From contig JAGLOO010000030.1 in the NCBI GenBank assembly GCA_023138875.1, positions 1 through 64,000 of the forward strand: a stretch of 64,000 nucleotides of DNA, given 5' to 3'. The DNA comes from Bacteroidales bacterium. Lineage in GTDB: Bacteria; Bacteroidota; Bacteroidia; Bacteroidales; GCA-2748055. Made by a program: the position numbers and the translations under genes. Shown here piece after piece: positions 1-64,000 of the stretch. Under the pieces are notes generated by a model. The model was given only the letters and a program-made list of their open reading frames with translations, did no database searches and was not told where the DNA came from. How positions within the stretch are numbered: the stretch's first letter is position 1; the number at the start of each line of letters is the position of its first letter.

Positions 1-899
1 TTACAGGTTCTTAAACAATGATAAGGACATTTTACCGGACGTTTCTCCCCTCTGCTTACCTTTTCAATAAATTCATTTCTAATAGCGCGTCCCGGCATTC
101 CAACCGGACTGTCAATGATTTCCATATCTTCTTCTTTGGAATCAATATATGTCTGCTTGAATTTCATTGAAGCATCACACTCTTCGGTTGTAACGAAACG
201 CGTTCCTATCTGAACACCGGATGCTCCTAAATCCATGATCTCTTTGATATCTGCACCTGTATAAATTCCACCTGCGGCTATCACTGGGATTGTAGTATTG
301 TATTTATCTTCAAATTGTTTCACTTCCTCTAATACGTCTGGCAATAGTTTTTCTAATGCAAATTCGGGATCTTCAAGCTGGATCCTTTTAAATCCTAAGT
401 GTCCGCCAGCTTTTGGCCCTTCAAGAACAATTGCATCAGGGAGATAATCATATTGTTCTTTCCATTTTGTACACAATATTTTTGTAGCCCTTCCGGATGA
501 AACTATCGGAACAAGTTTTGTTTTTGATCCTTTGGTTAAATATTGAGGCAAATTCAAAGGAAGTCCCGCACCCGCAATAATAATATCAATACCTTCTGAA
601 ATTGAAGTTTTTACCAATTCGGTAAAATTTGTAAGTGCAACCATGATATTTACACCTAGAACACCATTGGTCAATTCTCTTGCCTTTTGTATTTCTTTCC
701 TTAATCCCCTATTATTTGCTTCAATGAAATTTTTTGCATAATCAGGCTCAAACATACCAAGTCCGGCTACGGCTATAACTCCAACCCCACCCTCGTTTGC
801 CACTGCTGCTGCTAATCCAGACATTGAAACACCAATGCCCATTCCCCCTTGTATGATTGGAACTTCAATTGTTAGATTTCCTATTTGTAATTCTTTCAT
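1..899 (-). CDS. Nitronate monooxygenase / 2-nitropropane dioxygenase family protein (3' end truncated by window edge)
   Basis: Reverse strand reads MKELQIGNLTIEVPIIQGGMGIGVSMSGLAAAVANEGGVGVIAVAGLG... with FMN-binding TIM-barrel features, ending ...CPYHCLRTC at the edge; ATG at 899. Confidence 0.88.
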   Translation of the reverse strand, partial: MKELQIGNLTIEVPIIQGGMGIGVSMSGLAAAVANEGGVGVIAVAGLGMFEPDYAKNFIEANNRGLRKEIQKARELTNGVLGVNIMVALTNFTELVKTSISEGIDIIIAGAGLPLNLPQYLTKGSKTKLVPIVSSGRATKILCTKWKEQYDYLPDAIVLEGPKAGGHLGFKRIQLEDPEFALEKLLPDVLEEVKQFEDKYNTTIPVIAAGGIYTGADIKEIMDLGASGVQIGTRFVTTEECDASMKFKQTYIDSKEEDMEIIDSPVGMPGRAIRNEFIEKVSRGEKRPVKCPYHCLRTC

Positions 900-1370
900 T
901 TCTTATACTTTTTATGCAAATCTACTCTATTATTGGGAATTAATTTGAAGTTGATGGTATTTGAATTCTTTTGCCCATAGCGAGATTTCCAAACAATACG
1001 GATTCGATAAATGGGTACCGTTAATCTTCATTGTATTTGACTCATATGCAACAACGGAGTAACTTGCATGTAACCAATCTCCAATCCTAAATGCCTGATA
1101 GCCCCAACAAACTGGCCCAATTCTGGCAAGAGCTAAAGCGTAGAAAGGTAGTTCGCTGGTTAATAGATACAGATGATATCTTAGAATTTTGTACAATTTC
1201 GACCCGATTGATATAAAGGAGGAAATCAAATGACAGAAAACAGTAATTCTGGATCTCTAAAAATTGTCTTAATAAGCTTTGATAGTAATTATACAGGAAC
1301 AATTGTCATTTTGATAAATAGTCCAGATTCATTCTTATTATTCACTAATTAAATTATTAGGAGGAATATT

Positions 1371-1742
1371 ATGAAATTTAAAACCATTATGATCATTAAG
1401 GCTATCGTATGCCTGGGATTTTTTCCAATTATGCTGTTTATTCCCGAACAATTCCTAACCTTCATGGGAAGTCCTTTTGGTGCAGGAGCCGCCTTTTTAG
1501 CAAGAATTTACGGAGCTACTCTTGTTGGTAATATGTTACTATGTTGGTTTGGTCGCAATGCTGAAAAGGGTCCAGTACGACAGGCCATTGTATTGGATGT
1601 ATTCTTCTATGACTTGATCGGTTTTATCGCAACTTTGATCTTCTATTTGAATGGTACACTAAACTGGGTTGCTTTTGGCGCCATGTTTATTTATCTGTTC
1701 CTGACAGTCGGATTTGGTTATTTTCTTTTCTCAAAGAAATAA
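1371..1742 (+). CDS. Small integral membrane protein, unknown function
   Basis: 123 aa ORF with about 4 hydrophobic helices; AGGAGG-like RBS upstream (ttaggaggaatatt). Confidence 0.75.
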   Translation: MKFKTIMIIKAIVCLGFFPIMLFIPEQFLTFMGSPFGAGAAFLARIYGATLVGNMLLCWFGRNAEKGPVRQAIVLDVFFYDLIGFIATLIFYLNGTLNWVAFGAMFIYLFLTVGFGYFLFSKK

Positions 1743-1820
1743 TTTACTGAATAGTCTACTCATATTTTCTAAAATACACTAATACGAGAAATAAGTAGAT
1801 TCTTCAATCCCTATTCAACC

Positions 1821-1857
1821 AAAAGAAAAGAGCCCTCAGATAAAATCTCTGAAGGCC
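1821..1857 (-). terminator. Rho-independent terminator (minus strand)
   Basis: Minus strand GCCTTCAGA-gatttta-TCTGAGGGC followed by TCTTTTCTTTT. Confidence 0.6.
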
Positions 1858-2212
1858 TTGATTTTCAGTGTGGGAACTTCTGGGTTACCTCCTTCTCTTC
1901 GTTCAGTCGGTGATCCAAAGGGGGGAACCCTTACACTGAAAAGACAAACCCATTCCTCGCTATCTGGAAAAACCAGTGCCCTTGACCACCTATAGCCAGA
2001 GTAAATTGACCGTCCCAGATCAGAGTTAAGTGATTGTTATTAAACTAAGTATGCCAATTGTAATCTAACCGGCTAAATGTGGTCACAACGTCCCGCTTTT
2101 GCAATACCGTCCTAACTATTGAAAAGATTCTAACCGTCACTGAGAATAAGCAGCTTTGTCTAAACGTGTATTCCCCGACTTTCAGGGAAGGCTTCTAAGA
2201 GGATTCGACTAA

Positions 2213-2782
2213 TCAGACACTTCCAATAGTTTTGATCCGCTTGATTATTACAAAAACCCTAATATCATCTGATAGGAAGGAATAAGCCCCCCTGGCATTC
2301 AAAATATTCGCAGCTATGGCAGTCATGTCCCATGCATCCTGTTCGGTAGCTTCCCATTTTGGGCTTTTAAGTTTTTCAATATCATTTTTATCACCAAATT
2401 CCTTCACTTCCCAAATATCCTGGATAGTGTTATCAAGAAGGTAGGGGTTATCCCAGGCCCACAACCAGGTATTGGATTTCCTTGAAAGAGATCCCACGAT
2501 CTGGTAATCAGCTACAACCCTAGGGATAACACCGACATCGGAGAAGATCATCTTGCCAGTTTCCTGTTCATAGTCCACGCGGCGGAATTGATTTATCCTG
2601 TATTCCCGATCACATTCTGCCTGTTTTGTATCAAGATAAATCCTTGATTCTTCCAATATTTCCAAGTATTGAAGTTGATTCATACCGGTCTGCTTTCTTC
2701 CCGTGGGGATATTTATTCCTTTATGCAAATTACTACCTTGAGGTATATGAGTCAATTGAACACCCGGAAGAGGAATTATCAA
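2213..2782 (-). CDS. DUF6882-like protein
   Basis: 189 aa ORF with WLWAWDNPYL...WEATEQDAWDMTAIAANILNARGAY, resembling the DUF6882 family; true start uncertain. Confidence 0.6.
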   Translation of the reverse strand: MIIPLPGVQLTHIPQGSNLHKGINIPTGRKQTGMNQLQYLEILEESRIYLDTKQAECDREYRINQFRRVDYEQETGKMIFSDVGVIPRVVADYQIVGSLSRKSNTWLWAWDNPYLLDNTIQDIWEVKEFGDKNDIEKLKSPKWEATEQDAWDMTAIAANILNARGAYSFLSDDIRVFVIIKRIKTIGSV

Positions 2783-2810
2783 GTTGCGTGGAATAGATAA
2801 AGAAATTGGA

Positions 2811-2837
2811 GCTCCCAGTGTAATATTGGGAGTTTTT
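2811..2837 (+). terminator. Terminator-like hairpin
   Basis: gCTCCCAgtgtaataTTGGGAGtttttta. Confidence 0.55.
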
Positions 2838-3032
2838 TATACACTGTTATTTCCCTTCCCACCACATTAACCAATAAAACCATGTACGAAAAAGAAGTTG
2901 AGGAGCTATTATTGTGTAATCTGCTTGGGACTGGCGGGAGGGCTATTAAGCCGTTAAAAGTCAACAAAATACTTGACTTATAGGTCTGGATTATCGTAAC
3001 TTGAAAGTTATTAACCCTAAAATCTAACAATC

Positions 3033-3530
3033 ATGAGAAAGTATTTATTTGCATTAATTGCATTTAGTTTATTGGCAAGTGCATCCTGTCAGCAAAAAAT
3101 TGACAACGAGAAAGAAAGGATTGTCCATGCTGATCAATATGTTGAAGCTTGGAATGAGGGTAATCTATCCCTGCTTGACGAGGTTCTCTCCCCTGAGTGT
3201 GTACGTCACTATGTTGATATCTCTGAAGACATCATAGGGATTGAAGCAATTAAGGAATACATCACTTCTTTACGGACAGGTTTTCCAGACTTCAATGTTA
3301 CTCTTGATGAATTAATTATCGCAGAGGATCACACTATTGGAAGATGGACAATTACAGGGACAAATACTGGTCCTATGGGTGACTCGCCCCCTACAGGAAA
3401 AAAAGTCAAATATTCCGGAGTAGAAGTTTCTCGCGTTGTTGATGGGAAGACCATCGAATCATGGGTATTTTTCAACCAGGCAGTGTTATTGACTCAACTT
3501 GGCTATACAATTACTCCACCCGAGGAATAG
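3033..3530 (+). CDS. SnoaL-like / ester cyclase family lipoprotein
   Basis: Lipoprotein signal (LLASASCQQ) then SnoaL-like fold sequence (YVEAWNEGNLSLLDEVLSPECVRHY...GRWTITGTNTGPMGDSPPTGKKV). Confidence 0.85.
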   Translation: MRKYLFALIAFSLLASASCQQKIDNEKERIVHADQYVEAWNEGNLSLLDEVLSPECVRHYVDISEDIIGIEAIKEYITSLRTGFPDFNVTLDELIIAEDHTIGRWTITGTNTGPMGDSPPTGKKVKYSGVEVSRVVDGKTIESWVFFNQAVLLTQLGYTITPPEE

Positions 3531-3557
3531 AACGAACAAATATTGTAGAAAACTATC

Positions 3558-3585
3558 AAGCCCCCGGTTCAAGCTGGGGGCTTTC
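3558..3585 (+). terminator. Rho-independent terminator after SnoaL-like gene
   Basis: aaGCCCCCggttcaagctGGGGGCtttctt. Confidence 0.65.
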
Positions 3586-4556
3586 TTATGCGCTGATATA
3601 TCCCGGCTCATCACATAAACCAGTATGAACTATTCAAAAGAAGTTGAGGAGTTTATTCTATGGTTTGCTTTGTTTGACTGGAAAAATTGGATACGATGAC
3701 CACTCCGGGCCGATTTCAATTGACCATCCAAATGCCTTAGTGCTCTGGGTTTTACATTAGTTGCTGTATACCGGCACAAGGTGGTCACTGCTTCCGTTTT
3801 TTCCAATCAAATTACCCGGCTCTACCGATTCAAGGAAGAAGGCTACTCAATACGTTGTGTTAAGGATTAGCGTGAACTGAGTGTGTTCAGGACAATGAGT
3901 CCAGCCAACTTAAGACCATTCGGTAATTTGTTTAACAAGGCCTTCTCAAAGGAGATATTTAATGTCCCCAAAAATGTGATTTTTTCACCGCAATTCTTAA
4001 CGTTTTCTGTAATCCGATATATTTATTATCGTACACGACGGAAAACAAAACATCGTTTTACAATGTGTTCAGTTAAATAGAAAAACCCATTATTAATAAT
4101 GGCAGCTTTATTATAAGTGTGTTAACGCGTATAAATTCGCATACATGGTTAGACTACCCGCCTAAAGTTCAGAGATTATACCTTTGACACACCTGTCTAT
4201 AATAAACAATGTATCCAGATAATTTATCATACTCTAATGGGTATTATTACAATTTATGGGGCCGAAACACGTAAATATCCCCCCAAACAATTACTGCTTC
4301 TGGAAAGGGCCAAATTTCCGCATTAACCTCCCCCGTTTTAGAATATCAAACAAACGGACGTTTTTCAAGAGTACTTATAGAATAATAATCCATCCCCAAA
4401 TTTAACGAAGAACCAGTCTACTCCGTGAATAAAATTTCGTAATTTAATTGTAGTTATAAGGAAACTAAACCTATTACATCCCATGTATTTTAGTTGCTTC
4501 GCAATAAAATATGTTGTATTTTACTTACTATGCCGCTATTGGCAGTAGAATAATAT

Positions 4557-4563
4557 GTTAGAT
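4557..4563 (+). other. attC-like core site (GTTAGAT), 5' boundary of TIR cassette
   Basis: GTTAGATAGCCA is the near-exact reverse complement of TGGCAATCTAAC at the 3' end of the TIR gene (5291-5302). Confidence 0.5.
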
Positions 4564-4576
4564 AGCCAACGAGATT

Positions 4577-5287
4577 ATGCCATTAAGTATTAAAAAACTA
4601 AAACAGCGTGCAAGGGAGTACGTAGAAATGGAGGCAGACACCAAGGTGCTAAGTGTTAAATTCATTGAATCGTTTACTTTATTTGGCCGAGAAGATGTTG
4701 TCCTTTCCGTTAAGACGACTGATTTTGAAGATCCAGAGTGGTGGGTGGTAGCTGGTTCATCGCCCATGAATCTATATAGTAAAAGAGCAATTAAAAGTGA
4801 TGATGAAGCATTTTCCATGCACACTGGTTTGATGTTGCGAATGATTGCACTGCAAAATCCTAAAGGACCTGAAAGCGTAGGATACGATGCCTTCATTAGT
4901 CATGCAAGTGAGGATAAAGATGAATTGGTTCGCCCTCTTGCTGAAAAACTTGCTGAAATGGGTTTTAATATCTGGTACGACGAATTTGAACTACGTGTTG
5001 GCGATAGCCTACGCCAAAAAATCGATAAGGGTCTCTCTGTTTCGTCCTATGGAATTGTAGTTCTCTCAGAAGCATTTTTTGCTAAAAATTGGCCGCAATA
5101 TGAACTCAATGGTTTAGTCGCACGAGAAATCGATGGTGAGAAAGTCATCCTTCCCGTGTGGCACAACGTAACTAAATCAGATGTACTGAAATATAGTCCG
5201 TCGCTTGCAGATAAAATTGCGTTAAGCTCATCAGGCAAGACAATCGAAGATATAGCAAATGGGTTAGCTGAGGTTTTGAAAGAATAA
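4577..5287 (+). CDS. TIR-domain protein with N-terminal domain of unknown function
   Basis: C-terminal TIR: YDAFISHASEDKDELVRPLAEKLAEMGFNIWYDEFELRVGDSLRQKIDKGLSVSSYGIVVLSEAFFAKNWPQYELNGL; Glu in WYDEFEL at the catalytic position. Confidence 0.88.
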   Translation: MPLSIKKLKQRAREYVEMEADTKVLSVKFIESFTLFGREDVVLSVKTTDFEDPEWWVVAGSSPMNLYSKRAIKSDDEAFSMHTGLMLRMIALQNPKGPESVGYDAFISHASEDKDELVRPLAEKLAEMGFNIWYDEFELRVGDSLRQKIDKGLSVSSYGIVVLSEAFFAKNWPQYELNGLVAREIDGEKVILPVWHNVTKSDVLKYSPSLADKIALSSSGKTIEDIANGLAEVLKE

Positions 5288-5295
5288 AAATGGCA

Positions 5296-5351
5296 ATCTA
5301 ACAAATCACTATAGCAGACCGCAAAGCAGCGGCTTAGTTCCCCCGTTATAT
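5296..5351 (+). repeat. attC-like recombination site 1
   Basis: R'' ATCTAAC - 5 nt - L'' ACTA(T)AGC - loop - L' GCTTAGT - 6 nt - R' GTTATAT; L'' carries one extrahelical base relative to L'. Confidence 0.65.
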
Positions 5352-5375
5352 TAATAACCAAAAGCAAACTCAAGT

Positions 5376-6158
5376 ATGTTATTTCACAACACCTTTGGAA
5401 TACTTTTTCAAATCATTGTATATGTGATTGTTTTTATTCTAAATACAAGGAAGTATAAAAAATCCAATCCTTTCATCTACACTTGCATATTAATAATCTC
5501 GTATATTACACTTTGCACATCGTTGTTTATTTCTACTTGGTATCTCGAAGGGATCATTTTTCCTTCTGAGAAATTCCTTTTTACCAAAAACGGATATCAA
5601 TACTCCTTGATTTTTCTATCAGTTGGCCTTATAATTCAATCCGCAACAGTCTTTTTTACAAAAGACATACTTAATAGATTGTTTTTGCTTTCATTCATAA
5701 AACTAGTGTTTGATTTTTCCATATTCATTTTCATGAAATTCAGTATAATATCCAGTGTTTGGTTCGTAGTTTTTACTGGGGCAATGATAGGTTTAATCTT
5801 TGTAACACTCATAAACAACACTATCAAGTCCGTACTTAAAAAAGTAGAAATTCTTGATTCCGATGAAGAAAAAAAGGAGATTCTTGAATCTATAAAAGAA
5901 GACCAAAATAGATTTCTTCGGTTTGGAATGCAAGGAATCCTAGCCCTAGCTGCTTCCATTGGTATTAGTATGTCGATACTTTTCCAAGGAGGAGCAGGAA
6001 AATGGGAAGATCAAACAGTAATTATATGTTCAATGAACATGGTACTTGCATTTTCATTGATCCTGTTTGGGTTTCTAGCTTGGATAGTCAAACCCTATTT
6101 AAGAAGTTTTATGATGGTAAGATATTATTACCGGAGGTATCCCGATAATATAACGTAA
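5376..6158 (+). CDS. Multi-pass membrane protein, unknown function
   Basis: 260 aa ORF with several TM segments and a charged central region; lies between two attC-like sites. Confidence 0.75.
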   Translation: MLFHNTFGILFQIIVYVIVFILNTRKYKKSNPFIYTCILIISYITLCTSLFISTWYLEGIIFPSEKFLFTKNGYQYSLIFLSVGLIIQSATVFFTKDILNRLFLLSFIKLVFDFSIFIFMKFSIISSVWFVVFTGAMIGLIFVTLINNTIKSVLKKVEILDSDEEKKEILESIKEDQNRFLRFGMQGILALAASIGISMSILFQGGAGKWEDQTVIICSMNMVLAFSLILFGFLAWIVKPYLRSFMMVRYYYRRYPDNIT

Positions 6159-6258
6159 AACCTATGGGGATCAATATTTGAATATCATAGAGGAACAACA
6201 TATTATCAACATACTTTTCCGCTACTCATAAACTCCCCTAATATTATTACTCAGAAAA

Positions 6259-6345
6259 ATATAAAAATACACTAAACCGGACGCCGGGATCGCATACAGG
6301 TAATAGCATCTGTGGTGCGGGCGCCGCTTAGTTCCACTGTTGTGC
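6259..6345 (+). repeat. attC-like recombination site 2 (degenerate R'')
   Basis: ATATAAA - 5 nt - ACTAAACC ... GCTTAGT - 6 nt - GTTGTGC; same 5/6 nt spacers as site 1; stem ACTAA.CGG.CGCC/GGCGCCGCTTAGT. Confidence 0.5.
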
Positions 6346-6425
6346 TCCCAAAAATAGGACACAATCCATGTTGAACTGTATCCTTTTCTGTAACCTTTGT
6401 TTTTTCAATCCTTCTGTAAGCCTTG

Positions 6426-6500
6426 TGGGAACTACTGGATTCGAACCAGTGACCCCCTGCTTGTAAGGCAGGTGCTCTGAACCAGCTGAGCTAAGCTCCC
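6426..6500 (-). tRNA. tRNA-Val (anticodon TAC)
   Basis: Cloverleaf on minus strand: GGGAGCT acceptor, TAGCTCAGCTGGTTCAGAGC D arm, CCTGC-CTTACAA-GCAGG anticodon arm, GGTTCGAATCC T arm; CCA not encoded. Confidence 0.95.
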
Positions 6501-6596
6501 AATTGCGGCTGCAAATATAGATGATCTCGGCGAAATCACAAAAAAAGATTTGCTTTTTTTGTATATTTCAAATTCCTATCAATAAACCCAGCGACC

Positions 6597-8303
6597 ATGC
6601 ATAGAGTCGGATTGACTTTCAGGGGGATACAGCTTTTTACAGGGGCCATTCTAATGGCTTTCCTTCTCTTTTCATGTAAAAGCAAAAAAGAGGAAACTGA
6701 GGTGGAACCGCATGTGAAAGTGGTAATCGATTCCACCTACCATGCAATGAATCCCATGGACCTGGTATTTGACACCCTGGAACTGGCCATGATCGATTCC
6801 GGGATGGCCGATCTGGTTGATGCATATCAAAGCATCAGGGCATACGATCTGCCAAACACCACCCCCCCGGCCATACAGTTCAATCCCCTGCCCCATGGTT
6901 TCCGGATTCCGGAGCCCACTCCAAAAGTAAATTGGGATATACCCTCAGGGATTACCAGACCTGCCTGGGAAGCCGACCTGGCTTTTATGTCCATCCCCGG
7001 GTTGGCATCCCTGCTGCGATCAGGAGAGATTTCCTGCCTGGCACTCACAGAATTCTACCTGAACCGATTAAAGAAATATGATCCCCAGCTCCATTGCGTG
7101 GTAACACTCACCGAGGAATATGCCATCAAGCAGGCTAAGAAGATGGATGCTGAACTTGCTGCCGGGAAGGACCGGGGAATCCTCCATGGCATCCCTTATG
7201 GAGCCAAGGACCTTTTCTCATTCCCCGGCTACCCGACCACCTGGGGAGCGGGAGCTTATAAGGACCAGATGATCGATGAGACTGCCGGGATCATTTCAAA
7301 ACTGGAAGAAGCCGGGGCGGTCCTGGTGGCTAAGACCACACTGGGTGCCCTTGCCATGGGTGATGTCTGGTTTGCCGACACCACACGGAATCCCTGGAAC
7401 CCGGAAGAGGGTTCCAGTGGTTCATCGGCTGGTTCAGCTTCTGCCACAGCGGCCGGGCTGGTCCCCTTTGCCATCGGTACCGAAACATGGGGATCCATAG
7501 TCTCCCCTGCCACACGATGCGGCACCACGGGACTGCGGCCCACCTATGGCAGGGTCACCCGCTCAGGGGCCATGGCCCTCAGCTGGAGCATGGACAAGGT
7601 GGGACCCATATGCAGAAGCGCTGCAGACTGTGCCATCGTCTTTGATGCCATCAGGGGACTGGATCCTGCTGATAAAACACTCATTGATGCAGGGTATACC
7701 TATGCCGAGGTTGACCTCTCACAATTGAAAATCGGCTATTTTAAAAGTGCATTTGATGCTGAGTATGATGTATCCAGGTTTGATAAGCAAACGCTTCGCG
7801 TGCTCAGGAAACTGGGCGCCGAGCTGATACCGGTGGAGCTGGACAATGATGATATTCCTTTATATGCACTCTCCATCATCCTGCAAGCGGAAGCCGCCGC
7901 CGCATTTGATGATTTGACCCGTTCAAACCGGGATACACTGCTGGTGAGACAGCACCGCTATGCCTGGCCCAATGTTTTCAGAACAGCCAGGTACATTACT
8001 GCTGTGGAGTATATCCAGGCCAACCGCATCAGGCACGACCTGATTGAGGAGTATCACAAGAAAATGCAAGATTTTGATGTGGTGGTTACCCCCTCATTCC
8101 AGGGTGGCAATCAACTTCTGGCAACAAACCTGACCGGACATCCGGTGGTGGTGGTCCCCAATGGTTTTAAAGAAAACGGTTCCCCTGTCAGCATCAGTTT
8201 CCTTGGAAACCTGTTCGATGAAGAAACCATTCTTGCTGTGGCCGCTGCCTACCAGGAAGCAACCGGATTTCATAAGAAGAGGCCGGAACTGACCTCTGAT
8301 TAG
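6597..8303 (+). CDS. Amidase signature (GatA-like) family lipoprotein
   Basis: Lipoprotein signal (LLFSCKSKK) and amidase signature GSSGSSAGSASATAAGLVPFAIGTETWGSIVSPA. Confidence 0.9.
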   Translation: MHRVGLTFRGIQLFTGAILMAFLLFSCKSKKEETEVEPHVKVVIDSTYHAMNPMDLVFDTLELAMIDSGMADLVDAYQSIRAYDLPNTTPPAIQFNPLPHGFRIPEPTPKVNWDIPSGITRPAWEADLAFMSIPGLASLLRSGEISCLALTEFYLNRLKKYDPQLHCVVTLTEEYAIKQAKKMDAELAAGKDRGILHGIPYGAKDLFSFPGYPTTWGAGAYKDQMIDETAGIISKLEEAGAVLVAKTTLGALAMGDVWFADTTRNPWNPEEGSSGSSAGSASATAAGLVPFAIGTETWGSIVSPATRCGTTGLRPTYGRVTRSGAMALSWSMDKVGPICRSAADCAIVFDAIRGLDPADKTLIDAGYTYAEVDLSQLKIGYFKSAFDAEYDVSRFDKQTLRVLRKLGAELIPVELDNDDIPLYALSIILQAEAAAAFDDLTRSNRDTLLVRQHRYAWPNVFRTARYITAVEYIQANRIRHDLIEEYHKKMQDFDVVVTPSFQGGNQLLATNLTGHPVVVVPNGFKENGSPVSISFLGNLFDEETILAVAAAYQEATGFHKKRPELTSD

Positions 8304-9061
8304 TTTGTTTTTTTAGCGAACCCGAGGATCAATTTCTTTTCAATCAGATCCCCGATAAATGCGGAGAGAGCATCATCAAGGTATTTTTCGCTTTCAATAC
8401 CTGCCACATGTGCAATGTCTCCTTTCAGGTCATTCAACGCAATACGCTCATCCACCAGGCGGGTGAGGATGTAGGTATTCAATCCTGAAAGGTTCAGGAA
8501 TTGCACATTTCCGGTTTCGGGGGAACGGAATACCAGCACGAAATAGTCACCTTTTAACTCAGAAGTATTCTCAGCGGAATGCATGTGTACCGGGTACTCC
8601 AGCCTGACAATCTCATATTCAGGATTGAATGCCAGCCTGTCCTTAAAAATATTTCCTGTCTGACTAAAATCGGGGAATGGCCTGTCGGGCATGGTATGGA
8701 TCTCTATTTCGATCCACTCGAAATATAGCAAATCGTCCAGGTAGGGTTTCTCTATCCGTGTACCGGTTTCCTGGTTGGCATGATACTGGTAAAACTCAAA
8801 CGGAAGTTTCCAGATCTGAGGAGTTTGAGGTTGTTCACCGGAGAAAAAATCCTGAACCAGCATATCCCAGCGTTCCTCACCCAGGGCCGCCAGTGTAATA
8901 GGGAATGCGGTATCCATGGTATCCCTGACCACATTGTATACAAGTCGCCTGTAATGATGCACCCTGCCAGGAGTTATACCTGGAATATCCTGCTCAACAC
9001 CGGTCCTGCAATAATCTCCCAGGAGGTTCTGAATCTTTTCTGTATCCTTATGCAGTTTCAT
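8300..9061 (-). CDS. DUF2063 family protein (HvfC/BufC-like), RiPP biosynthesis partner
   Basis: N-terminal DUF2063-like region (YRRLVYNVVRDTMDTAFPITLAALGEERWDMLVQDFF); ATGA overlap with DUF692 gene. Confidence 0.8.
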   Translation of the reverse strand: MKLHKDTEKIQNLLGDYCRTGVEQDIPGITPGRVHHYRRLVYNVVRDTMDTAFPITLAALGEERWDMLVQDFFSGEQPQTPQIWKLPFEFYQYHANQETGTRIEKPYLDDLLYFEWIEIEIHTMPDRPFPDFSQTGNIFKDRLAFNPEYEIVRLEYPVHMHSAENTSELKGDYFVLVFRSPETGNVQFLNLSGLNTYILTRLVDERIALNDLKGDIAHVAGIESEKYLDDALSAFIGDLIEKKLILGFAKKTN

Positions 9062-9972
9062 GTGATATCCTTATTTTCAGTGGCCATATGAACCCCAGAG
9101 GGCTCAGCGGAGCTAGTCTTCCCTTCGGGAGATTCATAGGTAACCTTCCAGTGAGTTTTTATAATGCTTTTCAAATGGTCCAACTCCGACTGCAACTGTT
9201 CAATTTCGTTGAAATTATAATCCCGCTCCAGCAATACGGGTACCGGGTCCATTTTTTGAATGGTCCATTCAAACAGTTCATAAACAGGATCGATGATGGG
9301 TTGACCATGGGTATCGATGATCAGGTCAGGGGCAACCTGTTCATGGCCTGCCATGTGAATGTAAGCCACCCTGTCAAGAGGCAGCTTTCCGATAAATTCC
9401 CTGGCATCATACTTATGGTTGAACGCATTGACATAAACGTTGTTCACATCCAGTAGAAGCTTGCATCCGGCCTTCTCAACGATCTCATTTACAAAGTCAA
9501 TTTCCGTCATTTCGGCAGCTACCGGAGTATAATAGGACACATTTTCAATGGCAAGCGGCCTTTCCAGGAAATCCTGGACACGCTTGATGCGATCGACAAC
9601 ATGATCCACCGCATCCTTGCGGAATGGTATGGGCAGCAGGTCATAAAGGTGGGCATTGCGGCTTTTGGTATAACTCAGGTGTTCTGAGAAAATGCTGCTC
9701 TGGTTTTCATCAAGGAATACTTTTAGCTCCCTGATAAAATCCCAGTCAAGTTCTTCGGGACTCCCCAGGGATAGTGAAAGTCCGTGGCATGTAACCGGGT
9801 ACTTTTCAACCGCCTCTTTCCTGATGCGGTTCCAGTATCCACCCATCCCCATCCAGTTCTCCGGCGCAAATTCGAGGAAATTCGGTTTCAGGACAGTACT
9901 TTCAAGTATCTCCTTTGAAATATCCCTTCTTAGTCCTATGCCAACTTTACCGTTCATGATACATCTTTTCAT
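9058..9972 (-). CDS. DUF692 family (MbnB/TglH/HvfB-like) multinuclear iron enzyme
   Basis: Conserved motifs GIGLRRD, EFAPENWMG, HGLSLSLGS, SEHLSY, ENVSYY, LLLDVNNVYVNAFNH, IHMAGH, IDTHG, LLERDYNF. Confidence 0.92.
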   Translation of the reverse strand: MKRCIMNGKVGIGLRRDISKEILESTVLKPNFLEFAPENWMGMGGYWNRIRKEAVEKYPVTCHGLSLSLGSPEELDWDFIRELKVFLDENQSSIFSEHLSYTKSRNAHLYDLLPIPFRKDAVDHVVDRIKRVQDFLERPLAIENVSYYTPVAAEMTEIDFVNEIVEKAGCKLLLDVNNVYVNAFNHKYDAREFIGKLPLDRVAYIHMAGHEQVAPDLIIDTHGQPIIDPVYELFEWTIQKMDPVPVLLERDYNFNEIEQLQSELDHLKSIIKTHWKVTYESPEGKTSSAEPSGVHMATENKDIT

Positions 9973-10143
9973 TTTATACTTTACTATATCATTCGTATTT
10001 GTTGCATAAGCAACCTGGAGTTTTCACCCAGACAACCGAACTTGCGAGCTCAGCGAAGCTAAATAACCACGTTGCGTTGCGACAGATGCGAATGGGATTG
10101 AAGAAGAGCCCCGGAATAATCCAGGGCTCGTATCCAGATCAAA

Positions 10144-10539
10144 TTAACCACATTTACCTTCACCACACTTGGCTTCCTTAGACTTACTCTCTGATTTGGA
10201 TGCTTCTTTTTTTGCCTCTGCGCTCTTAGATTCTCCTTTTTTTGCTTCTGCCTTCTCACCCTTTTTAGCATCGGCTTTTTTACCATCTTCGCCGCATTTA
10301 CCCTCTCCACATTTGCCTTCACCGCACTTCAGTTCACCTAACTTATATGCATTAGCTTCAGCAGTGTTCACCTGGTTTGAGTTCATATCGATCAGGTGAC
10401 TGCGAACCTGGGCACCTGACCCAAGGTCATTGTAAGCCAGAATGTCTGGTCCCATGGATGGGGCAGCCATCAGTGAAGTGGTCAACAAAGCACCAGCAAT
10501 GGCTGTTGCGGATTTTAAGATCTTTTTGTCTGTTTTCAT
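10144..10539 (-). CDS. HvfA/bufferin-like RiPP precursor with EGKCG motifs
   Basis: 131 aa: signal peptide, AYNDLGSGAQVRSHLID segment, then KLGELKCGEGKCGEGKCGED...EAKCGEGKCG (5 Cys, 3 exact EGKCG) split by a Lys/Glu/Ala/Ser-rich linker. Confidence 0.85.
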   Translation of the reverse strand: MKTDKKILKSATAIAGALLTTSLMAAPSMGPDILAYNDLGSGAQVRSHLIDMNSNQVNTAEANAYKLGELKCGEGKCGEGKCGEDGKKADAKKGEKAEAKKGESKSAEAKKEASKSESKSKEAKCGEGKCG

Positions 10540-10626
10540 GATAATAATTTATTTGATTTATAAAATTTCTGCTGGTTTAGACGGCTGTGAAATCACAACC
10601 TTACAGAAAATACCAAATTTTAATAA

Positions 10627-10935
10627 TTATTTGGCATTTAGCTCCTTGCTCAATGCATGCCGTATCTTTACACTGGCCTCTTCGGGAAGATGATGCTGAC
10701 AGGTGTCATGGCTGCAGCTTTCGCTATAGTGTTTAACTGCATTGTTCAACTGATCAATTTGCCTGGCATATTTCCTGCAGAGATGACAGGTAAGCAGGTG
10801 CATCTGCAACTGCCACCATCTTTTAAAACCAAGCCGGTTCTCATGCCTGTATGAAATAAGGAAGCTTGCCTCATCACAGGCAATCATTCGCCTGCTCATG
10901 AAAACCATTATTTTATGTCTCATCTTCCTTATCAT
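10627..10935 (-). CDS. Zinc-finger anti-sigma-like protein
   Basis: HLLTCHLCRKY (HxxxCxxC) motif; abuts ECF sigma gene. Confidence 0.75.
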   Translation of the reverse strand: MIRKMRHKIMVFMSRRMIACDEASFLISYRHENRLGFKRWWQLQMHLLTCHLCRKYARQIDQLNNAVKHYSESCSHDTCQHHLPEEASVKIRHALSKELNAK

Positions 10936-10936
10936 C

Positions 10937-11527
10937 TCATTTTAGCCATTTACTTTCAATACATTGCCGCATTTTAAGTCTAGCCCGGTGGAGCATAACC
11001 CAAAGGTTAGACGGCGTGATTCCCAGTTCCTTACAAACTTCTTCGGATTCTGCCTCATCGATCATTTTCATGACAAAGACTGAAGCCAGGTTAGGCGGTA
11101 AATGGGAAATACACAATTGGATAATCTTCATCAACTCCACCTGCTCTAATTCTCCTTCCGGCATCAGTGAATGAGAATGGGGCCCCTTCCCTTCCATCCA
11201 GTGACCTTTGAAAGGACCCTCACTGCGATAAAAGTCTCCATCAGAGATCTCCTGTTCAAATTCTCCCATGGAGGATTCTTTTGAAGCGTACTGTTTCCTG
11301 TAGGTATCGATGACCTTTCGCTTCAGGATCGAGATGAGCCAGGTACGTTCCGTACTTTTTCCCTGGAAATTATCCTTTGCCTTCAGGCCGGCCAGAAAAG
11401 TTTCCTGAACCAGGTCTTCCGCTTTCTCCTGGTCATTCACCCTGACGATGGCATAGTTGAAAAGGTAGTCGCCATAGAGTTCCACCCAGCGTTGTGGTTC
11501 CAGGATATGTTTCTCTTCCTCTGACAT
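10937..11527 (-). CDS. ECF-type RNA polymerase sigma factor
   Basis: Sigma70 region 2 (DYLFNYAIVRVNDQEKAEDLVQETFLAGLKAKDNFQGKSTERTWLISILKRKVIDTYRK) and region 4 (LPPNLASVFVMKMIDEAESEEVCKELGITPSNLWVMLHRARLKMRQCI). Confidence 0.93.
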   Translation of the reverse strand: MSEEEKHILEPQRWVELYGDYLFNYAIVRVNDQEKAEDLVQETFLAGLKAKDNFQGKSTERTWLISILKRKVIDTYRKQYASKESSMGEFEQEISDGDFYRSEGPFKGHWMEGKGPHSHSLMPEGELEQVELMKIIQLCISHLPPNLASVFVMKMIDEAESEEVCKELGITPSNLWVMLHRARLKMRQCIESKWLK

Positions 11528-11639
11528 GGATCAAATAATGAGCAAGATAAAAAAAACTGGCTATGTTCATCCAGAATTACGTACTTTTGAACCCATTATA
11601 ATCACATATTTTTTTATTGGTAAATGATGAAACGAACAG

Positions 11640-12245
11640 ATGAAAACAGTTGATACACAGGGATTGAAATGTCCACAACCTCTTATTATGTTAAAAGAAG
11701 CCCTGCAGGGGATAAGCATTGGGGAGAAAGTAAGCATAATCACCGATAGTGATACCTCTTTGAAGAATCTGACCACATTCCTGAGAGACCAGGGGGCAGA
11801 AGCGGAAATTACAACTGCAGGGAGTGTTCATACCATTGTAACCACCCGGAACGACAGCAATATGACAAATGCAGAACCGCAGTTGTACTGTGAAATCGAT
11901 CGTTCAGGTAACGATTACGTGGTATGTATTAAAAGCGATCTGATGGGTGAAGGTGATCCCGACCTTGGAAAGGTACTCATGGAAAGCTTCGTGAATAACC
12001 TTAAACTGCAGGAGCATCTTCCTACGCAAGTGATGCTTTACAATGCTGGAGTAAAACTGGCTATGAAGCAGTCTCCTGTTTGCAGTTCGTTAACGGAGCT
12101 CGAAGAGCTGGGTACCAGAATCGTGCTGTGTGGTACCTGTATTGACCACTACGGGCTTCAGTATGACATCGGTGTGGGGATGATCTCAAATATGGTGGTC
12201 ATCACTGAAACCCTCGCAGCTACAGGTCACGTTATTTATCCCTGA
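11640..12245 (+). CDS. yedF: Sulfurtransferase-like selenium metabolism protein YedF
   Basis: TusA/SirA N-terminus (VDTQGLKCPQPLIMLKEAL) plus DsrE-like C-terminus with CGTCIDHYGL; directly upstream of selD. Confidence 0.88.
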   Translation: MKTVDTQGLKCPQPLIMLKEALQGISIGEKVSIITDSDTSLKNLTTFLRDQGAEAEITTAGSVHTIVTTRNDSNMTNAEPQLYCEIDRSGNDYVVCIKSDLMGEGDPDLGKVLMESFVNNLKLQEHLPTQVMLYNAGVKLAMKQSPVCSSLTELEELGTRIVLCGTCIDHYGLQYDIGVGMISNMVVITETLAATGHVIYP

Positions 12246-12264
12246 TCCACGGAAAAATCATTGC

Positions 12265-13311
12265 ATGGACGAAAGATTCGACCTTCTGACTACCATCGAA
12301 TACGGAGGTTGCTCCTCCAAGCTGCCGGCCGGACTCCTTTCCGAAGTGTTGAAGGACCTGCCTCTCTCCGTGGATCCAAACCTGCTGGTGGATGTGAATA
12401 CCCATGATGATGCTGGTGTATACAGGATCAACCGGGAGACGGCCCTGATATTTACAACCGATTTCTTTCCCCCCATCTGTTCCGATCCTTTTGAATTTGG
12501 GGAGATTGCTGCCTCCAATGCACTTTCGGATGTGTACGCCATGGGGGGCATACCCCTGATGGCATTAAACCTGATGATGTTCTCCCATAACAGGATCCCC
12601 ATGGAGGTTTTTGGAGAGATCCTCCGGGGAGGGAATTCCAAGGTCAGGGAAGCAGGAGCCATCATTGTGGGCGGGCATACCATCGATGACCATCCTCCTA
12701 AATATGGACTGGCAGTGATCGGTACCGTTCATCCGGATAAACTGATCACCAATGCAGGTGCCGCTCCGGGTGACCGGCTTATACTTACCAAATCCATTGG
12801 TACCGGGGCCATGGTTTCGGGACAAAAAAACGGACTGGCCAACAATGAGGATTACAGGAGGGCCCTGGACCAGATGAAGATGCTGAACAGGACCGGGGCA
12901 GAGACAGCTGTTAAATTCGGGATCTCTGCCATGACCGACATCACCGGATTCGGACTGGCCGGACATGCCCTGAAAATGGCAGAAGCCAGTCATGTAAGTT
13001 TCAGGATCCGGACCGAAAGCATTCCCCTGCTCCCGGGTGCATACCAGGTATTTGAAAAGGGCAGTATTCCCGGCGCCACATTTAAGAACCAGGAATTTAC
13101 GGGCGACCGGGCACATTTTACCAGGGGAGTGGACTACAACCTGAAAATGCTGGTACACGATGCACAAACCTCCGGGGGATTGTTCATGTCGGTTCATCCG
13201 GATCTTGCAGACCAGTTGGTCCGGGAACTGAAAGCTGACGATCCTCAGAACAGAGCAACCATTATCGGGGAGGTACTCAGTGAAAGTCCTCGCAGGCTAT
13301 ACTTTGAATAA
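12265..13311 (+). CDS. selD: Selenide, water dikinase
   Basis: AIRS/PurM-like fold sequence with Cys at active site (TIEYGGCSSKLPAGLL), DDAGVY, FGLAGHALKM. Confidence 0.93.
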   Translation: MDERFDLLTTIEYGGCSSKLPAGLLSEVLKDLPLSVDPNLLVDVNTHDDAGVYRINRETALIFTTDFFPPICSDPFEFGEIAASNALSDVYAMGGIPLMALNLMMFSHNRIPMEVFGEILRGGNSKVREAGAIIVGGHTIDDHPPKYGLAVIGTVHPDKLITNAGAAPGDRLILTKSIGTGAMVSGQKNGLANNEDYRRALDQMKMLNRTGAETAVKFGISAMTDITGFGLAGHALKMAEASHVSFRIRTESIPLLPGAYQVFEKGSIPGATFKNQEFTGDRAHFTRGVDYNLKMLVHDAQTSGGLFMSVHPDLADQLVRELKADDPQNRATIIGEVLSESPRRLYFE

Positions 13312-13340
13312 TCCATATCGAATTTTGCTACATTTGTAAT

Positions 13341-14018
13341 ATGATCCGACGCCGGTCTTACAGCATCATTTACAAGGTTCAGCGCATCATCCTGCTGGTT
13401 TTTTATATAACCACCGCCATCTCCCTGTCTATTCCACTGGTCAGGCTGGTTGTGAGGTTGTCGCCCGATCATCTTTTCCCCCTGGTGGCTTTCCTGCTCA
13501 TTTACACGGTCCTTGTGGTTGTTTTCGGGACCATGATCTACCTGATCAGTTACATTCCGTTTAACCTGGCCTCCGCTTTTGATCCCATCAAGAACGAAAT
13601 TGCTTCGGGAGCAATCAGGAATATGGATCAACTGGGCAAAAGGATCACCGAATTCACCACACAATTCTTTGATTTTTCCTTCCTGGACATTGCCCATGCT
13701 TTCATACAAACCAAACAATCCGAAATCATCTCTCATGAAGAGATATCCGGTGTACAACACGCATTGACTAACTATGATATGCTCGATAAAAGTAAACAGC
13801 TGGAAGAGATCATCCGGGCCGGAAAAATCGATCTGAACAATAAGGAATACCACCTTTACATCCTACCCATCTGGTTCGGCGAGCGCTGGCTCGGTTACAT
13901 GGGATTGCTTTCTGAACATCGCATCAGCTGTTTTTTTCAGAAATTCCTCATGGAATATGAAAACAACTTCCTGGATGACCAGATCATGCATGTGATACAA
14001 CTATCTAATAAAGAGTAA
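13341..14018 (+). CDS. Membrane protein, unknown function
   Basis: 225 aa ORF with two N-terminal TM segments; adjacent to exchanger gene. Confidence 0.7.
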   Translation: MIRRRSYSIIYKVQRIILLVFYITTAISLSIPLVRLVVRLSPDHLFPLVAFLLIYTVLVVVFGTMIYLISYIPFNLASAFDPIKNEIASGAIRNMDQLGKRITEFTTQFFDFSFLDIAHAFIQTKQSEIISHEEISGVQHALTNYDMLDKSKQLEEIIRAGKIDLNNKEYHLYILPIWFGERWLGYMGLLSEHRISCFFQKFLMEYENNFLDDQIMHVIQLSNKE

Positions 14019-14024
14019 GAAAGA

Positions 14025-15170
14025 ATGCTGATTTCACTGCTATTCATCACCATCAGTTGTATTATCATTTGGCGTTCATCCCATGGTTTTGAAATTGCAT
14101 CGGATTACCTGGGCAGGAAATTCCCGCCGGGTATCAAAGGGGCCACACTGAATGCCATTGCCAGTTCCATGCCCGAATTCCTGACCACCATGTTCTTCCT
14201 TTTCTACCTGAGAAGTGCTGAAGGATTTTCAGGAGGCCTGGGGGTAACCTCCGGCAGCGCGCTGTTTAACCTGCTGATCATTCCTGCCTTTGCAGTACTC
14301 ATGCTCTATTCCATGGGAAAAGGAAAAAAGATCATCCTTAACAAGAAGGTTCTGCTGCGTGAAGGAATTGTGCTGCTTATTGCCCAGGTGGTATTTGTAA
14401 GCTTTCTTTTCAAGGGTGACCTTCTTGCCTCACATGGATTGATTCTGGTCCTTTTCTACATGCTTTACCTGGGACTTCTTTTTGTGATCACAAAAAGAAA
14501 CCGGACCAGCGATCCGGGTTTTGAATCACCTGAGGATAAAACGGGGCGTTCCATGTTTATCCGCATCATTACCCTGGATATTACACATACCATCCTGAAA
14601 AGAAAAAAAATCGATCCGGGCAGTGCCTGGTTGCTGCTGCTGGTCAGCACCCTGGCAATGACCTTCGGGACATGGCTGCTGGTCATTGGCACCGATCTCT
14701 TTGGCCATGAAACGGGAATTCCCCTGATCTTTGTGGCCGTTGTTCTCTCTGCAGCCGCCACTTCTGTCCCGGATACCATTATTTCCATCAAAGATGCCCG
14801 AAAAGGGAACTATGACGATGCATTGAGCAATGCCCTTGGGAGCAACATATTCGATATCGCATTTGCACTGGGTTTTCCCGTACTGCTGTACAATTTGATC
14901 TATGGGGATGCCATTTCACTTCCAGATGATGTACTGGCCTTTACAAAGGAGGTGTGGGTATTCCTCCTGCTGTCGACCTTTATTGCCCTGGCCATCATGT
15001 TTACAGGAAAATATTTCAATCGCCTGAAAGCTTTCCTGCTGTTGGGTATATACGCGTTATTTCTCCTTTTTGTCGGAACCCAGGTGGAAGAAGGGCTGCA
15101 GGGAATCGGGCATACGATTGGAGGTTTTCTGGAGAATATGGCGGATTTGATCGGTGGATTTTTTAACTAA
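14025..15170 (+). CDS. Sodium/calcium exchanger (CaCA) family membrane protein
   Basis: Two alpha-repeats: ATLNAIASSMPEFLTTMFF and AAATSVPDTIISIKDARKGNYDDALSNALGSNIFDIAFALG. Confidence 0.9.
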   Translation: MLISLLFITISCIIIWRSSHGFEIASDYLGRKFPPGIKGATLNAIASSMPEFLTTMFFLFYLRSAEGFSGGLGVTSGSALFNLLIIPAFAVLMLYSMGKGKKIILNKKVLLREGIVLLIAQVVFVSFLFKGDLLASHGLILVLFYMLYLGLLFVITKRNRTSDPGFESPEDKTGRSMFIRIITLDITHTILKRKKIDPGSAWLLLLVSTLAMTFGTWLLVIGTDLFGHETGIPLIFVAVVLSAAATSVPDTIISIKDARKGNYDDALSNALGSNIFDIAFALGFPVLLYNLIYGDAISLPDDVLAFTKEVWVFLLLSTFIALAIMFTGKYFNRLKAFLLLGIYALFLLFVGTQVEEGLQGIGHTIGGFLENMADLIGGFFN

Positions 15171-15561
15171 ACCCGCCTGTCAGCTTTGATTTCAATGCAT
15201 TTACCACCTCCACATCCGCATCCAGCCAGTCCATCTCCTCCAGTTCAATGATAGGTACCCACCTGTAAGAATTGTGCTCTGAAAGGGTAATTTCACCCTT
15301 CATCTTTTTGCATATAAAGGGTATCAGCTTGATGGAATGGGTATCATAGGCATGCCTTACTGAAGGTAACAGCTGATCTACCTCTATCTCAATTCCCAGT
15401 TCTTCACGGATCTCGCGCCTGATGCAAGACTCTGGCGTTTCGCCTTTCTTTACTTTTCCACCGGGAAATTCCCATTTCAGGGCATGGGGCATCTGCTCAC
15501 TGCGCTGGGTAACCAGGACCCGCTCCTTTTGAATGATAATGGCACAGGTAACCTCGGTCAT
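15163..15561 (-). CDS. NUDIX hydrolase (MutT-like)
   Basis: Nudix box GKVKKGETPESCIRREIREELGI; likely start is the Met of MTEVTCAIIIQKE, overlapping sixA-like stop. Confidence 0.88.
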   Translation of the reverse strand: MTEVTCAIIIQKERVLVTQRSEQMPHALKWEFPGGKVKKGETPESCIRREIREELGIEIEVDQLLPSVRHAYDTHSIKLIPFICKKMKGEITLSEHNSYRWVPIIELEEMDWLDADVEVVNALKSKLTGGFS

Positions 15562-16082
15562 TTCTTCGGCTTTCGCCCCAGTTCCTTTGGTTGTCTTTTC
15601 GGATAGTCCATAAAGGTTTGCCTCACATGGGGACGGCCTATTCCTTTCCACCCATCGCTTTCAAGGGTTACAACAACCACACCCGCCGTGGGCAGGTTAT
15701 CCAGGGGCTCATCCAGAAAATGATTGGCATACAGTGTAAAGGAAGGATTGTGACCAAATATGGCCAGGTTCATGACACCATTGGGAGCAGCAGAAACCAC
15801 CTGCTCAATCTCAGAAACATAAGCCATATACAGGGCATCATGGATCTGCAGGAATGCAGGATCAATCCCCCATATCCCGGACATGATCGATGCAGTGCTG
15901 AGCGCCCTGTTGGCTGGGCTTGAATAGATCAGTTCAGGAATACATCCCGACTCACTCAGCCTGCGGGCCATTGTATCCGCATTCCTGGTACCTCTTTCAG
16001 CAAGGGGCCTGTCGATATCATCAAGTCCTTCTTCCTCCCAGCTGGACTTGCCATGACGTATGATGAATAATCTCCTCTCCAT
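15558..16082 (-). CDS. SixA-like histidine phosphatase
   Basis: RRLFIIRHGKSSWEEEGLDDIDRPLAERG. Confidence 0.92.
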   Translation of the reverse strand: MERRLFIIRHGKSSWEEEGLDDIDRPLAERGTRNADTMARRLSESGCIPELIYSSPANRALSTASIMSGIWGIDPAFLQIHDALYMAYVSEIEQVVSAAPNGVMNLAIFGHNPSFTLYANHFLDEPLDNLPTAGVVVVTLESDGWKGIGRPHVRQTFMDYPKRQPKELGRKPKK

Positions 16083-16093
16083 GATATAAATAA

Positions 16094-17437
16094 TTAGAGC
16101 AAATCGCTGGCCAGGTCAGCCAGATAACTCCGTTCACCTTTTACCAGGTGCACATGGGCAAAAATATCCTGACCCTTCAAGCGGTCGGCCAGGTAAGTGA
16201 GCCCATTGGACTTGGTATCCAGGTAGGGAGAGTCAATCTGCTGAATATCGCCTGTGAAAACCATCTTGGTACCCTCACCGGCCCTTGTGATAATGGTTTT
16301 CACCTCGTGGGGGGTCAGGTTCTGGGCCTCATCCACAATGAAGAACACCCTTGAAAGGCTCCTTCCGCGGATGTAAGCCAGGGGGGTGATCAGCAGTTTC
16401 TCGCTTTGTTGCATCTCTTCAATGCGGGAAAACTCCTTGCTCTGATGCTTGAACTTCTGCTTGATCACAGACAGGTTATCAAAGAGGGGCTGCATATAGG
16501 GCCCGATCTTTTCATCCACATCTCCAGGAAGATATCCTATATCCCTGTTGCCCAGGGGTATGATGGGGCGCGCCAGGAAGATCTGGGTATACATCTTCCG
16601 CTGATGAATGGCTGCAGCCAGTGCCAGCAGGGTTTTACCGGTACCAGCCTTTCCTGTGAGTGCCACAAGCTGAATCTCGGGACGCGAAAGGGCATCCAGG
16701 GCAAATGTTTGCTCAGCATTTCGCGGGTCAATGCCATAGGTGCGTGTCTTCTCCACCCGGTTGATCACTTTATTGAAGGGATCATAGTGTCCCAGTCCGC
16801 TTCTGGATTCATTCCTGAATATATAATACTGGTGCGCCACCGGGGGCTTTTTCAAACCAAAGCGCCTGACAGGCACGCCTTCCATGGAATCGTACATATC
16901 AGAAATGACCGTATGATCATCCACGTCATTCGACTTCACACTCTCATAAATATCCTCGATATTCTGCACCATGTCGTTGTGGTAATCCTGCGCCATGATC
17001 CCCAGGGACTTGGCCTTCATCCTCAGGTTTATATCCTTGGTAATCAGGATTACAGGATATTTTGCTCTATTTTTCAGGTGCAGGTACTCTGCGATGGCCA
17101 GGATGCGATGATCAGGAGTATTTTCAGGAAATGAGGTAGAAAATTTTTCAGAGGGAAGCCTGCCGGTTTCAATGCTCAGTTTGCCTTTGCCCCTTCCCAG
17201 GGACAATCCCCCGTTAAACAACTTATCACCACTCAGTTTATCCAGTTCCCTTGTAAATTCCCTGGCATGGTAATTAATAATGTCGTTCCCCTTCTTAAAG
17301 CGGTCCAGCTCCTCCAGTACTGTGATTGGCACAATGACATCATGCTCATCGAAATTATGCATGCACTTATAATCGTGTAACAATACATTTGTGTCCAGTA
17401 CAAAGATCTTGCGACTTTTTTTCACAGCAGTTGCCAT
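16094..17437 (-). CDS. PhoH family protein with N-terminal PIN domain
   Basis: PIN domain (FVLDTNVLLHD...ITKDINLRMKA) plus PhoH P-loop ALTGKAGTGKTLLALAAAI and FIVDEAQNLTPHEVKTIITRAG. Confidence 0.95.
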   Translation of the reverse strand: MATAVKKSRKIFVLDTNVLLHDYKCMHNFDEHDVIVPITVLEELDRFKKGNDIINYHAREFTRELDKLSGDKLFNGGLSLGRGKGKLSIETGRLPSEKFSTSFPENTPDHRILAIAEYLHLKNRAKYPVILITKDINLRMKAKSLGIMAQDYHNDMVQNIEDIYESVKSNDVDDHTVISDMYDSMEGVPVRRFGLKKPPVAHQYYIFRNESRSGLGHYDPFNKVINRVEKTRTYGIDPRNAEQTFALDALSRPEIQLVALTGKAGTGKTLLALAAAIHQRKMYTQIFLARPIIPLGNRDIGYLPGDVDEKIGPYMQPLFDNLSVIKQKFKHQSKEFSRIEEMQQSEKLLITPLAYIRGRSLSRVFFIVDEAQNLTPHEVKTIITRAGEGTKMVFTGDIQQIDSPYLDTKSNGLTYLADRLKGQDIFAHVHLVKGERSYLADLASDLL

Positions 17438-17594
17438 AAATCCCCTTCCATTGCGCTAACTTTACAGCATGTAAGTATCCTGCAAAGCATCGCATCCGTT
17501 TATGGTTTCAAAATTAAGATTTTTTAGTACCAACGCATTAGAGAATTATTCACATTGGATGAAGTTTTACACACATTTATAAACCACTAAGAGA

Positions 17595-18125
17595 ATGGAA
17601 AAACTCAGCTATATCCTCGATCGGCGGAGTATCCGTATTTTTAAGGATCAAAAGATTGACAGTGAGACCATAAAGAAACTCCTCACTGCTGCCATGTATG
17701 CCCCGTCGGCGGTGGACAGACAACCCTGGCATTTTGTGGTGATCGACCAACCACAACTGATGGAGAAGATCATGAAGATACACCCCCATGCCAGGATGCT
17801 TCAAACGGCTTCTCATGCCATCGTTGTCTGCGGTGATGAACAGCTTCAACACGACGACGGCTACTGGGTGGTCGATTGTGGTGCTGCCACGCAAAATCTG
17901 TTGCTGGCGACCCACACCCTTGGTCTCGGTGCATGCTGGGTGGGACTTCACCCACGGGAGGAGAGAAAATCCTCCTTCTCCCGGCTGTTGGTTCTTCCTT
18001 CCCATGTGAAACCATTTGCCCTGGTGGCTCTCGGATATCCTGATGAATCCAAATCAAGGCCGGAAAGGTTCCATGCCGAAAAAGTGAGGTACAACGGTTG
18101 GGAGAGTCCCTTTTTTAGTACATGA
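17595..18125 (+). CDS. Nitroreductase family protein
   Basis: LDRRSIRIFKDQKID...AAMYAPSAVDRQPWHFVVI...GLGACWVGLHP. Confidence 0.9.
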   Translation: MEKLSYILDRRSIRIFKDQKIDSETIKKLLTAAMYAPSAVDRQPWHFVVIDQPQLMEKIMKIHPHARMLQTASHAIVVCGDEQLQHDDGYWVVDCGAATQNLLLATHTLGLGACWVGLHPREERKSSFSRLLVLPSHVKPFALVALGYPDESKSRPERFHAEKVRYNGWESPFFST

Positions 18126-18141
18126 TCCACTCCTTTATCAG

Positions 18142-19455
18142 ATGACCTACCAGGACGCCATCGACTTTCTTTTCAGCAGCCTGCCCATGTACCAGCGACA
18201 GGGCAAAGCTGCCTATAAGGCCAACCTTGATAATTCCCTTCGTATGGATGCTTACTTCGGGAACCCGCACCATTCATTTCCCACCATCCATGTGGCAGGG
18301 ACCAATGGTAAAGGATCGGTCAGTCACATGCTGGCTTCAGTATTTCAACAATCAGGATATAAAACGGGTCTCTATACCTCACCGCATCTTCTGGATTTTC
18401 GTGAGCGCATTCGGATCAATGGTCAACCCATACCTGAGCAGAATGTGACTGAATTCGTCACAGATCACCAGCCGATCATCGTGGAGGTCAGTCCCTCCTT
18501 TTTTGAAATGACCGTCGCCATGGCCTTTGATTATTTTGCCTTGCAAAAGGTAGATGTGGCCATCATCGAGACGGGATTGGGAGGAAGGTTGGATTCCACC
18601 AACATCATCACACCTCAACTCTCAATCATTACCAACATTTCATTGGACCACACTGAGTTCCTTGGGAATGATCTCGCATCCATTGCCCGGGAGAAGGGGG
18701 GGATCATTAAACAGGGAATTCCGCTTATCATTGGCCATGCAGATAGAGATACCGAGCAATTGTTTCTGTCCATGGCCGGTGAAAAACAGTCCCCGGTTAC
18801 CCTGGCTTACCACTCCTTCGAACCTGCTTTCCAAACGTTCAACCAGGAGGGCAATTCACTGATGAGAATCCGGAATTTGGGAACCGGTTCCATGGAGACC
18901 CTGACCTGTGACCTCACTGGCAGTTATCAGCAGGAAAATGTAATCACCGCCCTGACTGCCATCGGCCTGCTGCAAAAACTTGGATGGAACCTGCCACGGA
19001 ATGCAATGGAATCGGGATTGGTTTCAGTGGTGAAAAATACAGGGATCATGGGAAGGTGGCAAACGGTGGGCCATCATCCAAGAAGTATCTGTGATACGGC
19101 CCATAACCAAGCCGGGATCGAGGCTGTGATGAAACAGGTAATGAGCATCCCCTGGAAAGAATTGCATGTAGTCTGGGGGATGGTAAATGACAAAGACATT
19201 GGCTCCATTCTGCCACTGCTCCCCAAGAAAGCCACTTACTACTTCACCCGGTCAAGTGTACCCCGGTCACTGGATGCCAATCAGCTTCACATGGAAGCAT
19301 TAGCATGTGGATTGAAGGGAGAAGCATATCCCACGGTGGAGGAAGCATACCGGGCGGCACAACAGAAGTCCGGGACCAGTGACATGATCTTTACCGGAGG
19401 CAGCACCTTCGTTGTGGCCGACCTGTTGAAAGCTTCAGGGCACCAGGTGCCCTAA
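18142..19455 (+). CDS. folC: Folylpolyglutamate synthase / dihydrofolate synthase
   Basis: HVAGTNGKGSVSHMLASVFQQSGYKTGLYTSPHLLDFRERI; VDVAIIETGLGGRLDSTNII. Confidence 0.95.
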   Translation: MTYQDAIDFLFSSLPMYQRQGKAAYKANLDNSLRMDAYFGNPHHSFPTIHVAGTNGKGSVSHMLASVFQQSGYKTGLYTSPHLLDFRERIRINGQPIPEQNVTEFVTDHQPIIVEVSPSFFEMTVAMAFDYFALQKVDVAIIETGLGGRLDSTNIITPQLSIITNISLDHTEFLGNDLASIAREKGGIIKQGIPLIIGHADRDTEQLFLSMAGEKQSPVTLAYHSFEPAFQTFNQEGNSLMRIRNLGTGSMETLTCDLTGSYQQENVITALTAIGLLQKLGWNLPRNAMESGLVSVVKNTGIMGRWQTVGHHPRSICDTAHNQAGIEAVMKQVMSIPWKELHVVWGMVNDKDIGSILPLLPKKATYYFTRSSVPRSLDANQLHMEALACGLKGEAYPTVEEAYRAAQQKSGTSDMIFTGGSTFVVADLLKASGHQVP

Positions 19456-19502
19456 AGGGTATTGATATTTTGATTTACTTTACAGCTTTAATTACCCGAT
19501 AA

Positions 19503-20300
19503 ATGCAATACCAGAAGATTTGTTTCGATGCCATGGAGGTGGTGAAAGAGGCAGCCAGGTACATTCGCAACCGGCATATAAACAGGGAGAATTTGAACAT
19601 CGAGGCAAAGGGCCGGCAGAATTTTGTAACCGAAGTTGATAAAAAAGCAGAACAAATCCTGGTCAGTGGCCTTACAAAAGTACTCCCTGAGGCCGGATTT
19701 ATAGCCGAGGAAGGAACCAGCAACAGGAAAGGAGAAACCTACAACTGGATTATCGACCCGGTGGATGGCACAACCAACTTCATTCATGGAGTTTACCCTT
19801 TTGCAATCAGTGTCGGACTTACTGAAAATGAAGAGGTTATTGCAGGGATTATTTATGAATTCGGACAGGACGAGTACTTCTATTCCTGGAAAGGGGGAGG
19901 TGCCTGGCTCAACGGGGAACCAATCCATGTGAGCTCGGTATCGGGTGTTGAGCATGCCCTCATTGCAACCGGATTTCCATACACCAACTTCAGGTATTTG
20001 ACAGAGTTCATGAAGAGTATGGATTATTTTATGAAAAAATCGCATGGACTCCGGCGACTTGGATCTGCAGCGACCGACATCGCATATGTGGCCTGCGGCC
20101 GGTATGATGGATTTTACGAATACGGCCTCCACCCCTGGGACATTGCTGCCGGAATACTGCTGGTAAGGGAAGCAGGCGGGGAAGCATCTGATTTTAAAGG
20201 TGATAAAAATCCGCTCTTCAAGGAGGATATCATCTGTTCAAACAGCAGCAGTTATGCAGAATTTCAGGAGACCATCCAGAAAATTATGTTGTCACAATGA
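19503..20300 (+). CDS. Inositol monophosphatase family protein
   Basis: IAEEGTS..., WIIDPVDGTTNFIHG, HPWDIAAGILLVREAGG. Confidence 0.93.
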   Translation: MQYQKICFDAMEVVKEAARYIRNRHINRENLNIEAKGRQNFVTEVDKKAEQILVSGLTKVLPEAGFIAEEGTSNRKGETYNWIIDPVDGTTNFIHGVYPFAISVGLTENEEVIAGIIYEFGQDEYFYSWKGGGAWLNGEPIHVSSVSGVEHALIATGFPYTNFRYLTEFMKSMDYFMKKSHGLRRLGSAATDIAYVACGRYDGFYEYGLHPWDIAAGILLVREAGGEASDFKGDKNPLFKEDIICSNSSSYAEFQETIQKIMLSQ

Positions 20301-21349
20301 ACATCGTGTCCATAGTGATCCTGAACTGGAACGGGAAGGAGTACCTGCGGAAATTCCTACCTGAACTGGTCCTCCATAGTGAATTACCGGGGACCGAGAT
20401 TGTTATTGCGGACAACGCTTCAACTGATGGTTCCATCCAGTTCATAGAAGATGAGTACCCGGAGATCCGGATCATCAAACTGGACAATAATTATGGTTTC
20501 AGTGGAGGATACAACCGGGCATTTGAAGCCCTTGATTCAAAATATTTCCTTCTGCTTAATTCCGATATTGAGGTAACCCCCGGCTGGCTGACCCCACTGC
20601 TGGACCGCCTGGAAGGGCAGGAAGAGATAGCAGCCTGTACCCCCAAAATAAAAGACTTCAACAACCGGTCCTTTTTTGAATATGCAGGTGCTGCCGGTGG
20701 TTTTATCGACAGGTATGGATATCCCTTCTGCAGGGGCCGGATCTTTGATCACCTGGAAGAGGACCAGGGACAATACGACGATGCCACAGAGGTTTTCTGG
20801 GGCTCGGGAGCATGCCTGCTGGTGCGATCCGATCTTTACCGGCAGGCAGGAGGTCTGGATGAACGGTTCTTCGCACATATGGAAGAGATCGATCTCTGCT
20901 GGAGGTTGAAACGGATGGGATACGAAATACACTACGTCCCCCAATCCACCGTATATCATGTGGGTGGGGGAACCCTGCCGAAGGGCAATCCCATGAAAAC
21001 CTTCCTCAATTTTCGGAATAACCTGCTTCTGCTCTATAAAAATCTGCCCCCCTGGCAAGGGCGAAGAATCATATTTATAAGAATGCTTCTTGATGGAATT
21101 TCTGCCTTCAGGTTCCTTCTGCAGTGGTCACCTAGAGACTTCATGGCTGTGATCCGGGCCCATGTTGCTTATTTTGGGATGAAAAGCTACTACAGAGGGA
21201 TGTATAGAAAAAAAAGTCGTGAAAACAGCGTTATATTTGCAGAAATATATCTGAGAAGCATCGTTGTCGATTTTTTTCTTAGGGGGAAAAAGAGATTTGA
21301 GCAGCTGGACCAATTATGCTTTCGCAGGGCAACTTTAAGAAAAAACTAA
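20297..21349 (+). CDS. Glycosyltransferase family 2
   Basis: VSIVILNWNGKEYLRKFLPEL...IVIADNASTDGS...LLNSDIEVTPGWL. Confidence 0.92.
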   Translation: MNIVSIVILNWNGKEYLRKFLPELVLHSELPGTEIVIADNASTDGSIQFIEDEYPEIRIIKLDNNYGFSGGYNRAFEALDSKYFLLLNSDIEVTPGWLTPLLDRLEGQEEIAACTPKIKDFNNRSFFEYAGAAGGFIDRYGYPFCRGRIFDHLEEDQGQYDDATEVFWGSGACLLVRSDLYRQAGGLDERFFAHMEEIDLCWRLKRMGYEIHYVPQSTVYHVGGGTLPKGNPMKTFLNFRNNLLLLYKNLPPWQGRRIIFIRMLLDGISAFRFLLQWSPRDFMAVIRAHVAYFGMKSYYRGMYRKKSRENSVIFAEIYLRSIVVDFFLRGKKRFEQLDQLCFRRATLRKN

Positions 21350-21350
21350 A

Positions 21351-23066
21351 ATGAATACCACTGGATCAAATAATTTGGAAGGGGTAACAAATCTTCCCCT
21401 TATATTAAAGAACAGCGGTCAGCATTACCCTTCAAACACTGCATTAGATAGTGTGGACGGGACTTCATACAACTATGAAGAGCTGGATCTGGCAGCGAGG
21501 TACATTGCCACCATGTTACAAAGCTCTGGAATGGGAAAAGGAGACCGGATTGCCATCCTGAGCGAGAACAGTCCGCACTGGGGCATTGCCTATTTCGGGA
21601 TCCTCACAGCAGGCGCCATCACTATACCCATTCTACCTGATTTCCAGGGTTCCGAGGTGATATCAATCCTTGAACATGCAGAAGCAAAATCCATCATTGT
21701 TTCAGGCAAACTCATATCAAAGCTCGATGCCCGTTTGCCCGACTCGGTGGAATTGGTCATTAATCTGGATAATTTCCAGGTGCTGGATTTGGAAGCCGGA
21801 AAAATTTCCCAGCCCACCGGCACACCCGGGCAACTGCATAAACTGAAAGTAAATCCGGAGATGCTGACAGATCAGGAATCCCTGTATAAAGCAGAACCCG
21901 ATGAGCTGGCAGCCATCATTTACACATCGGGAACAACCGGCAGATCCAAAGGTGTAATGTTGACCCACAACAACATGCTGAGCAACGCCAGAGATGTGAG
22001 AACCATTCACGAAGTGGTTCAGGAAGACCGGTTCATCTCCATACTTCCCCTGGCACACACCTATGAGTTTACCCTCGGTTTTATTGTTCCTTTGCTGAAC
22101 GGTGCCACCATACATTATATCGACCGGGCTCCAACAGCCTCATACCTCGGCCCCTTGTTACAGAAGCTGGCTCCAACTACCATGCTGACTGTACCCATGA
22201 TCATTGAAAAGATTTACCGGGCAAAGATCAGCCCTGCCCTCAGTAAATCGCCCCTCATACGGTTCCTGATGAAAATCGGGATCACCCGCAGGTTGTTGTC
22301 AAAGGCCGCTACCCGCAAACTGTTAAAGTTTTTTGGAGGAAACCTGCGTTTCTTTGGAGTAGGAGGTGCACCCCTGGCTCCTGATGTGGAAAGATTCCTC
22401 ATCGACGGTGGTTTCCCCTATGCCATCGGGTATGGCCTGACAGAAACCTCACCCATGCTGGCAGGATTTGGCCCATCCCATGCCGTCTACAGGTCAGTCG
22501 GGACGGTAATGGAAGGGATTACCCTGAAGATTGACAATCCCGATCCCTCCACAAAAGAGGGTGAAATTGTTGTGAAGGGTTCCTATGTGATGAAAGGGTA
22601 CTATAAGGATGAAGAGAAGACAAAAGAAGTCTTCACCAGGGACGGTTTCTTCCGGACGGGCGACCTTGGATACATCGACAGGAAAGGAATCCTGTTTATC
22701 CGGGGCAGGTTGAAAAATATGATCCTCGGACCCAATGGAGAAAACATTTATCCCGAAGAAATCGAGGCACTTATCAACAGCAAAGAGATTGTCAGTGAAT
22801 CGCTGGTCATGCAATACAAAGGAAAACTGGTAGCACGGGTACACCTTAAAGTTGAAGTGCTGGAAGATCGTTTTCAGCACCTGAAAGAGAACGCCACCGA
22901 TTTTCAGCAACAGTTACAGGCAAAAGCGGACGAGGTACTGGATGAATTGCTAATTCAGATAAATCAGCATGTGGCTCTGAACTCCAGGCTCCAGGTGATG
23001 ATCCTGCAGGTCCAGCCTTTTGAAAAAACTCCCACACATAAGATCAAGCGGTTCCTGTATAAGTAG
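21351..23066 (+). CDS. AMP-dependent synthetase / long-chain acyl-CoA ligase
   Basis: AAIIYTSGTTGRSKGVMLTHNNML; GYGLTETSPMLAG; FFRTGDLGYID. Confidence 0.94.
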   Translation: MNTTGSNNLEGVTNLPLILKNSGQHYPSNTALDSVDGTSYNYEELDLAARYIATMLQSSGMGKGDRIAILSENSPHWGIAYFGILTAGAITIPILPDFQGSEVISILEHAEAKSIIVSGKLISKLDARLPDSVELVINLDNFQVLDLEAGKISQPTGTPGQLHKLKVNPEMLTDQESLYKAEPDELAAIIYTSGTTGRSKGVMLTHNNMLSNARDVRTIHEVVQEDRFISILPLAHTYEFTLGFIVPLLNGATIHYIDRAPTASYLGPLLQKLAPTTMLTVPMIIEKIYRAKISPALSKSPLIRFLMKIGITRRLLSKAATRKLLKFFGGNLRFFGVGGAPLAPDVERFLIDGGFPYAIGYGLTETSPMLAGFGPSHAVYRSVGTVMEGITLKIDNPDPSTKEGEIVVKGSYVMKGYYKDEEKTKEVFTRDGFFRTGDLGYIDRKGILFIRGRLKNMILGPNGENIYPEEIEALINSKEIVSESLVMQYKGKLVARVHLKVEVLEDRFQHLKENATDFQQQLQAKADEVLDELLIQINQHVALNSRLQVMILQVQPFEKTPTHKIKRFLYK

Positions 23067-23084
23067 ACGTTCGGAAGCAGGTAA

Positions 23085-24386
23085 TTATTCAACCAGGTAC
23101 GGAGTAAGCTTCTCCAGACCCATGATACGGCTTCCCTTTACAAGAATGTGGTATCCCTCCGGCTGCTCTGAACCCAGATATGATTCAAGCTCCACTGTGT
23201 CCCTGAAAACATCCATCCGGGAAGTTGGTTCACTAACATTATAGAATATGGGCCCAACCAGTAATACACGGTCAATGGAAGTGGTTCCGATCCAACGGAC
23301 CAGCTCACTGTGTTCCTTCATGGAAAATTCACCCATTTCGGCCATATCACCCAGGATGAGCATGGTAGGCGGTGAAGCATATTCAAGCAGTCCCCCAATC
23401 GCCACACGCATGCTGGTGGGATTGGCATTGTATGAATCCAGTATAACCCTGTTCCGTTTCCCATCCACAAATTGTGAACGCTGATTTTCAGGTGTATAAG
23501 ATCTGATGGCCTCTGCGATGAAATCAGTCATGATTCCAAATTGATACCCCACAGCTGCAGCATAAAGGATATTCTGCAGATTGTAGGCCCCCACCAGCCT
23601 TGTGGAAAGGTGATGGATGGCTCCATCCACCTTCAGCTCAACCTCAAGGAAAGGAGATTGCTTCAGAATACGGACACTGACCGGTATGGCACTGTTCTCA
23701 CCAATCACAAGAGGTTCAACCCCCGTTTCTGAGGCCTTTTTCACAAGTACTGAATCGCTCCCGTCGATGATCGCTTTTCGGTCATTGGCCAACAGGTACT
23801 CGTATAGCTCACCTTTTGCACCCAGAACCCCTTCAATGGAACCGAATCCTTCAAGATGCGCTTTCCCTACATTGGTGATCAAGCCAAGGTCAGGTGCAGC
23901 TATTTCAGCCAGCAGTTTGATTTCACCTGGATGATTTGCACCCATTTCAATCACAGCTACTTCTTCATTCTTCAGAGAAAGGAGTGTAAGGGGCACACCG
24001 ATATGGTTGTTCAGGTTTCCGCAGGTGGCAAGCACACTGAATTTCCCGGAGAGAATGGCAGCCACCATTTCCTTGGTTGTGGTTTTACCATTGCTTCCTG
24101 TAAGGGCAAGCAGTTCAGGAGATACCTGCATGCGGTGATGGTGTGCCAGTTGCTGCAACAACTCAAGGGCAGAAGGTACGTACACAACCCCTGATTTCCC
24201 ATCAAGATCTTTTCTTTCGGTAATGGCCAATCGACACCCCAACTGCAATGCTTCGGGGACAAACCTGTTGCCATCAAAGTTTTCTCCCCTGAGTGCAAAA
24301 AAGAGCGACCCTTTGATATCCCTTCGGGTATCGGTGCAGATGCCTTCAGATTGCAGAAATTCCTTATAAAAGGTTTCGATGGTCAT
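23085..24386 (-). CDS. murF: UDP-N-acetylmuramoyl-tripeptide--D-alanyl-D-alanine ligase
   Basis: ALTGSNGKTTTKEMVAAIL, VIEMGANHPGEI, LDSYNANPTSM. Confidence 0.95.
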   Translation of the reverse strand: MTIETFYKEFLQSEGICTDTRRDIKGSLFFALRGENFDGNRFVPEALQLGCRLAITERKDLDGKSGVVYVPSALELLQQLAHHHRMQVSPELLALTGSNGKTTTKEMVAAILSGKFSVLATCGNLNNHIGVPLTLLSLKNEEVAVIEMGANHPGEIKLLAEIAAPDLGLITNVGKAHLEGFGSIEGVLGAKGELYEYLLANDRKAIIDGSDSVLVKKASETGVEPLVIGENSAIPVSVRILKQSPFLEVELKVDGAIHHLSTRLVGAYNLQNILYAAAVGYQFGIMTDFIAEAIRSYTPENQRSQFVDGKRNRVILDSYNANPTSMRVAIGGLLEYASPPTMLILGDMAEMGEFSMKEHSELVRWIGTTSIDRVLLVGPIFYNVSEPTSRMDVFRDTVELESYLGSEQPEGYHILVKGSRIMGLEKLTPYLVE

Positions 24387-24448
24387 GTCTTAAACAAAGA
24401 AGGCTGTCCCGAACAGAAACAGCCTCCCAATATGGTATGGATAAATCT

Positions 24449-25933
24449 TTAAAATCCTGTTGGAGTTCCAACGCGGGTCATGGCGCAACGGAAGCCAAGG
24501 TCCTCCCTTGATTCTGTTTCAATCAGGAACCTGCGTTCACCAGGACTCAGCCAGTAGGCCCTGTCTTTCCAGGAACCACCTTTATAGACCCTTACCTGGT
24601 CATTCATCAATGAAATTCTCTCCAGATCATTATTAATATACATGGATCCTGAACCATCATATGACTGATTGTCCTGTTCTCCTTTTTCAAATACAGACTC
24701 CTTGTCACCATCCCGGTAATTCCTATAGTCCGATTTACGGTAATTGAAACGTCCTTCGGCATCTGTTTCAGTGATAGCCTCACGGCGTAGCTGTCCAAGA
24801 CTGTCTATCACCGGACTGCCATTGGCATCAATGGTCAGCTTGTCAAACTGGTTTCCCCGGAAGGGGCGAAAATCAGACACATCCTCATATGACATGGGAC
24901 GGTATACATCCTGAACCCACTCATTTACGTTTCCTGCCATGCAATAGAGTCCGTAGTCATTTGGCCAGTATTGCTTTACGGGGACAGTAATGGATCCGGC
25001 ATCATTCAGGCTACCGGCCACACCCATCATGTCTCCTTTACCCCTTACAAAGTTGGCCATCATTACTCCCATGTTCCTTGGGTCATCATTCCTCACATTG
25101 TGTCCGTTCCAGGGATAGGTTCTCCGTTCCCAAACCAGCTCATCCACCGAGTTTCCAATAAGTCCAAGGGCTGCAAACTCCCATTCAGCTTCAGTCGGGA
25201 GCCTGTATTTTGGCAGCAAAATTCCATCTTCAACGGTTACGAGCCTCGACTCAACATTTGGATTCAGACTCTCAATGGGATTGATAATATTAGGTGTATA
25301 AATACCGTAAATGTATGATTCGGTATTGAAGTTGCGTTCATCCTGTTGATCTGTAGATAATTCGATGTGACCCATATCCACCAGGACCATTTCATTCACC
25401 CTGTCGGTCCTCCAGGTACAGTAGGCATTGGCCTGTAACCAGTTCACACCTACAACCGGGTATTCATTAAAAGAAGGGTGACGGTAGTAATATTCAACAA
25501 ATGGCTCGTTATAGGCCATGGGATCACGCCAGACCAGGGTATCGGGCAGGGCGGCATTCACCACCTGCGGGTTGTTGAGTCCGAATACACGGGACAGCCA
25601 GTTGAGGTATTCCCGATAGTCCACATTGCGGACCTCGGTGATGTCTATGTAAAAGGAGCTGACAGTCACCCTGCGGGGAACATTGTTCCATTCATAAAGA
25701 ACATCGTCCTGTACCCTACCCATGGTGAATGTACCACCTTCAACCAAAACAAGACCCGGACCTGTTTCCTGTTCAACCGCTGTCTTCACTTCAAAACCTC
25801 CGTTTTCAGGGTTATTATAGGCCCATCCGGTGGTTGTCGAGACTTTGCCTGAGGAGGTGACATCCTGTCCACCACATCCCCAGAGCATCAGTGCACCAAG
25901 CAAAATCGGGATCAGTCTCATTATCATTTTCAT
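24449..25933 (-). CDS. gldJ: GldJ-like gliding motility/T9SS lipoprotein (SUMF1/FGE fold)
   Basis: Lipoprotein signal; STTTGWAYNNPENGGF; FGE-sulfatase motifs (LVEGGTFTMG, PVVGVNWLQANAYC, RLPTEAEWEFA, GNVNEWVQDVY); next to murF and T9SS genes. Confidence 0.88.
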   Translation of the reverse strand: MKMIMRLIPILLGALMLWGCGGQDVTSSGKVSTTTGWAYNNPENGGFEVKTAVEQETGPGLVLVEGGTFTMGRVQDDVLYEWNNVPRRVTVSSFYIDITEVRNVDYREYLNWLSRVFGLNNPQVVNAALPDTLVWRDPMAYNEPFVEYYYRHPSFNEYPVVGVNWLQANAYCTWRTDRVNEMVLVDMGHIELSTDQQDERNFNTESYIYGIYTPNIINPIESLNPNVESRLVTVEDGILLPKYRLPTEAEWEFAALGLIGNSVDELVWERRTYPWNGHNVRNDDPRNMGVMMANFVRGKGDMMGVAGSLNDAGSITVPVKQYWPNDYGLYCMAGNVNEWVQDVYRPMSYEDVSDFRPFRGNQFDKLTIDANGSPVIDSLGQLRREAITETDAEGRFNYRKSDYRNYRDGDKESVFEKGEQDNQSYDGSGSMYINNDLERISLMNDQVRVYKGGSWKDRAYWLSPGERRFLIETESREDLGFRCAMTRVGTPTGF

Positions 25934-25994
25934 GGCTAAATTGTTTTAATCTGTTTTTAACAAGGGCTAATATAGAAACTTCTACCAAATGTAA

Positions 25995-27005
25995 CTAAAT
26001 TTTAGGACATTTTATTGCCCTGCGTTTCGTTGATTTATAAAGGTTTTCAAATATTATCACCAGTGAAATTTCGTGCGCTCCCATACTCGGAATATGCAAA
26101 TCAGGCGGGGACAGTTTAGCATCATAACTGTACCTGAACCTGAATTGTTCATTGCCATAGCCTGCCGAGAATATTACTGTTCCATATGAAAACACCAAAT
26201 CCTGCCGAAACCATATCCCACCGATAATGCATCTGTACAATACTTCAAGGCCATAGTTCAGCTGTTGATAAATATCCTGTTGCTGGAATACAATGTTGGG
26301 TGAGAGCTGCAACACTTCCCTGCCCAGCCTCTTTTCATAGATAGGGATCATTGCTCCCAGGTGGGCCGTATATTTCCTTGATAGTTTTGTATTGGGATCG
26401 GCCGATGGAGAGGTATATGGCTGCAGCAGGTGGTGAACAGCAAATCCACCATAAAAATTCTTGTAAAAACCTCCCAAACCAACTGCAAAATCAGGAAAAA
26501 TCTTAGAATAGCCCTGGAGGGTAACCAATGGTACTCCTGCCAGTTCATCGGGCAGGACCAATCCGTTCGGATTCAGATTCCGTTGTCCGACAGATGCCTG
26601 GAATCCTCCGGTTACCGTGAGCCGGGATGTTACCTGCAGGTGATAGGAATAAATGGCATCCAGTGACAGGGTGTTAAAAATACCTCCGCCAAGCCTGTCA
26701 TTGATGATGTGAATACCGACTCCGCCCTGAAGTGGATCTAAGTACTGTTCATATGAAGCATGATAGGTTGAATAGGGATCTGTGGCTCCAGGCCACTGGT
26801 TGCGGTATCCCAGGTATACCTTGGCCGGTCCTTCTACCCCTGCCATGGCCGGATTCATATACAGAGGATTGGCATAGAACTGCGAAAATGAAGCATCCTG
26901 TCCCCTGCCTTCAAAAGCGGCAGCCAGTATCAGTCCCAGCAGCAATCCAGCTCTAATATGTCCCTTTCCAACTTTCAACTTTTCAGTATGGTTTTTCCAG
27001 CTCAA
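25995..27005 (-). CDS. PorP/SprF family type IX secretion outer membrane protein
   Basis: DASFSQFYANPLYMNPAMAGVEGPAKVYLGYRNQWPG. Confidence 0.93.
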   Translation of the reverse strand: MSWKNHTEKLKVGKGHIRAGLLLGLILAAAFEGRGQDASFSQFYANPLYMNPAMAGVEGPAKVYLGYRNQWPGATDPYSTYHASYEQYLDPLQGGVGIHIINDRLGGGIFNTLSLDAIYSYHLQVTSRLTVTGGFQASVGQRNLNPNGLVLPDELAGVPLVTLQGYSKIFPDFAVGLGGFYKNFYGGFAVHHLLQPYTSPSADPNTKLSRKYTAHLGAMIPIYEKRLGREVLQLSPNIVFQQQDIYQQLNYGLEVLYRCIIGGIWFRQDLVFSYGTVIFSAGYGNEQFRFRYSYDAKLSPPDLHIPSMGAHEISLVIIFENLYKSTKRRAIKCPKI

Positions 27006-27103
27006 ATCATTGCTTTTATGGCCGAACGGCCCTGTTGCAACAATAATTTGAAAGGATCGTTATAGTATCAACGACTAAACGAACAATAAAATATATAGTT
27101 TTA

Positions 27104-30100
27104 GTGCCTGTTTCATTTTCTTATATGAAAAAGCTGGTTTTTTTTGTTTTTCTGCACCTGTCCATTGCCCTTGCCGCACAGGTTGAATTCGTTGTTATTC
27201 AATGGGATATAAGCCATGACCAGCCCTTCTTTCCTCATGCTTTATACGCAGACGGGGAGAATACGTTACCATATATAACAAGAAAATTACCCTGGAGTTC
27301 AGACGGTAAGCTGCCTGTTGTACACCTCAAGGTAAATGAAACAGCTCCTCTGGGGGAAGATTCAGGCCTGCAGACATACACCCATCATGTGAAGGAAGCC
27401 CCCCTTCTTGAGTATTCCCTGGTACGGGAAGCAAAACAATCTTTCATCATGGTAAAGGTTCTGCCTTTCCTCAGGAATGTATCGGGGGGACTGGAAAGGG
27501 TAAAATCTTTTGAGCTCCATATAAGCCGCGAAACACCTCTTGCCGCCCTGAAAAGCAGTATCACGGGTGATTGGGCCACCGGGTCGGTGCTGGCTTCGGG
27601 AGACTGGTTCAGGATTTCGGTCTTGCAGACCGGTATGCATAAACTCACCTATGAAAAGCTGCAGGAGATCGGGTTGCAGAATCCGGCCAGTGTGCGTGTA
27701 TACGGATCAGGAGCCAGGCTCCTGCCTGAGAATTTCTCCGCAGGCCATGTAGATGACCTCCGGTCTATCCCGGTCCACATGCACAGGGGAAGCGATGGAA
27801 TGTTCGGTCCTGGCGATCACATTCTCTTTTATGCACAGGGACCTGCCAGCTGGAATTACGTGGAAGAAGACGATATGTTCATCCACCGGCTGCATCCTTA
27901 TTCCTGGAAGGGATATTACTTTCTGACCGACAGCAAGGGGTCGGTCCACACCCCGGAAGAAGCGGAACTGAGCACAGAAGCACCTGCCCATACCGTATCG
28001 GAGTACGATTTCAGGTGGTATTTTGAGGAGGAGACCTACAACCTGATCAAATCAGGCAGGAAGTGGTATGGCGACAACTTCAATATAAACCTGGAGGGGA
28101 ACTACCCGCTGGCGATCCCGGAAAGGATCGATGGCGAAGATGCAAAAATCAGGGTCGTTGCCGCAGCACGGTCCAATGTCACCTCTTCTTTTGTCATCAA
28201 AGCCAACAACCAGCAACTGGGATCGATGGAGATAAACAGGACCGACCTGAGTACATACACTGCCACCTATGCCTATGAGCAATCTGAGGTATTCAAATAT
28301 GCCCCCACCCAGGACAACCTCACGGTGACCGTGGAATACCAGCGGCCCAATTCAAATTCGGAGGGGTGGCTGAATTCCATCACCGTCAACGGACGGAGCA
28401 GCCTGGATATGGCAGGTGATGCAATGGACTTCCGGGATACGAGAAGTGCCGGACCGGGCAATGTGAGCGAATTCAGGCTGGAGAAAGCCAACAGCAATAC
28501 AGTGATCTGGGAGATCTCAGATCCAGGTGAACCCCGGAAAATCCCCCATACCCTTTCCGGATCCACGGCAATCTTCCGGCTTGAAACCAACGAGATCCGG
28601 GAATTCATCGCATTCGATACAGATGGCGATTATTACACTCCCAACTATACGGATGAAGGATTGGGAGCAATGGAGAACCAGGACCTCCATGGTCTGCAGC
28701 ACCCCGATATGATCATCATCACCCCGGAGATCTTCAGGGAATCCGCACAGGACCTGGCCGATCACAGGGAGGCGAACGACGGCCTGGATGTGGCAGTGGT
28801 CCTTCAACAACAGGTATTTAACGAGTTTTCATCAGGGACTCCCGATGTGACTGCCATCCGGAATTTCTTGAAGATGTTCTATGACCGGTCCGGGGGTTCT
28901 GAGGATTATTGCCGTTACCTGCTCCTGTTTGGTGATGGTTCTTACGACAACCGCAACAAAACGATTTTCAATCCCAACCTGCTCCTTACTTATCAGTCAG
29001 AAAACTCCCTTTCCCCTACACGATCTTATGTTTCTGACGATTTCTTCGGACTGCTTGATACGGATGAGTCCATGTACAACGGGCTGCTGGATATAGGCAT
29101 CGGCAGGTTTCCGGTCTCCACCACTGAAGAGGCCAGTGACCTGGTGGATAAGATCATTTCATACAGCGACCCGGCCTGCCAGGGCGAATGGCGGAACCAG
29201 CTATGTTTTATCGGGGATGACGAAGATTCAAACATACACATGCGTCAGGCCGACCAACTGGCTTCCTACGTTAATACAAATTATCCCGGTTATAACATCA
29301 ACAAGGTCTACCTGGATGCATACCAGCAGGAGAAAGTGGCCACCGGTTTCCGCTATCCTGAGGTAACCAGGGCCATCAATGACCAGATGAACCGCGGAGC
29401 ACTTATTCTCAATTACACGGGCCACGGCGGATCCCAGGGACTGGCCCATGAAAGGATTGTAACCATCAATGAGATCAACTCCTGGACCAATCGTGAAATG
29501 CTGCCGTTGTTTATGACTGCCACCTGTGAATTCAGCAGGTATGATGAGTATGACCATAAGCTTGACCAGGAGATTACTTCGGCCGGGGAAGAGGTCCTCC
29601 TCAACACCGAAGGAGGTGGAATCGGGCTTTTTACTACCACAAGACTGGTATATTCGGGACCGAACCATGTCCTGAACGAACGGTTTTATGAAGTGGTCTT
29701 TGAAAAGGATGAGAATCAGCAAAATTACAGGCTGGGAGATATCATTGCTTACAGTAAGAACAATACCGGATCGGGCATCAACAAACGCAATTTTACACTG
29801 CTGGGCGATCCCTCCATGCGACTGGCTTACCCGAAGCACAGTGTGGTAACCGATTCCATCAACGGAGTGGAAGTTACGCTCCAGCCGGATACCCTTTCGG
29901 CCTTCGACTGGGTGACTGTATCCGGACACCTGGAAACAGAATCGGGTTCCTTCATGGATGGTTTTAACGGCATTGTATATCCGGTTGTATTCGATAAAGA
30001 AAAGAAAGTGGAAACCCTATCCAACGATGACGACCCGGTATGGAGTTTTAAAGCCAGGAACAGTATCCTTTACAGCGGAAAAGCCACTGTAACGGATGGG

Positions 30101-30913
30101 CGGTTCACTTTCGGCTTTTATGTACCCAAGGATATCAATTATGCAATCGGACCCGGGAAGATCAGTTATTACAGCAATGACTCCCAGCTGGATGCCCACG
30201 GTTCCTTTGAAGATTTTCTGGTGGGTGGTATCGGATCTGAAAATGTATCCGATACGCAGCCACCCCGGATGGATCTCTTTATGAACGATTCATTCTTTGT
30301 ATCGGGAGGGTTAACCGACCCCGATCCCGCCCTGCTGGTGTATGTGACTGACAACTTCGGGGTCAACACCACCGGCAACGGTATCGGGCACGACCTGACC
30401 GCCACCCTGGATAATGACCGGATCAACGCCATCATCCTCAACGAGTTCTACCAGGCTAATACCAACAGCTACAATTCCGGCGTCATCCGCTATCCCTACA
30501 GCAACCTGGAAAACGGACGGCACGAAATTACCGTAAAGATCTGGGACATCCATAACAACTCAGCAGAGTCGAGCCTGGAATTTATTGTGGCCGATTCGGA
30601 GGAAATGCTCCTTGAGCAGCTGTACAATTACCCCAATCCGTTTTTTGACCAAACATGGTTCAATATTGAACATAACCGGCCTGACCGGGAACTCAGGCTT
30701 GTGCTGACCATCCATAGCCTGTCTGGTCAAATGGTGAGGATCATTGATACCCGGATCTTTTCAGGCGGCTACCGCCTGGATCCTGTCATGTGGGATGGAA
30801 CCTCTTCCGGGGGAAACCGGCTGGGCGGGGGAGTATACATTTATCGTGCCACCCTCTCCACGGATGACGGGGAAATGGCATCAGAGAGTGGAAAACTGAT
30901 CATCGCACGATAA
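27104..30913 (+). CDS. porU: PorU-like type IX secretion signal peptidase (C25 family)
   Basis: Gingipain-type catalytic region ILNYTGHGGSQGLAHERIV...FMTATCEFSRYD; C-terminal FlgD-like region; next to porV. Confidence 0.93.
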   Translation: MPVSFSYMKKLVFFVFLHLSIALAAQVEFVVIQWDISHDQPFFPHALYADGENTLPYITRKLPWSSDGKLPVVHLKVNETAPLGEDSGLQTYTHHVKEAPLLEYSLVREAKQSFIMVKVLPFLRNVSGGLERVKSFELHISRETPLAALKSSITGDWATGSVLASGDWFRISVLQTGMHKLTYEKLQEIGLQNPASVRVYGSGARLLPENFSAGHVDDLRSIPVHMHRGSDGMFGPGDHILFYAQGPASWNYVEEDDMFIHRLHPYSWKGYYFLTDSKGSVHTPEEAELSTEAPAHTVSEYDFRWYFEEETYNLIKSGRKWYGDNFNINLEGNYPLAIPERIDGEDAKIRVVAAARSNVTSSFVIKANNQQLGSMEINRTDLSTYTATYAYEQSEVFKYAPTQDNLTVTVEYQRPNSNSEGWLNSITVNGRSSLDMAGDAMDFRDTRSAGPGNVSEFRLEKANSNTVIWEISDPGEPRKIPHTLSGSTAIFRLETNEIREFIAFDTDGDYYTPNYTDEGLGAMENQDLHGLQHPDMIIITPEIFRESAQDLADHREANDGLDVAVVLQQQVFNEFSSGTPDVTAIRNFLKMFYDRSGGSEDYCRYLLLFGDGSYDNRNKTIFNPNLLLTYQSENSLSPTRSYVSDDFFGLLDTDESMYNGLLDIGIGRFPVSTTEEASDLVDKIISYSDPACQGEWRNQLCFIGDDEDSNIHMRQADQLASYVNTNYPGYNINKVYLDAYQQEKVATGFRYPEVTRAINDQMNRGALILNYTGHGGSQGLAHERIVTINEINSWTNREMLPLFMTATCEFSRYDEYDHKLDQEITSAGEEVLLNTEGGGIGLFTTTRLVYSGPNHVLNERFYEVVFEKDENQQNYRLGDIIAYSKNNTGSGINKRNFTLLGDPSMRLAYPKHSVVTDSINGVEVTLQPDTLSAFDWVTVSGHLETESGSFMDGFNGIVYPVVFDKEKKVETLSNDDDPVWSFKARNSILYSGKATVTDGRFTFGFYVPKDINYAIGPGKISYYSNDSQLDAHGSFEDFLVGGIGSENVSDTQPPRMDLFMNDSFFVSGGLTDPDPALLVYVTDNFGVNTTGNGIGHDLTATLDNDRINAIILNEFYQANTNSYNSGVIRYPYSNLENGRHEITVKIWDIHNNSAESSLEFIVADSEEMLLEQLYNYPNPFFDQTWFNIEHNRPDRELRLVLTIHSLSGQMVRIIDTRIFSGGYRLDPVMWDGTSSGGNRLGGGVYIYRATLSTDDGEMASESGKLIIAR

Positions 30914-31024
30914 TATGTGAGTAAATAAATTGTAAACACATGAAATAACATACCAACTACATACTAAAACAGACCACCTTACGTACTTAAAATGTGCTGA
31001 AGATGACGGCTTTTTGCCGAACTT

Positions 31025-32281
31025 ATGTTATATTTGAGAACCAAAACTGAACAAATGTCAAAAGGATTCAAATCTGGACTTATCGCATTGATTACCGGAT
31101 CATTACTTGTAACTGCAATTAATCTGTCAGGCCAGATCAGTTCAGGTGAGCTGGCTGGGGGTAAACTAAATACCATACAGACTTCTGTGCCATTCCTGAC
31201 CATTGCACCAGATTCCAGGTCAGGTGCCATGGGTGATGTTGGGGCCGCCACCACACCCGATGTAAATTCCCTGCACTGGAATATTGGGAAATACGCCTTT
31301 ATTGACAGCAAAGGCGGATTCGCCATCTCATACACACCCTGGCTCAGAAATCTGATCCCGGATATTAACCTGGCCTATCTGACCGGTTTTTACAGGGTTG
31401 ACAACCAGCAGGTAGTCAGTGGATCGCTGCGTTATTTCTCACTGGGGAATATCATATTTACAGACATTACCGGTACAGTCACCGGTCAGTATAATCCCAA
31501 CGAATTTGCAGTGGACGCGGGTTATTCCCGGCTGTTTACCGACAATTTTTCCGGAGGAATCGCTTTCCGGTTCATTCGTTCCGACCTTACTTCCGGTCAG
31601 ATGACTTCCGACGGACAGGCAACCAAACCGGGCATTTCGTTTGCGACTGACCTGGGATTTTACTACCAGAATGATATTGACGTTGGAACAAGCGACGGGC
31701 AATGGGCTGCCGGTGTAAGCATAACCAATATGGGTACTCCTGTGTCTTATACCGTGGATGCAGAAAAGACGCCCATCCCGACCAACCTCAGGCTGGGAGG
31801 CAGGTTCACTTATAACATCGATGATTATAACACTGTTTCATTTCATGCGGATCTGAATAAATTGCTGGTACCTACTCCACCGGTAAAAGAAGAAGACACA
31901 ATCTCCGGTGACCTTGTGGTAATTCGCGGGAAGGAGACTCCCGGTTCGGTTGTAGCGGGGATGTTCCAGTCATTCTATGATGCCCCTGGTGTGTTGAAAG
32001 GTGACGGATCCTACAGTTCATTCCAGGAGGAGATGCATGAGATCGCCTATAGCGTGGGTGCCGAATACTGGTACAGAAACCAGTTTGCCATCAGGGCTGG
32101 TTATTTTCACGAACACTCCACCAAGGGTAACAGGAAGTATTTTACTGTGGGTGTGGGTCTGCAACTAAACGTTTTTTCACTGGACTTCTCTTACCTGGTA
32201 CCCACCAACGGGCAGAACAGCCCGCTGGCCAATACGCTCCGGTTCACACTGGGATTTGATTTTGCAAATCTGGACCTGTAA
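31025..32281 (+). CDS. porV: PorV-like T9SS outer membrane protein
   Basis: VPFLTIAPDSRSGAMGDVGAATTPDVNSLHWNIGKYAF; OmpP1/FadL-like beta barrel; adjacent to porU. Confidence 0.93.
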   Translation: MLYLRTKTEQMSKGFKSGLIALITGSLLVTAINLSGQISSGELAGGKLNTIQTSVPFLTIAPDSRSGAMGDVGAATTPDVNSLHWNIGKYAFIDSKGGFAISYTPWLRNLIPDINLAYLTGFYRVDNQQVVSGSLRYFSLGNIIFTDITGTVTGQYNPNEFAVDAGYSRLFTDNFSGGIAFRFIRSDLTSGQMTSDGQATKPGISFATDLGFYYQNDIDVGTSDGQWAAGVSITNMGTPVSYTVDAEKTPIPTNLRLGGRFTYNIDDYNTVSFHADLNKLLVPTPPVKEEDTISGDLVVIRGKETPGSVVAGMFQSFYDAPGVLKGDGSYSSFQEEMHEIAYSVGAEYWYRNQFAIRAGYFHEHSTKGNRKYFTVGVGLQLNVFSLDFSYLVPTNGQNSPLANTLRFTLGFDFANLDL

Positions 32282-32290
32282 TCCCTATCC

Positions 32291-32779
32291 ATGAATTTCC
32301 GGATTGGTTTCGGATATGATGTGCACCGGCTTGAAGCCGGGTTACCCCTCTGGCTTGGAGGTGTTGAAATTCTCCACGAAAAAGGGGCTGTAGGCCATTC
32401 AGATGCAGACGTCCTGCTCCATGCCATATGTGATGCATTGCTGGGAGCCGCAGCACTGGGAGACATCGGTGAACATTTCCCCGATACAGATCCCTCCTAC
32501 AAAGGCATAGCCAGCACCATCCTGCTGCAACGTACCATCGAACTGGTCAGGGAGAAGGGATATGAGATCAATAACATTGATTCCACCATATGCCTGCAAA
32601 TCCCTAAGATAAAGCCATTTATCCTAAATATACGTCAGCAGATTGCCTCACAACTGGGCCTTGATAAAGATGTTGTATCCGTAAAGGCCACCACCGAAGA
32701 AAAACTGGGTTTTACCGGACGCGAGGAGGGTGTTTCTGCCTATGCAGTGGTAATGCTTCAACGCCCCCGTTTAGACTGA
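32291..32779 (+). CDS. ispF: 2-C-methyl-D-erythritol 2,4-cyclodiphosphate synthase
   Basis: RIGFGYDVHRLE...GHSDADVLLHAICDALLGAAALGDIGEHFPDTD. Confidence 0.97.
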   Translation: MNFRIGFGYDVHRLEAGLPLWLGGVEILHEKGAVGHSDADVLLHAICDALLGAAALGDIGEHFPDTDPSYKGIASTILLQRTIELVREKGYEINNIDSTICLQIPKIKPFILNIRQQIASQLGLDKDVVSVKATTEEKLGFTGREEGVSAYAVVMLQRPRLD

Positions 32780-32867
32780 CTACAGATAGTTTCCTGCCAA
32801 CCTCCAACCTCATTGCGCTGTTAGAGATTATCTCTATATTTGTTGTTAACTGAATAACAGTAAGGTT

Positions 32868-33233
32868 TTGGTAAACGGAAAAACAATCGTCCTGGGTGCA
32901 AGCCCAAATCCTATCAGGTTTTCACACAAAGCCGTAAAAAGCCTGTTGCGCTATGAAAAGGAGGTGGTCGCTATAGGCTTCAGGAAGGGACAGATCGTGG
33001 AGGAAGATATCCTTGTGGGCCAGCCCCACATTGAGAATGTGCAAACCGTTTCCATCTATATTGGCTCATCCAGGCAGTCTGAATACTACGATTACATCAT
33101 TTCGCTGAAACCGAAGCGGGTCATTTTCAATCCCGGTACCGTGAATCCGGATTTCATGGCCCGCTTAAAGAACGAGGGGATTGAGCCGGTGAATGCCTGC
33201 ATGCTCGTCATGCTGAACGAGGGTGAATTCTAA
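32868..33233 (+). CDS. CoA-binding domain protein (YccU-like)
   Basis: TIVLGASPNPIRFSHKAVKSLLRYEKEVVAIG...FNPGTVNP; TTG start inferred. Confidence 0.82.
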   Translation: MVNGKTIVLGASPNPIRFSHKAVKSLLRYEKEVVAIGFRKGQIVEEDILVGQPHIENVQTVSIYIGSSRQSEYYDYIISLKPKRVIFNPGTVNPDFMARLKNEGIEPVNACMLVMLNEGEF

Positions 33234-35245
33234 ATATTTAACAGATTGTCCAGCAGGTGGTCATCCACCACATTGGGCAGGGTTACTTTCAACAACGGAG
33301 TTCGTTCCATCTCTCTCTGAATGGCACTCATGGCACCTTCATTCCTGGCCCAGCTTCTGCGGGCAATCCCATTGTTCACATCCCAGTGCAACATCATCTC
33401 CAACCGCCTTTCGGCATCATCCGATCCGTCCAGCACCAAGCCAAATCCACCGTTGATTACCTCTCCCCATCCAACGCCGCCTCCATTGTGCAGGGATACC
33501 CAGGTAGCTCCCCGAAAGGCATCTCCGATCATATTCTGGACCGCCATATCAGCGGTAAAACTGGAACCGTCATATATGTTGGAGGTCTCACGGTAAGGCG
33601 AATCTGTTCCTGACACATCATGATGATCGCGACCCACCACAATGGGTGCGCTGATGGTTCCTTCCCTGATAGCCCGGTTAAATGCCTTCGCGATGGCAAT
33701 CCTTCCTTCACTGTCTGCATAGAGAATCCGGGCCTGCGAACCCACCACCATTTTGTAATGTCCAGCCTCCCTGATCCAGTGAATATTGTCTTCAAGCTGA
33801 CTTTTGATCTCCTCCGGGGCATGGATCGCAAGTTTCTCCAGCTCCTCCAAAGCAATCCGGTCACTCTTTGACAGGTCACCCGGATCGGAGGAAGTGCATA
33901 CCCACCTGAACGGACCGAATCCGAAATCAAAAAAGAGCGGACCCATAATGGCTTGGACATAAGACTGATACCTGTATTTATCGCCAGCTCCAAAAACATC
34001 CGCCCCGGCCCTTCCCGACTCCAGAAGAAATGCATTTCCATAATCCCAGAAATACATGCCTTTATCAGTAAGCCCGTTAATGGCATTCACCTGCCTTCGC
34101 AACGATTCATACACTGCACCTTTGAACCTGCCGGGTTCTTCTGCCATCATCCGGTTGGCTTCATCAAATCCATAACCCGCCGGATAGTATCCCCCTCCAA
34201 ATGGGTTGTGCAGGGAGGTCTGGTCCGATCCCAGGTCCACATGGATTCCCCGATCAAGCAGGTATTCCCAGAGGTCCACCACATTCCCTTCATAGGCCAG
34301 GGATACTGCCTGCTTCTCCCTTCGTGCCTTTTCAATCCTTTCTGCCAGTTGCTCCAGGTCCCTGTAAACCTCATCCACCCAACCCTGGGAATGGCGGGTG
34401 GTTACGGCTTTCGGATTGACTTCGGCCACCACACAGATTCCGCCGGCAATCACGGTGGCCTTGGGCTGTGCCCCCGACATTCCACCCAGTCCCGAAGTCA
34501 CAAAGACCTTACCTGCCAGTCCGTTCTTACCTTCATCCAGCTTCAAACGTCCGGCATTCATCACCGTAATGGTCGTTCCATGAACGATTCCCTGCGGACC
34601 GATATACATAAAGGATCCGGCCGTCATCTGGCCATACTGCGTTACGCCCAGGGCATTCATCCGCTCATAATCATCCTGGCCCGAATAGTTGGGGATCACC
34701 ATGCCGTTGGTCACCACCACCCTGGGTGCATCGCCATGGGAAGGGAACAATCCGAGCGGATGGCCCGAATAGAGCACAAGGGTCTGCTGATCGGTCATCT
34801 CCGCCAGGTACTTCATGGTGAGCCTGTACTGGGCCCAGTTCTGAAAAACAGCACCGTTCCCCCCGTAGGTGATCAACTCATCGGGGTGCTGTGCCACCGC
34901 ATGATCAAGGTTGTTGGAGAGCATCAGCATTATGGCAGCAGCCTGTGTCGACCGGTGTGGAAACGCATCGAGTGACCGGGCCGAGATCGCATAATCAGGC
35001 CTGTATCTGTACATGTAAATCCTTCCGAACTTCTCCAACTCGGCAGCGAATTCTCCGGCCAGGGTGTCATGGTGTTTCCGGGGAATGTACCTGAGTGCAT
35101 TCCTGATGGCCAGTCTCTTTTCCGGTTGGGTAAGGATATCCTTTCTCTTAGGAGCATGATTCAGCGCTGGATCATATGGCTTTTCTGCTGGCAGGTATCC
35201 GGGGATCCCTTCCAGGATCGCAGCCTTGAAGTCTTTTGGATTCAT
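33230..35245 (-). CDS. hutU: Urocanate hydratase
   Basis: VTSGLGGMSGAQPKA, TSLHNPFGGGYYPAGYGFDEAN, WVSLHNGGGVGWGEVINGGFGLVLDG. Confidence 0.96.
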   Translation of the reverse strand: MNPKDFKAAILEGIPGYLPAEKPYDPALNHAPKRKDILTQPEKRLAIRNALRYIPRKHHDTLAGEFAAELEKFGRIYMYRYRPDYAISARSLDAFPHRSTQAAAIMLMLSNNLDHAVAQHPDELITYGGNGAVFQNWAQYRLTMKYLAEMTDQQTLVLYSGHPLGLFPSHGDAPRVVVTNGMVIPNYSGQDDYERMNALGVTQYGQMTAGSFMYIGPQGIVHGTTITVMNAGRLKLDEGKNGLAGKVFVTSGLGGMSGAQPKATVIAGGICVVAEVNPKAVTTRHSQGWVDEVYRDLEQLAERIEKARREKQAVSLAYEGNVVDLWEYLLDRGIHVDLGSDQTSLHNPFGGGYYPAGYGFDEANRMMAEEPGRFKGAVYESLRRQVNAINGLTDKGMYFWDYGNAFLLESGRAGADVFGAGDKYRYQSYVQAIMGPLFFDFGFGPFRWVCTSSDPGDLSKSDRIALEELEKLAIHAPEEIKSQLEDNIHWIREAGHYKMVVGSQARILYADSEGRIAIAKAFNRAIREGTISAPIVVGRDHHDVSGTDSPYRETSNIYDGSSFTADMAVQNMIGDAFRGATWVSLHNGGGVGWGEVINGGFGLVLDGSDDAERRLEMMLHWDVNNGIARRSWARNEGAMSAIQREMERTPLLKVTLPNVVDDHLLDNLLNI

Positions 35246-35468
35246 GGATATGAAAGATTAATTTATTTCTTTGGGGTCAGAGGATTCCAGCCCAAAATTA
35301 CAACTTTTAGTCAGCCTCTGTGATGGCTGACACCGGTTTTATAACACATCGCTTTTATCGAAATTCCACCGATAATTTACCGTTCGTTGCTGGGATGGTG
35401 TGACTTTTGTTAAATTTGACCCAAATTCAAAAATAAAAGATCAAAATTAAATATTAAAGAATAAACGA

Positions 35469-36059
35469 ATGAGCAAAAAGAACAGAACCTGGATAATCAT
35501 AGCCATAGTTGTTTTGCTGGCCATCCTCTGGGGAGTCGGAAAATACAATGGATTTGTTACCCTTGAGGAAGGAGTTACCGGACAGTGGGCCAATGTGGAG
35601 AATGTCTACCAGCGCAGAGCAGACCTGATCCCCAACCTGGTGAATACGGTGAAGGGATATGCCGATTTCGAGCAGGAAACCCTCATCGGGGTCATCGAAG
35701 CCAGAGCCAAAGCCACCAGTGTGACCATCGATCCTACCAACCTCAATCCCCAATCCCTGGCAGCTTTCCAGGAGGCACAGGACGGTCTTAGTTCTGCACT
35801 TTCCCGTCTGCTGGTGACCATCGAGCGTTATCCCGATCTGAAAGCGAACCAGAACTTCCTGGATCTTCAGCATCAGCTGGAGGGCACAGAGAACCGCATT
35901 GCTGTGGAACGGCGCAAATTCAATGAAATTGTCCGGGGATACAATACCACCATCAGGAAGGTCCCTGCCAGCATTGTTGCCGGGATCACCGGATTTGACC
36001 AGAAGGGCTATTTTGAAGCTGTTGAAGGCAGTGAAACCGCCCCGGTTGTAGAATTTTAG
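35469..36059 (+). CDS. LemA family protein
   Basis: EEGVTGQWANVENVYQRRADLIPNLVNTVKGYADFEQETL. Confidence 0.95.
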   Translation: MSKKNRTWIIIAIVVLLAILWGVGKYNGFVTLEEGVTGQWANVENVYQRRADLIPNLVNTVKGYADFEQETLIGVIEARAKATSVTIDPTNLNPQSLAAFQEAQDGLSSALSRLLVTIERYPDLKANQNFLDLQHQLEGTENRIAVERRKFNEIVRGYNTTIRKVPASIVAGITGFDQKGYFEAVEGSETAPVVEF

Positions 36060-36069
36060 CATAAAAAAT

Positions 36070-36513
36070 ATGAACGCAATTAACTTCTTTTCGAAAGAGG
36101 AAAAGGAACTGATCAAATCTGCTGTGAAACAGGCAGAAACCTGCACCTCAGGAGAGATCAGGGTACATCTCGACAACCATTGCCGGGGTGATGTAATGGA
36201 CCGTGCTGCATGGTGGTTTGCCAGGCTTGAAATGCACAAAACAGAACAACGCAACGGGGTTCTCTTTTACCTGGCAGTGAAAGATCACAGGTTTGCCATC
36301 CTTGGCGACGCCGGGATTAATGCGGTTACTCCGGATGATTTCTGGGACGGGATTAAAGAGAAGATGCTGGCCAGTTTCAGTGAAGGAAACTTTGCAGCAG
36401 GCATGCAGGAGGGTATTGTACTGGCCGGTGCAAAACTGAAGGAACATTTTCCTTACCAGGATGATGATGTGAATGAATTGTCGGATGATATATCATTTGG
36501 AGGAGCGCAATGA
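36070..36513 (+). CDS. TPM domain protein
   Basis: AVKQAETCTSGEIRVHLDNHC...RNGVLFYLAVKDHRFAILGDAGIN. Confidence 0.88.
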   Translation: MNAINFFSKEEKELIKSAVKQAETCTSGEIRVHLDNHCRGDVMDRAAWWFARLEMHKTEQRNGVLFYLAVKDHRFAILGDAGINAVTPDDFWDGIKEKMLASFSEGNFAAGMQEGIVLAGAKLKEHFPYQDDDVNELSDDISFGGAQ

Positions 36514-37289
36514 TGAGAAAACAGATCACCCTTTTAATCTGCCTGCTGGTATTTATTCCGGGATGGAGCAATGCGCAGGATAAGTTGCCGGTTCCGGCAG
36601 CCCCTGAATCCTGGGTGAACGACTATGCGAAGGTCTTCAGTCAGGCCGAGAAATCTCAGCTTGAACAGAAGCTGAATGCTTTTGAATACCGAAGCTCCAC
36701 ACAGATATTCGTGGTAACCATCGATGAGAATGACGGTTACCCGGCATCCATGCTGGCACCCATGATCGGTGAAGCGTGGGGCGTGGGCCAGGGTGGAAAA
36801 GACAACGGTTTGCTGATCCTCCTGGACATGGCCGACCGGGATGTTTTTATTGCCACGGGATACGGCAATGAAGAGTACGTGACCGATGCCCTGGCAGGGC
36901 GTATAGTAGAGCATGAGATCATCCCCAATTTTAAAAACGGGGAGTATTTTGCAGGAATTGATGCAGCTACCAACGTATTGATCTCATTGCTTGAAGGAAA
37001 GTTTACAGCCAATGAGTACCGGAAACAAACCTCTTCCCGTGGAGGATCGTCTATTGGAGCAGTTATCTTCATGATCATCATTCTCTCACTGCTTTTCGGT
37101 GGCAGGAGAAGAAGCACAGGCGTGGGAAGGAGCAGCCTGCCTTTGTGGCTCGCGCTGGGGATGATGTCAGGAAGCCGTTCGTCGGGCAGCTGGGGTAGTT
37201 TCTCGTCGGGTAGCGGAGGTGGATTCGGCGGATTTTCGGGAGGAGGTGGTGGTTCCTTCGGCGGCGGTGGCGCTGGCGGAAGCTGGTAA
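36510..37289 (+). CDS. TPM domain protein (YgcG-like) with Gly/Ser-rich tail
   Basis: WVNDYAKVFSQAEKSQLEQKLNAFE...GNEEYVTDALAGRIVEHEIIPNFKNGEYFAGI; GGGFGGFSGGGGGSFGGGGAGGSW C-terminus. Confidence 0.93.
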   Translation: MMRKQITLLICLLVFIPGWSNAQDKLPVPAAPESWVNDYAKVFSQAEKSQLEQKLNAFEYRSSTQIFVVTIDENDGYPASMLAPMIGEAWGVGQGGKDNGLLILLDMADRDVFIATGYGNEEYVTDALAGRIVEHEIIPNFKNGEYFAGIDAATNVLISLLEGKFTANEYRKQTSSRGGSSIGAVIFMIIILSLLFGGRRRSTGVGRSSLPLWLALGMMSGSRSSGSWGSFSSGSGGGFGGFSGGGGGSFGGGGAGGSW

Positions 37290-37320
37290 AATTGTTATAT
37301 TTAACCATTTAGCTACCGGT

Positions 37321-38427
37321 ATGATTCGCACCTGGTTTTTTTCCATACTATTTTCCCTTTCCCTTACAGCTACCGCACAAAATTATTTTCAATCTGCGCC
37401 TGAGGAATCCAGGTTAAAACTGGTCTTTACCGGTGATATTATGGGTCATGATACCCAGATCGCCTCTGCCCTGGCCACCGGGGATCAGGGATATGATTAC
37501 CATCCGTGCTTCCAGTACCTGAAGCCCTATTTCGATGATTCGGACCTGGTGATCGGAAACCTGGAGGTCACCTTCGCCGGCCCCCCGTACAAAGGCTATC
37601 CACAATTTTCCAGTCCCGATGAACTTGCCGATGCACTGAAGCATGCAGGATTTGATATCCTGGTTACAGCCAACAACCATGCGCTGGACCGAAGACAGGG
37701 CGGACTGGAGAGGACCATTGAGCAACTCGACCGAAGGGAGATCCTCCATACAGGGACTTTCACCGATCCAATCCCACGAATGCTATCTTATCCGCTGGTG
37801 GTAGAGAAAAACGGGATCCGCGTTGCCCTGCTCAATTACACTTATGGAACCAATGGGTTAAAGGTGCAACTGCCAGCCATCGTCAACAGGATAGACACAG
37901 CACTCATCCGGCAGGACCTTGAAAAAGCTTTCCTGGCCGAGCCCGACTTTATCCTTGTCACCATGCACTGGGGTGATGAGTATCAACGGATTGAAAGCCG
38001 GGCGCAGCGGGAGCTTGCTGAATTTCTATTTGAACATGGTGCCGATGCCATCATAGGATCCCACCCCCATGTGGTACAACCCATCAGGGGAAACCGCAAA
38101 GGTGACCTGGTGGCTTATTCCATGGGCAATTTCATCTCCAACCAACGCAACAGGTACAGGGATGGCGGTATTGCTTTTGAACTTGAACTTGTGAAAGGTC
38201 CGGAAGGTACAGAAGTTGCAGGTCATGCTTACCTGCCATTCTGGGTATATAAGCCGGAAACAAAAAAAGGCACCCTGTTTACACTGGTGCCTGCTGCAAT
38301 AGATCCTGATTCCATACCGACCCTTCAGATGACAGCCGGTGATGTAAACAGGATGAAACAATTTCTCCAGGATACACGTACGAAACTGGAGGGAAACAGG
38401 GAGGTCAATCCTTACTGGATGGATTAA
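37321..38427 (+). CDS. CapA family (PGA_cap) metallophosphatase
   Basis: LKLVFTGDIMGHDTQI, VIGNLEVTF, VTANNHALDR, GSHPHVVQPI, YSMGNFISNQ; start at ATG 37321 with signal peptide. Confidence 0.9.
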   Translation: MIRTWFFSILFSLSLTATAQNYFQSAPEESRLKLVFTGDIMGHDTQIASALATGDQGYDYHPCFQYLKPYFDDSDLVIGNLEVTFAGPPYKGYPQFSSPDELADALKHAGFDILVTANNHALDRRQGGLERTIEQLDRREILHTGTFTDPIPRMLSYPLVVEKNGIRVALLNYTYGTNGLKVQLPAIVNRIDTALIRQDLEKAFLAEPDFILVTMHWGDEYQRIESRAQRELAEFLFEHGADAIIGSHPHVVQPIRGNRKGDLVAYSMGNFISNQRNRYRDGGIAFELELVKGPEGTEVAGHAYLPFWVYKPETKKGTLFTLVPAAIDPDSIPTLQMTAGDVNRMKQFLQDTRTKLEGNREVNPYWMD

Positions 38428-39192
38428 TTATACCGCTTCGCTGATCTTGGAGTCCACCAGGATCCGCCCACAATATTCGCAAACGATGATCTTCTTCCTG
38501 GATGCAATGTCAAGCTGGCGCTGCGGAGGGATCTTGTTGAAACATCCTCCACAGGCATCGCGCTCAACCGGTACAACAGCCAGTCCGTTGCGGGCATTTC
38601 CTCTGATTTTTTTATAGGCGGTAGTGAGCCTGGATTCGATAATCCCTTCAAGGGTGGCGGATTTTTTCTCCATCACTTCCTCTTCTTTCTTGGTATCATC
38701 AATAATATCATCCAGCTCCTTATTTTTATTTTCCAGGTCCAGCTTTCTCTCTTCAAGTACACCTCTGGATTCACCGATCACCACTTTCTTTTCCTCGATC
38801 TGGGCTGTGAATTCCCGGATGCGCTTCTCACACAATTCGATCTCCAGGGTCTGGAATTCGATCTCCTTGGAAAGGGAATCATACTCCCGGTTGTTCCTCA
38901 CATTGTTCTGCTGCTCTTCATATTTCTTAATGAGCTCCAATGCATTCTGGATCTCCTGCTTTTTCCCATTGATGGATTTGTTCAGGTTTTCGATGTCATC
39001 ATCATACTTTGAAACCCTTGTTTGCAATCCTTCTATCTCATCTTCAAGATCCTGAACCTCAAGGGGTAATTCCCCACGCAGGATTCGTATTTTATCAATG
39101 GCAGTATCCACCAGCTGCAGGTCGTACAATGCTTTTAACTTTTCAGCAATTGACATATCTGCAACTTCTGCACTCTTGTTTGCTTTGGCCAT
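38428..39192 (-). CDS. Zinc ribbon / coiled-coil protein (DUF164/CT398-like)
   Basis: Long coiled coil followed by ACGGCFNKIPPQRQLDIASRKKIIVCEYCGRIL. Confidence 0.92.
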   Translation of the reverse strand: MAKANKSAEVADMSIAEKLKALYDLQLVDTAIDKIRILRGELPLEVQDLEDEIEGLQTRVSKYDDDIENLNKSINGKKQEIQNALELIKKYEEQQNNVRNNREYDSLSKEIEFQTLEIELCEKRIREFTAQIEEKKVVIGESRGVLEERKLDLENKNKELDDIIDDTKKEEEVMEKKSATLEGIIESRLTTAYKKIRGNARNGLAVVPVERDACGGCFNKIPPQRQLDIASRKKIIVCEYCGRILVDSKISEAV

Positions 39193-39195
39193 GAA

Positions 39196-40293
39196 CTAAA
39201 AATATTTAATTGGATTTGTGTCTATTTCTGATATTCGGACTGCAAATTTAGGGAATTTTTTCATAAGTAGATCATAAAAAAGTTCCCGGGTAAATTGCTC
39301 ACTTTCAAAATGGCCCATATCCATCACAACGATCTCTCCATCCGCATCAAAAAACTGGTGGTATTTAAAATCCCCGGTCACAAATACATCGGCTCCCGAC
39401 AACCTGGCCTTCCCCAGCAGGAAGCTGCCAGCACCTCCGCAAATAGCCACCTTTTTCACAGGCTTGCCAAGCAACACAGAATGCCTGATGACACTAGTCC
39501 CGAACCGATCCTTCACAAAACTCATGAAGATCTCCTCATCTATGGAATCCTTCAGTTCTCCAACCATCCCCATACCGGCACCTTCAAACACATTCTCCAG
39601 TGGATAGATATCATAGGCCACCTCCTCGTAGGGATGTGCACTGATCATTGCCTTCACTACCCTGCCGGTGATGTGAGCAGGCAGAATGGTCTCCACCCTG
39701 GTCTCCGGTTCCTGGTGCATTTTTCCCTTTTCACCCACAAAAGGATGGGTCTCCTCCAATCCCCTGAAGGTCCCTTTCCCCTCAAGGTTAAAACTGCACC
39801 TGTCATAGGCCCCGATATGTCCCGCACCAGCTTCAAAGATGGCTGAACGCACCTCATCCAGGTGCCCGTCAGGTACGAAAACCACCAGCTTTTTAAGCTG
39901 CCCGGTCATTGGATCAAGGATTTTCTGGTTGGTTAGGCCCAGGCGATTGGCCATGGCGCTGTTAACCCCTCCCATCATGGCATCAAAATTGGTATGCCCG
40001 CTGTATATGGCTATTTCATTTTTAATGGCCTTCATGACCACACGTTCGGTGGCGGACTTCCCGGTAACGGACTTGAGTCCCCCGAAGATGACCGGGTGAT
40101 GCGAAACGATCAGGTTAAATCCCAGTTCTGCCGCCTCTTCCAGTACCTGTTCAGTCACATCCAGCGTAATCAGGATTCCGTTGACCTTCATGTCCCGATC
40201 GCCTACCTGGAGCCCGGAATTATCATAGGACTCCTGTAACGACACCGGTGCCAGACTTTCCAGGTAACTGGTAATCTCCTTTAATTGTATCAT
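39196..40293 (-). CDS. Nif3-like dinuclear metal center protein
   Basis: SYDNSGLQVGD, LIVSHHPVIFGG, ICGGAGSFLLGKA, GDFKYHQFFDA. Confidence 0.94.
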   Translation of the reverse strand: MIQLKEITSYLESLAPVSLQESYDNSGLQVGDRDMKVNGILITLDVTEQVLEEAAELGFNLIVSHHPVIFGGLKSVTGKSATERVVMKAIKNEIAIYSGHTNFDAMMGGVNSAMANRLGLTNQKILDPMTGQLKKLVVFVPDGHLDEVRSAIFEAGAGHIGAYDRCSFNLEGKGTFRGLEETHPFVGEKGKMHQEPETRVETILPAHITGRVVKAMISAHPYEEVAYDIYPLENVFEGAGMGMVGELKDSIDEEIFMSFVKDRFGTSVIRHSVLLGKPVKKVAICGGAGSFLLGKARLSGADVFVTGDFKYHQFFDADGEIVVMDMGHFESEQFTRELFYDLLMKKFPKFAVRISEIDTNPIKYF

Positions 40294-40619
40294 GGAACAA
40301 GATCAATAAGCATCTCCTTGATGCTCTCAAGGGATTTAATGATCTCAAAATTATGTTCAGTATCCTCTTTGTTCTCCTTCATCTTCTTTTTTGCTCCCTT
40401 GAGGGTCATCCCATTCTCCTTCACAAGGTGATAGATAATGTGGAAATTATCAATGTCCTTCTGAGTAAAAAGCCGGTTCCCCTTTTTGTTCTTCTTGGGC
40501 TTAATGATGTCAAACTCTTTTTCCCAGAACCTGATTAGTGAAGTGTTTACATTGAACATTTCTGACACCTCTCCAATGGCGTAATACAACTTCTCAACTT
40601 TTGCTTCCTTGTAAGGCAT
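40290..40619 (-). CDS. MerR-family transcriptional regulator
   Basis: YYAIGEVSEMFNVNTSLIRFWEKEFDIIKPKKNKKGNRLFTQKDI. Confidence 0.93.
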   Translation of the reverse strand: MPYKEAKVEKLYYAIGEVSEMFNVNTSLIRFWEKEFDIIKPKKNKKGNRLFTQKDIDNFHIIYHLVKENGMTLKGAKKKMKENKEDTEHNFEIIKSLESIKEMLIDLVP

Positions 40620-40694
40620 ACCCGACAGAATTTCAAATAATAAACATCCAATTTAAACAATTCCAGTGTAGAAATCAACCTTGTGACCGCACTC

Positions 40695-41789
40695 TTACTC
40701 TTTATAGATCGTGCCATCCCGACTGATGGTCAGGTCCTGGCCGGGAAAATCGGCCTCTGTCAGTTCAATGAGTTTATGGATCGCCCGTTTCCCGGGATCC
40801 ACCCTCGGTCCCCCTCTGCCTGGCTGATGCACCGGGACCACCTCTCCTGACAAAAAATTCCCTTCCCGGTCCATATTCACCTTGATCACCGGGGCAATGC
40901 CATTGGGGCCCCTCAGGTTAAAACGCCTGTAAGTACAAAAATTCCCGAGACTGTAACAGATCAATCTTTCTTTGTACAATTCAACGGCCCTTGTGACGTG
41001 AGGACCATGTCCGAAAACCACATCGGCACCGGCATCCACAACAGTATGGGCAAAACGGTATACACTTCCGCGGTTGTACCCCAGGTACTCTTCGTCCCCA
41101 TGAATCACATGCTGGTGATCCTTTCCTTCCGCACCCCCGTGGAACGAGATAATAACGATATCAGCCACAGAGTCCAGCATCCGGGTAATGCGGGCGGCTT
41201 TCCCGTAATTTTTAAGATCCATGGTACCCCTATTCGGTGCAAATGCTGCAAAACCATAAGTAATCCCGCCTTTTTCAAATGTGGTCCAGGGATGGGTAAT
41301 AAATCCGGCATACGCAATTTCCAGTGAATCCAGCATTTGAGCAGTGGACCTCCTGCCTTCATATCCAAAATCATTCGTGTGGTTGTTGGCCACACTCAAT
41401 ACATCGTAACCCGCTTCCACCAGGCAGGCAGCGAAATGGTCCGGCATCCGGAAAACATAACACATGGTCGTATCCTTACACCTTTTCGGGGTTCCTCCCT
41501 CAGAACAGAACACCCCTTCCAGGTTCCCGAAAAGCACATCACCCGACTGCAATACATGGTGAACTGGCCGGAGTAAAGGCGAACAATCATCACCGGGAGG
41601 AAGGTAAGTTCTGGATGGATAATTGGTTCCAAGCATGATATCCCCCGTACCGATAATGCAAAGGGTGTCCGTGTTGAGGGTGTCCGTGCTGAGAGTGTCC
41701 GTGCTGAGGGTGTCCGTGCTGAGGGTGTCCTGCGCAGAAAGGGATGATAGAAAAAGAGAAAACAGTAAACCAACAACCACCAGCCTCAT
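40695..41789 (-). CDS. CapA family (PGA_cap) metallophosphatase with N-terminal TLSTD repeats
   Basis: IIGTGDIMLGTNYPS, FGNLEGVF, SVANNHTNDFG, GHGPHVTRAVELY, YSLGNFCTY. Confidence 0.9.
   Translation of the reverse strand: MRLVVVGLLFSLFLSSLSAQDTLSTDTLSTDTLSTDTLNTDTLCIIGTGDIMLGTNYPSRTYLPPGDDCSPLLRPVHHVLQSGDVLFGNLEGVFCSEGGTPKRCKDTTMCYVFRMPDHFAACLVEAGYDVLSVANNHTNDFGYEGRRSTAQMLDSLEIAYAGFITHPWTTFEKGGITYGFAAFAPNRGTMDLKNYGKAARITRMLDSVADIVIISFHGGAEGKDHQHVIHGDEEYLGYNRGSVYRFAHTVVDAGADVVFGHGPHVTRAVELYKERLICYSLGNFCTYRRFNLRGPNGIAPVIKVNMDREGNFLSGEVVPVHQPGRGGPRVDPGKRAIHKLIELTEADFPGQDLTISRDGTIYKE
41664..41730 (-). repeat. 15-bp tandem repeat encoding (T-L-S/N-T-D)n
   Basis: gtgtccgtgctgagg-like unit repeated 4-5 times; protein QDTLSTDTLSTDTLSTDTLNTDTL. 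Confidence 0.9.
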
Positions 41790-41804
41790 ATCATGCCCTT
41801 TGGA

Positions 41805-42776
41805 TCAATTAATATCAAACGACGGGTCAGCGTAAGAGAGCAAATCGATCATCTTATCATACTCTTCGGCTGACAGGTCATTGGCGTAATAGTTGATGGG
41901 ATCCACAGGTCTGCCATTCACGTGGACTTCATAATGCAGATGTGGAGATTTGGAGAGCCCGGTACTTCCTACCCTGCCAATCACCTCGCCGCGTTTTACC
42001 TTCTGTCCATGCTCCACCAGGATTTCCTCGCAATGGCCATACAAAGTACGATAACCAAAACCATGATCCACCAGTATCTTTTTCCCAAAACCGCCAGTTC
42101 TGTACCCTGCCTGGACGATTGTCCCATCCGCTGTGGCATAAATGTTGGTACCCCTCGGCGCTGTCAGGTCGATCCCGTTGTGGGGCCTGACCACCTGCAG
42201 GATGGGATGGAACCGCATCCCGAAAGAGGAACCAAACCGGGTCAGGTCTTTCAGGCTCACAGGCTGTATGGCGGGACGGGCCGCAATGCGTTCCTCCTTG
42301 GTACCCGCCATTTCAATGATCTCATCAAAGGAGATAGACTGAACCACCAGTCTCCTTTCCAACTGGTCTATGTTGCGATTGGTCCGGATGAGCAGGTTGG
42401 CATGCTTATGCTGCCTGAAATAGGCGTATTTGTTAGATCCCCCAACACCGGCATTCCGCAGGGTAGCAGGCCACGGATCCACTTCAAAGTAAACACGGTA
42501 GATGTGGTCATCGTTAAAAGCCACATTCCGGAGTACCTTCTCATAGTGTAAAACGTCCCTGTTCAGGAGATCCAGTTCATAAGTAATCTGCTGTTGTTCA
42601 ACGGTGAGCCTGTCGGTACGAGGAGAGAGCATGTGTCTGTCCCTCAGGACAAGCCCCCCCAGGGCAAAGGAGAATGTCAAACCCGTAAATGCAAGAAACC
42701 GGAACAACTTTTGCTTCCCGGTAGTCTGAACTTTCTGGTATGACAGGGTTTCAGGGTTAAAACGGAATCTCTCCAT
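41805..42776 (-). CDS. M23 family metallopeptidase (paralog 1)
   Basis: GMRFHPILQVVRPHNGIDLTAPRGTNIYATADGTIV...YGHCEEILVEHGQ...SPHLHYEVHVNGRPVDPINY; start chosen at MERFRFNPETL. Confidence 0.92.
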   Translation of the reverse strand: MERFRFNPETLSYQKVQTTGKQKLFRFLAFTGLTFSFALGGLVLRDRHMLSPRTDRLTVEQQQITYELDLLNRDVLHYEKVLRNVAFNDDHIYRVYFEVDPWPATLRNAGVGGSNKYAYFRQHKHANLLIRTNRNIDQLERRLVVQSISFDEIIEMAGTKEERIAARPAIQPVSLKDLTRFGSSFGMRFHPILQVVRPHNGIDLTAPRGTNIYATADGTIVQAGYRTGGFGKKILVDHGFGYRTLYGHCEEILVEHGQKVKRGEVIGRVGSTGLSKSPHLHYEVHVNGRPVDPINYYANDLSAEEYDKMIDLLSYADPSFDIN

Positions 42777-42804
42777 ACGTCCCGCAATATACAAAAAAGT
42801 GTTG

Positions 42805-43767
42805 TTAATCAAAAGATTGGCCCGACATAATGGAGGTCCGGATAAGCCTGTCATACTCCTCCGGAGTAAGTTCCAGGAAGAAATAGTTGATGGGATTGAC
42901 AGGTTCTCCATTGAGATGCACTTCATAATGCAGGTGGGGTGCCACACTCAATCCGGTGTCTCCAACTGTCCCGATCACATCACCCCTCTTTACCCTCTGG
43001 CCGCTCCGGACATTCAGTTCGTCCATATATGCATAAAGGGTTTTATATCCGTAACCGTGATCGATCTGAATCCTGTTCCCCAATCCGCGTCCCGACCGGA
43101 CTGCTGTCTCCACCACCCCGTCAGCCGTAGCATATACCGGAGTTCCCACAGGCGCGGAAAAATCAATACCCGTATGCATTTTCCTGATCTTATAAATGGG
43201 ATGAATGCGGTGACCGAATCCGGAGGCAATGAGGGTCAGGTCCCTGTTTTCAATGGGCTGGATCGCCGGAATAGCGGGCAACATATCCAGCCTGGCCTCT
43301 CCCTTGATCATCAACACATCATACATGGATGCGGTGCTTTTGTCGTGACTGATCATCGAATCCAGCTTATGGGCTGTAAACGTTACAATCTCCTCATTGG
43401 AAGCGTGAAGCAGGCTTTGATAGTTCACGTCGTTCCCCGGATTCATTTCACCTTCCACCGGTTCAGTCTCAAAGATCACCCTGTAAATATCCTTATCAAT
43501 ACGCTGTATTTCATGCATCACTGTATCCACCATTCCTTTTCTCTCATTCAGTGCCTCATACTGCTCCACGAGCAATTCATTCTCCCGCCTGATCTGTCGC
43601 TCACGGGGAGTGTCGAAAAAAAGTGAGTAGAAAACATTCAACAGGATGGCCATGACCAGTATGGCAGCCACATAGATGACAACCCGCCAGATACGTGCAC
43701 CAAGACTATCGTCGAGTTTATTGTAATTAAGGTCTTCAGGATTGAACTTGAACTGCGACCGGGCCAT
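42805..43767 (-). CDS. M23 family metallopeptidase (paralog 2)
   Basis: GFGHRIHPIYKIRKMHTGIDFSAPVGTPVYATADGVV...APHLHYEVHLNGEPVNPINYF. Confidence 0.94.
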   Translation of the reverse strand: MARSQFKFNPEDLNYNKLDDSLGARIWRVVIYVAAILVMAILLNVFYSLFFDTPRERQIRRENELLVEQYEALNERKGMVDTVMHEIQRIDKDIYRVIFETEPVEGEMNPGNDVNYQSLLHASNEEIVTFTAHKLDSMISHDKSTASMYDVLMIKGEARLDMLPAIPAIQPIENRDLTLIASGFGHRIHPIYKIRKMHTGIDFSAPVGTPVYATADGVVETAVRSGRGLGNRIQIDHGYGYKTLYAYMDELNVRSGQRVKRGDVIGTVGDTGLSVAPHLHYEVHLNGEPVNPINYFFLELTPEEYDRLIRTSIMSGQSFD

Positions 43768-44768
43768 TATTTCTGGCTCATTGCATTTGGTTTGTAAACT
43801 CCTTCCGGCAGAGTGGCACGTGTGGCAAGCAAGCTGTATTCCCTGGCAGACAGGTTTTCAAAGAAGAAGTACATGGGATTAACTGTGTGGCCATTTTTTC
43901 GCACTTCATAATGCAGGTGCGGGCCCGTAGAGCGTCCTGTGCTTCCCAGTGTTCCCAATACTTCACCACGGTTCAGTTTTTGTCCGGGCTTGACCAGTAT
44001 CTCCTTGAGATGGGCATACCTGGATGTGTATCCGTATCCATGATCAATCAGAACTTCTTTGCCATATCCATACTTGCTGAAACCGGTACTGATCACGGTT
44101 CCTTCACCCGTGGCATGTATTTTCAGGCCATAAGGTCCGGCAAGATCAATACCATAATGAGGGGTCCGCCGGTGGGTGAAAGGATCGTTCCTGTATCCGT
44201 ATGAAGAGGTCATCCAGAACTGATCGGCCGATGAAATTGGGTTAATGGAAGGCTTACAGGCCACAAAATGCTGGTTCATCACCGCTTCCTTGTAAACGTC
44301 CTCAAGACTGCTGGACTGTATTTGAACCCGGTTTGAAATTTTATCAATTCTCTGGAAAACATCAAGGACCATACCCGGTTCCCGCAGGTTCCGAAATTGA
44401 CCATAAGGTTCCGAACCACCGGTACCTGCTTCCCGGATGGATGCAGGAACGGGCTTCAGGCTAAGAATCGACCTGTAAAACCGATCGTCCCTGTTCCTTA
44501 ATTCTGAAAGCTGTGATTCAACTCCCAGGAGCTGGGTATTCAGGGTTGCATAGTCCGATCGAAGCGTTGTATTGTTTCTTTCGTAAATGAGCTGCCGGGG
44601 CGTTGGATAATACCTTTCAAAGCCGAATCGCAAGACTACTGCCAGTACAATCAATCCCAGGCTAAACAACAAGGAATAGCGCAAACGCTGTCTCAGCGAC
44701 AACTTAACTCGCTCAAAACGAAGTGTTTCGGGGTTCAGAAAGTATTTTCGACTAAAAATATTCACCAT
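43767..44768 (-). CDS. M23 family metallopeptidase (paralog 3)
   Basis: YGYRNDPFTHRRTPHYGIDLAGPYGLKIHATGEGTV...GPHLHYEVRKNGHTVNPMYF. Confidence 0.94.
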   Translation of the reverse strand: MVNIFSRKYFLNPETLRFERVKLSLRQRLRYSLLFSLGLIVLAVVLRFGFERYYPTPRQLIYERNNTTLRSDYATLNTQLLGVESQLSELRNRDDRFYRSILSLKPVPASIREAGTGGSEPYGQFRNLREPGMVLDVFQRIDKISNRVQIQSSSLEDVYKEAVMNQHFVACKPSINPISSADQFWMTSSYGYRNDPFTHRRTPHYGIDLAGPYGLKIHATGEGTVISTGFSKYGYGKEVLIDHGYGYTSRYAHLKEILVKPGQKLNRGEVLGTLGSTGRSTGPHLHYEVRKNGHTVNPMYFFFENLSAREYSLLATRATLPEGVYKPNAMSQK

Positions 44769-44893
44769 TTCTAAAAGCTAAAAATAAAAAACCACTCTCA
44801 ATATCCCAACTATTAGTCATAAAAAATTATTTTTGCACCTCTAATGCTTTTTTTACGTAACTTTCAGTTCCGGGTTACATTTTTTAAATTTTA

Positions 44894-47539
44894 ATGACAT
44901 ATACATCAATGACTTCACAGGAAATCCGGCAATCATTTTTAGATTTTTTTAAGAAGAAAAATCACCAGGTTTTTCCCTCCGCTCCTATGGTATTAAAGAA
45001 TGATCCCACCCTCATGTTTACCAATGCGGGCATGAACCAGTTCAAAGACTATTTCCTCGGGAACAGAAAGCCTTCCGGCAGGCGGGTAACCAACACACAA
45101 AAATGCCTGCGGGTAACCGGTAAACACAATGACCTGGAGGAGGTGGGACATGATACCTACCACCACACCATGTTCGAAATGCTGGGCAACTGGTCATTCG
45201 GGGATTACTTCAAGAAAGAAGCCATTGGCTGGGCATGGGAATTCCTTACCGGTTGCGTGAAACTGGACAGGGACCGCATCTATGTGACCATTTTTGAAGG
45301 TGACCGGAAAGATGGTATTGAAAGAGACCTGGAGGCATTTGGTTACTGGAATGAATATCTGGAAAAAGAGCGCATCCTTGATGGATCGAAAAAAGACAAT
45401 TTCTGGGAGATGGGAGATACAGGCCCTTGCGGACCCTGCTCTGAGATTCACATCGACCTCAGGGAAGATGCAGACCGGGAAAAGACCCCCGGTGCCGAAC
45501 TGGTGAACAAGGACCACCCGCTGGTGGTTGAGGTATGGAACCTGGTATTCATCCAGTTCAACCGGAAAGCGAGCGGGGAGCTGAAGAGCCTGCCCGAAAA
45601 ACACGTTGATACAGGCATGGGATTTGAACGCCTCTGCATGGCCATTCAAAATAAAAAATCAAACTACGATACGGATGTTTTCCAACCCATTATCCAGGAA
45701 ATAGCATCCATCTCTACCATTAAATATGGATCCGGAGAAACCACCGATGTGGCCATGCGTGTGGTTGCCGACCACCTGCGGGCCATCGCTTTTTCCATTG
45801 CCGACGGACAACTTCCTTCCAATAACAAAGCCGGCTACGTGATCAGAAGGATCCTGCGCCGTGCTGTCCGCTACGGCTTTACCTACCTTGATCAGAAAGA
45901 GCCATTTATACACAGGCTTGTACCCACACTGGCGGGCCTGATGGGTGAGACATTTCCTGAATTGAAGGCCCAGCAGGAGCTCATCCGGCGGGTGATCAGG
46001 GAAGAGGAACAATCCTTCCTTTCCACACTGGATACGGGAATGCGGTTGCTTGACCAGCTGGTGGACAACTCAAAAAAGGAAAACAGCCGGATCCTTCCGG
46101 GGAAAGAGGCTTTCGTACTTTACGATACATTCGGATTCCCCCTTGATCTGACCGAACTGATCCTTGCTGAACAGGATATGGAGGTCGACCGCCGGCAGTT
46201 TGAAAAGGAGATGAGTGCCCAGAAGAGCAGATCCAAACAGGCTGCAGAAACCGAATCTGGCGACTGGACAGAATTAATATCCGACGATGTGGAGGAGTTT
46301 GTGGGATATGACTGGCTCACCATCGAGGTGAAGATCACACGGTACAGGAAGATCAAAACCAAAAACAGGGAACTGTATCACCTGGTGTTCAACCTGACCC
46401 CTTTCTATGCCGAAAGCGGTGGACAGACAGGGGACCGGGGCATCATTGAAAATGAACAGGAACGGGTGGAGATCATCGACACCAAAAAGGAAAATGACCT
46501 GATCATCCATGTGGCCAAAAAACTTCCCTCCGATCCCTCGGCCACATTCACAGCAAAGGTGAATGAAGAACGCCGGCTCCGGACTGCCAACAACCATACA
46601 GCCACACACCTCATGCACCATGCCCTGAGGAAGGTGCTGGGAGACCACGTGGAACAGAAAGGTTCCCTGGTGGACTCCGATTACCTGCGGTTCGATTTCA
46701 GTCATTTCCAGCGGGTGACAGATGAAGAGCTCAGGAAGGTAGAATACCAGGTGAACCAAATGATCCGGTTGAACAGCACAATGGAGGAACACCGCTCTGT
46801 TCCCATAAAAAAAGCTGTGGGCATGGGAGCCCTTGCACTGTTTGGCGAGAAATACGGTGATACGGTCAGGGTGATAAAATTCGGCGATTCGGTGGAACTC
46901 TGCGGAGGAACCCACGTGGAAGCCACCGGTCAGATCGGATCCTTCAGGATATTCCGGGAGACTTCCATTGCTGCCGGGGTTAGGCGAATCGAAGCTATAA
47001 CAGGAGAAGTGGCTGAGAATTACATTGATGGCCACATCGATATGATCAGACAAATATCGGGCTCTTTCGAGAAGCAGAAAGACCTGGTGAAGGCCGTTAA
47101 AGGCATGCTGGATGAGAATAGCAAGCTTTCCAGGCAGGTGGACCGGTTCCAACAAAATGTACTGGGAATCATTGTGAAAACCCTGGAACAAAAAATGGAA
47201 CACATTGGGGATATGTATTTCATCGCTTCAAAGGTGGATCTGAGCGAGGCATCGCATCTTAAGGATCTGGCTTTCCGGTTCAGGGAACGGTACAAGAAAG
47301 TGTGCCTGGTGCTCGGGGCCGAGATTGACGGAAAAGCCCACCTGGCCGTCATGATTAATGATGAAGTGCGGCAAAACTACTCCCTGGATGCCCCCACCAT
47401 GATCCGCGAAATCTCCACCGGGATCCAGGGCGGCGGTGGCGGACAACCCTTCCTTGCCACAGCAGGCGGAAAAAATCCTGCCGGCATTGATGCAGCCCTT
47501 AAAAAGGCGAGGGAAATTGTAGTGGATGCTGTTGGCTGA
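44894..47539 (+). CDS. alaS: Alanyl-tRNA synthetase
   Basis: SQEIRQSFLDFFKKKNHQVFPSAPMVLKNDPTLMFTNAGMNQFKDYFLG; HTATHLMHHALRKVLG; ELCGGTHVEATGQIG. Confidence 0.98.
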   Translation: MTYTSMTSQEIRQSFLDFFKKKNHQVFPSAPMVLKNDPTLMFTNAGMNQFKDYFLGNRKPSGRRVTNTQKCLRVTGKHNDLEEVGHDTYHHTMFEMLGNWSFGDYFKKEAIGWAWEFLTGCVKLDRDRIYVTIFEGDRKDGIERDLEAFGYWNEYLEKERILDGSKKDNFWEMGDTGPCGPCSEIHIDLREDADREKTPGAELVNKDHPLVVEVWNLVFIQFNRKASGELKSLPEKHVDTGMGFERLCMAIQNKKSNYDTDVFQPIIQEIASISTIKYGSGETTDVAMRVVADHLRAIAFSIADGQLPSNNKAGYVIRRILRRAVRYGFTYLDQKEPFIHRLVPTLAGLMGETFPELKAQQELIRRVIREEEQSFLSTLDTGMRLLDQLVDNSKKENSRILPGKEAFVLYDTFGFPLDLTELILAEQDMEVDRRQFEKEMSAQKSRSKQAAETESGDWTELISDDVEEFVGYDWLTIEVKITRYRKIKTKNRELYHLVFNLTPFYAESGGQTGDRGIIENEQERVEIIDTKKENDLIIHVAKKLPSDPSATFTAKVNEERRLRTANNHTATHLMHHALRKVLGDHVEQKGSLVDSDYLRFDFSHFQRVTDEELRKVEYQVNQMIRLNSTMEEHRSVPIKKAVGMGALALFGEKYGDTVRVIKFGDSVELCGGTHVEATGQIGSFRIFRETSIAAGVRRIEAITGEVAENYIDGHIDMIRQISGSFEKQKDLVKAVKGMLDENSKLSRQVDRFQQNVLGIIVKTLEQKMEHIGDMYFIASKVDLSEASHLKDLAFRFRERYKKVCLVLGAEIDGKAHLAVMINDEVRQNYSLDAPTMIREISTGIQGGGGGQPFLATAGGKNPAGIDAALKKAREIVVDAVG

Positions 47540-47569
47540 TGTTGTCAGGGGCCGTGATAATGTTTGTTT

Positions 47570-48469
47570 TTAAGCCAGGAACGTAAGGAATATGTCCTTT
47601 CCATTAGATCGCTGAGACTCGATCTGCCTGTCAAAATGCTTGATCTGCTGATCATACAGAAACTTCCTCATGGGTTGCGAACTCTCTGTCTCCCTTGACT
47701 CTTTCAGCGAATCAATGTACTCCTGTCGGTCCTCTTTGTGAATTATGGCCGGAGTTTCTTTATGGTACATCAATATAAAATTCATGATCAGCCTGGAAAC
47801 CCTGCCGTTGCCGTCTGCAAAAGGATGAATGGATACCAGGTCATAATGAAAATCAAATGCCATGTCGTAAATCTCTGGTGCCGTATTTACCTTATCTATT
47901 TTCTTTTCAAGATCTTCGCACAATGCCTTTACCATGCCTTCTACCTTCTGGAAATTCGGGTAAGACGTTTGCCCGGTGAAAACACCAATCTTCCTGTAGT
48001 CCCCCTTCGCTGAATCAAAATCCCCCCCTGCGACATGGTATTCCTGCCCCGTACCGTGCATAACCCTCGCAGCTATAGTCCGGATGAATTCCGGGGTTAC
48101 AATGCGTTTTGCCTCCACCTCCCTGGCCACAAACATCAGGGCGTTATAGTGGTCGCTTTCCATCTGCGAATGTTCAAAGGGCTTCCCCTTTGGAGTTAAT
48201 CCTTCATCAAGAAGCAATTGAGATTCAGTTGTTGTCAGGCTCGATCCTTCAATGGCCGTGGAATGATGACTAATGAACATTAAGTAATATTTTTCCCAGT
48301 CAATGGCCTCATGAAGCTTTAAAGACAGAAACTCGCTTCTTTTTTTTGCAAATAGATTGATCGTATTTTCCACTTTATACAGTATATCTGTTCTGGACAA
48401 AGTAAAGCAATTATAAAGTTCAATATGGAAAAGTGCGCAGTGGAACTGCACTGGTACAGAAAATCGCAT
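47570..48469 (-). CDS. Fic family protein
   Basis: Fic motif HPFADGNGRVSR; N-terminal STAIEG matches the (S/T)xxxE(G/N) inhibitory motif; start uncertain. Confidence 0.92.
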   Translation of the reverse strand: MRFSVPVQFHCALFHIELYNCFTLSRTDILYKVENTINLFAKKRSEFLSLKLHEAIDWEKYYLMFISHHSTAIEGSSLTTTESQLLLDEGLTPKGKPFEHSQMESDHYNALMFVAREVEAKRIVTPEFIRTIAARVMHGTGQEYHVAGGDFDSAKGDYRKIGVFTGQTSYPNFQKVEGMVKALCEDLEKKIDKVNTAPEIYDMAFDFHYDLVSIHPFADGNGRVSRLIMNFILMYHKETPAIIHKEDRQEYIDSLKESRETESSQPMRKFLYDQQIKHFDRQIESQRSNGKDIFLTFLA

Positions 48470-48796
48470 CTGATATCTATCTCTAAATTCCCTTCTCCGT
48501 TTTTCAAGATCAGGATGTCACATAATTGTAACATTTCAACCTGGGAAGCAAGATATATACAATCCTCTAACACTTTAGATATCAATTGTATACAATATGT
48601 ACGGCAGCAAGGCTTCCAAAATGAATGTAACAACCGTGTTACATCTGTATCTTCTGAAATGAGGACTCCTTTTTCCTGCTACAATCCTCCCAATTGAAAC
48701 TGTTGGCCGAGGTTCGCTGATATTGCGTCTGCGAAAACATTAACCTGCAGAGATTAATGTTAACTTTGTAGAACACCAGGTAACCTGTAAAGGATC

Positions 48797-48966
48797 ATGA
48801 CCGAGAAAGAGCGCAAAGAATTGCTCAAATACATGGAAAACCGCAAAAGAAATTTGCAGTGGATAAAGAAGCGGCGCGGGAATTCCTGGTCAGTGCAGGT
48901 ATTTACACCAAGAAAGGAAACCTGAGAAAACCATACAGGCATCTCTATTTTCCACCTGAACAATAG
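48797..48966 (+). pseudogene. Frameshifted small ORF (M-TEKERKELLKYMENRK / KFAVDKEAAREFLVSAGIYTKKGNLRKPYRHLYFPPEQ)
   Basis: ATG-to-TAG span is 170 nt, not a multiple of 3; sensible peptides in two frames meet at an A-rich run (cgcaaaagaaattt). Confidence 0.6.
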
Positions 48967-48982
48967 TCATTTCCCTTTCTAT

Positions 48983-49930
48983 TTATTCCTGAAAATGGTC
49001 CTCCGCTTTTATGAACCTGAATTTCTGATTCCCGAATCCGGTTTCAATATCCAGAACATACATACCCAAACTTAACTGGCTGATCTCTAAAGGAGTGGAG
49101 GCGGCCTCCTTTTTCAGCACCAGTTTACCAGTCATATCATAAATACGTACAACAAATCCGGATCCACTGGATGGTGGCGCAAAATCAAAATTTAAGATGT
49201 CACCGCAAGGATTCGGATACAACTTAATGTGTGTGTCTGGAAATACAGATTTTTCAATTCCCACAAAAAACCTGTCAGGATAGCATGACCCGAAGCGGGG
49301 ATTCACATATTCAACATTCTGATCCTTAAAACAAACATGCTCCCAGTAAAAAGAACCATCAAGACAGGTAGGGATCATGGTGATATGGCCCAGCAGTCCG
49401 TTCAGGATGCTTCCTATCCCTTCAACGATGAAATCTGGATTGTGATAGTACTAGTTGTGATCAACCAGATATCGCCTGCGATAATCCACCCCTATCTGCA
49501 TTGAATCAATCTCTTCAATAACCGAGAAGAATGTGGGATGATCATCCTGCAGATGCCTGACTGTATCCCCGACCCGGGCATTAAAATCATATAGTAAAAC
49601 TTCATCATTATGAGGGGCACCTCCAAAATCACGCCCAATGAAATAGATCTTCTTCTCCTCTTCACGCAATCCCCCCACAGGTTCAATGACCGGATTCACC
49701 GTATCCCCTTTCTCCAGACACAACCTCATATAGTCAACCTCCTGAATGGTTGTGTCGCCATGAATAGCATACCTTGCCAGGGTCGTATCCGGCGGATGGC
49801 TGTCATCACAAGTGGCTACAACCAACACATTCCAATGTACCTGCTCAGTCGGAAATGGTACATACTCCTGCGCTGCACTAACAACTACAAGTGTGATGCA
49901 TATAACCAAAAGGAGAGCTTTTCTCTGCAT
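48983..49930 (-). pseudogene. T9SS type A sorting-domain secreted protein, interrupted by one in-frame TAG
   Basis: ORFs 49451..49930 (signal peptide) and 48983..49378 (C-terminal sorting domain) share a frame; reading continues ...RYLVDHN*YYHNPDFIVEGIGSILNGLLGHITMIPTC... Confidence 0.7.
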
Positions 49931-50170
49931 TATTGAGGGTATTTGTTAGTCAAAAAGCAAGTTAATGAAAACTGGGGATTTTTGCGTTTCAATAATCAAC
50001 CTTCCTTTCTGTAAAGTTCTCTGTTTCATCTTCCTTACCCCAAAATGAAAATAATTATTAACTTTAATGTAATATCTGATAAGTTCCAGATATGGTTAAG
50101 TGGTGGGTACACTACACAACTTTATTACCAGCGCACCGAAACGTAACACATACTGCCAAAATCAAACATC

Positions 50171-53098
50171 ATGAAACATAAGGTCCCCTTAACGATCGCT
50201 TTTTTACTATTCTCAATTTTTGTAGTAAATGCACAAAATAATAATATCCTTTGGACCGAAGATTTTGAAGGGGATTGGTCAGATAATTGGTATGTAGATA
50301 TTGGAACCTGGGAAGTGGGCACACCCACAAGTGGCCCCCAGAGTGCTTTTGTTGGGAATAATTGTGCTGCGACAGTTTTAAATGGGAACTATACTGAGCC
50401 TGTTGATTCAAGGTTAATCAGGTACACATCTTTTGTCGTACCGGCTGCATCAGAGAATCCTACCATTCGTTTTTGGCATTGGTGGCATTTCGCATTAGGT
50501 GATTGGGGAGAAGTCCAATTAAAGACTAGCAATGGAGAGTGGGTGCCCATTTCAATAAGATATGATGAGTTTGGGAGTGATGCCTGGTATCGTGGATTAA
50601 TTGATCTATCGGAATATGCAGATTCTACAGTTCAACTTGCTTTTTACTTCCATTCGAAGGGTATTTATTATCCTTCTGATGTAAATGCCGGTTGGTATAT
50701 TGATGATGTATCATTGGTTACGGGCCCTTATTTATTTAATAATCCGGAGGATTTCGAATCAGGATTGGGTGACTGGTCGGTTGAGAAGGGCACATGGGAT
50801 CTCGGAGTCCCAACATACGGACCGAGTAATGCTCGCGGTGGTCAAAATTGTTTTGGCACGAAATTAAATGGTCAATATCATGAGCCTGTAGATAGCAGAC
50901 TGATAAGCCCTCCAATTGAAGTACCGACCGCATCAGAAAATCCACGACTTCAATTCTGGCATTGGTGGAAAATCGCATTAGGTGATTATGGAGAAGTTCA
51001 AATAAAGACGAATAACGAAGCTTGGAACCCCATTTCAATTAGGTATAATAATTATGGGGGCGATGCCTGGTATCGTGGATTAATTGATCTATCGGAATAT
51101 GCAGATTCTACAGTTCAACTTGCTTTTTATTTCCATTCGAAGGGTATTTATTATCCTTCTGATGTAAATGCCGGTTGGTATATTGATGATGTATCATTGG
51201 TTACGGGCCCTTATTTATTTAATAATCCGGAGGATTTCGAATCAGGATTGGGTGACTGGTCGGTTGAGAAGGGCACATGGGAAGTTGGAGAACCAACCTC
51301 TGGGCCGAGCAAATCGAATGGAGGACTATACTGTGCTGGTACTATTCTAGATGGTAATTATCATGAACCTGTTGATAGCCGGCTCATAAGCCGACCATTT
51401 GTTGTACCCGCAGCATCAGAGATTCCTGCGGTTCGTTTTTGGCATTGGTTCAGTTTCGCACTCGGTGATTGGGGTGAGATTCAATTAACTACCGATGAGG
51501 GTAAAACCTGGAAAACAATCTCAACTCAGTCCATAAATACAAGTAGTGGATCATGGACACCATATTACATTCCTTTAACGTCATATGCTGATTCTACAGT
51601 TCAACTTGCTTTTTATTTCCATTCGGAGGGTATTTATTATCCTTCTGACCTAAGTACCGGTTGGTATATAGATGATGTGAGAATTCATGACAATTCAGAT
51701 CTGGCTGTTTACGCCGGCCCGGATGTAACCAGAGAATCTGGCTCCTCAGTGACATTAAATGCCTCAGTAAGTGGAGGGACCGAACCTTATGTATATGAAT
51801 GGATCCCATCAGATGGGCTTAGTGATCCAACCACATTAAACCCGGTTGCCACCCCCTCAGATACTACTACATATACCCTTAAAGTAACTGACAAGAATGG
51901 GTGCTTCAGAACTGATAAAATTATTGTATCTGCGAACAGTGGAACCAGTGGCATCAATGATGCAACCGATATCCTGTCTTACAGCTTTAGTAAGCCTCCT
52001 CAAACCGGAGATGAGGTCATCAATGCGGGTTCCCATACTGTTAACATAGAAGTGGAACATGAAACAGATTTGACGAATCTTGTTGCCACATTTACATTAT
52101 CGGATGGTGCGACAGCAACTGTCGGTGGAGCAGCTCAGGAGAGCGGAATAACTGCCAATGATTTTACAAATCCGGTAAATTATTTGATTACAGCGGAAAA
52201 TGGGGTCACAGCTCAGGGATGGATTGTTTCTGTTAATACACCAGTAGCTGAAGATGAGACTGATATCCTGTCCTACAGTTTTGGCATACCGCCCCAGACA
52301 GGAGATGCATTGGTAGACCCAGTTTCCCATACAGTTGACACTAAAGTTGAATATGGGACAGATTTGACCAGCCTTATTGCCACATTTACGCTCTCTGATG
52401 GTGCAACATTATCTGTGGGGGGGATTGCTCAACAGAGCGGAACCACTGCCAATGATTTTACAAATCCGGTGACCTGTGTGATCACCGCTTTAGACGGAGT
52501 CACAGTACAGGAGTGGGTGGTTACTGTTGTTGCAGCAGCACTGAACGATACCGATATCCTCTCCTACAATTTCGGTAAACCTCCCCAAATAGGAGATGCA
52601 ATCGTAAATCCGGTTTCCCATACAGTTGACATTGAAGTTGAAAATGGCACAGACTTGACCAGCCTTATTGCCACATTTAGTTTATCTGAAGGAGCAACAG
52701 CATCTGTGGAGGGAGCAGATCAACAGAGCGGAACTACTGCCAATGATTTTACAAATCCGGTAACCTATACCATCACCGCTTCTGATGGAGAAACAAAGCA
52801 GGATTGGACTATAACCGTCAATGTTGAAGTTGTCATTGGAGTGGATGAGCATACCAGCCATGCAATGAGGATCTATCCCAATCCCTTTTCAAACAATGCG
52901 ATCATTGAAATTTGCAATCCCGATCATTCAACCCTCACATTATCGGTTTTCAGTGTGTTAGGAAACAAAGTTTTTCAAATGGACGTGACCACATCAGATA
53001 AAGTAACATTGAAAAAAGGAAACCTCTCTGCAGGGGTTTACATGATTGTATTGAAGGGAGAAAAAGTACTTGAAAATAGAATGATTGTAATAAAATAA
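50171..53098 (+). CDS. Large secreted multidomain repeat protein with T9SS sorting domain
   Basis: Signal peptide; three ~161-aa jelly-roll/MAM-like repeats (FE..W...GTWEVG.PTSGP...WHWW..ALGD.GE); PKD-like segment; three cadherin-like repeats (DILSYSFG.PPQTGDA); C-terminal RIYPNPFSNNAII...GVYMIVLKGEKV. Confidence 0.88.
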   Translation: MKHKVPLTIAFLLFSIFVVNAQNNNILWTEDFEGDWSDNWYVDIGTWEVGTPTSGPQSAFVGNNCAATVLNGNYTEPVDSRLIRYTSFVVPAASENPTIRFWHWWHFALGDWGEVQLKTSNGEWVPISIRYDEFGSDAWYRGLIDLSEYADSTVQLAFYFHSKGIYYPSDVNAGWYIDDVSLVTGPYLFNNPEDFESGLGDWSVEKGTWDLGVPTYGPSNARGGQNCFGTKLNGQYHEPVDSRLISPPIEVPTASENPRLQFWHWWKIALGDYGEVQIKTNNEAWNPISIRYNNYGGDAWYRGLIDLSEYADSTVQLAFYFHSKGIYYPSDVNAGWYIDDVSLVTGPYLFNNPEDFESGLGDWSVEKGTWEVGEPTSGPSKSNGGLYCAGTILDGNYHEPVDSRLISRPFVVPAASEIPAVRFWHWFSFALGDWGEIQLTTDEGKTWKTISTQSINTSSGSWTPYYIPLTSYADSTVQLAFYFHSEGIYYPSDLSTGWYIDDVRIHDNSDLAVYAGPDVTRESGSSVTLNASVSGGTEPYVYEWIPSDGLSDPTTLNPVATPSDTTTYTLKVTDKNGCFRTDKIIVSANSGTSGINDATDILSYSFSKPPQTGDEVINAGSHTVNIEVEHETDLTNLVATFTLSDGATATVGGAAQESGITANDFTNPVNYLITAENGVTAQGWIVSVNTPVAEDETDILSYSFGIPPQTGDALVDPVSHTVDTKVEYGTDLTSLIATFTLSDGATLSVGGIAQQSGTTANDFTNPVTCVITALDGVTVQEWVVTVVAAALNDTDILSYNFGKPPQIGDAIVNPVSHTVDIEVENGTDLTSLIATFSLSEGATASVEGADQQSGTTANDFTNPVTYTITASDGETKQDWTITVNVEVVIGVDEHTSHAMRIYPNPFSNNAIIEICNPDHSTLTLSVFSVLGNKVFQMDVTTSDKVTLKKGNLSAGVYMIVLKGEKVLENRMIVIK
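50580..50802 (+). repeat. Intragenic direct repeat, copy A
   Basis: Nearly identical to 51063-51285 (offset 483 bp); only tttttaC/Tttccatt seen to differ across most of the span. Confidence 0.9.
51063..51285 (+). repeat. Intragenic direct repeat, copy B
   Basis: gatgcctggtatcgtggattaattgatctatcggaatatgcag... repeated from 50580. Confidence 0.9.
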
Positions 53099-53218
53099 CG
53101 GATACGTGTATATTGCGGTGCCACACTACTGCGAATTGTACATTAACATTATGCATTTCTTTGCAAATAATCTGGATTGAAAGATAATTGTGGCACTGAA
53201 ATATAAACGATGTTAGGT
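53093..53218 (-). repeat. attC-like recombination site 3 (long stem)
   Basis: Minus strand ACCTAAC ... GTTTATATTTCAGTGCCACA ... TGTGGCACCGCAATATACACGTATCC GTTATTT; long imperfect inverted repeat after higA-like stop. Confidence 0.45.
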
Positions 53219-53225
53219 GCTGAGC

Positions 53226-53531
53226 TTAAAGATCAAGTGTAAGTGTGAGATGTCCCCCAAGTCCATCACTTATTATGCGCATAAGAGTTGATAGCCTGAT
53301 ATCACTGGCATCATTTTCAATCCTGGAGATGTAGTTCTTTGTTGTGCCAACTCTCAGCGCAAGATCTTCCTGGGTCAACTTCCTCCTTTTCCTAGCCTCT
53401 TGAATTAAAACACCAATTTTAAACGCTTCAAATTCCTGCTCAAATTTTTCTCGTGTAGGCGTGCCTTTCTTGCCATATTGCTGATCAAGATGATCATCAA
53501 AAGACGTAAGATTCTTATTCCTTTTGCTCAT
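53226..53531 (-). CDS. XRE-family HTH antitoxin (HigA-like)
   Basis: LIQEARKRRKLTQEDLALRVGTTKNYISRIENDASDIRLSTLMRI. Confidence 0.92.
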   Translation of the reverse strand: MSKRNKNLTSFDDHLDQQYGKKGTPTREKFEQEFEAFKIGVLIQEARKRRKLTQEDLALRVGTTKNYISRIENDASDIRLSTLMRIISDGLGGHLTLTLDL

Positions 53532-53543
53532 AATATTCTTGTC

Positions 53544-53855
53544 TTATTTTTCCGCTTTAATAATCTCATTTTTAGGAGTTTTTCGGGTCTTCTTTTGAAA
53601 TCCGTGTAATAGAATTATTAATTTTCCTTCATCGAAGAAACAGAAAATCCTGTAGATGTTTCTATGGACCATTATTCTGATCTCATATATCCCATCTGAG
53701 CCTCTAATGTGCTTGAAGAACTTGGATGGGATGACTTCCAGGTCACGGACTAAGCCAATAACCCAATCTACTTTCTTCTTTACTGTAGGTTCCAGACTTT
53801 TATAAAACTCCTGAAAATGATTTCCATAATTGAAAATCTGTCTTCGAGATTTCAC
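53544..53855 (-). CDS. RelE/HigB-like toxin (Gp49 family)
   Basis: YKSLEPTVKKKVDWVIGLVRDLEVIPSKFFKHIRGSDGIYEIRIMVHRNIYRIFCFFDEGKLIILLHGFQKKTRKTP; toxin precedes antitoxin. Confidence 0.92.
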   Translation of the reverse strand: MKSRRQIFNYGNHFQEFYKSLEPTVKKKVDWVIGLVRDLEVIPSKFFKHIRGSDGIYEIRIMVHRNIYRIFCFFDEGKLIILLHGFQKKTRKTPKNEIIKAEK

Positions 53856-53970
53856 ATCGCAAAGTTACCTAATCGGGCAACCAATTCAAAGCATTTCAAG
53901 AAATATCTACTATTGGAGAAGCTTTGCACCTAACCCCCGGCAAACGATCATTGGATAAATGGCCATCGGG

Positions 53971-56562
53971 TCAATCATCCCTGACACAGCGGACAGAGAA
54001 CCCATTGCTCTTGGTGTAGTTGCCTCGGTACACTTCCGCGATATTGTAACTCAGGCTGCGGGCCCAGGCCGCCGAACCACTATATTCTGAAGTTGTCCAG
54101 AAAAGTGCACTGCTGCCAACGTTGAAGAAGGTGCCATAGTCGTAACGGTTGCCGCCCGGAAGGGCTGTAAATCCACTTGTATTGGTCGCGCCTATATTCG
54201 GACTATTCCAATAGGTTGTGCCGGTTTCTTTTAGTTTCCCACCCTCATTTGTTCCTCGCCAGCCTTCCTTGTCCGCTTCTGTCTGGATCATACCCAGATG
54301 CATTTCCAGCTGTTTCCACTCGTCATCACTGGGTAGGTGCCAGCCGGATGGGCATACGCCCTGAACACCACTCGGATTAGCAACACTGCTTCCGGTTCCG
54401 TTCATTGCCGTGGCCCAGGTATACAATGCCCCATAGGTGTTTCCGGTGGATGCGTTATTATCATTCCAGCAGTACGCTTTGTCACTATCCGACAGGCCAT
54501 CCCACATTGCATTGCTTTCAACCAGAGGAATGGCAGCTCCGTTGGCATAATGGATTGATTTCAGGTTCTCCGCCATCCAGGTTTGGTCTCCAATCACAAC
54601 GGTTTGATAATAATTGCCGTCATAATCAGAAATTAGTTCACTGCTTGTTAAGAAATTTAGTTCATTTCCGTAACTCGTTCCTAAACTATTGGTTGCATAA
54701 GCCCTAACATAATAAGTGGTTAATGGATTCAACCCCGAAATATCACTGGTAAAGCTTCCTGTTCCAGTTCCATCAGTTGTGAGGTTATCAGAGGTAGTCG
54801 GACCTGGAGAAGTGCTCCAGCAAACTCCTCTTGCAGTTACTGTTTCTCCTCCATCACTGGTGACATCACCTCCACCCTGGGCTGAAGTTTCTGTAATATT
54901 GCTCAAAGATATGGTTGAAACTGTTGGAACGGTCGAGGGACATTGACCTGTGATGAAACTTTCCTGAGTTCCATAAGCTGTGCCTGCCGAATTGGTTGCA
55001 TAAGCTCTAACATAATATGTTGTTCCACAGGAAAGTCCGGTAATTGCACTTGTGTAGGGTCCGGTGCCTGTTCCATCAGAAGAATTATTATCAGATATGG
55101 TCGGACTTGGTGACGTGCTCCAGCAGACTCCCTTAGCGGTCACAGTGCGTCCGCCATCATCTGTTACATCACCTCCTCCCTGAGCTGAAGTTTGAGTAAT
55201 ACTGCTCACAACTGTGGTGGTAACCACCGGAATTCCCCCCGGACAGGCACCTGTTGTGAAGCTAACCTCTTCTCCATAGGCTGTACCAACAGAATTTGTG
55301 ACATAGGCCCTCACATAATATTTGATTTCACAGGATAAGCCGGTTATTGCGCTGGTAAAACTACCCGTACCGCTTCCGTTGGTAGTGTGGCTGTCAGAAA
55401 TAGTCGGATTTTGAGAAGTACTCCAGCAAACCCCTTTTGCAGTCACTGATGCTCCTCCATCACTGGTAACATTACCCCCACCCTGAGCTGAAGTTTCCGT
55501 AATAGTGTTTACAGGTGAGGTGGTCACAGTGGGCAGGTTCACTGAACATTGACTCGTAGTAAAACTGACCTGAGTTCCATAAGTTGTGCCTGAAGTATTG
55601 GTCGCATACGCTTTTAAATAATATGCTGTTCCACAGGCCAGTCCGGTTATTGAACTTGTGTAACTTCCAGTGCCTGTTCCATCCGTTGTGTAACTATCAT
55701 TAATGGTTGGATTCTGAGAAGTGCTCCAACATACCCCTTTTGCGGTAACTGAGGCACCTCCGTCATCAGTTACATCTCCACCACCCAGCGCTGAATTTTC
55801 TGTTATACTGGTTACAGATGAGGTGGATAAAGTGGGTAGATCCGCTGTGCATGAATTTGTGGTAAAACTCAACTGCTGACCATATCCGACACCTTCTGAA
55901 TTTGTTGCATAAGCCCTTACAAAATAGACCGTGTTGCAGTTCAACCCATTTAAAGAACTGGTGAAACTTGCTGAACCAGTACCATCTGTAGTTCGAAAAT
56001 TCGATAAAGTGGGATTCTGCGATGTTCCCCAACATACTCCTTTCTGGGTGATCGAAGCTCCGCCATTATTTGTTATCTCCCCACCTGAAGATGCCGTATT
56101 TTCAGTAATGGTTGTTATTTCTGCCGTAGTTATTGATGGCACTGTGAGCACAGTAACCTCACTGGTAGTAAATTCCAGTTCATCACCATAAATTGTTCCA
56201 CCATTGTCAGTGGCAAACGCCTTAACGTAATAAAGCATACTCGCCTCGAGTCCTGTTAAGGCATCCGAAAAAACCTCCTCCTTACTATTTGAACCCAATA
56301 GCAAAGTGGCATCATTAATGGTGGGATCTTTTAATTGTGAAAAACAGAAGCCGTGTTGGGTAACGCTATCTCTGCGAAAATCAATAATCTCACCTGCAAC
56401 TGAACATGAATTATGTGTGATGTCAGAAACCGAACGGGTTTTTACAATTAGTTTCTTTACAGGATCCAAACGCTCACATCCACCGGAAATCACAAATAAT
56501 GAGATTGAACCAACCAATAATGGAATAATGCTGTTATAAGTTATGTTTCTGAATGATCTCAT
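53971..56562 (-). CDS. Surface lipoprotein with ~6 tandem FN3-like repeats and C-terminal Fibrobacter succinogenes major paralogous domain
   Basis: Repeat TSVTSITENSALGGGDVTDDGGASVTAKGVCWSTSQNPT...; C-terminus DYDGNYYQTVVIGDQTWMAENLKSIHYANGAAIP...GFSVRCVRD. Confidence 0.92.
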   Translation of the reverse strand: MRSFRNITYNSIIPLLVGSISLFVISGGCERLDPVKKLIVKTRSVSDITHNSCSVAGEIIDFRRDSVTQHGFCFSQLKDPTINDATLLLGSNSKEEVFSDALTGLEASMLYYVKAFATDNGGTIYGDELEFTTSEVTVLTVPSITTAEITTITENTASSGGEITNNGGASITQKGVCWGTSQNPTLSNFRTTDGTGSASFTSSLNGLNCNTVYFVRAYATNSEGVGYGQQLSFTTNSCTADLPTLSTSSVTSITENSALGGGDVTDDGGASVTAKGVCWSTSQNPTINDSYTTDGTGTGSYTSSITGLACGTAYYLKAYATNTSGTTYGTQVSFTTSQCSVNLPTVTTSPVNTITETSAQGGGNVTSDGGASVTAKGVCWSTSQNPTISDSHTTNGSGTGSFTSAITGLSCEIKYYVRAYVTNSVGTAYGEEVSFTTGACPGGIPVVTTTVVSSITQTSAQGGGDVTDDGGRTVTAKGVCWSTSPSPTISDNNSSDGTGTGPYTSAITGLSCGTTYYVRAYATNSAGTAYGTQESFITGQCPSTVPTVSTISLSNITETSAQGGGDVTSDGGETVTARGVCWSTSPGPTTSDNLTTDGTGTGSFTSDISGLNPLTTYYVRAYATNSLGTSYGNELNFLTSSELISDYDGNYYQTVVIGDQTWMAENLKSIHYANGAAIPLVESNAMWDGLSDSDKAYCWNDNNASTGNTYGALYTWATAMNGTGSSVANPSGVQGVCPSGWHLPSDDEWKQLEMHLGMIQTEADKEGWRGTNEGGKLKETGTTYWNSPNIGATNTSGFTALPGGNRYDYGTFFNVGSSALFWTTSEYSGSAAWARSLSYNIAEVYRGNYTKSNGFSVRCVRDD

Positions 56563-56577
56563 TCGATTACTGATTCA

Positions 56578-57729
56578 TTATTCCCTTTTCAGGAAAATGA
56601 AGTCTCCTCCCTGGTCTCCTACATACCCAATATTTCCATATTGAGGAATCGCCTTGCTATTCTTAATCACCGTTAATCGGAAACTATTAAACAGAGTAGC
56701 TGAGGATAGGTATGTGTCCTTGTTTTCGTTTAATTGGTTGATCAGGTATCTGGTGAATGCACTTCTGTCAGGCACTTCCGTCTTATTGCCACTGGTCATT
56801 GCTTTCCTGCTTGGATGCTCATAAAGCTGCTCATAGGCTAACTCATCGTCTGCAAATCCCGCTCTGGTTTCAAAAATTGAACCACCAAAACAAGCATCAG
56901 TAATGAGCAACGTGTGTTTTGAATCTATTTCAGTTAAATAATCGATGACGGCACTGTTACGCACCCAATTGGTTTTCTTTTCGCGTTCTGCGTCTGAGGG
57001 TAACCAGTACCCATTGTTTGATTTTTCATCCCACATACCATGTCCTGCGTAGAAGATCAGAAGATTATCTTCTGGAGTAACCTTTTGAGTTAGATCATCC
57101 AGGCTTCCGATCAATTCTTCCCTGGTTGCATTCCTTAAGAAGGTGATATTCTCCTCTTCAAATGTGTAATTCTTAGTAAGCGACTCAATAAACTTTACAC
57201 AATCCTTTACTGGATTTTCTAAATCTCTAAGCCTATAGTCTTCGTATTCATCGATTCCGATGACAAGTGCATAGTAGACAGACTTGTCTCTAATCTTATC
57301 AGCCAGTGTGGGTTCCGGTGGGGTATAGTCAATGAACAGTGTTTTCTCTTTCAGGTTATCGTTTTTATCCATTGCCACTATCCTTAGCCTGTTCTGGCCT
57401 GGTTCAAGTTCAATGGTTGAAACGAATCCGCCTTCGTCGTTAAATTCAATCCATTTTGATCCTATTGACAAAACACTGATCCCGCTTGCAGCCGATATTT
57501 TTCCAATCAATACTACCTCCGGTTCAGCACTTTTATAATACACTCCGTTCTCCAGTTCTGGAGAGATTATGGTAATGGCTGGCTCCTTGGCATCGGGAAC
57601 CTCGACCACCTCCACTTCTGGTGCATTGTTCAATTGAAATGAAACCTTTTCACCTTTTAGTACCTGGGAATGAAGGGACAATGTTCCAACCAGGAGCTGT
57701 AAAACCAAAATGTATCTAACCAGTTTCAT
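56578..57729 (-). CDS. Secreted caspase-like (peptidase C14) protein
   Basis: Signal peptide; YYALVIGIDEYEDYRLRDLENPVKDC; catalytic-type His (LLIFYAGHGMWDE) and Cys (LLITDACFGGSIF). Confidence 0.92.
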   Translation of the reverse strand: MKLVRYILVLQLLVGTLSLHSQVLKGEKVSFQLNNAPEVEVVEVPDAKEPAITIISPELENGVYYKSAEPEVVLIGKISAASGISVLSIGSKWIEFNDEGGFVSTIELEPGQNRLRIVAMDKNDNLKEKTLFIDYTPPEPTLADKIRDKSVYYALVIGIDEYEDYRLRDLENPVKDCVKFIESLTKNYTFEEENITFLRNATREELIGSLDDLTQKVTPEDNLLIFYAGHGMWDEKSNNGYWLPSDAEREKKTNWVRNSAVIDYLTEIDSKHTLLITDACFGGSIFETRAGFADDELAYEQLYEHPSRKAMTSGNKTEVPDRSAFTRYLINQLNENKDTYLSSATLFNSFRLTVIKNSKAIPQYGNIGYVGDQGGDFIFLKRE

Positions 57730-57735
57730 TGTTGT

Positions 57736-58512
57736 TTAAAAGGTATATTTCAATGAAAACAGTGGAGTATTTGAAATAACATCATAATCGGTCCCTACTG
57801 AGACACCTTTCTGATCACTATAGAGCTTTTCTTTCCTCAGGTCCGAAGTACCAATGAAGGTCCAGGTGAGGTCGGTAACCCAGATTGCTATCGCGCTAAA
57901 GGCCAGGCCTTTTGAAATATTATTTTGTCTTATTGTAGTGGATAATAAAGAATTTGCATCTTCCGCTGATTCAGCAATACCATAATCTTCATAGGAAGCA
58001 ACAGCCATTTTATTTAGGACTATTGCTCCGCCAATACAACCATATCCAACCACACCCTTTATCCAATGTGGTTTTCCAGTTACTCTTGACAACCCCAGTC
58101 CCGGGAAGGCAACGGATTGAAGAATGATCCCAACTCTGTTGAATTCTTTGGATGAGGCGGGAAGGGGTAAAATCATGTTCGCAAATACCTGGATATCAAT
58201 CGGTGCATTCAGGAAGATACTATCAGCTTCAGGATCCCAGATAATAACCTTGTTATTACCCGCTACAATGTCCTCTCCAATATCACCCTTTAATGCATTC
58301 ACTTCCAGGTTATTTCCATCTGCTTCAGTTATTTCAACCCAAACCTCAAAACGGGCAGCCTTATTGATATTTAGAATATCATATGTGATGTGGACGTGAT
58401 TGCCTTTTAGTTGGATGTTGGTATTTGCAATAATGGCTTCAGATTGGGCAATGCAACTATTGCCGCAAGAGATGCATCCAATAAGTATGATGAATAAGCA
58501 GGGCCCTTTCAT
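57736..58512 (-). CDS. Exported protein of unknown function, first gene of caspase operon
   Basis: 258 aa ORF, signal peptide, N-terminal beta-rich region, then hydrophobic segments; 6 bp upstream of caspase gene. Confidence 0.75.
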   Translation of the reverse strand: MKGPCLFIILIGCISCGNSCIAQSEAIIANTNIQLKGNHVHITYDILNINKAARFEVWVEITEADGNNLEVNALKGDIGEDIVAGNNKVIIWDPEADSIFLNAPIDIQVFANMILPLPASSKEFNRVGIILQSVAFPGLGLSRVTGKPHWIKGVVGYGCIGGAIVLNKMAVASYEDYGIAESAEDANSLLSTTIRQNNISKGLAFSAIAIWVTDLTWTFIGTSDLRKEKLYSDQKGVSVGTDYDVISNTPLFSLKYTF

Positions 58513-58727
58513 TCCTCAATCTATTTTCAGTTGTGAGTTCAATTTAACTCGGGCTTTGTGTAAAAGCTTTCAATCGTTCTTAATATAATAACTTTTAATG
58601 TAAGTCTGGAATTTTCGCTTAACATAACTCTTTAAATATTCATATTGTTCTACATACAAAACAAATACACGCCTATTTATTCTATATACAAAACAATAAA
58701 GGATTTTCTCAAGGACTAGCTTACCAA

Positions 58728-60182
58728 CTACTTCTTATCTGACTTCCGGCTAATGAGCAGCATCCCTGCGAACATGATGCTTCCATTTACGATCAGCAAC
58801 TCAAACCCAAATCTGTACCCGTTAAAGAGCACTTCGGAAAAGTAACTGAGCAGGTATGTGAGGACGGGTGAGAGGATGGCCAGCAGGGGGACCAGCCGGT
58901 CGCGCACCCTGAGCCGGGTGAAGAGTCCGAAAGCATAGAGGCCCAGCAGGGGGCCGTAGGTATAGCCTGCCACCCTGAAAATGGCAGAGATTACATTTTC
59001 ATCATTGATGGCCCTGAAGAGCATGATCATCAGACCCAGCACAATGGAGATACCCAGGTGTACCCGCCGGCGGTACCGGGTCAGTTTGTGCTCCTCCCAG
59101 CGCTGACCCTCCAGGATATCCACAGTGAATGAAGTGGTCAGGGCCGTAAGGGCCGAATCTGCGCTGGAGTAGGCTGCTGCCACCAATCCCACAATAAAAA
59201 AGACCCCCACCACCTGTGGAAGATACCCTCCCGTAGCCACCAGGGGAAAAAAGTCGTCGGTTGCGGCCGGCACAGGGATTCCCCGGAACTGCGCGAATTG
59301 GATCAGAACCGCTCCCAGGAAAAGGAAGACCAGGTTCACCGGCACCAGGGAGAGGCTCATCAGGTACATGTTCTTTTTAGCTTCCCTGATATTCTTGCAG
59401 CTCAGGTTCTTCTGCATCATATCCTGGTCCAGGCCGGTCATCACAATGGTAATGAATGCACCGGCCAGGAAGTGCTTAACAAAGTGATTCTCCCGTTGCC
59501 ATCCGTCAAACACCCAGATCCCCGAATCATCACCTGCCGCCACCCTCCCGATCATCTCCCCAAGGGAAAGATCCATGGCCCTGGTAATGAGAATGATAGA
59601 TACCACCACAGCCGTAAGCATGCTGAAGGTTTGCAGGGTATCGGTCCAGATGATGGTTTTGATCCCCCCCCGGTAGGTATAGAGCCAGATCAGGGCGATG
59701 GTGACGATGACCGTAATAAAGAACGGGATGTTCCACGCCTCGAAAACGGTCAGCTGGAGTACATTCGCCACCAGAAATAGTCTGAAAGATGCCCCCACGA
59801 TCCTTGAGAGCAGGAAAAAGGAGGCCCCGGTTTTATAGGAAAACCGTCCAAAACGCTCTTCCAGGTAGGTATATATGCTGGTAAGCTGAAGCCTGTAATA
59901 AAGGGGCATCAACACATTGGCGATAACGGCATACCCGAGCAAATACCCCAGGACCATCTGCATGTAGGAAAACTGACTGTCGGCCACCCAGCCGGGTACA
60001 GAGATGAAGGTAACCCCCGAAAGGGATGCCCCGATCATACCAAATGCAACGATGTACCAGGGCGACTTCCGGTCACCCAGGAAAAAGGCTTCGTTGCCTG
60101 CACCCCGGCCCGAAAGCCAGGAGATCACCAACAGGAGCAAAAAATAAGCAACGATGATGGATATGATGAGTGTAGCTGACAA
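58728..60182 (-). CDS. Sodium:solute symporter family protein
   Basis: SGRGAGNEAFFLGDRKSPWYIVAFGMIGASLSGVTFISVPG; about 13 TM segments; SSADSALTALTTSFTVDI. Confidence 0.93.
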   Translation of the reverse strand: MSATLIISIIVAYFLLLLVISWLSGRGAGNEAFFLGDRKSPWYIVAFGMIGASLSGVTFISVPGWVADSQFSYMQMVLGYLLGYAVIANVLMPLYYRLQLTSIYTYLEERFGRFSYKTGASFFLLSRIVGASFRLFLVANVLQLTVFEAWNIPFFITVIVTIALIWLYTYRGGIKTIIWTDTLQTFSMLTAVVVSIILITRAMDLSLGEMIGRVAAGDDSGIWVFDGWQRENHFVKHFLAGAFITIVMTGLDQDMMQKNLSCKNIREAKKNMYLMSLSLVPVNLVFLFLGAVLIQFAQFRGIPVPAATDDFFPLVATGGYLPQVVGVFFIVGLVAAAYSSADSALTALTTSFTVDILEGQRWEEHKLTRYRRRVHLGISIVLGLMIMLFRAINDENVISAIFRVAGYTYGPLLGLYAFGLFTRLRVRDRLVPLLAILSPVLTYLLSYFSEVLFNGYRFGFELLIVNGSIMFAGMLLISRKSDKK

Positions 60183-60292
60183 AGAGTTCTGGATAAATAC
60201 GGATCAAATTTGAACAAAATATAAAGATCCTAAAAATAATTCATTCAATTTCGGGTAAAAAAAATTGTCAGGTTGGCGGTGTAGTAGTACTT

Positions 60293-60952
60293 TTGATGGA
60301 CCACCGGAAAAAGATGCAGCACAACTATTCATCAAAACTGCTTGAGGAGGCCGTGGAGGAGTTTGCCACGTTGCCGGGTATCGGAAGAAAGACCGCCCTC
60401 AGGCTTGTATTGCACCTGCTGAAGCAGGAAGATAAAGAAGTGGAGCATTTTGGTAACGCCATCCTTCGCATAAAAAAGGAGATCATCACATGCACCATCT
60501 GTCACAACATTTCCGACACCAAAGTATGCCACATATGCTCCGATCCCTACCGGGACAAGAAAACCATCTGCGTGGTTGAATCGATCCGCGATGTGATGTC
60601 GGTGGAAAATACACAGCAATTTTCAGGAGTCTACCATGTGCTGGGGGGGATCATTTCACCCATGGATGGTATTGGTCCTGCCGACCTGAATATCGAGTCA
60701 CTGGAAGAAAAAGTGAAGTCAGGAGCATGCACCGAAATCATCCTTGCACTCAGCACCACCATGGAAGGCGACACAACCAACTTTTATATCTACAGAAGGC
60801 TGAAAGAATACCCTGTCACTGTTTCCACCCTTGCCCGGGGTGTGGCCATCGGGGACGACCTTGAATATGCCGACGAGGTTACCCTGGGGCGGTCCATCAT
60901 CAACCGTACCTCATTCGAGGATACATTTAAAAACAACCGTTATGGAACTTAA
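60293..60952 (+). CDS. recR: Recombination protein RecR
   Basis: [21 protein letters not shown]; Cys4 zinc finger [36 protein letters not shown]. Confidence 0.97.
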
Positions 60953-62177
60953 GAAGAATCAGTATGTCATCGACGGGATTCCTGTGGTCGGCCTCGCCGA
61001 GAAGCATGGCTCTCCGCTCTATATTTATGAAAGCGCCGGGATGATACGTCAGTACAAACGGATTACTGAAGCATTCAAAGGTTCCAGGGTCAAGATCAAT
61101 TATGCCTGCAAAGCACTTACAAACATCAATGTGCTCAAACTCTTTCGACAGATGGGATCGGGACTGGATGCGGTATCCATCCAGGAAGTCACCGTGGGCC
61201 TTAAAGCCGGTTTTGATCCCCGGGACATCCTCTATACACCCAACTGTGTTTCATTCCAGGAGATTGAAGAGGTGGTAAAGATGGGCGTTCGGATCAACAT
61301 TGATAACATTGCCATCCTTGAAGAATTCGGACACAAATATGGTGCAGAGGTCCCCATTTGCATCCGCATCAATCCCCACATCCTTGCCGGAGCCAACCAC
61401 AAGATATCCACCGGTCATATCGACTCAAAGTTCGGTATTTCCATCTACCAGATGCCCCACGTTCACCGCGTTGTGGAAACCAATGGTATGAAGGTGGAAG
61501 GGATCCATATGCATTCGGGATCGGACATCCTGGATACTGAAGTATTCCTGCAGGCAGCAGAGATCATGTTCGACACGGCAAAAAGTTTTTCTGACCTGGA
61601 GTATGTGGATTTCGGAAGCGGATTCAAGGTGGCCTACCGGGTGGGTGATGTATCGACCGACATTGAATCCCTGGGAGAACACCTTTCAGTCCGGTTTAAC
61701 CGGTTCTGCAAGGAATATGGAAAAGACCTGACACTCATCTTCGAACCCGGGAAGTTTCTTGTGAGTGAAGCAGGTTATTTTGTGGCCAGGATCAATGTAA
61801 TCAAACAAACCACCTCCACGGTATTTGCTGGTCTGGATACCGGCATGAACCACTTCATCAGGCCCATGTTTTATGATGCGTACCACGAGATCCTCAATGT
61901 GAGCAAACCGGAAGGAAAAACACGAATCTATACTGTGGTTGGGTACATATGCGAGACCGATACATTCGGATGGAACCGCAAGATGACCGAAGCATCGGAG
62001 GGAGATTACCTGCTCTTCAAAAATGCCGGAGCATACTGCCATGCCATGTCATCCAACTATAATTCCAGGTTCCGTCCGGCCGAAGTACTCATCCACGAGG
62101 GCAAAGATTACCTGATACGCAAACGGGAGGAGATGGACGACCTGCTCCGCAACCAGTTGGAACTGGATATCCTTTAA
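60942..62177 (+). CDS. lysA: Diaminopimelate decarboxylase
   Basis: [51 protein letters not shown]; start at ATG 60942 overlapping recR stop. Confidence 0.94.
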
Positions 62178-62193
62178 CCTTCATTCTTACCAG

Positions 62194-64000
62194 ATGGACC
62201 TGTCTGTAGTTATTGTTAATTATAACGTCAAATATTTCCTGGAACAGTGTCTGCACGCTGTCCAGCAGGCCATGGAAGGGTTGAAAGTGGAAGTGTTTGT
62301 GGTGGACAATAATTCGGTGGACGGGTCGGTAGGGGAAATTCGCCAGAAGTTTCCCTGGGTCAACATCATCGAAAACAGACAGAACCTGGGCTTCAGCAAA
62401 GCCAACAACCAGGCCATCAGAGAATCCCGCGGCCGTTATGTGCTTCTGCTGAATCCGGACACGGTGGTGGAGGAAGAGACCTTTAAGAAATGCATTGACT
62501 TCATGGACACCCATCCCGATGCCGGTGCCCTGGGTGTCAAGATGATCGATGGCAAGGGTGAGTTTCTTCCCGAATCCAAGCGCTCATTGCCCACTCCCAT
62601 GGTATCCTTCTATAAGATGTTCGGACTCTCATCCCTGTTCCCAAGGTCACGGCGTTTCGGCAAGTACCACCTGGGGTACCTTGACATGGAGGGGACACAC
62701 AGTGTGGATGTGCTTGCCGGGGCTTTCATGTTCCTGCGCAGCGAAACACTTGAAAAAACGGGGCTGCTGGATGAATCGTTCTTCATGTACGGGGAAGACA
62801 TTGACCTGTCGTACAGAATCACCGAAGCCGGATATAAAAACTATTACTTCCCTGGCACAACAATCATTCATTACAAGGGGGAGAGCACCAAAAAGGGAAG
62901 CCTCAACTATGTAAAGATGTTTTACCAGGCCATGATCATCTTCGCTGGAAAACACTTTACATCCCGCAAGGCCCGCACATTCAGCATACTGATCAACCTG
63001 GCCATTTACTTCCGGGCGGCACTCTCCGTGTCACGCCGGTTTGTGAACAGGATTTACCGGCCGGTCCTGGATGCCGTGATCATCTATCTCGGGTACATGT
63101 TTGCACTCCCCCTCTGGGAACAGGTGCGTTTTGACATGCCTGACTACTACCCACCCATGTTCCTCCACCTGGTGGTTCCTGCATACATCCTGGTCTGGCT
63201 GATCTCCCTCTATTACTCGGGAGGTTACGACAAACCGATGCGGGTCTTTTCATTCCTGAAAGGCCACCTGGTGGGCACGCTGGTGATCCTTGTCATCTAT
63301 GCCATGCTCCCGCTGGACTGGAGGTTCTCCCGGGCCCTGATATTTTTGGGATCACTCTGGGCCATTGTAAGTACACTGGGACTGAGGATCCTGTTTCACC
63401 TGGCCCGCATCAAGGATTACGAAATCGACCTGAATAAACAGAAGCGGATGGTCATCGTGGGCAAGGAAGAGGAAGCCCGGCGGGTAAGCACCCTTCTGCT
63501 TGATACCCAGGCCAAGCCCGATATCATAGGATTTGTATCTCCATCGCCTGCCGGCACCGGATCGGAGTATATGGGGCACATTGAACAGATTGATGAGATC
63601 GCCAGTATTAACCGTGTGGATGAGATTGTTTTCTGTTCAAAGGACCTTCCTTCACAGGGGATCATCCGGATCATGACCCGGCTGATCGGATCATCGGTCG
63701 ATTTTAAGATCGCCCCCCCCGAAAGTCTTTCCATCATCGGCAGCAACTCCATCAATACTGCGGGCGACCTCTACACCATCCACTTCAACTCCATTGGAAA
63801 AGAGTCCAACCGCCGGAACAAAAGGCTTTTTGATGCGGTTACCGCCTTGCTCCTCTTTATCACCTTTCCACTCTGGTTCCTCTTTGTGAAAGGCCATTTT
63901 CGAAGCGTGGGGAATGTGGTCCGGGTACTGCTGGGACTCTGTACATGGGTGGGGTATCTTAAACTGAAAAGCGATGATCTTTCAGACCTGCCTCACCTGA
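62194..64000 (+). CDS. Glycosyltransferase family 2 fused to a membrane/nucleotide-binding, sugar-transferase-like region (truncated by window edge)
   Basis: MDLSVVIVNYNVKYFLEQCLHAVQQ...VDNNSVDGS...LLLNPDTVV; later multiple TMs, MVIVGKEEEARRVSTLL and RRNKRLFDAVTALLLFITFPLWFLF. Confidence 0.9.
   Translation, partial: MDLSVVIVNYNVKYFLEQCLHAVQQAMEGLKVEVFVVDNNSVDGSVGEIRQKFPWVNIIENRQNLGFSKANNQAIRESRGRYVLLLNPDTVVEEETFKKCIDFMDTHPDAGALGVKMIDGKGEFLPESKRSLPTPMVSFYKMFGLSSLFPRSRRFGKYHLGYLDMEGTHSVDVLAGAFMFLRSETLEKTGLLDESFFMYGEDIDLSYRITEAGYKNYYFPGTTIIHYKGESTKKGSLNYVKMFYQAMIIFAGKHFTSRKARTFSILINLAIYFRAALSVSRRFVNRIYRPVLDAVIIYLGYMFALPLWEQVRFDMPDYYPPMFLHLVVPAYILVWLISLYYSGGYDKPMRVFSFLKGHLVGTLVILVIYAMLPLDWRFSRALIFLGSLWAIVSTLGLRILFHLARIKDYEIDLNKQKRMVIVGKEEEARRVSTLLLDTQAKPDIIGFVSPSPAGTGSEYMGHIEQIDEIASINRVDEIVFCSKDLPSQGIIRIMTRLIGSSVDFKIAPPESLSIIGSNSINTAGDLYTIHFNSIGKESNRRNKRLFDAVTALLLFITFPLWFLFVKGHFRSVGNVVRVLLGLCTWVGYLKLKSDDLSDLPHL

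Follow-up and report, generated by a model that had tools for sequence, protein, structure and literature searches.

A toxin–antitoxin gene pair packaged as a probable single cassette of an integron-like, XerA-associated class in Bacteroidota

Introduction

Integron cassettes are compact units of one or two genes followed by an attC site, an imperfect R''-L''-L'-R' hairpin with a GTT/AAC core. The start of each cassette is complementary to its own R'', and one strand of the site folds preferentially. Single cassettes also occur at sites other than attI, and toxin–antitoxin (TA) cassettes carry their own promoter. The TA pair described here, and the site class to which its attC belongs, resemble integron cassettes in all these features. 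Insertion at secondary sites termed attG is credited to Loot et al. 2024 in the papers that cite that work (PMC12901181, PMC12444791), and integrons commonly carry TA cassettes (PMC8618304). Their integrase, IntI, has a specific insertion that integron function is stated to require (PMC8138268). In Bacteroidetes, integrons are considered rare, and among complete genomes IntegronFinder 2.0 lists one complete integron in Bacteroidetes proper, that of Salinibacter ruber (PMC9024848).

The pair is located in a 64 kb stretch of a Bacteroidales genome, hereafter the window. Its site class differs from integron attC in two respects. The self-complementary stretch is about 14 bp long, versus 7 bp for the integron core, and is always interrupted at position 11, typically by an A.C mismatch; and the bottom strand of the hairpins has conserved G.T wobbles. 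We conclude that the pair is very probably a single mobile cassette that would have entered a chromosomal GTT outside attI through single-strand recombination by a tyrosine recombinase, and that it would belong to an XerA-like platform rather than to a classical IntI platform.

The TA cassette and its borders

The toxin gene (53855-53544, - strand) encodes a 103 amino acid protein of the RelE/ParE superfamily that matches Gp49 (PF05973, 1.8e-21), and it is followed by an XRE/HTH_3 antitoxin gene (53531-53226, - strand; 101 amino acids, HTH_3 match 3e-12). This order, with the toxin first and the XRE antitoxin second, is that of Gp49/HigB-like RelE-family type II TA systems, and the pair itself is ordinary. 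The initial annotation named it HigB/HigA. Its identity as a type II TA pair holds, but the name HigB is loose because the toxin matches PF05973 and not PF05015 (HigB-like_toxin), which has no match in a profile search of the whole genome; thus the pair is not HigBA proper.

On the - strand, the cassette reads G53934^TTAGGTGC ... ACCTAAC-hairpin-G53099^TTATTTT and spans 835 bp (53933-53099). Its 5' border, GTTAGGTGCAAAGCTT (53919..53934, - strand), is where a crossover would be expected between G53934 and T53933. At the other end, the antitoxin gene is followed by AAGCTCAGCACCTAAC, then by an imperfect hairpin and then by GTTATTT. These last elements form a 126 nt attC-type site (53093..53218, - strand) composed of R'' (ACCTAAC, 53218-53212), L'' (53209-53189), a variable loop, L' (53125-53105) and R' (GTTATTT, 53099-53093). 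The site has the same orientation as the TA open reading frames (ORFs), and the antitoxin stop codon is located 14 nucleotides ahead of the end of R''.

The initial annotation had pointed to inverted copies at the two ends and to a long imperfect stem beyond the antitoxin that could serve as L''/L', and both hold exactly as described. The copies, GTTAGGTGCTGAGCTT at 53212-53227 and GTTAGGTGCAAAGCTT at 53934-53919, match at 14/16 positions, and 18 of the 21 positions of the stem are paired. Between the cassette start and its own R'' there are 9 bp, then mismatches at positions 10 and 11 (A.C at 11), and then a further 5 bp. The core sites ACCTAAC and GTTAGGT are mutually complementary and fit the forms RYYYAAC for R'' and GTTRRRY for the start. 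Elsewhere in the genome, a stem element with 78% identity to this one (C34:60802-60924) is found behind another gene, and the two are alike only as far as R'' and R'. The borders of the TA cassette are drawn from where this similarity stops.

The cassette is flanked by two complete, convergent genes. The upstream gene (50171..53098, + strand) encodes a 975 amino acid protein with a T9SS-type C-terminal sorting domain and is intact despite the insertion, and the downstream gene (53971..56562, - strand) encodes an 863 amino acid Fib_succ_major lipoprotein. The R' element, where a cut would be expected at G^TT, appears to be contributed by the target, and its TTA is the reverse complement of the TAA stop codon of the upstream gene. 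Since the right border coincides with this complement, the uninterrupted target between the convergent genes would have read ..CCGGGG^TTATTTTATTAC... The cassette has the only attC of its class in the window, and its position outside attI and outside arrays, at a GTT-type target (..CCGGGG^TTATTTT..), is that of a cassette at an attG secondary site.

Promoters of Bacteroides have a -33/-7 consensus. A putative promoter for the TA operon (53860..53890, - strand), read from the sequence, fits this consensus with TTTG (53890-53887), a 19 nt spacer and TAACTTTG (53867-53860) ahead of the toxin gene, and several homologues have a similar sequence in front of the toxin. With the putative promoter inside the cassette, the pair could be expressed without one from a neighbour, and there would be nothing remarkable in its reading against the upstream gene.

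Uniqueness of the attC-type site

The stem finder and its thresholds were devised for the present analysis. In an anchored stem search of the window, the site at 53093-53218 is the sole attC-like fold with a stem score of at least 10. It scores 14.8, compared with 12.4 for the best fold in 60 dinucleotide shuffles of the window. The 14/16 repeat by itself is only moderately rare and is insufficient, as there are two such GTT..AAC pairs in the window versus zero to one per shuffle. However, the combined signature, consisting of a 9-nt run, a mismatch at position 11, pairs at positions 12-14 and a stem that follows immediately, is seen a single time in the window and in none of 200 shuffles. The bottom strand of the site, which is the + strand of the window, folds better than the top strand (-17.1 versus -14.3 kcal/mol, z -3.1). 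A covariance model of the class gives the site 50.1 bits, although the site belongs to the training set of that model. With Rfam at gathering thresholds, the window yields only a tRNA and no match for the attC site.

These results bear on the possibility that the pair is an ordinary chromosomal TA operon next to a bidirectional terminator hairpin, with a coincidental inverted repeat. Widespread TA operons and the frequent sharing of a terminator between convergent genes are in its favour. Against it, the fold score and the combined signature exceed those of the shuffles, the covariance score is 50 bits, and the same element recurs with the same borders on contig C34. No terminator pattern is present at the hairpin, and the terminator reading was rejected on that ground; we regard the whole explanation as extremely improbable.

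Tandem arrays of the same site class

The packaging of the TA cassette, with a GTT start, two ORFs, R''-L''-L'-R', - strand orientation and a G^TT border at a stop codon, is like that of dozens of tandem cassettes in related genomes. A scan of genome contigs provided 36 loci in named Bacteroidota in which the DNA on both sides of a recombinase gene could be compared. Downstream of the recombinase, 181 kb contain 59 stems and 42 complete cassettes, whereas the 302 kb upstream contain 18 stems and one complete cassette. Examples are found in Flavobacterium enshiense (nine cassettes), Algibacter onchidii (six), Seonamhaeicola aphaedonensis (five) and Rufibacter sp. (five). Complete ORFs of 50 amino acids or more are present in 38 of the 42 array cassettes, and in each of these 38 the longest ORF runs in the direction of the cassette. 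The median distance between the stop codon and the end of R'' is 19 nucleotides, and in many pairs the R' of one cassette is the exact start of the next. Among the TA homologues checked, only one, in a genome of another family (G116), has the same cassette packaging.

When the start of each of the 42 array cassettes is compared with its own R'', positions 1-9 are paired (1-8 by selection), position 10 is paired in 62%, position 11 is always mismatched, and positions 12-14 are paired in 83, 93 and 81%, respectively; positions 13-14 played no part in the selection of cassettes. When the comparison is made with the start of the next cassette instead of the cassette's own, only GTT is constant. 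On a count of 46 cassettes, that of the window among them, 94.3% of cells are paired, and the covariation score is 0.832 versus 0.173 +/- 0.017 when shuffled and at most 0.14 when slid.

Inverted repeats at the ends, matching at 14/16, could also suggest a transposon or MITE bounded by terminal inverted repeats. Yet the sequence of the repeat varies between cassettes and its self-complementarity alone is conserved, many copies with identical termini were not found, there is no transposase, and the arrays are tandem and head-to-tail. The MITE reading was rejected because the repeat is cassette-specific with covariation between start and R'', and there is next to no chance that a transposon accounts for the locus.

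Covariation also supports the inner hairpin, wherein double changes occur in 15 of 21 attC stem pairs and invariant G.U-type wobbles are present on the bottom strand. In the outer arms, there are 47 A.C versus four G.T mismatches on the coding strand, and the A.C mismatches are wobbles on the opposite strand. In 42/47 sites (p=4e-7), the more stable fold is that of the bottom (non-coding) strand, compared with 17/42 in the control. This asymmetry is what would be expected if recombination proceeds via a folded bottom strand.

A XerA-like recombinase heads the arrays

In the genome of the window, contig C9 carries an intact 282 amino acid tyrosine recombinase followed by a co-directional cassette with an attC score of 15. 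Its best solved relatives are XerA structures, and it shares fold, size and catalytic motifs with XerA/XerC/XerD (NF040815; PDB 5hxy, 4a8e), which are its best matches. Unlike those proteins, recombinases of the C9 type are linked to cassette arrays, and they form a clade separate from the XerD-type protein of the same genome. The C9 protein scores under the XerA curated cut-off (213 versus 220 bits), is also below the IntI cut-off (TIGR02249; 206 versus 265 bits) and lacks IntI profile positions 182-238, which include the IntI-specific insertion.

The platform of the TA attC class on C9 is headed by this protein and not by an IntI with the insertion (TIGR02249 above 265 bits). The integrase of a classical integron is divergent from its array, whereas the XerA-like recombinase reads in the array direction. 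The initial annotation of an opposite-strand integron cassette is supported, except that its attC is not of the classical IntI class and belongs to arrays headed by the XerA-like recombinase. In a tree of 60 sequences, the cassette-linked recombinases group in a clade of 44 rows (support 95/90), distinct from that of IntI. The 44-row clade also includes recombinases for which no cassettes turned up, some from outside Bacteroidota. Some relatives have N-terminal HARP-like repeats, with weak matches.

Homologues of the recombinase at E<=1e-50 are present in 81/198 relatives. Over 148 genomes, the presence of the recombinase and the number of attC sites are correlated (47/13/41/47, odds ratio 4.1, p=1.5e-4). 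Sites of the TA class are not confined to genomes with the recombinase, as 41 genomes that have no recombinase match at E<=1e-50 also have them. Integron-like gene-capture arrays headed by a XerA-like recombinase apparently constitute a large, undescribed family in Bacteroidota. No description of XerA-like cassette platforms was found in open-access papers, the part of the literature covered.

Two cassette systems in one genome

The XerA-like arrays have no IntI, which sets them apart from the IntI integrons of Bacteroidota, although both have cassette arrays and the present genus also has true IntI and attI. Full-length IntI above the TIGR02249 cut-off is found in four other genomes of the genus (two copies in G014), and truncated forms are found in G016 and, on contig C50, in the present genome (367 bits). 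The core of the attI of the genus (GCNNNNKGCAGTAGAA...ATGTT) recurs at position 4535 of the window, just ahead of a TIR-gene cassette at 4557. Consequently, the cassettes at 4.5-6.3 kb are a separate, stranded classical IntI-type array behind an attI-like site. The TA cassette, with its different attC class, is independent of them, on stronger grounds than had been proposed.

A second place with a recombinase is contig C34, where a truncated relative of the C9 protein is followed by five cassette genes or gene pairs (DUF3784, GNAT, methyltransferase, a second Gp49/HTH pair and DUF3795).

Given the classical cassettes in the same window and the IntI genes of the genus, one possibility is that the TA cassette belongs to the classical integron and was placed at an attG by IntI. 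In G016, an IntI-linked array (C481) includes one attC of the TA-site class, so IntI, too, might move such cassettes. However, the IntI of the present genome is cut off ahead of the C-terminal part that bears the catalytic tyrosine, and the classical cassettes of the genus have a different, short attC that is unmatched by the covariance model. Furthermore, the TA attC class is found behind XerA-like recombinases across Bacteroidota, and IntI above the limit is present in 0/43 relatives outside the genus. Placement by IntI is therefore unlikely, and assignment of the window attC to the XerA-like class, not the classical IntI class, is supported.

Proposed insertion of the TA cassette

The favoured recombinase for the placement of the TA cassette is XerA-like. 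Perhaps the bottom strand of the attC extrudes as a hairpin, wherein the A.C mismatches of the coding strand would become G.T wobbles. The recombinase may then cut at G^TT and join a circular cassette to the target GTT, which would have been located between the two convergent genes, outside attI. Thereafter, the TA pair could persist owing to its own promoter and to protection by post-segregational killing. The unit would thus work as an integron cassette does at an attG-type secondary site, on a XerA-like platform.

Another scenario is that the cassette is the last remnant of a longer array, with a recombinase, that was once present at this locus and was otherwise lost. Such decay does occur, as shown by the truncated recombinase on C34 and the truncated IntI on C50. 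However, both neighbouring genes are complete and convergent, the border coincides with a stop codon, and no second attC of the class, attI or recombinase adjoins the cassette in the window; we judge this history very unlikely.

Insertion of a single cassette remains the preferred reading. A search for an orthologous empty site, using both flanks by DNA in 149 genomes and a neighbouring caspase-like gene by protein in the genus, found none. Both flanking genes are members of multicopy families, and the searches gave only multicopy paralogues (protein identity about 27-62%) that lack the upstream gene at the corresponding position. Because no empty orthologous site was found, we infer rather than observe the insertion event.

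More broadly, we lean towards the existence of a second kind of integron, with widespread platforms in Bacteroidota. In these platforms, a XerA-like recombinase without the IntI insertion may recognise a long, G.T-wobble-containing, folded single-strand attC whose outer arm is a cassette-specific barcode of 9-10 bp, and may distribute individual cassettes, addiction modules among them, around the chromosome. If true, a large cassette reservoir in Bacteroidota has been overlooked, and the capture of cassettes by way of folded single strands either originated in a second lineage of recombinases or can operate with it. The TA pair would indicate that such cassettes also settle singly, outside arrays.

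Dispersal of the site class

The genome was covered by a sample of about 498 kb and by a covariance model search. The model was built on 32 sites, that of the window among them, and its E-values are rough. There are 12 sites of the class at 10 places in the genome. Two places are recombinase-headed arrays (C9 and C34), and the other eight (C10, C12, C19, C20, C23, C24, C41 and C42, with the window on C24) are single and each on a separate contig, which bears out the earlier suggestion of several cassette insertions at dispersed sites. Seven of the single-place contigs are absent from the training set of the model. A cassette start is recognisable on C20, C10 and C19 (first base changed on C19) and is not recognisable on C23, C41 and C42. 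The C12 site is located at a contig end. The 149 searched genomes, mostly fragmented MAGs, include the present one, and one or more sites at E<=1e-6 are found in 89 of them.

Toxin-antitoxin and other cassettes

There is a second Gp49/HTH toxin-antitoxin pair in the source genome, and it is packaged as a cassette within the array on contig C34 (locus L010, 11597-12270) with a very good attC site at 12286-12419. A homologue of the window's own pair also shows cassette packaging in a genome from another family (G116, contig C141; locus L063, 4217-5120), where the attC sequence differs from that of the window's cassette. The same contig carries a DUF262-like cassette whose attC is of the same type as that of its toxin-antitoxin cassette. 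Another dispersed site in the source genome, on contig C20 (locus L217, 153-2529), holds a single cassette with a dehydrogenase-like gene, and this cassette adjoins what looks like a nucleotidyltransferase/HEPN-type toxin-antitoxin pair.

Two cassette platforms

At window positions 4535-6350, an attI-like site (CTATGCCGCTATTGGCAGTAGAATAATATGTTA) of the type that belongs to the classical IntI of the genus precedes two cassettes, the first of them a TIR-domain cassette (4557-5347). The attC sites of these cassettes are short and of the classical type, and there is no intI near the attI-like site. Cassettes may be common to the IntI and XerA-like platforms, because an IntI-linked array (G016, contig C481; locus L061, 4742-5956) contains an attC of the XerA-like class.

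Of the 30 recombinase loci examined, about half reach a contig end no more than about 500 bp past the recombinase on its downstream side. Such a pattern is to be expected if assemblies break at repeated attC sites. Thus, cassette counts in these MAGs may be underestimates.

The XerA-like recombinases of three loci (L102, L112 and L114, from G029, G091 and G122) carry N-terminal extensions built from repeats of the type YN..I..IK.IPxAKWSRTLKAWHIP. The L102 recombinase has a weak Pfam match to HARP (0.05), which in SMARCAL1 serves in DNA binding or annealing. It is conceivable that these extensions have a structure-binding role on attC.
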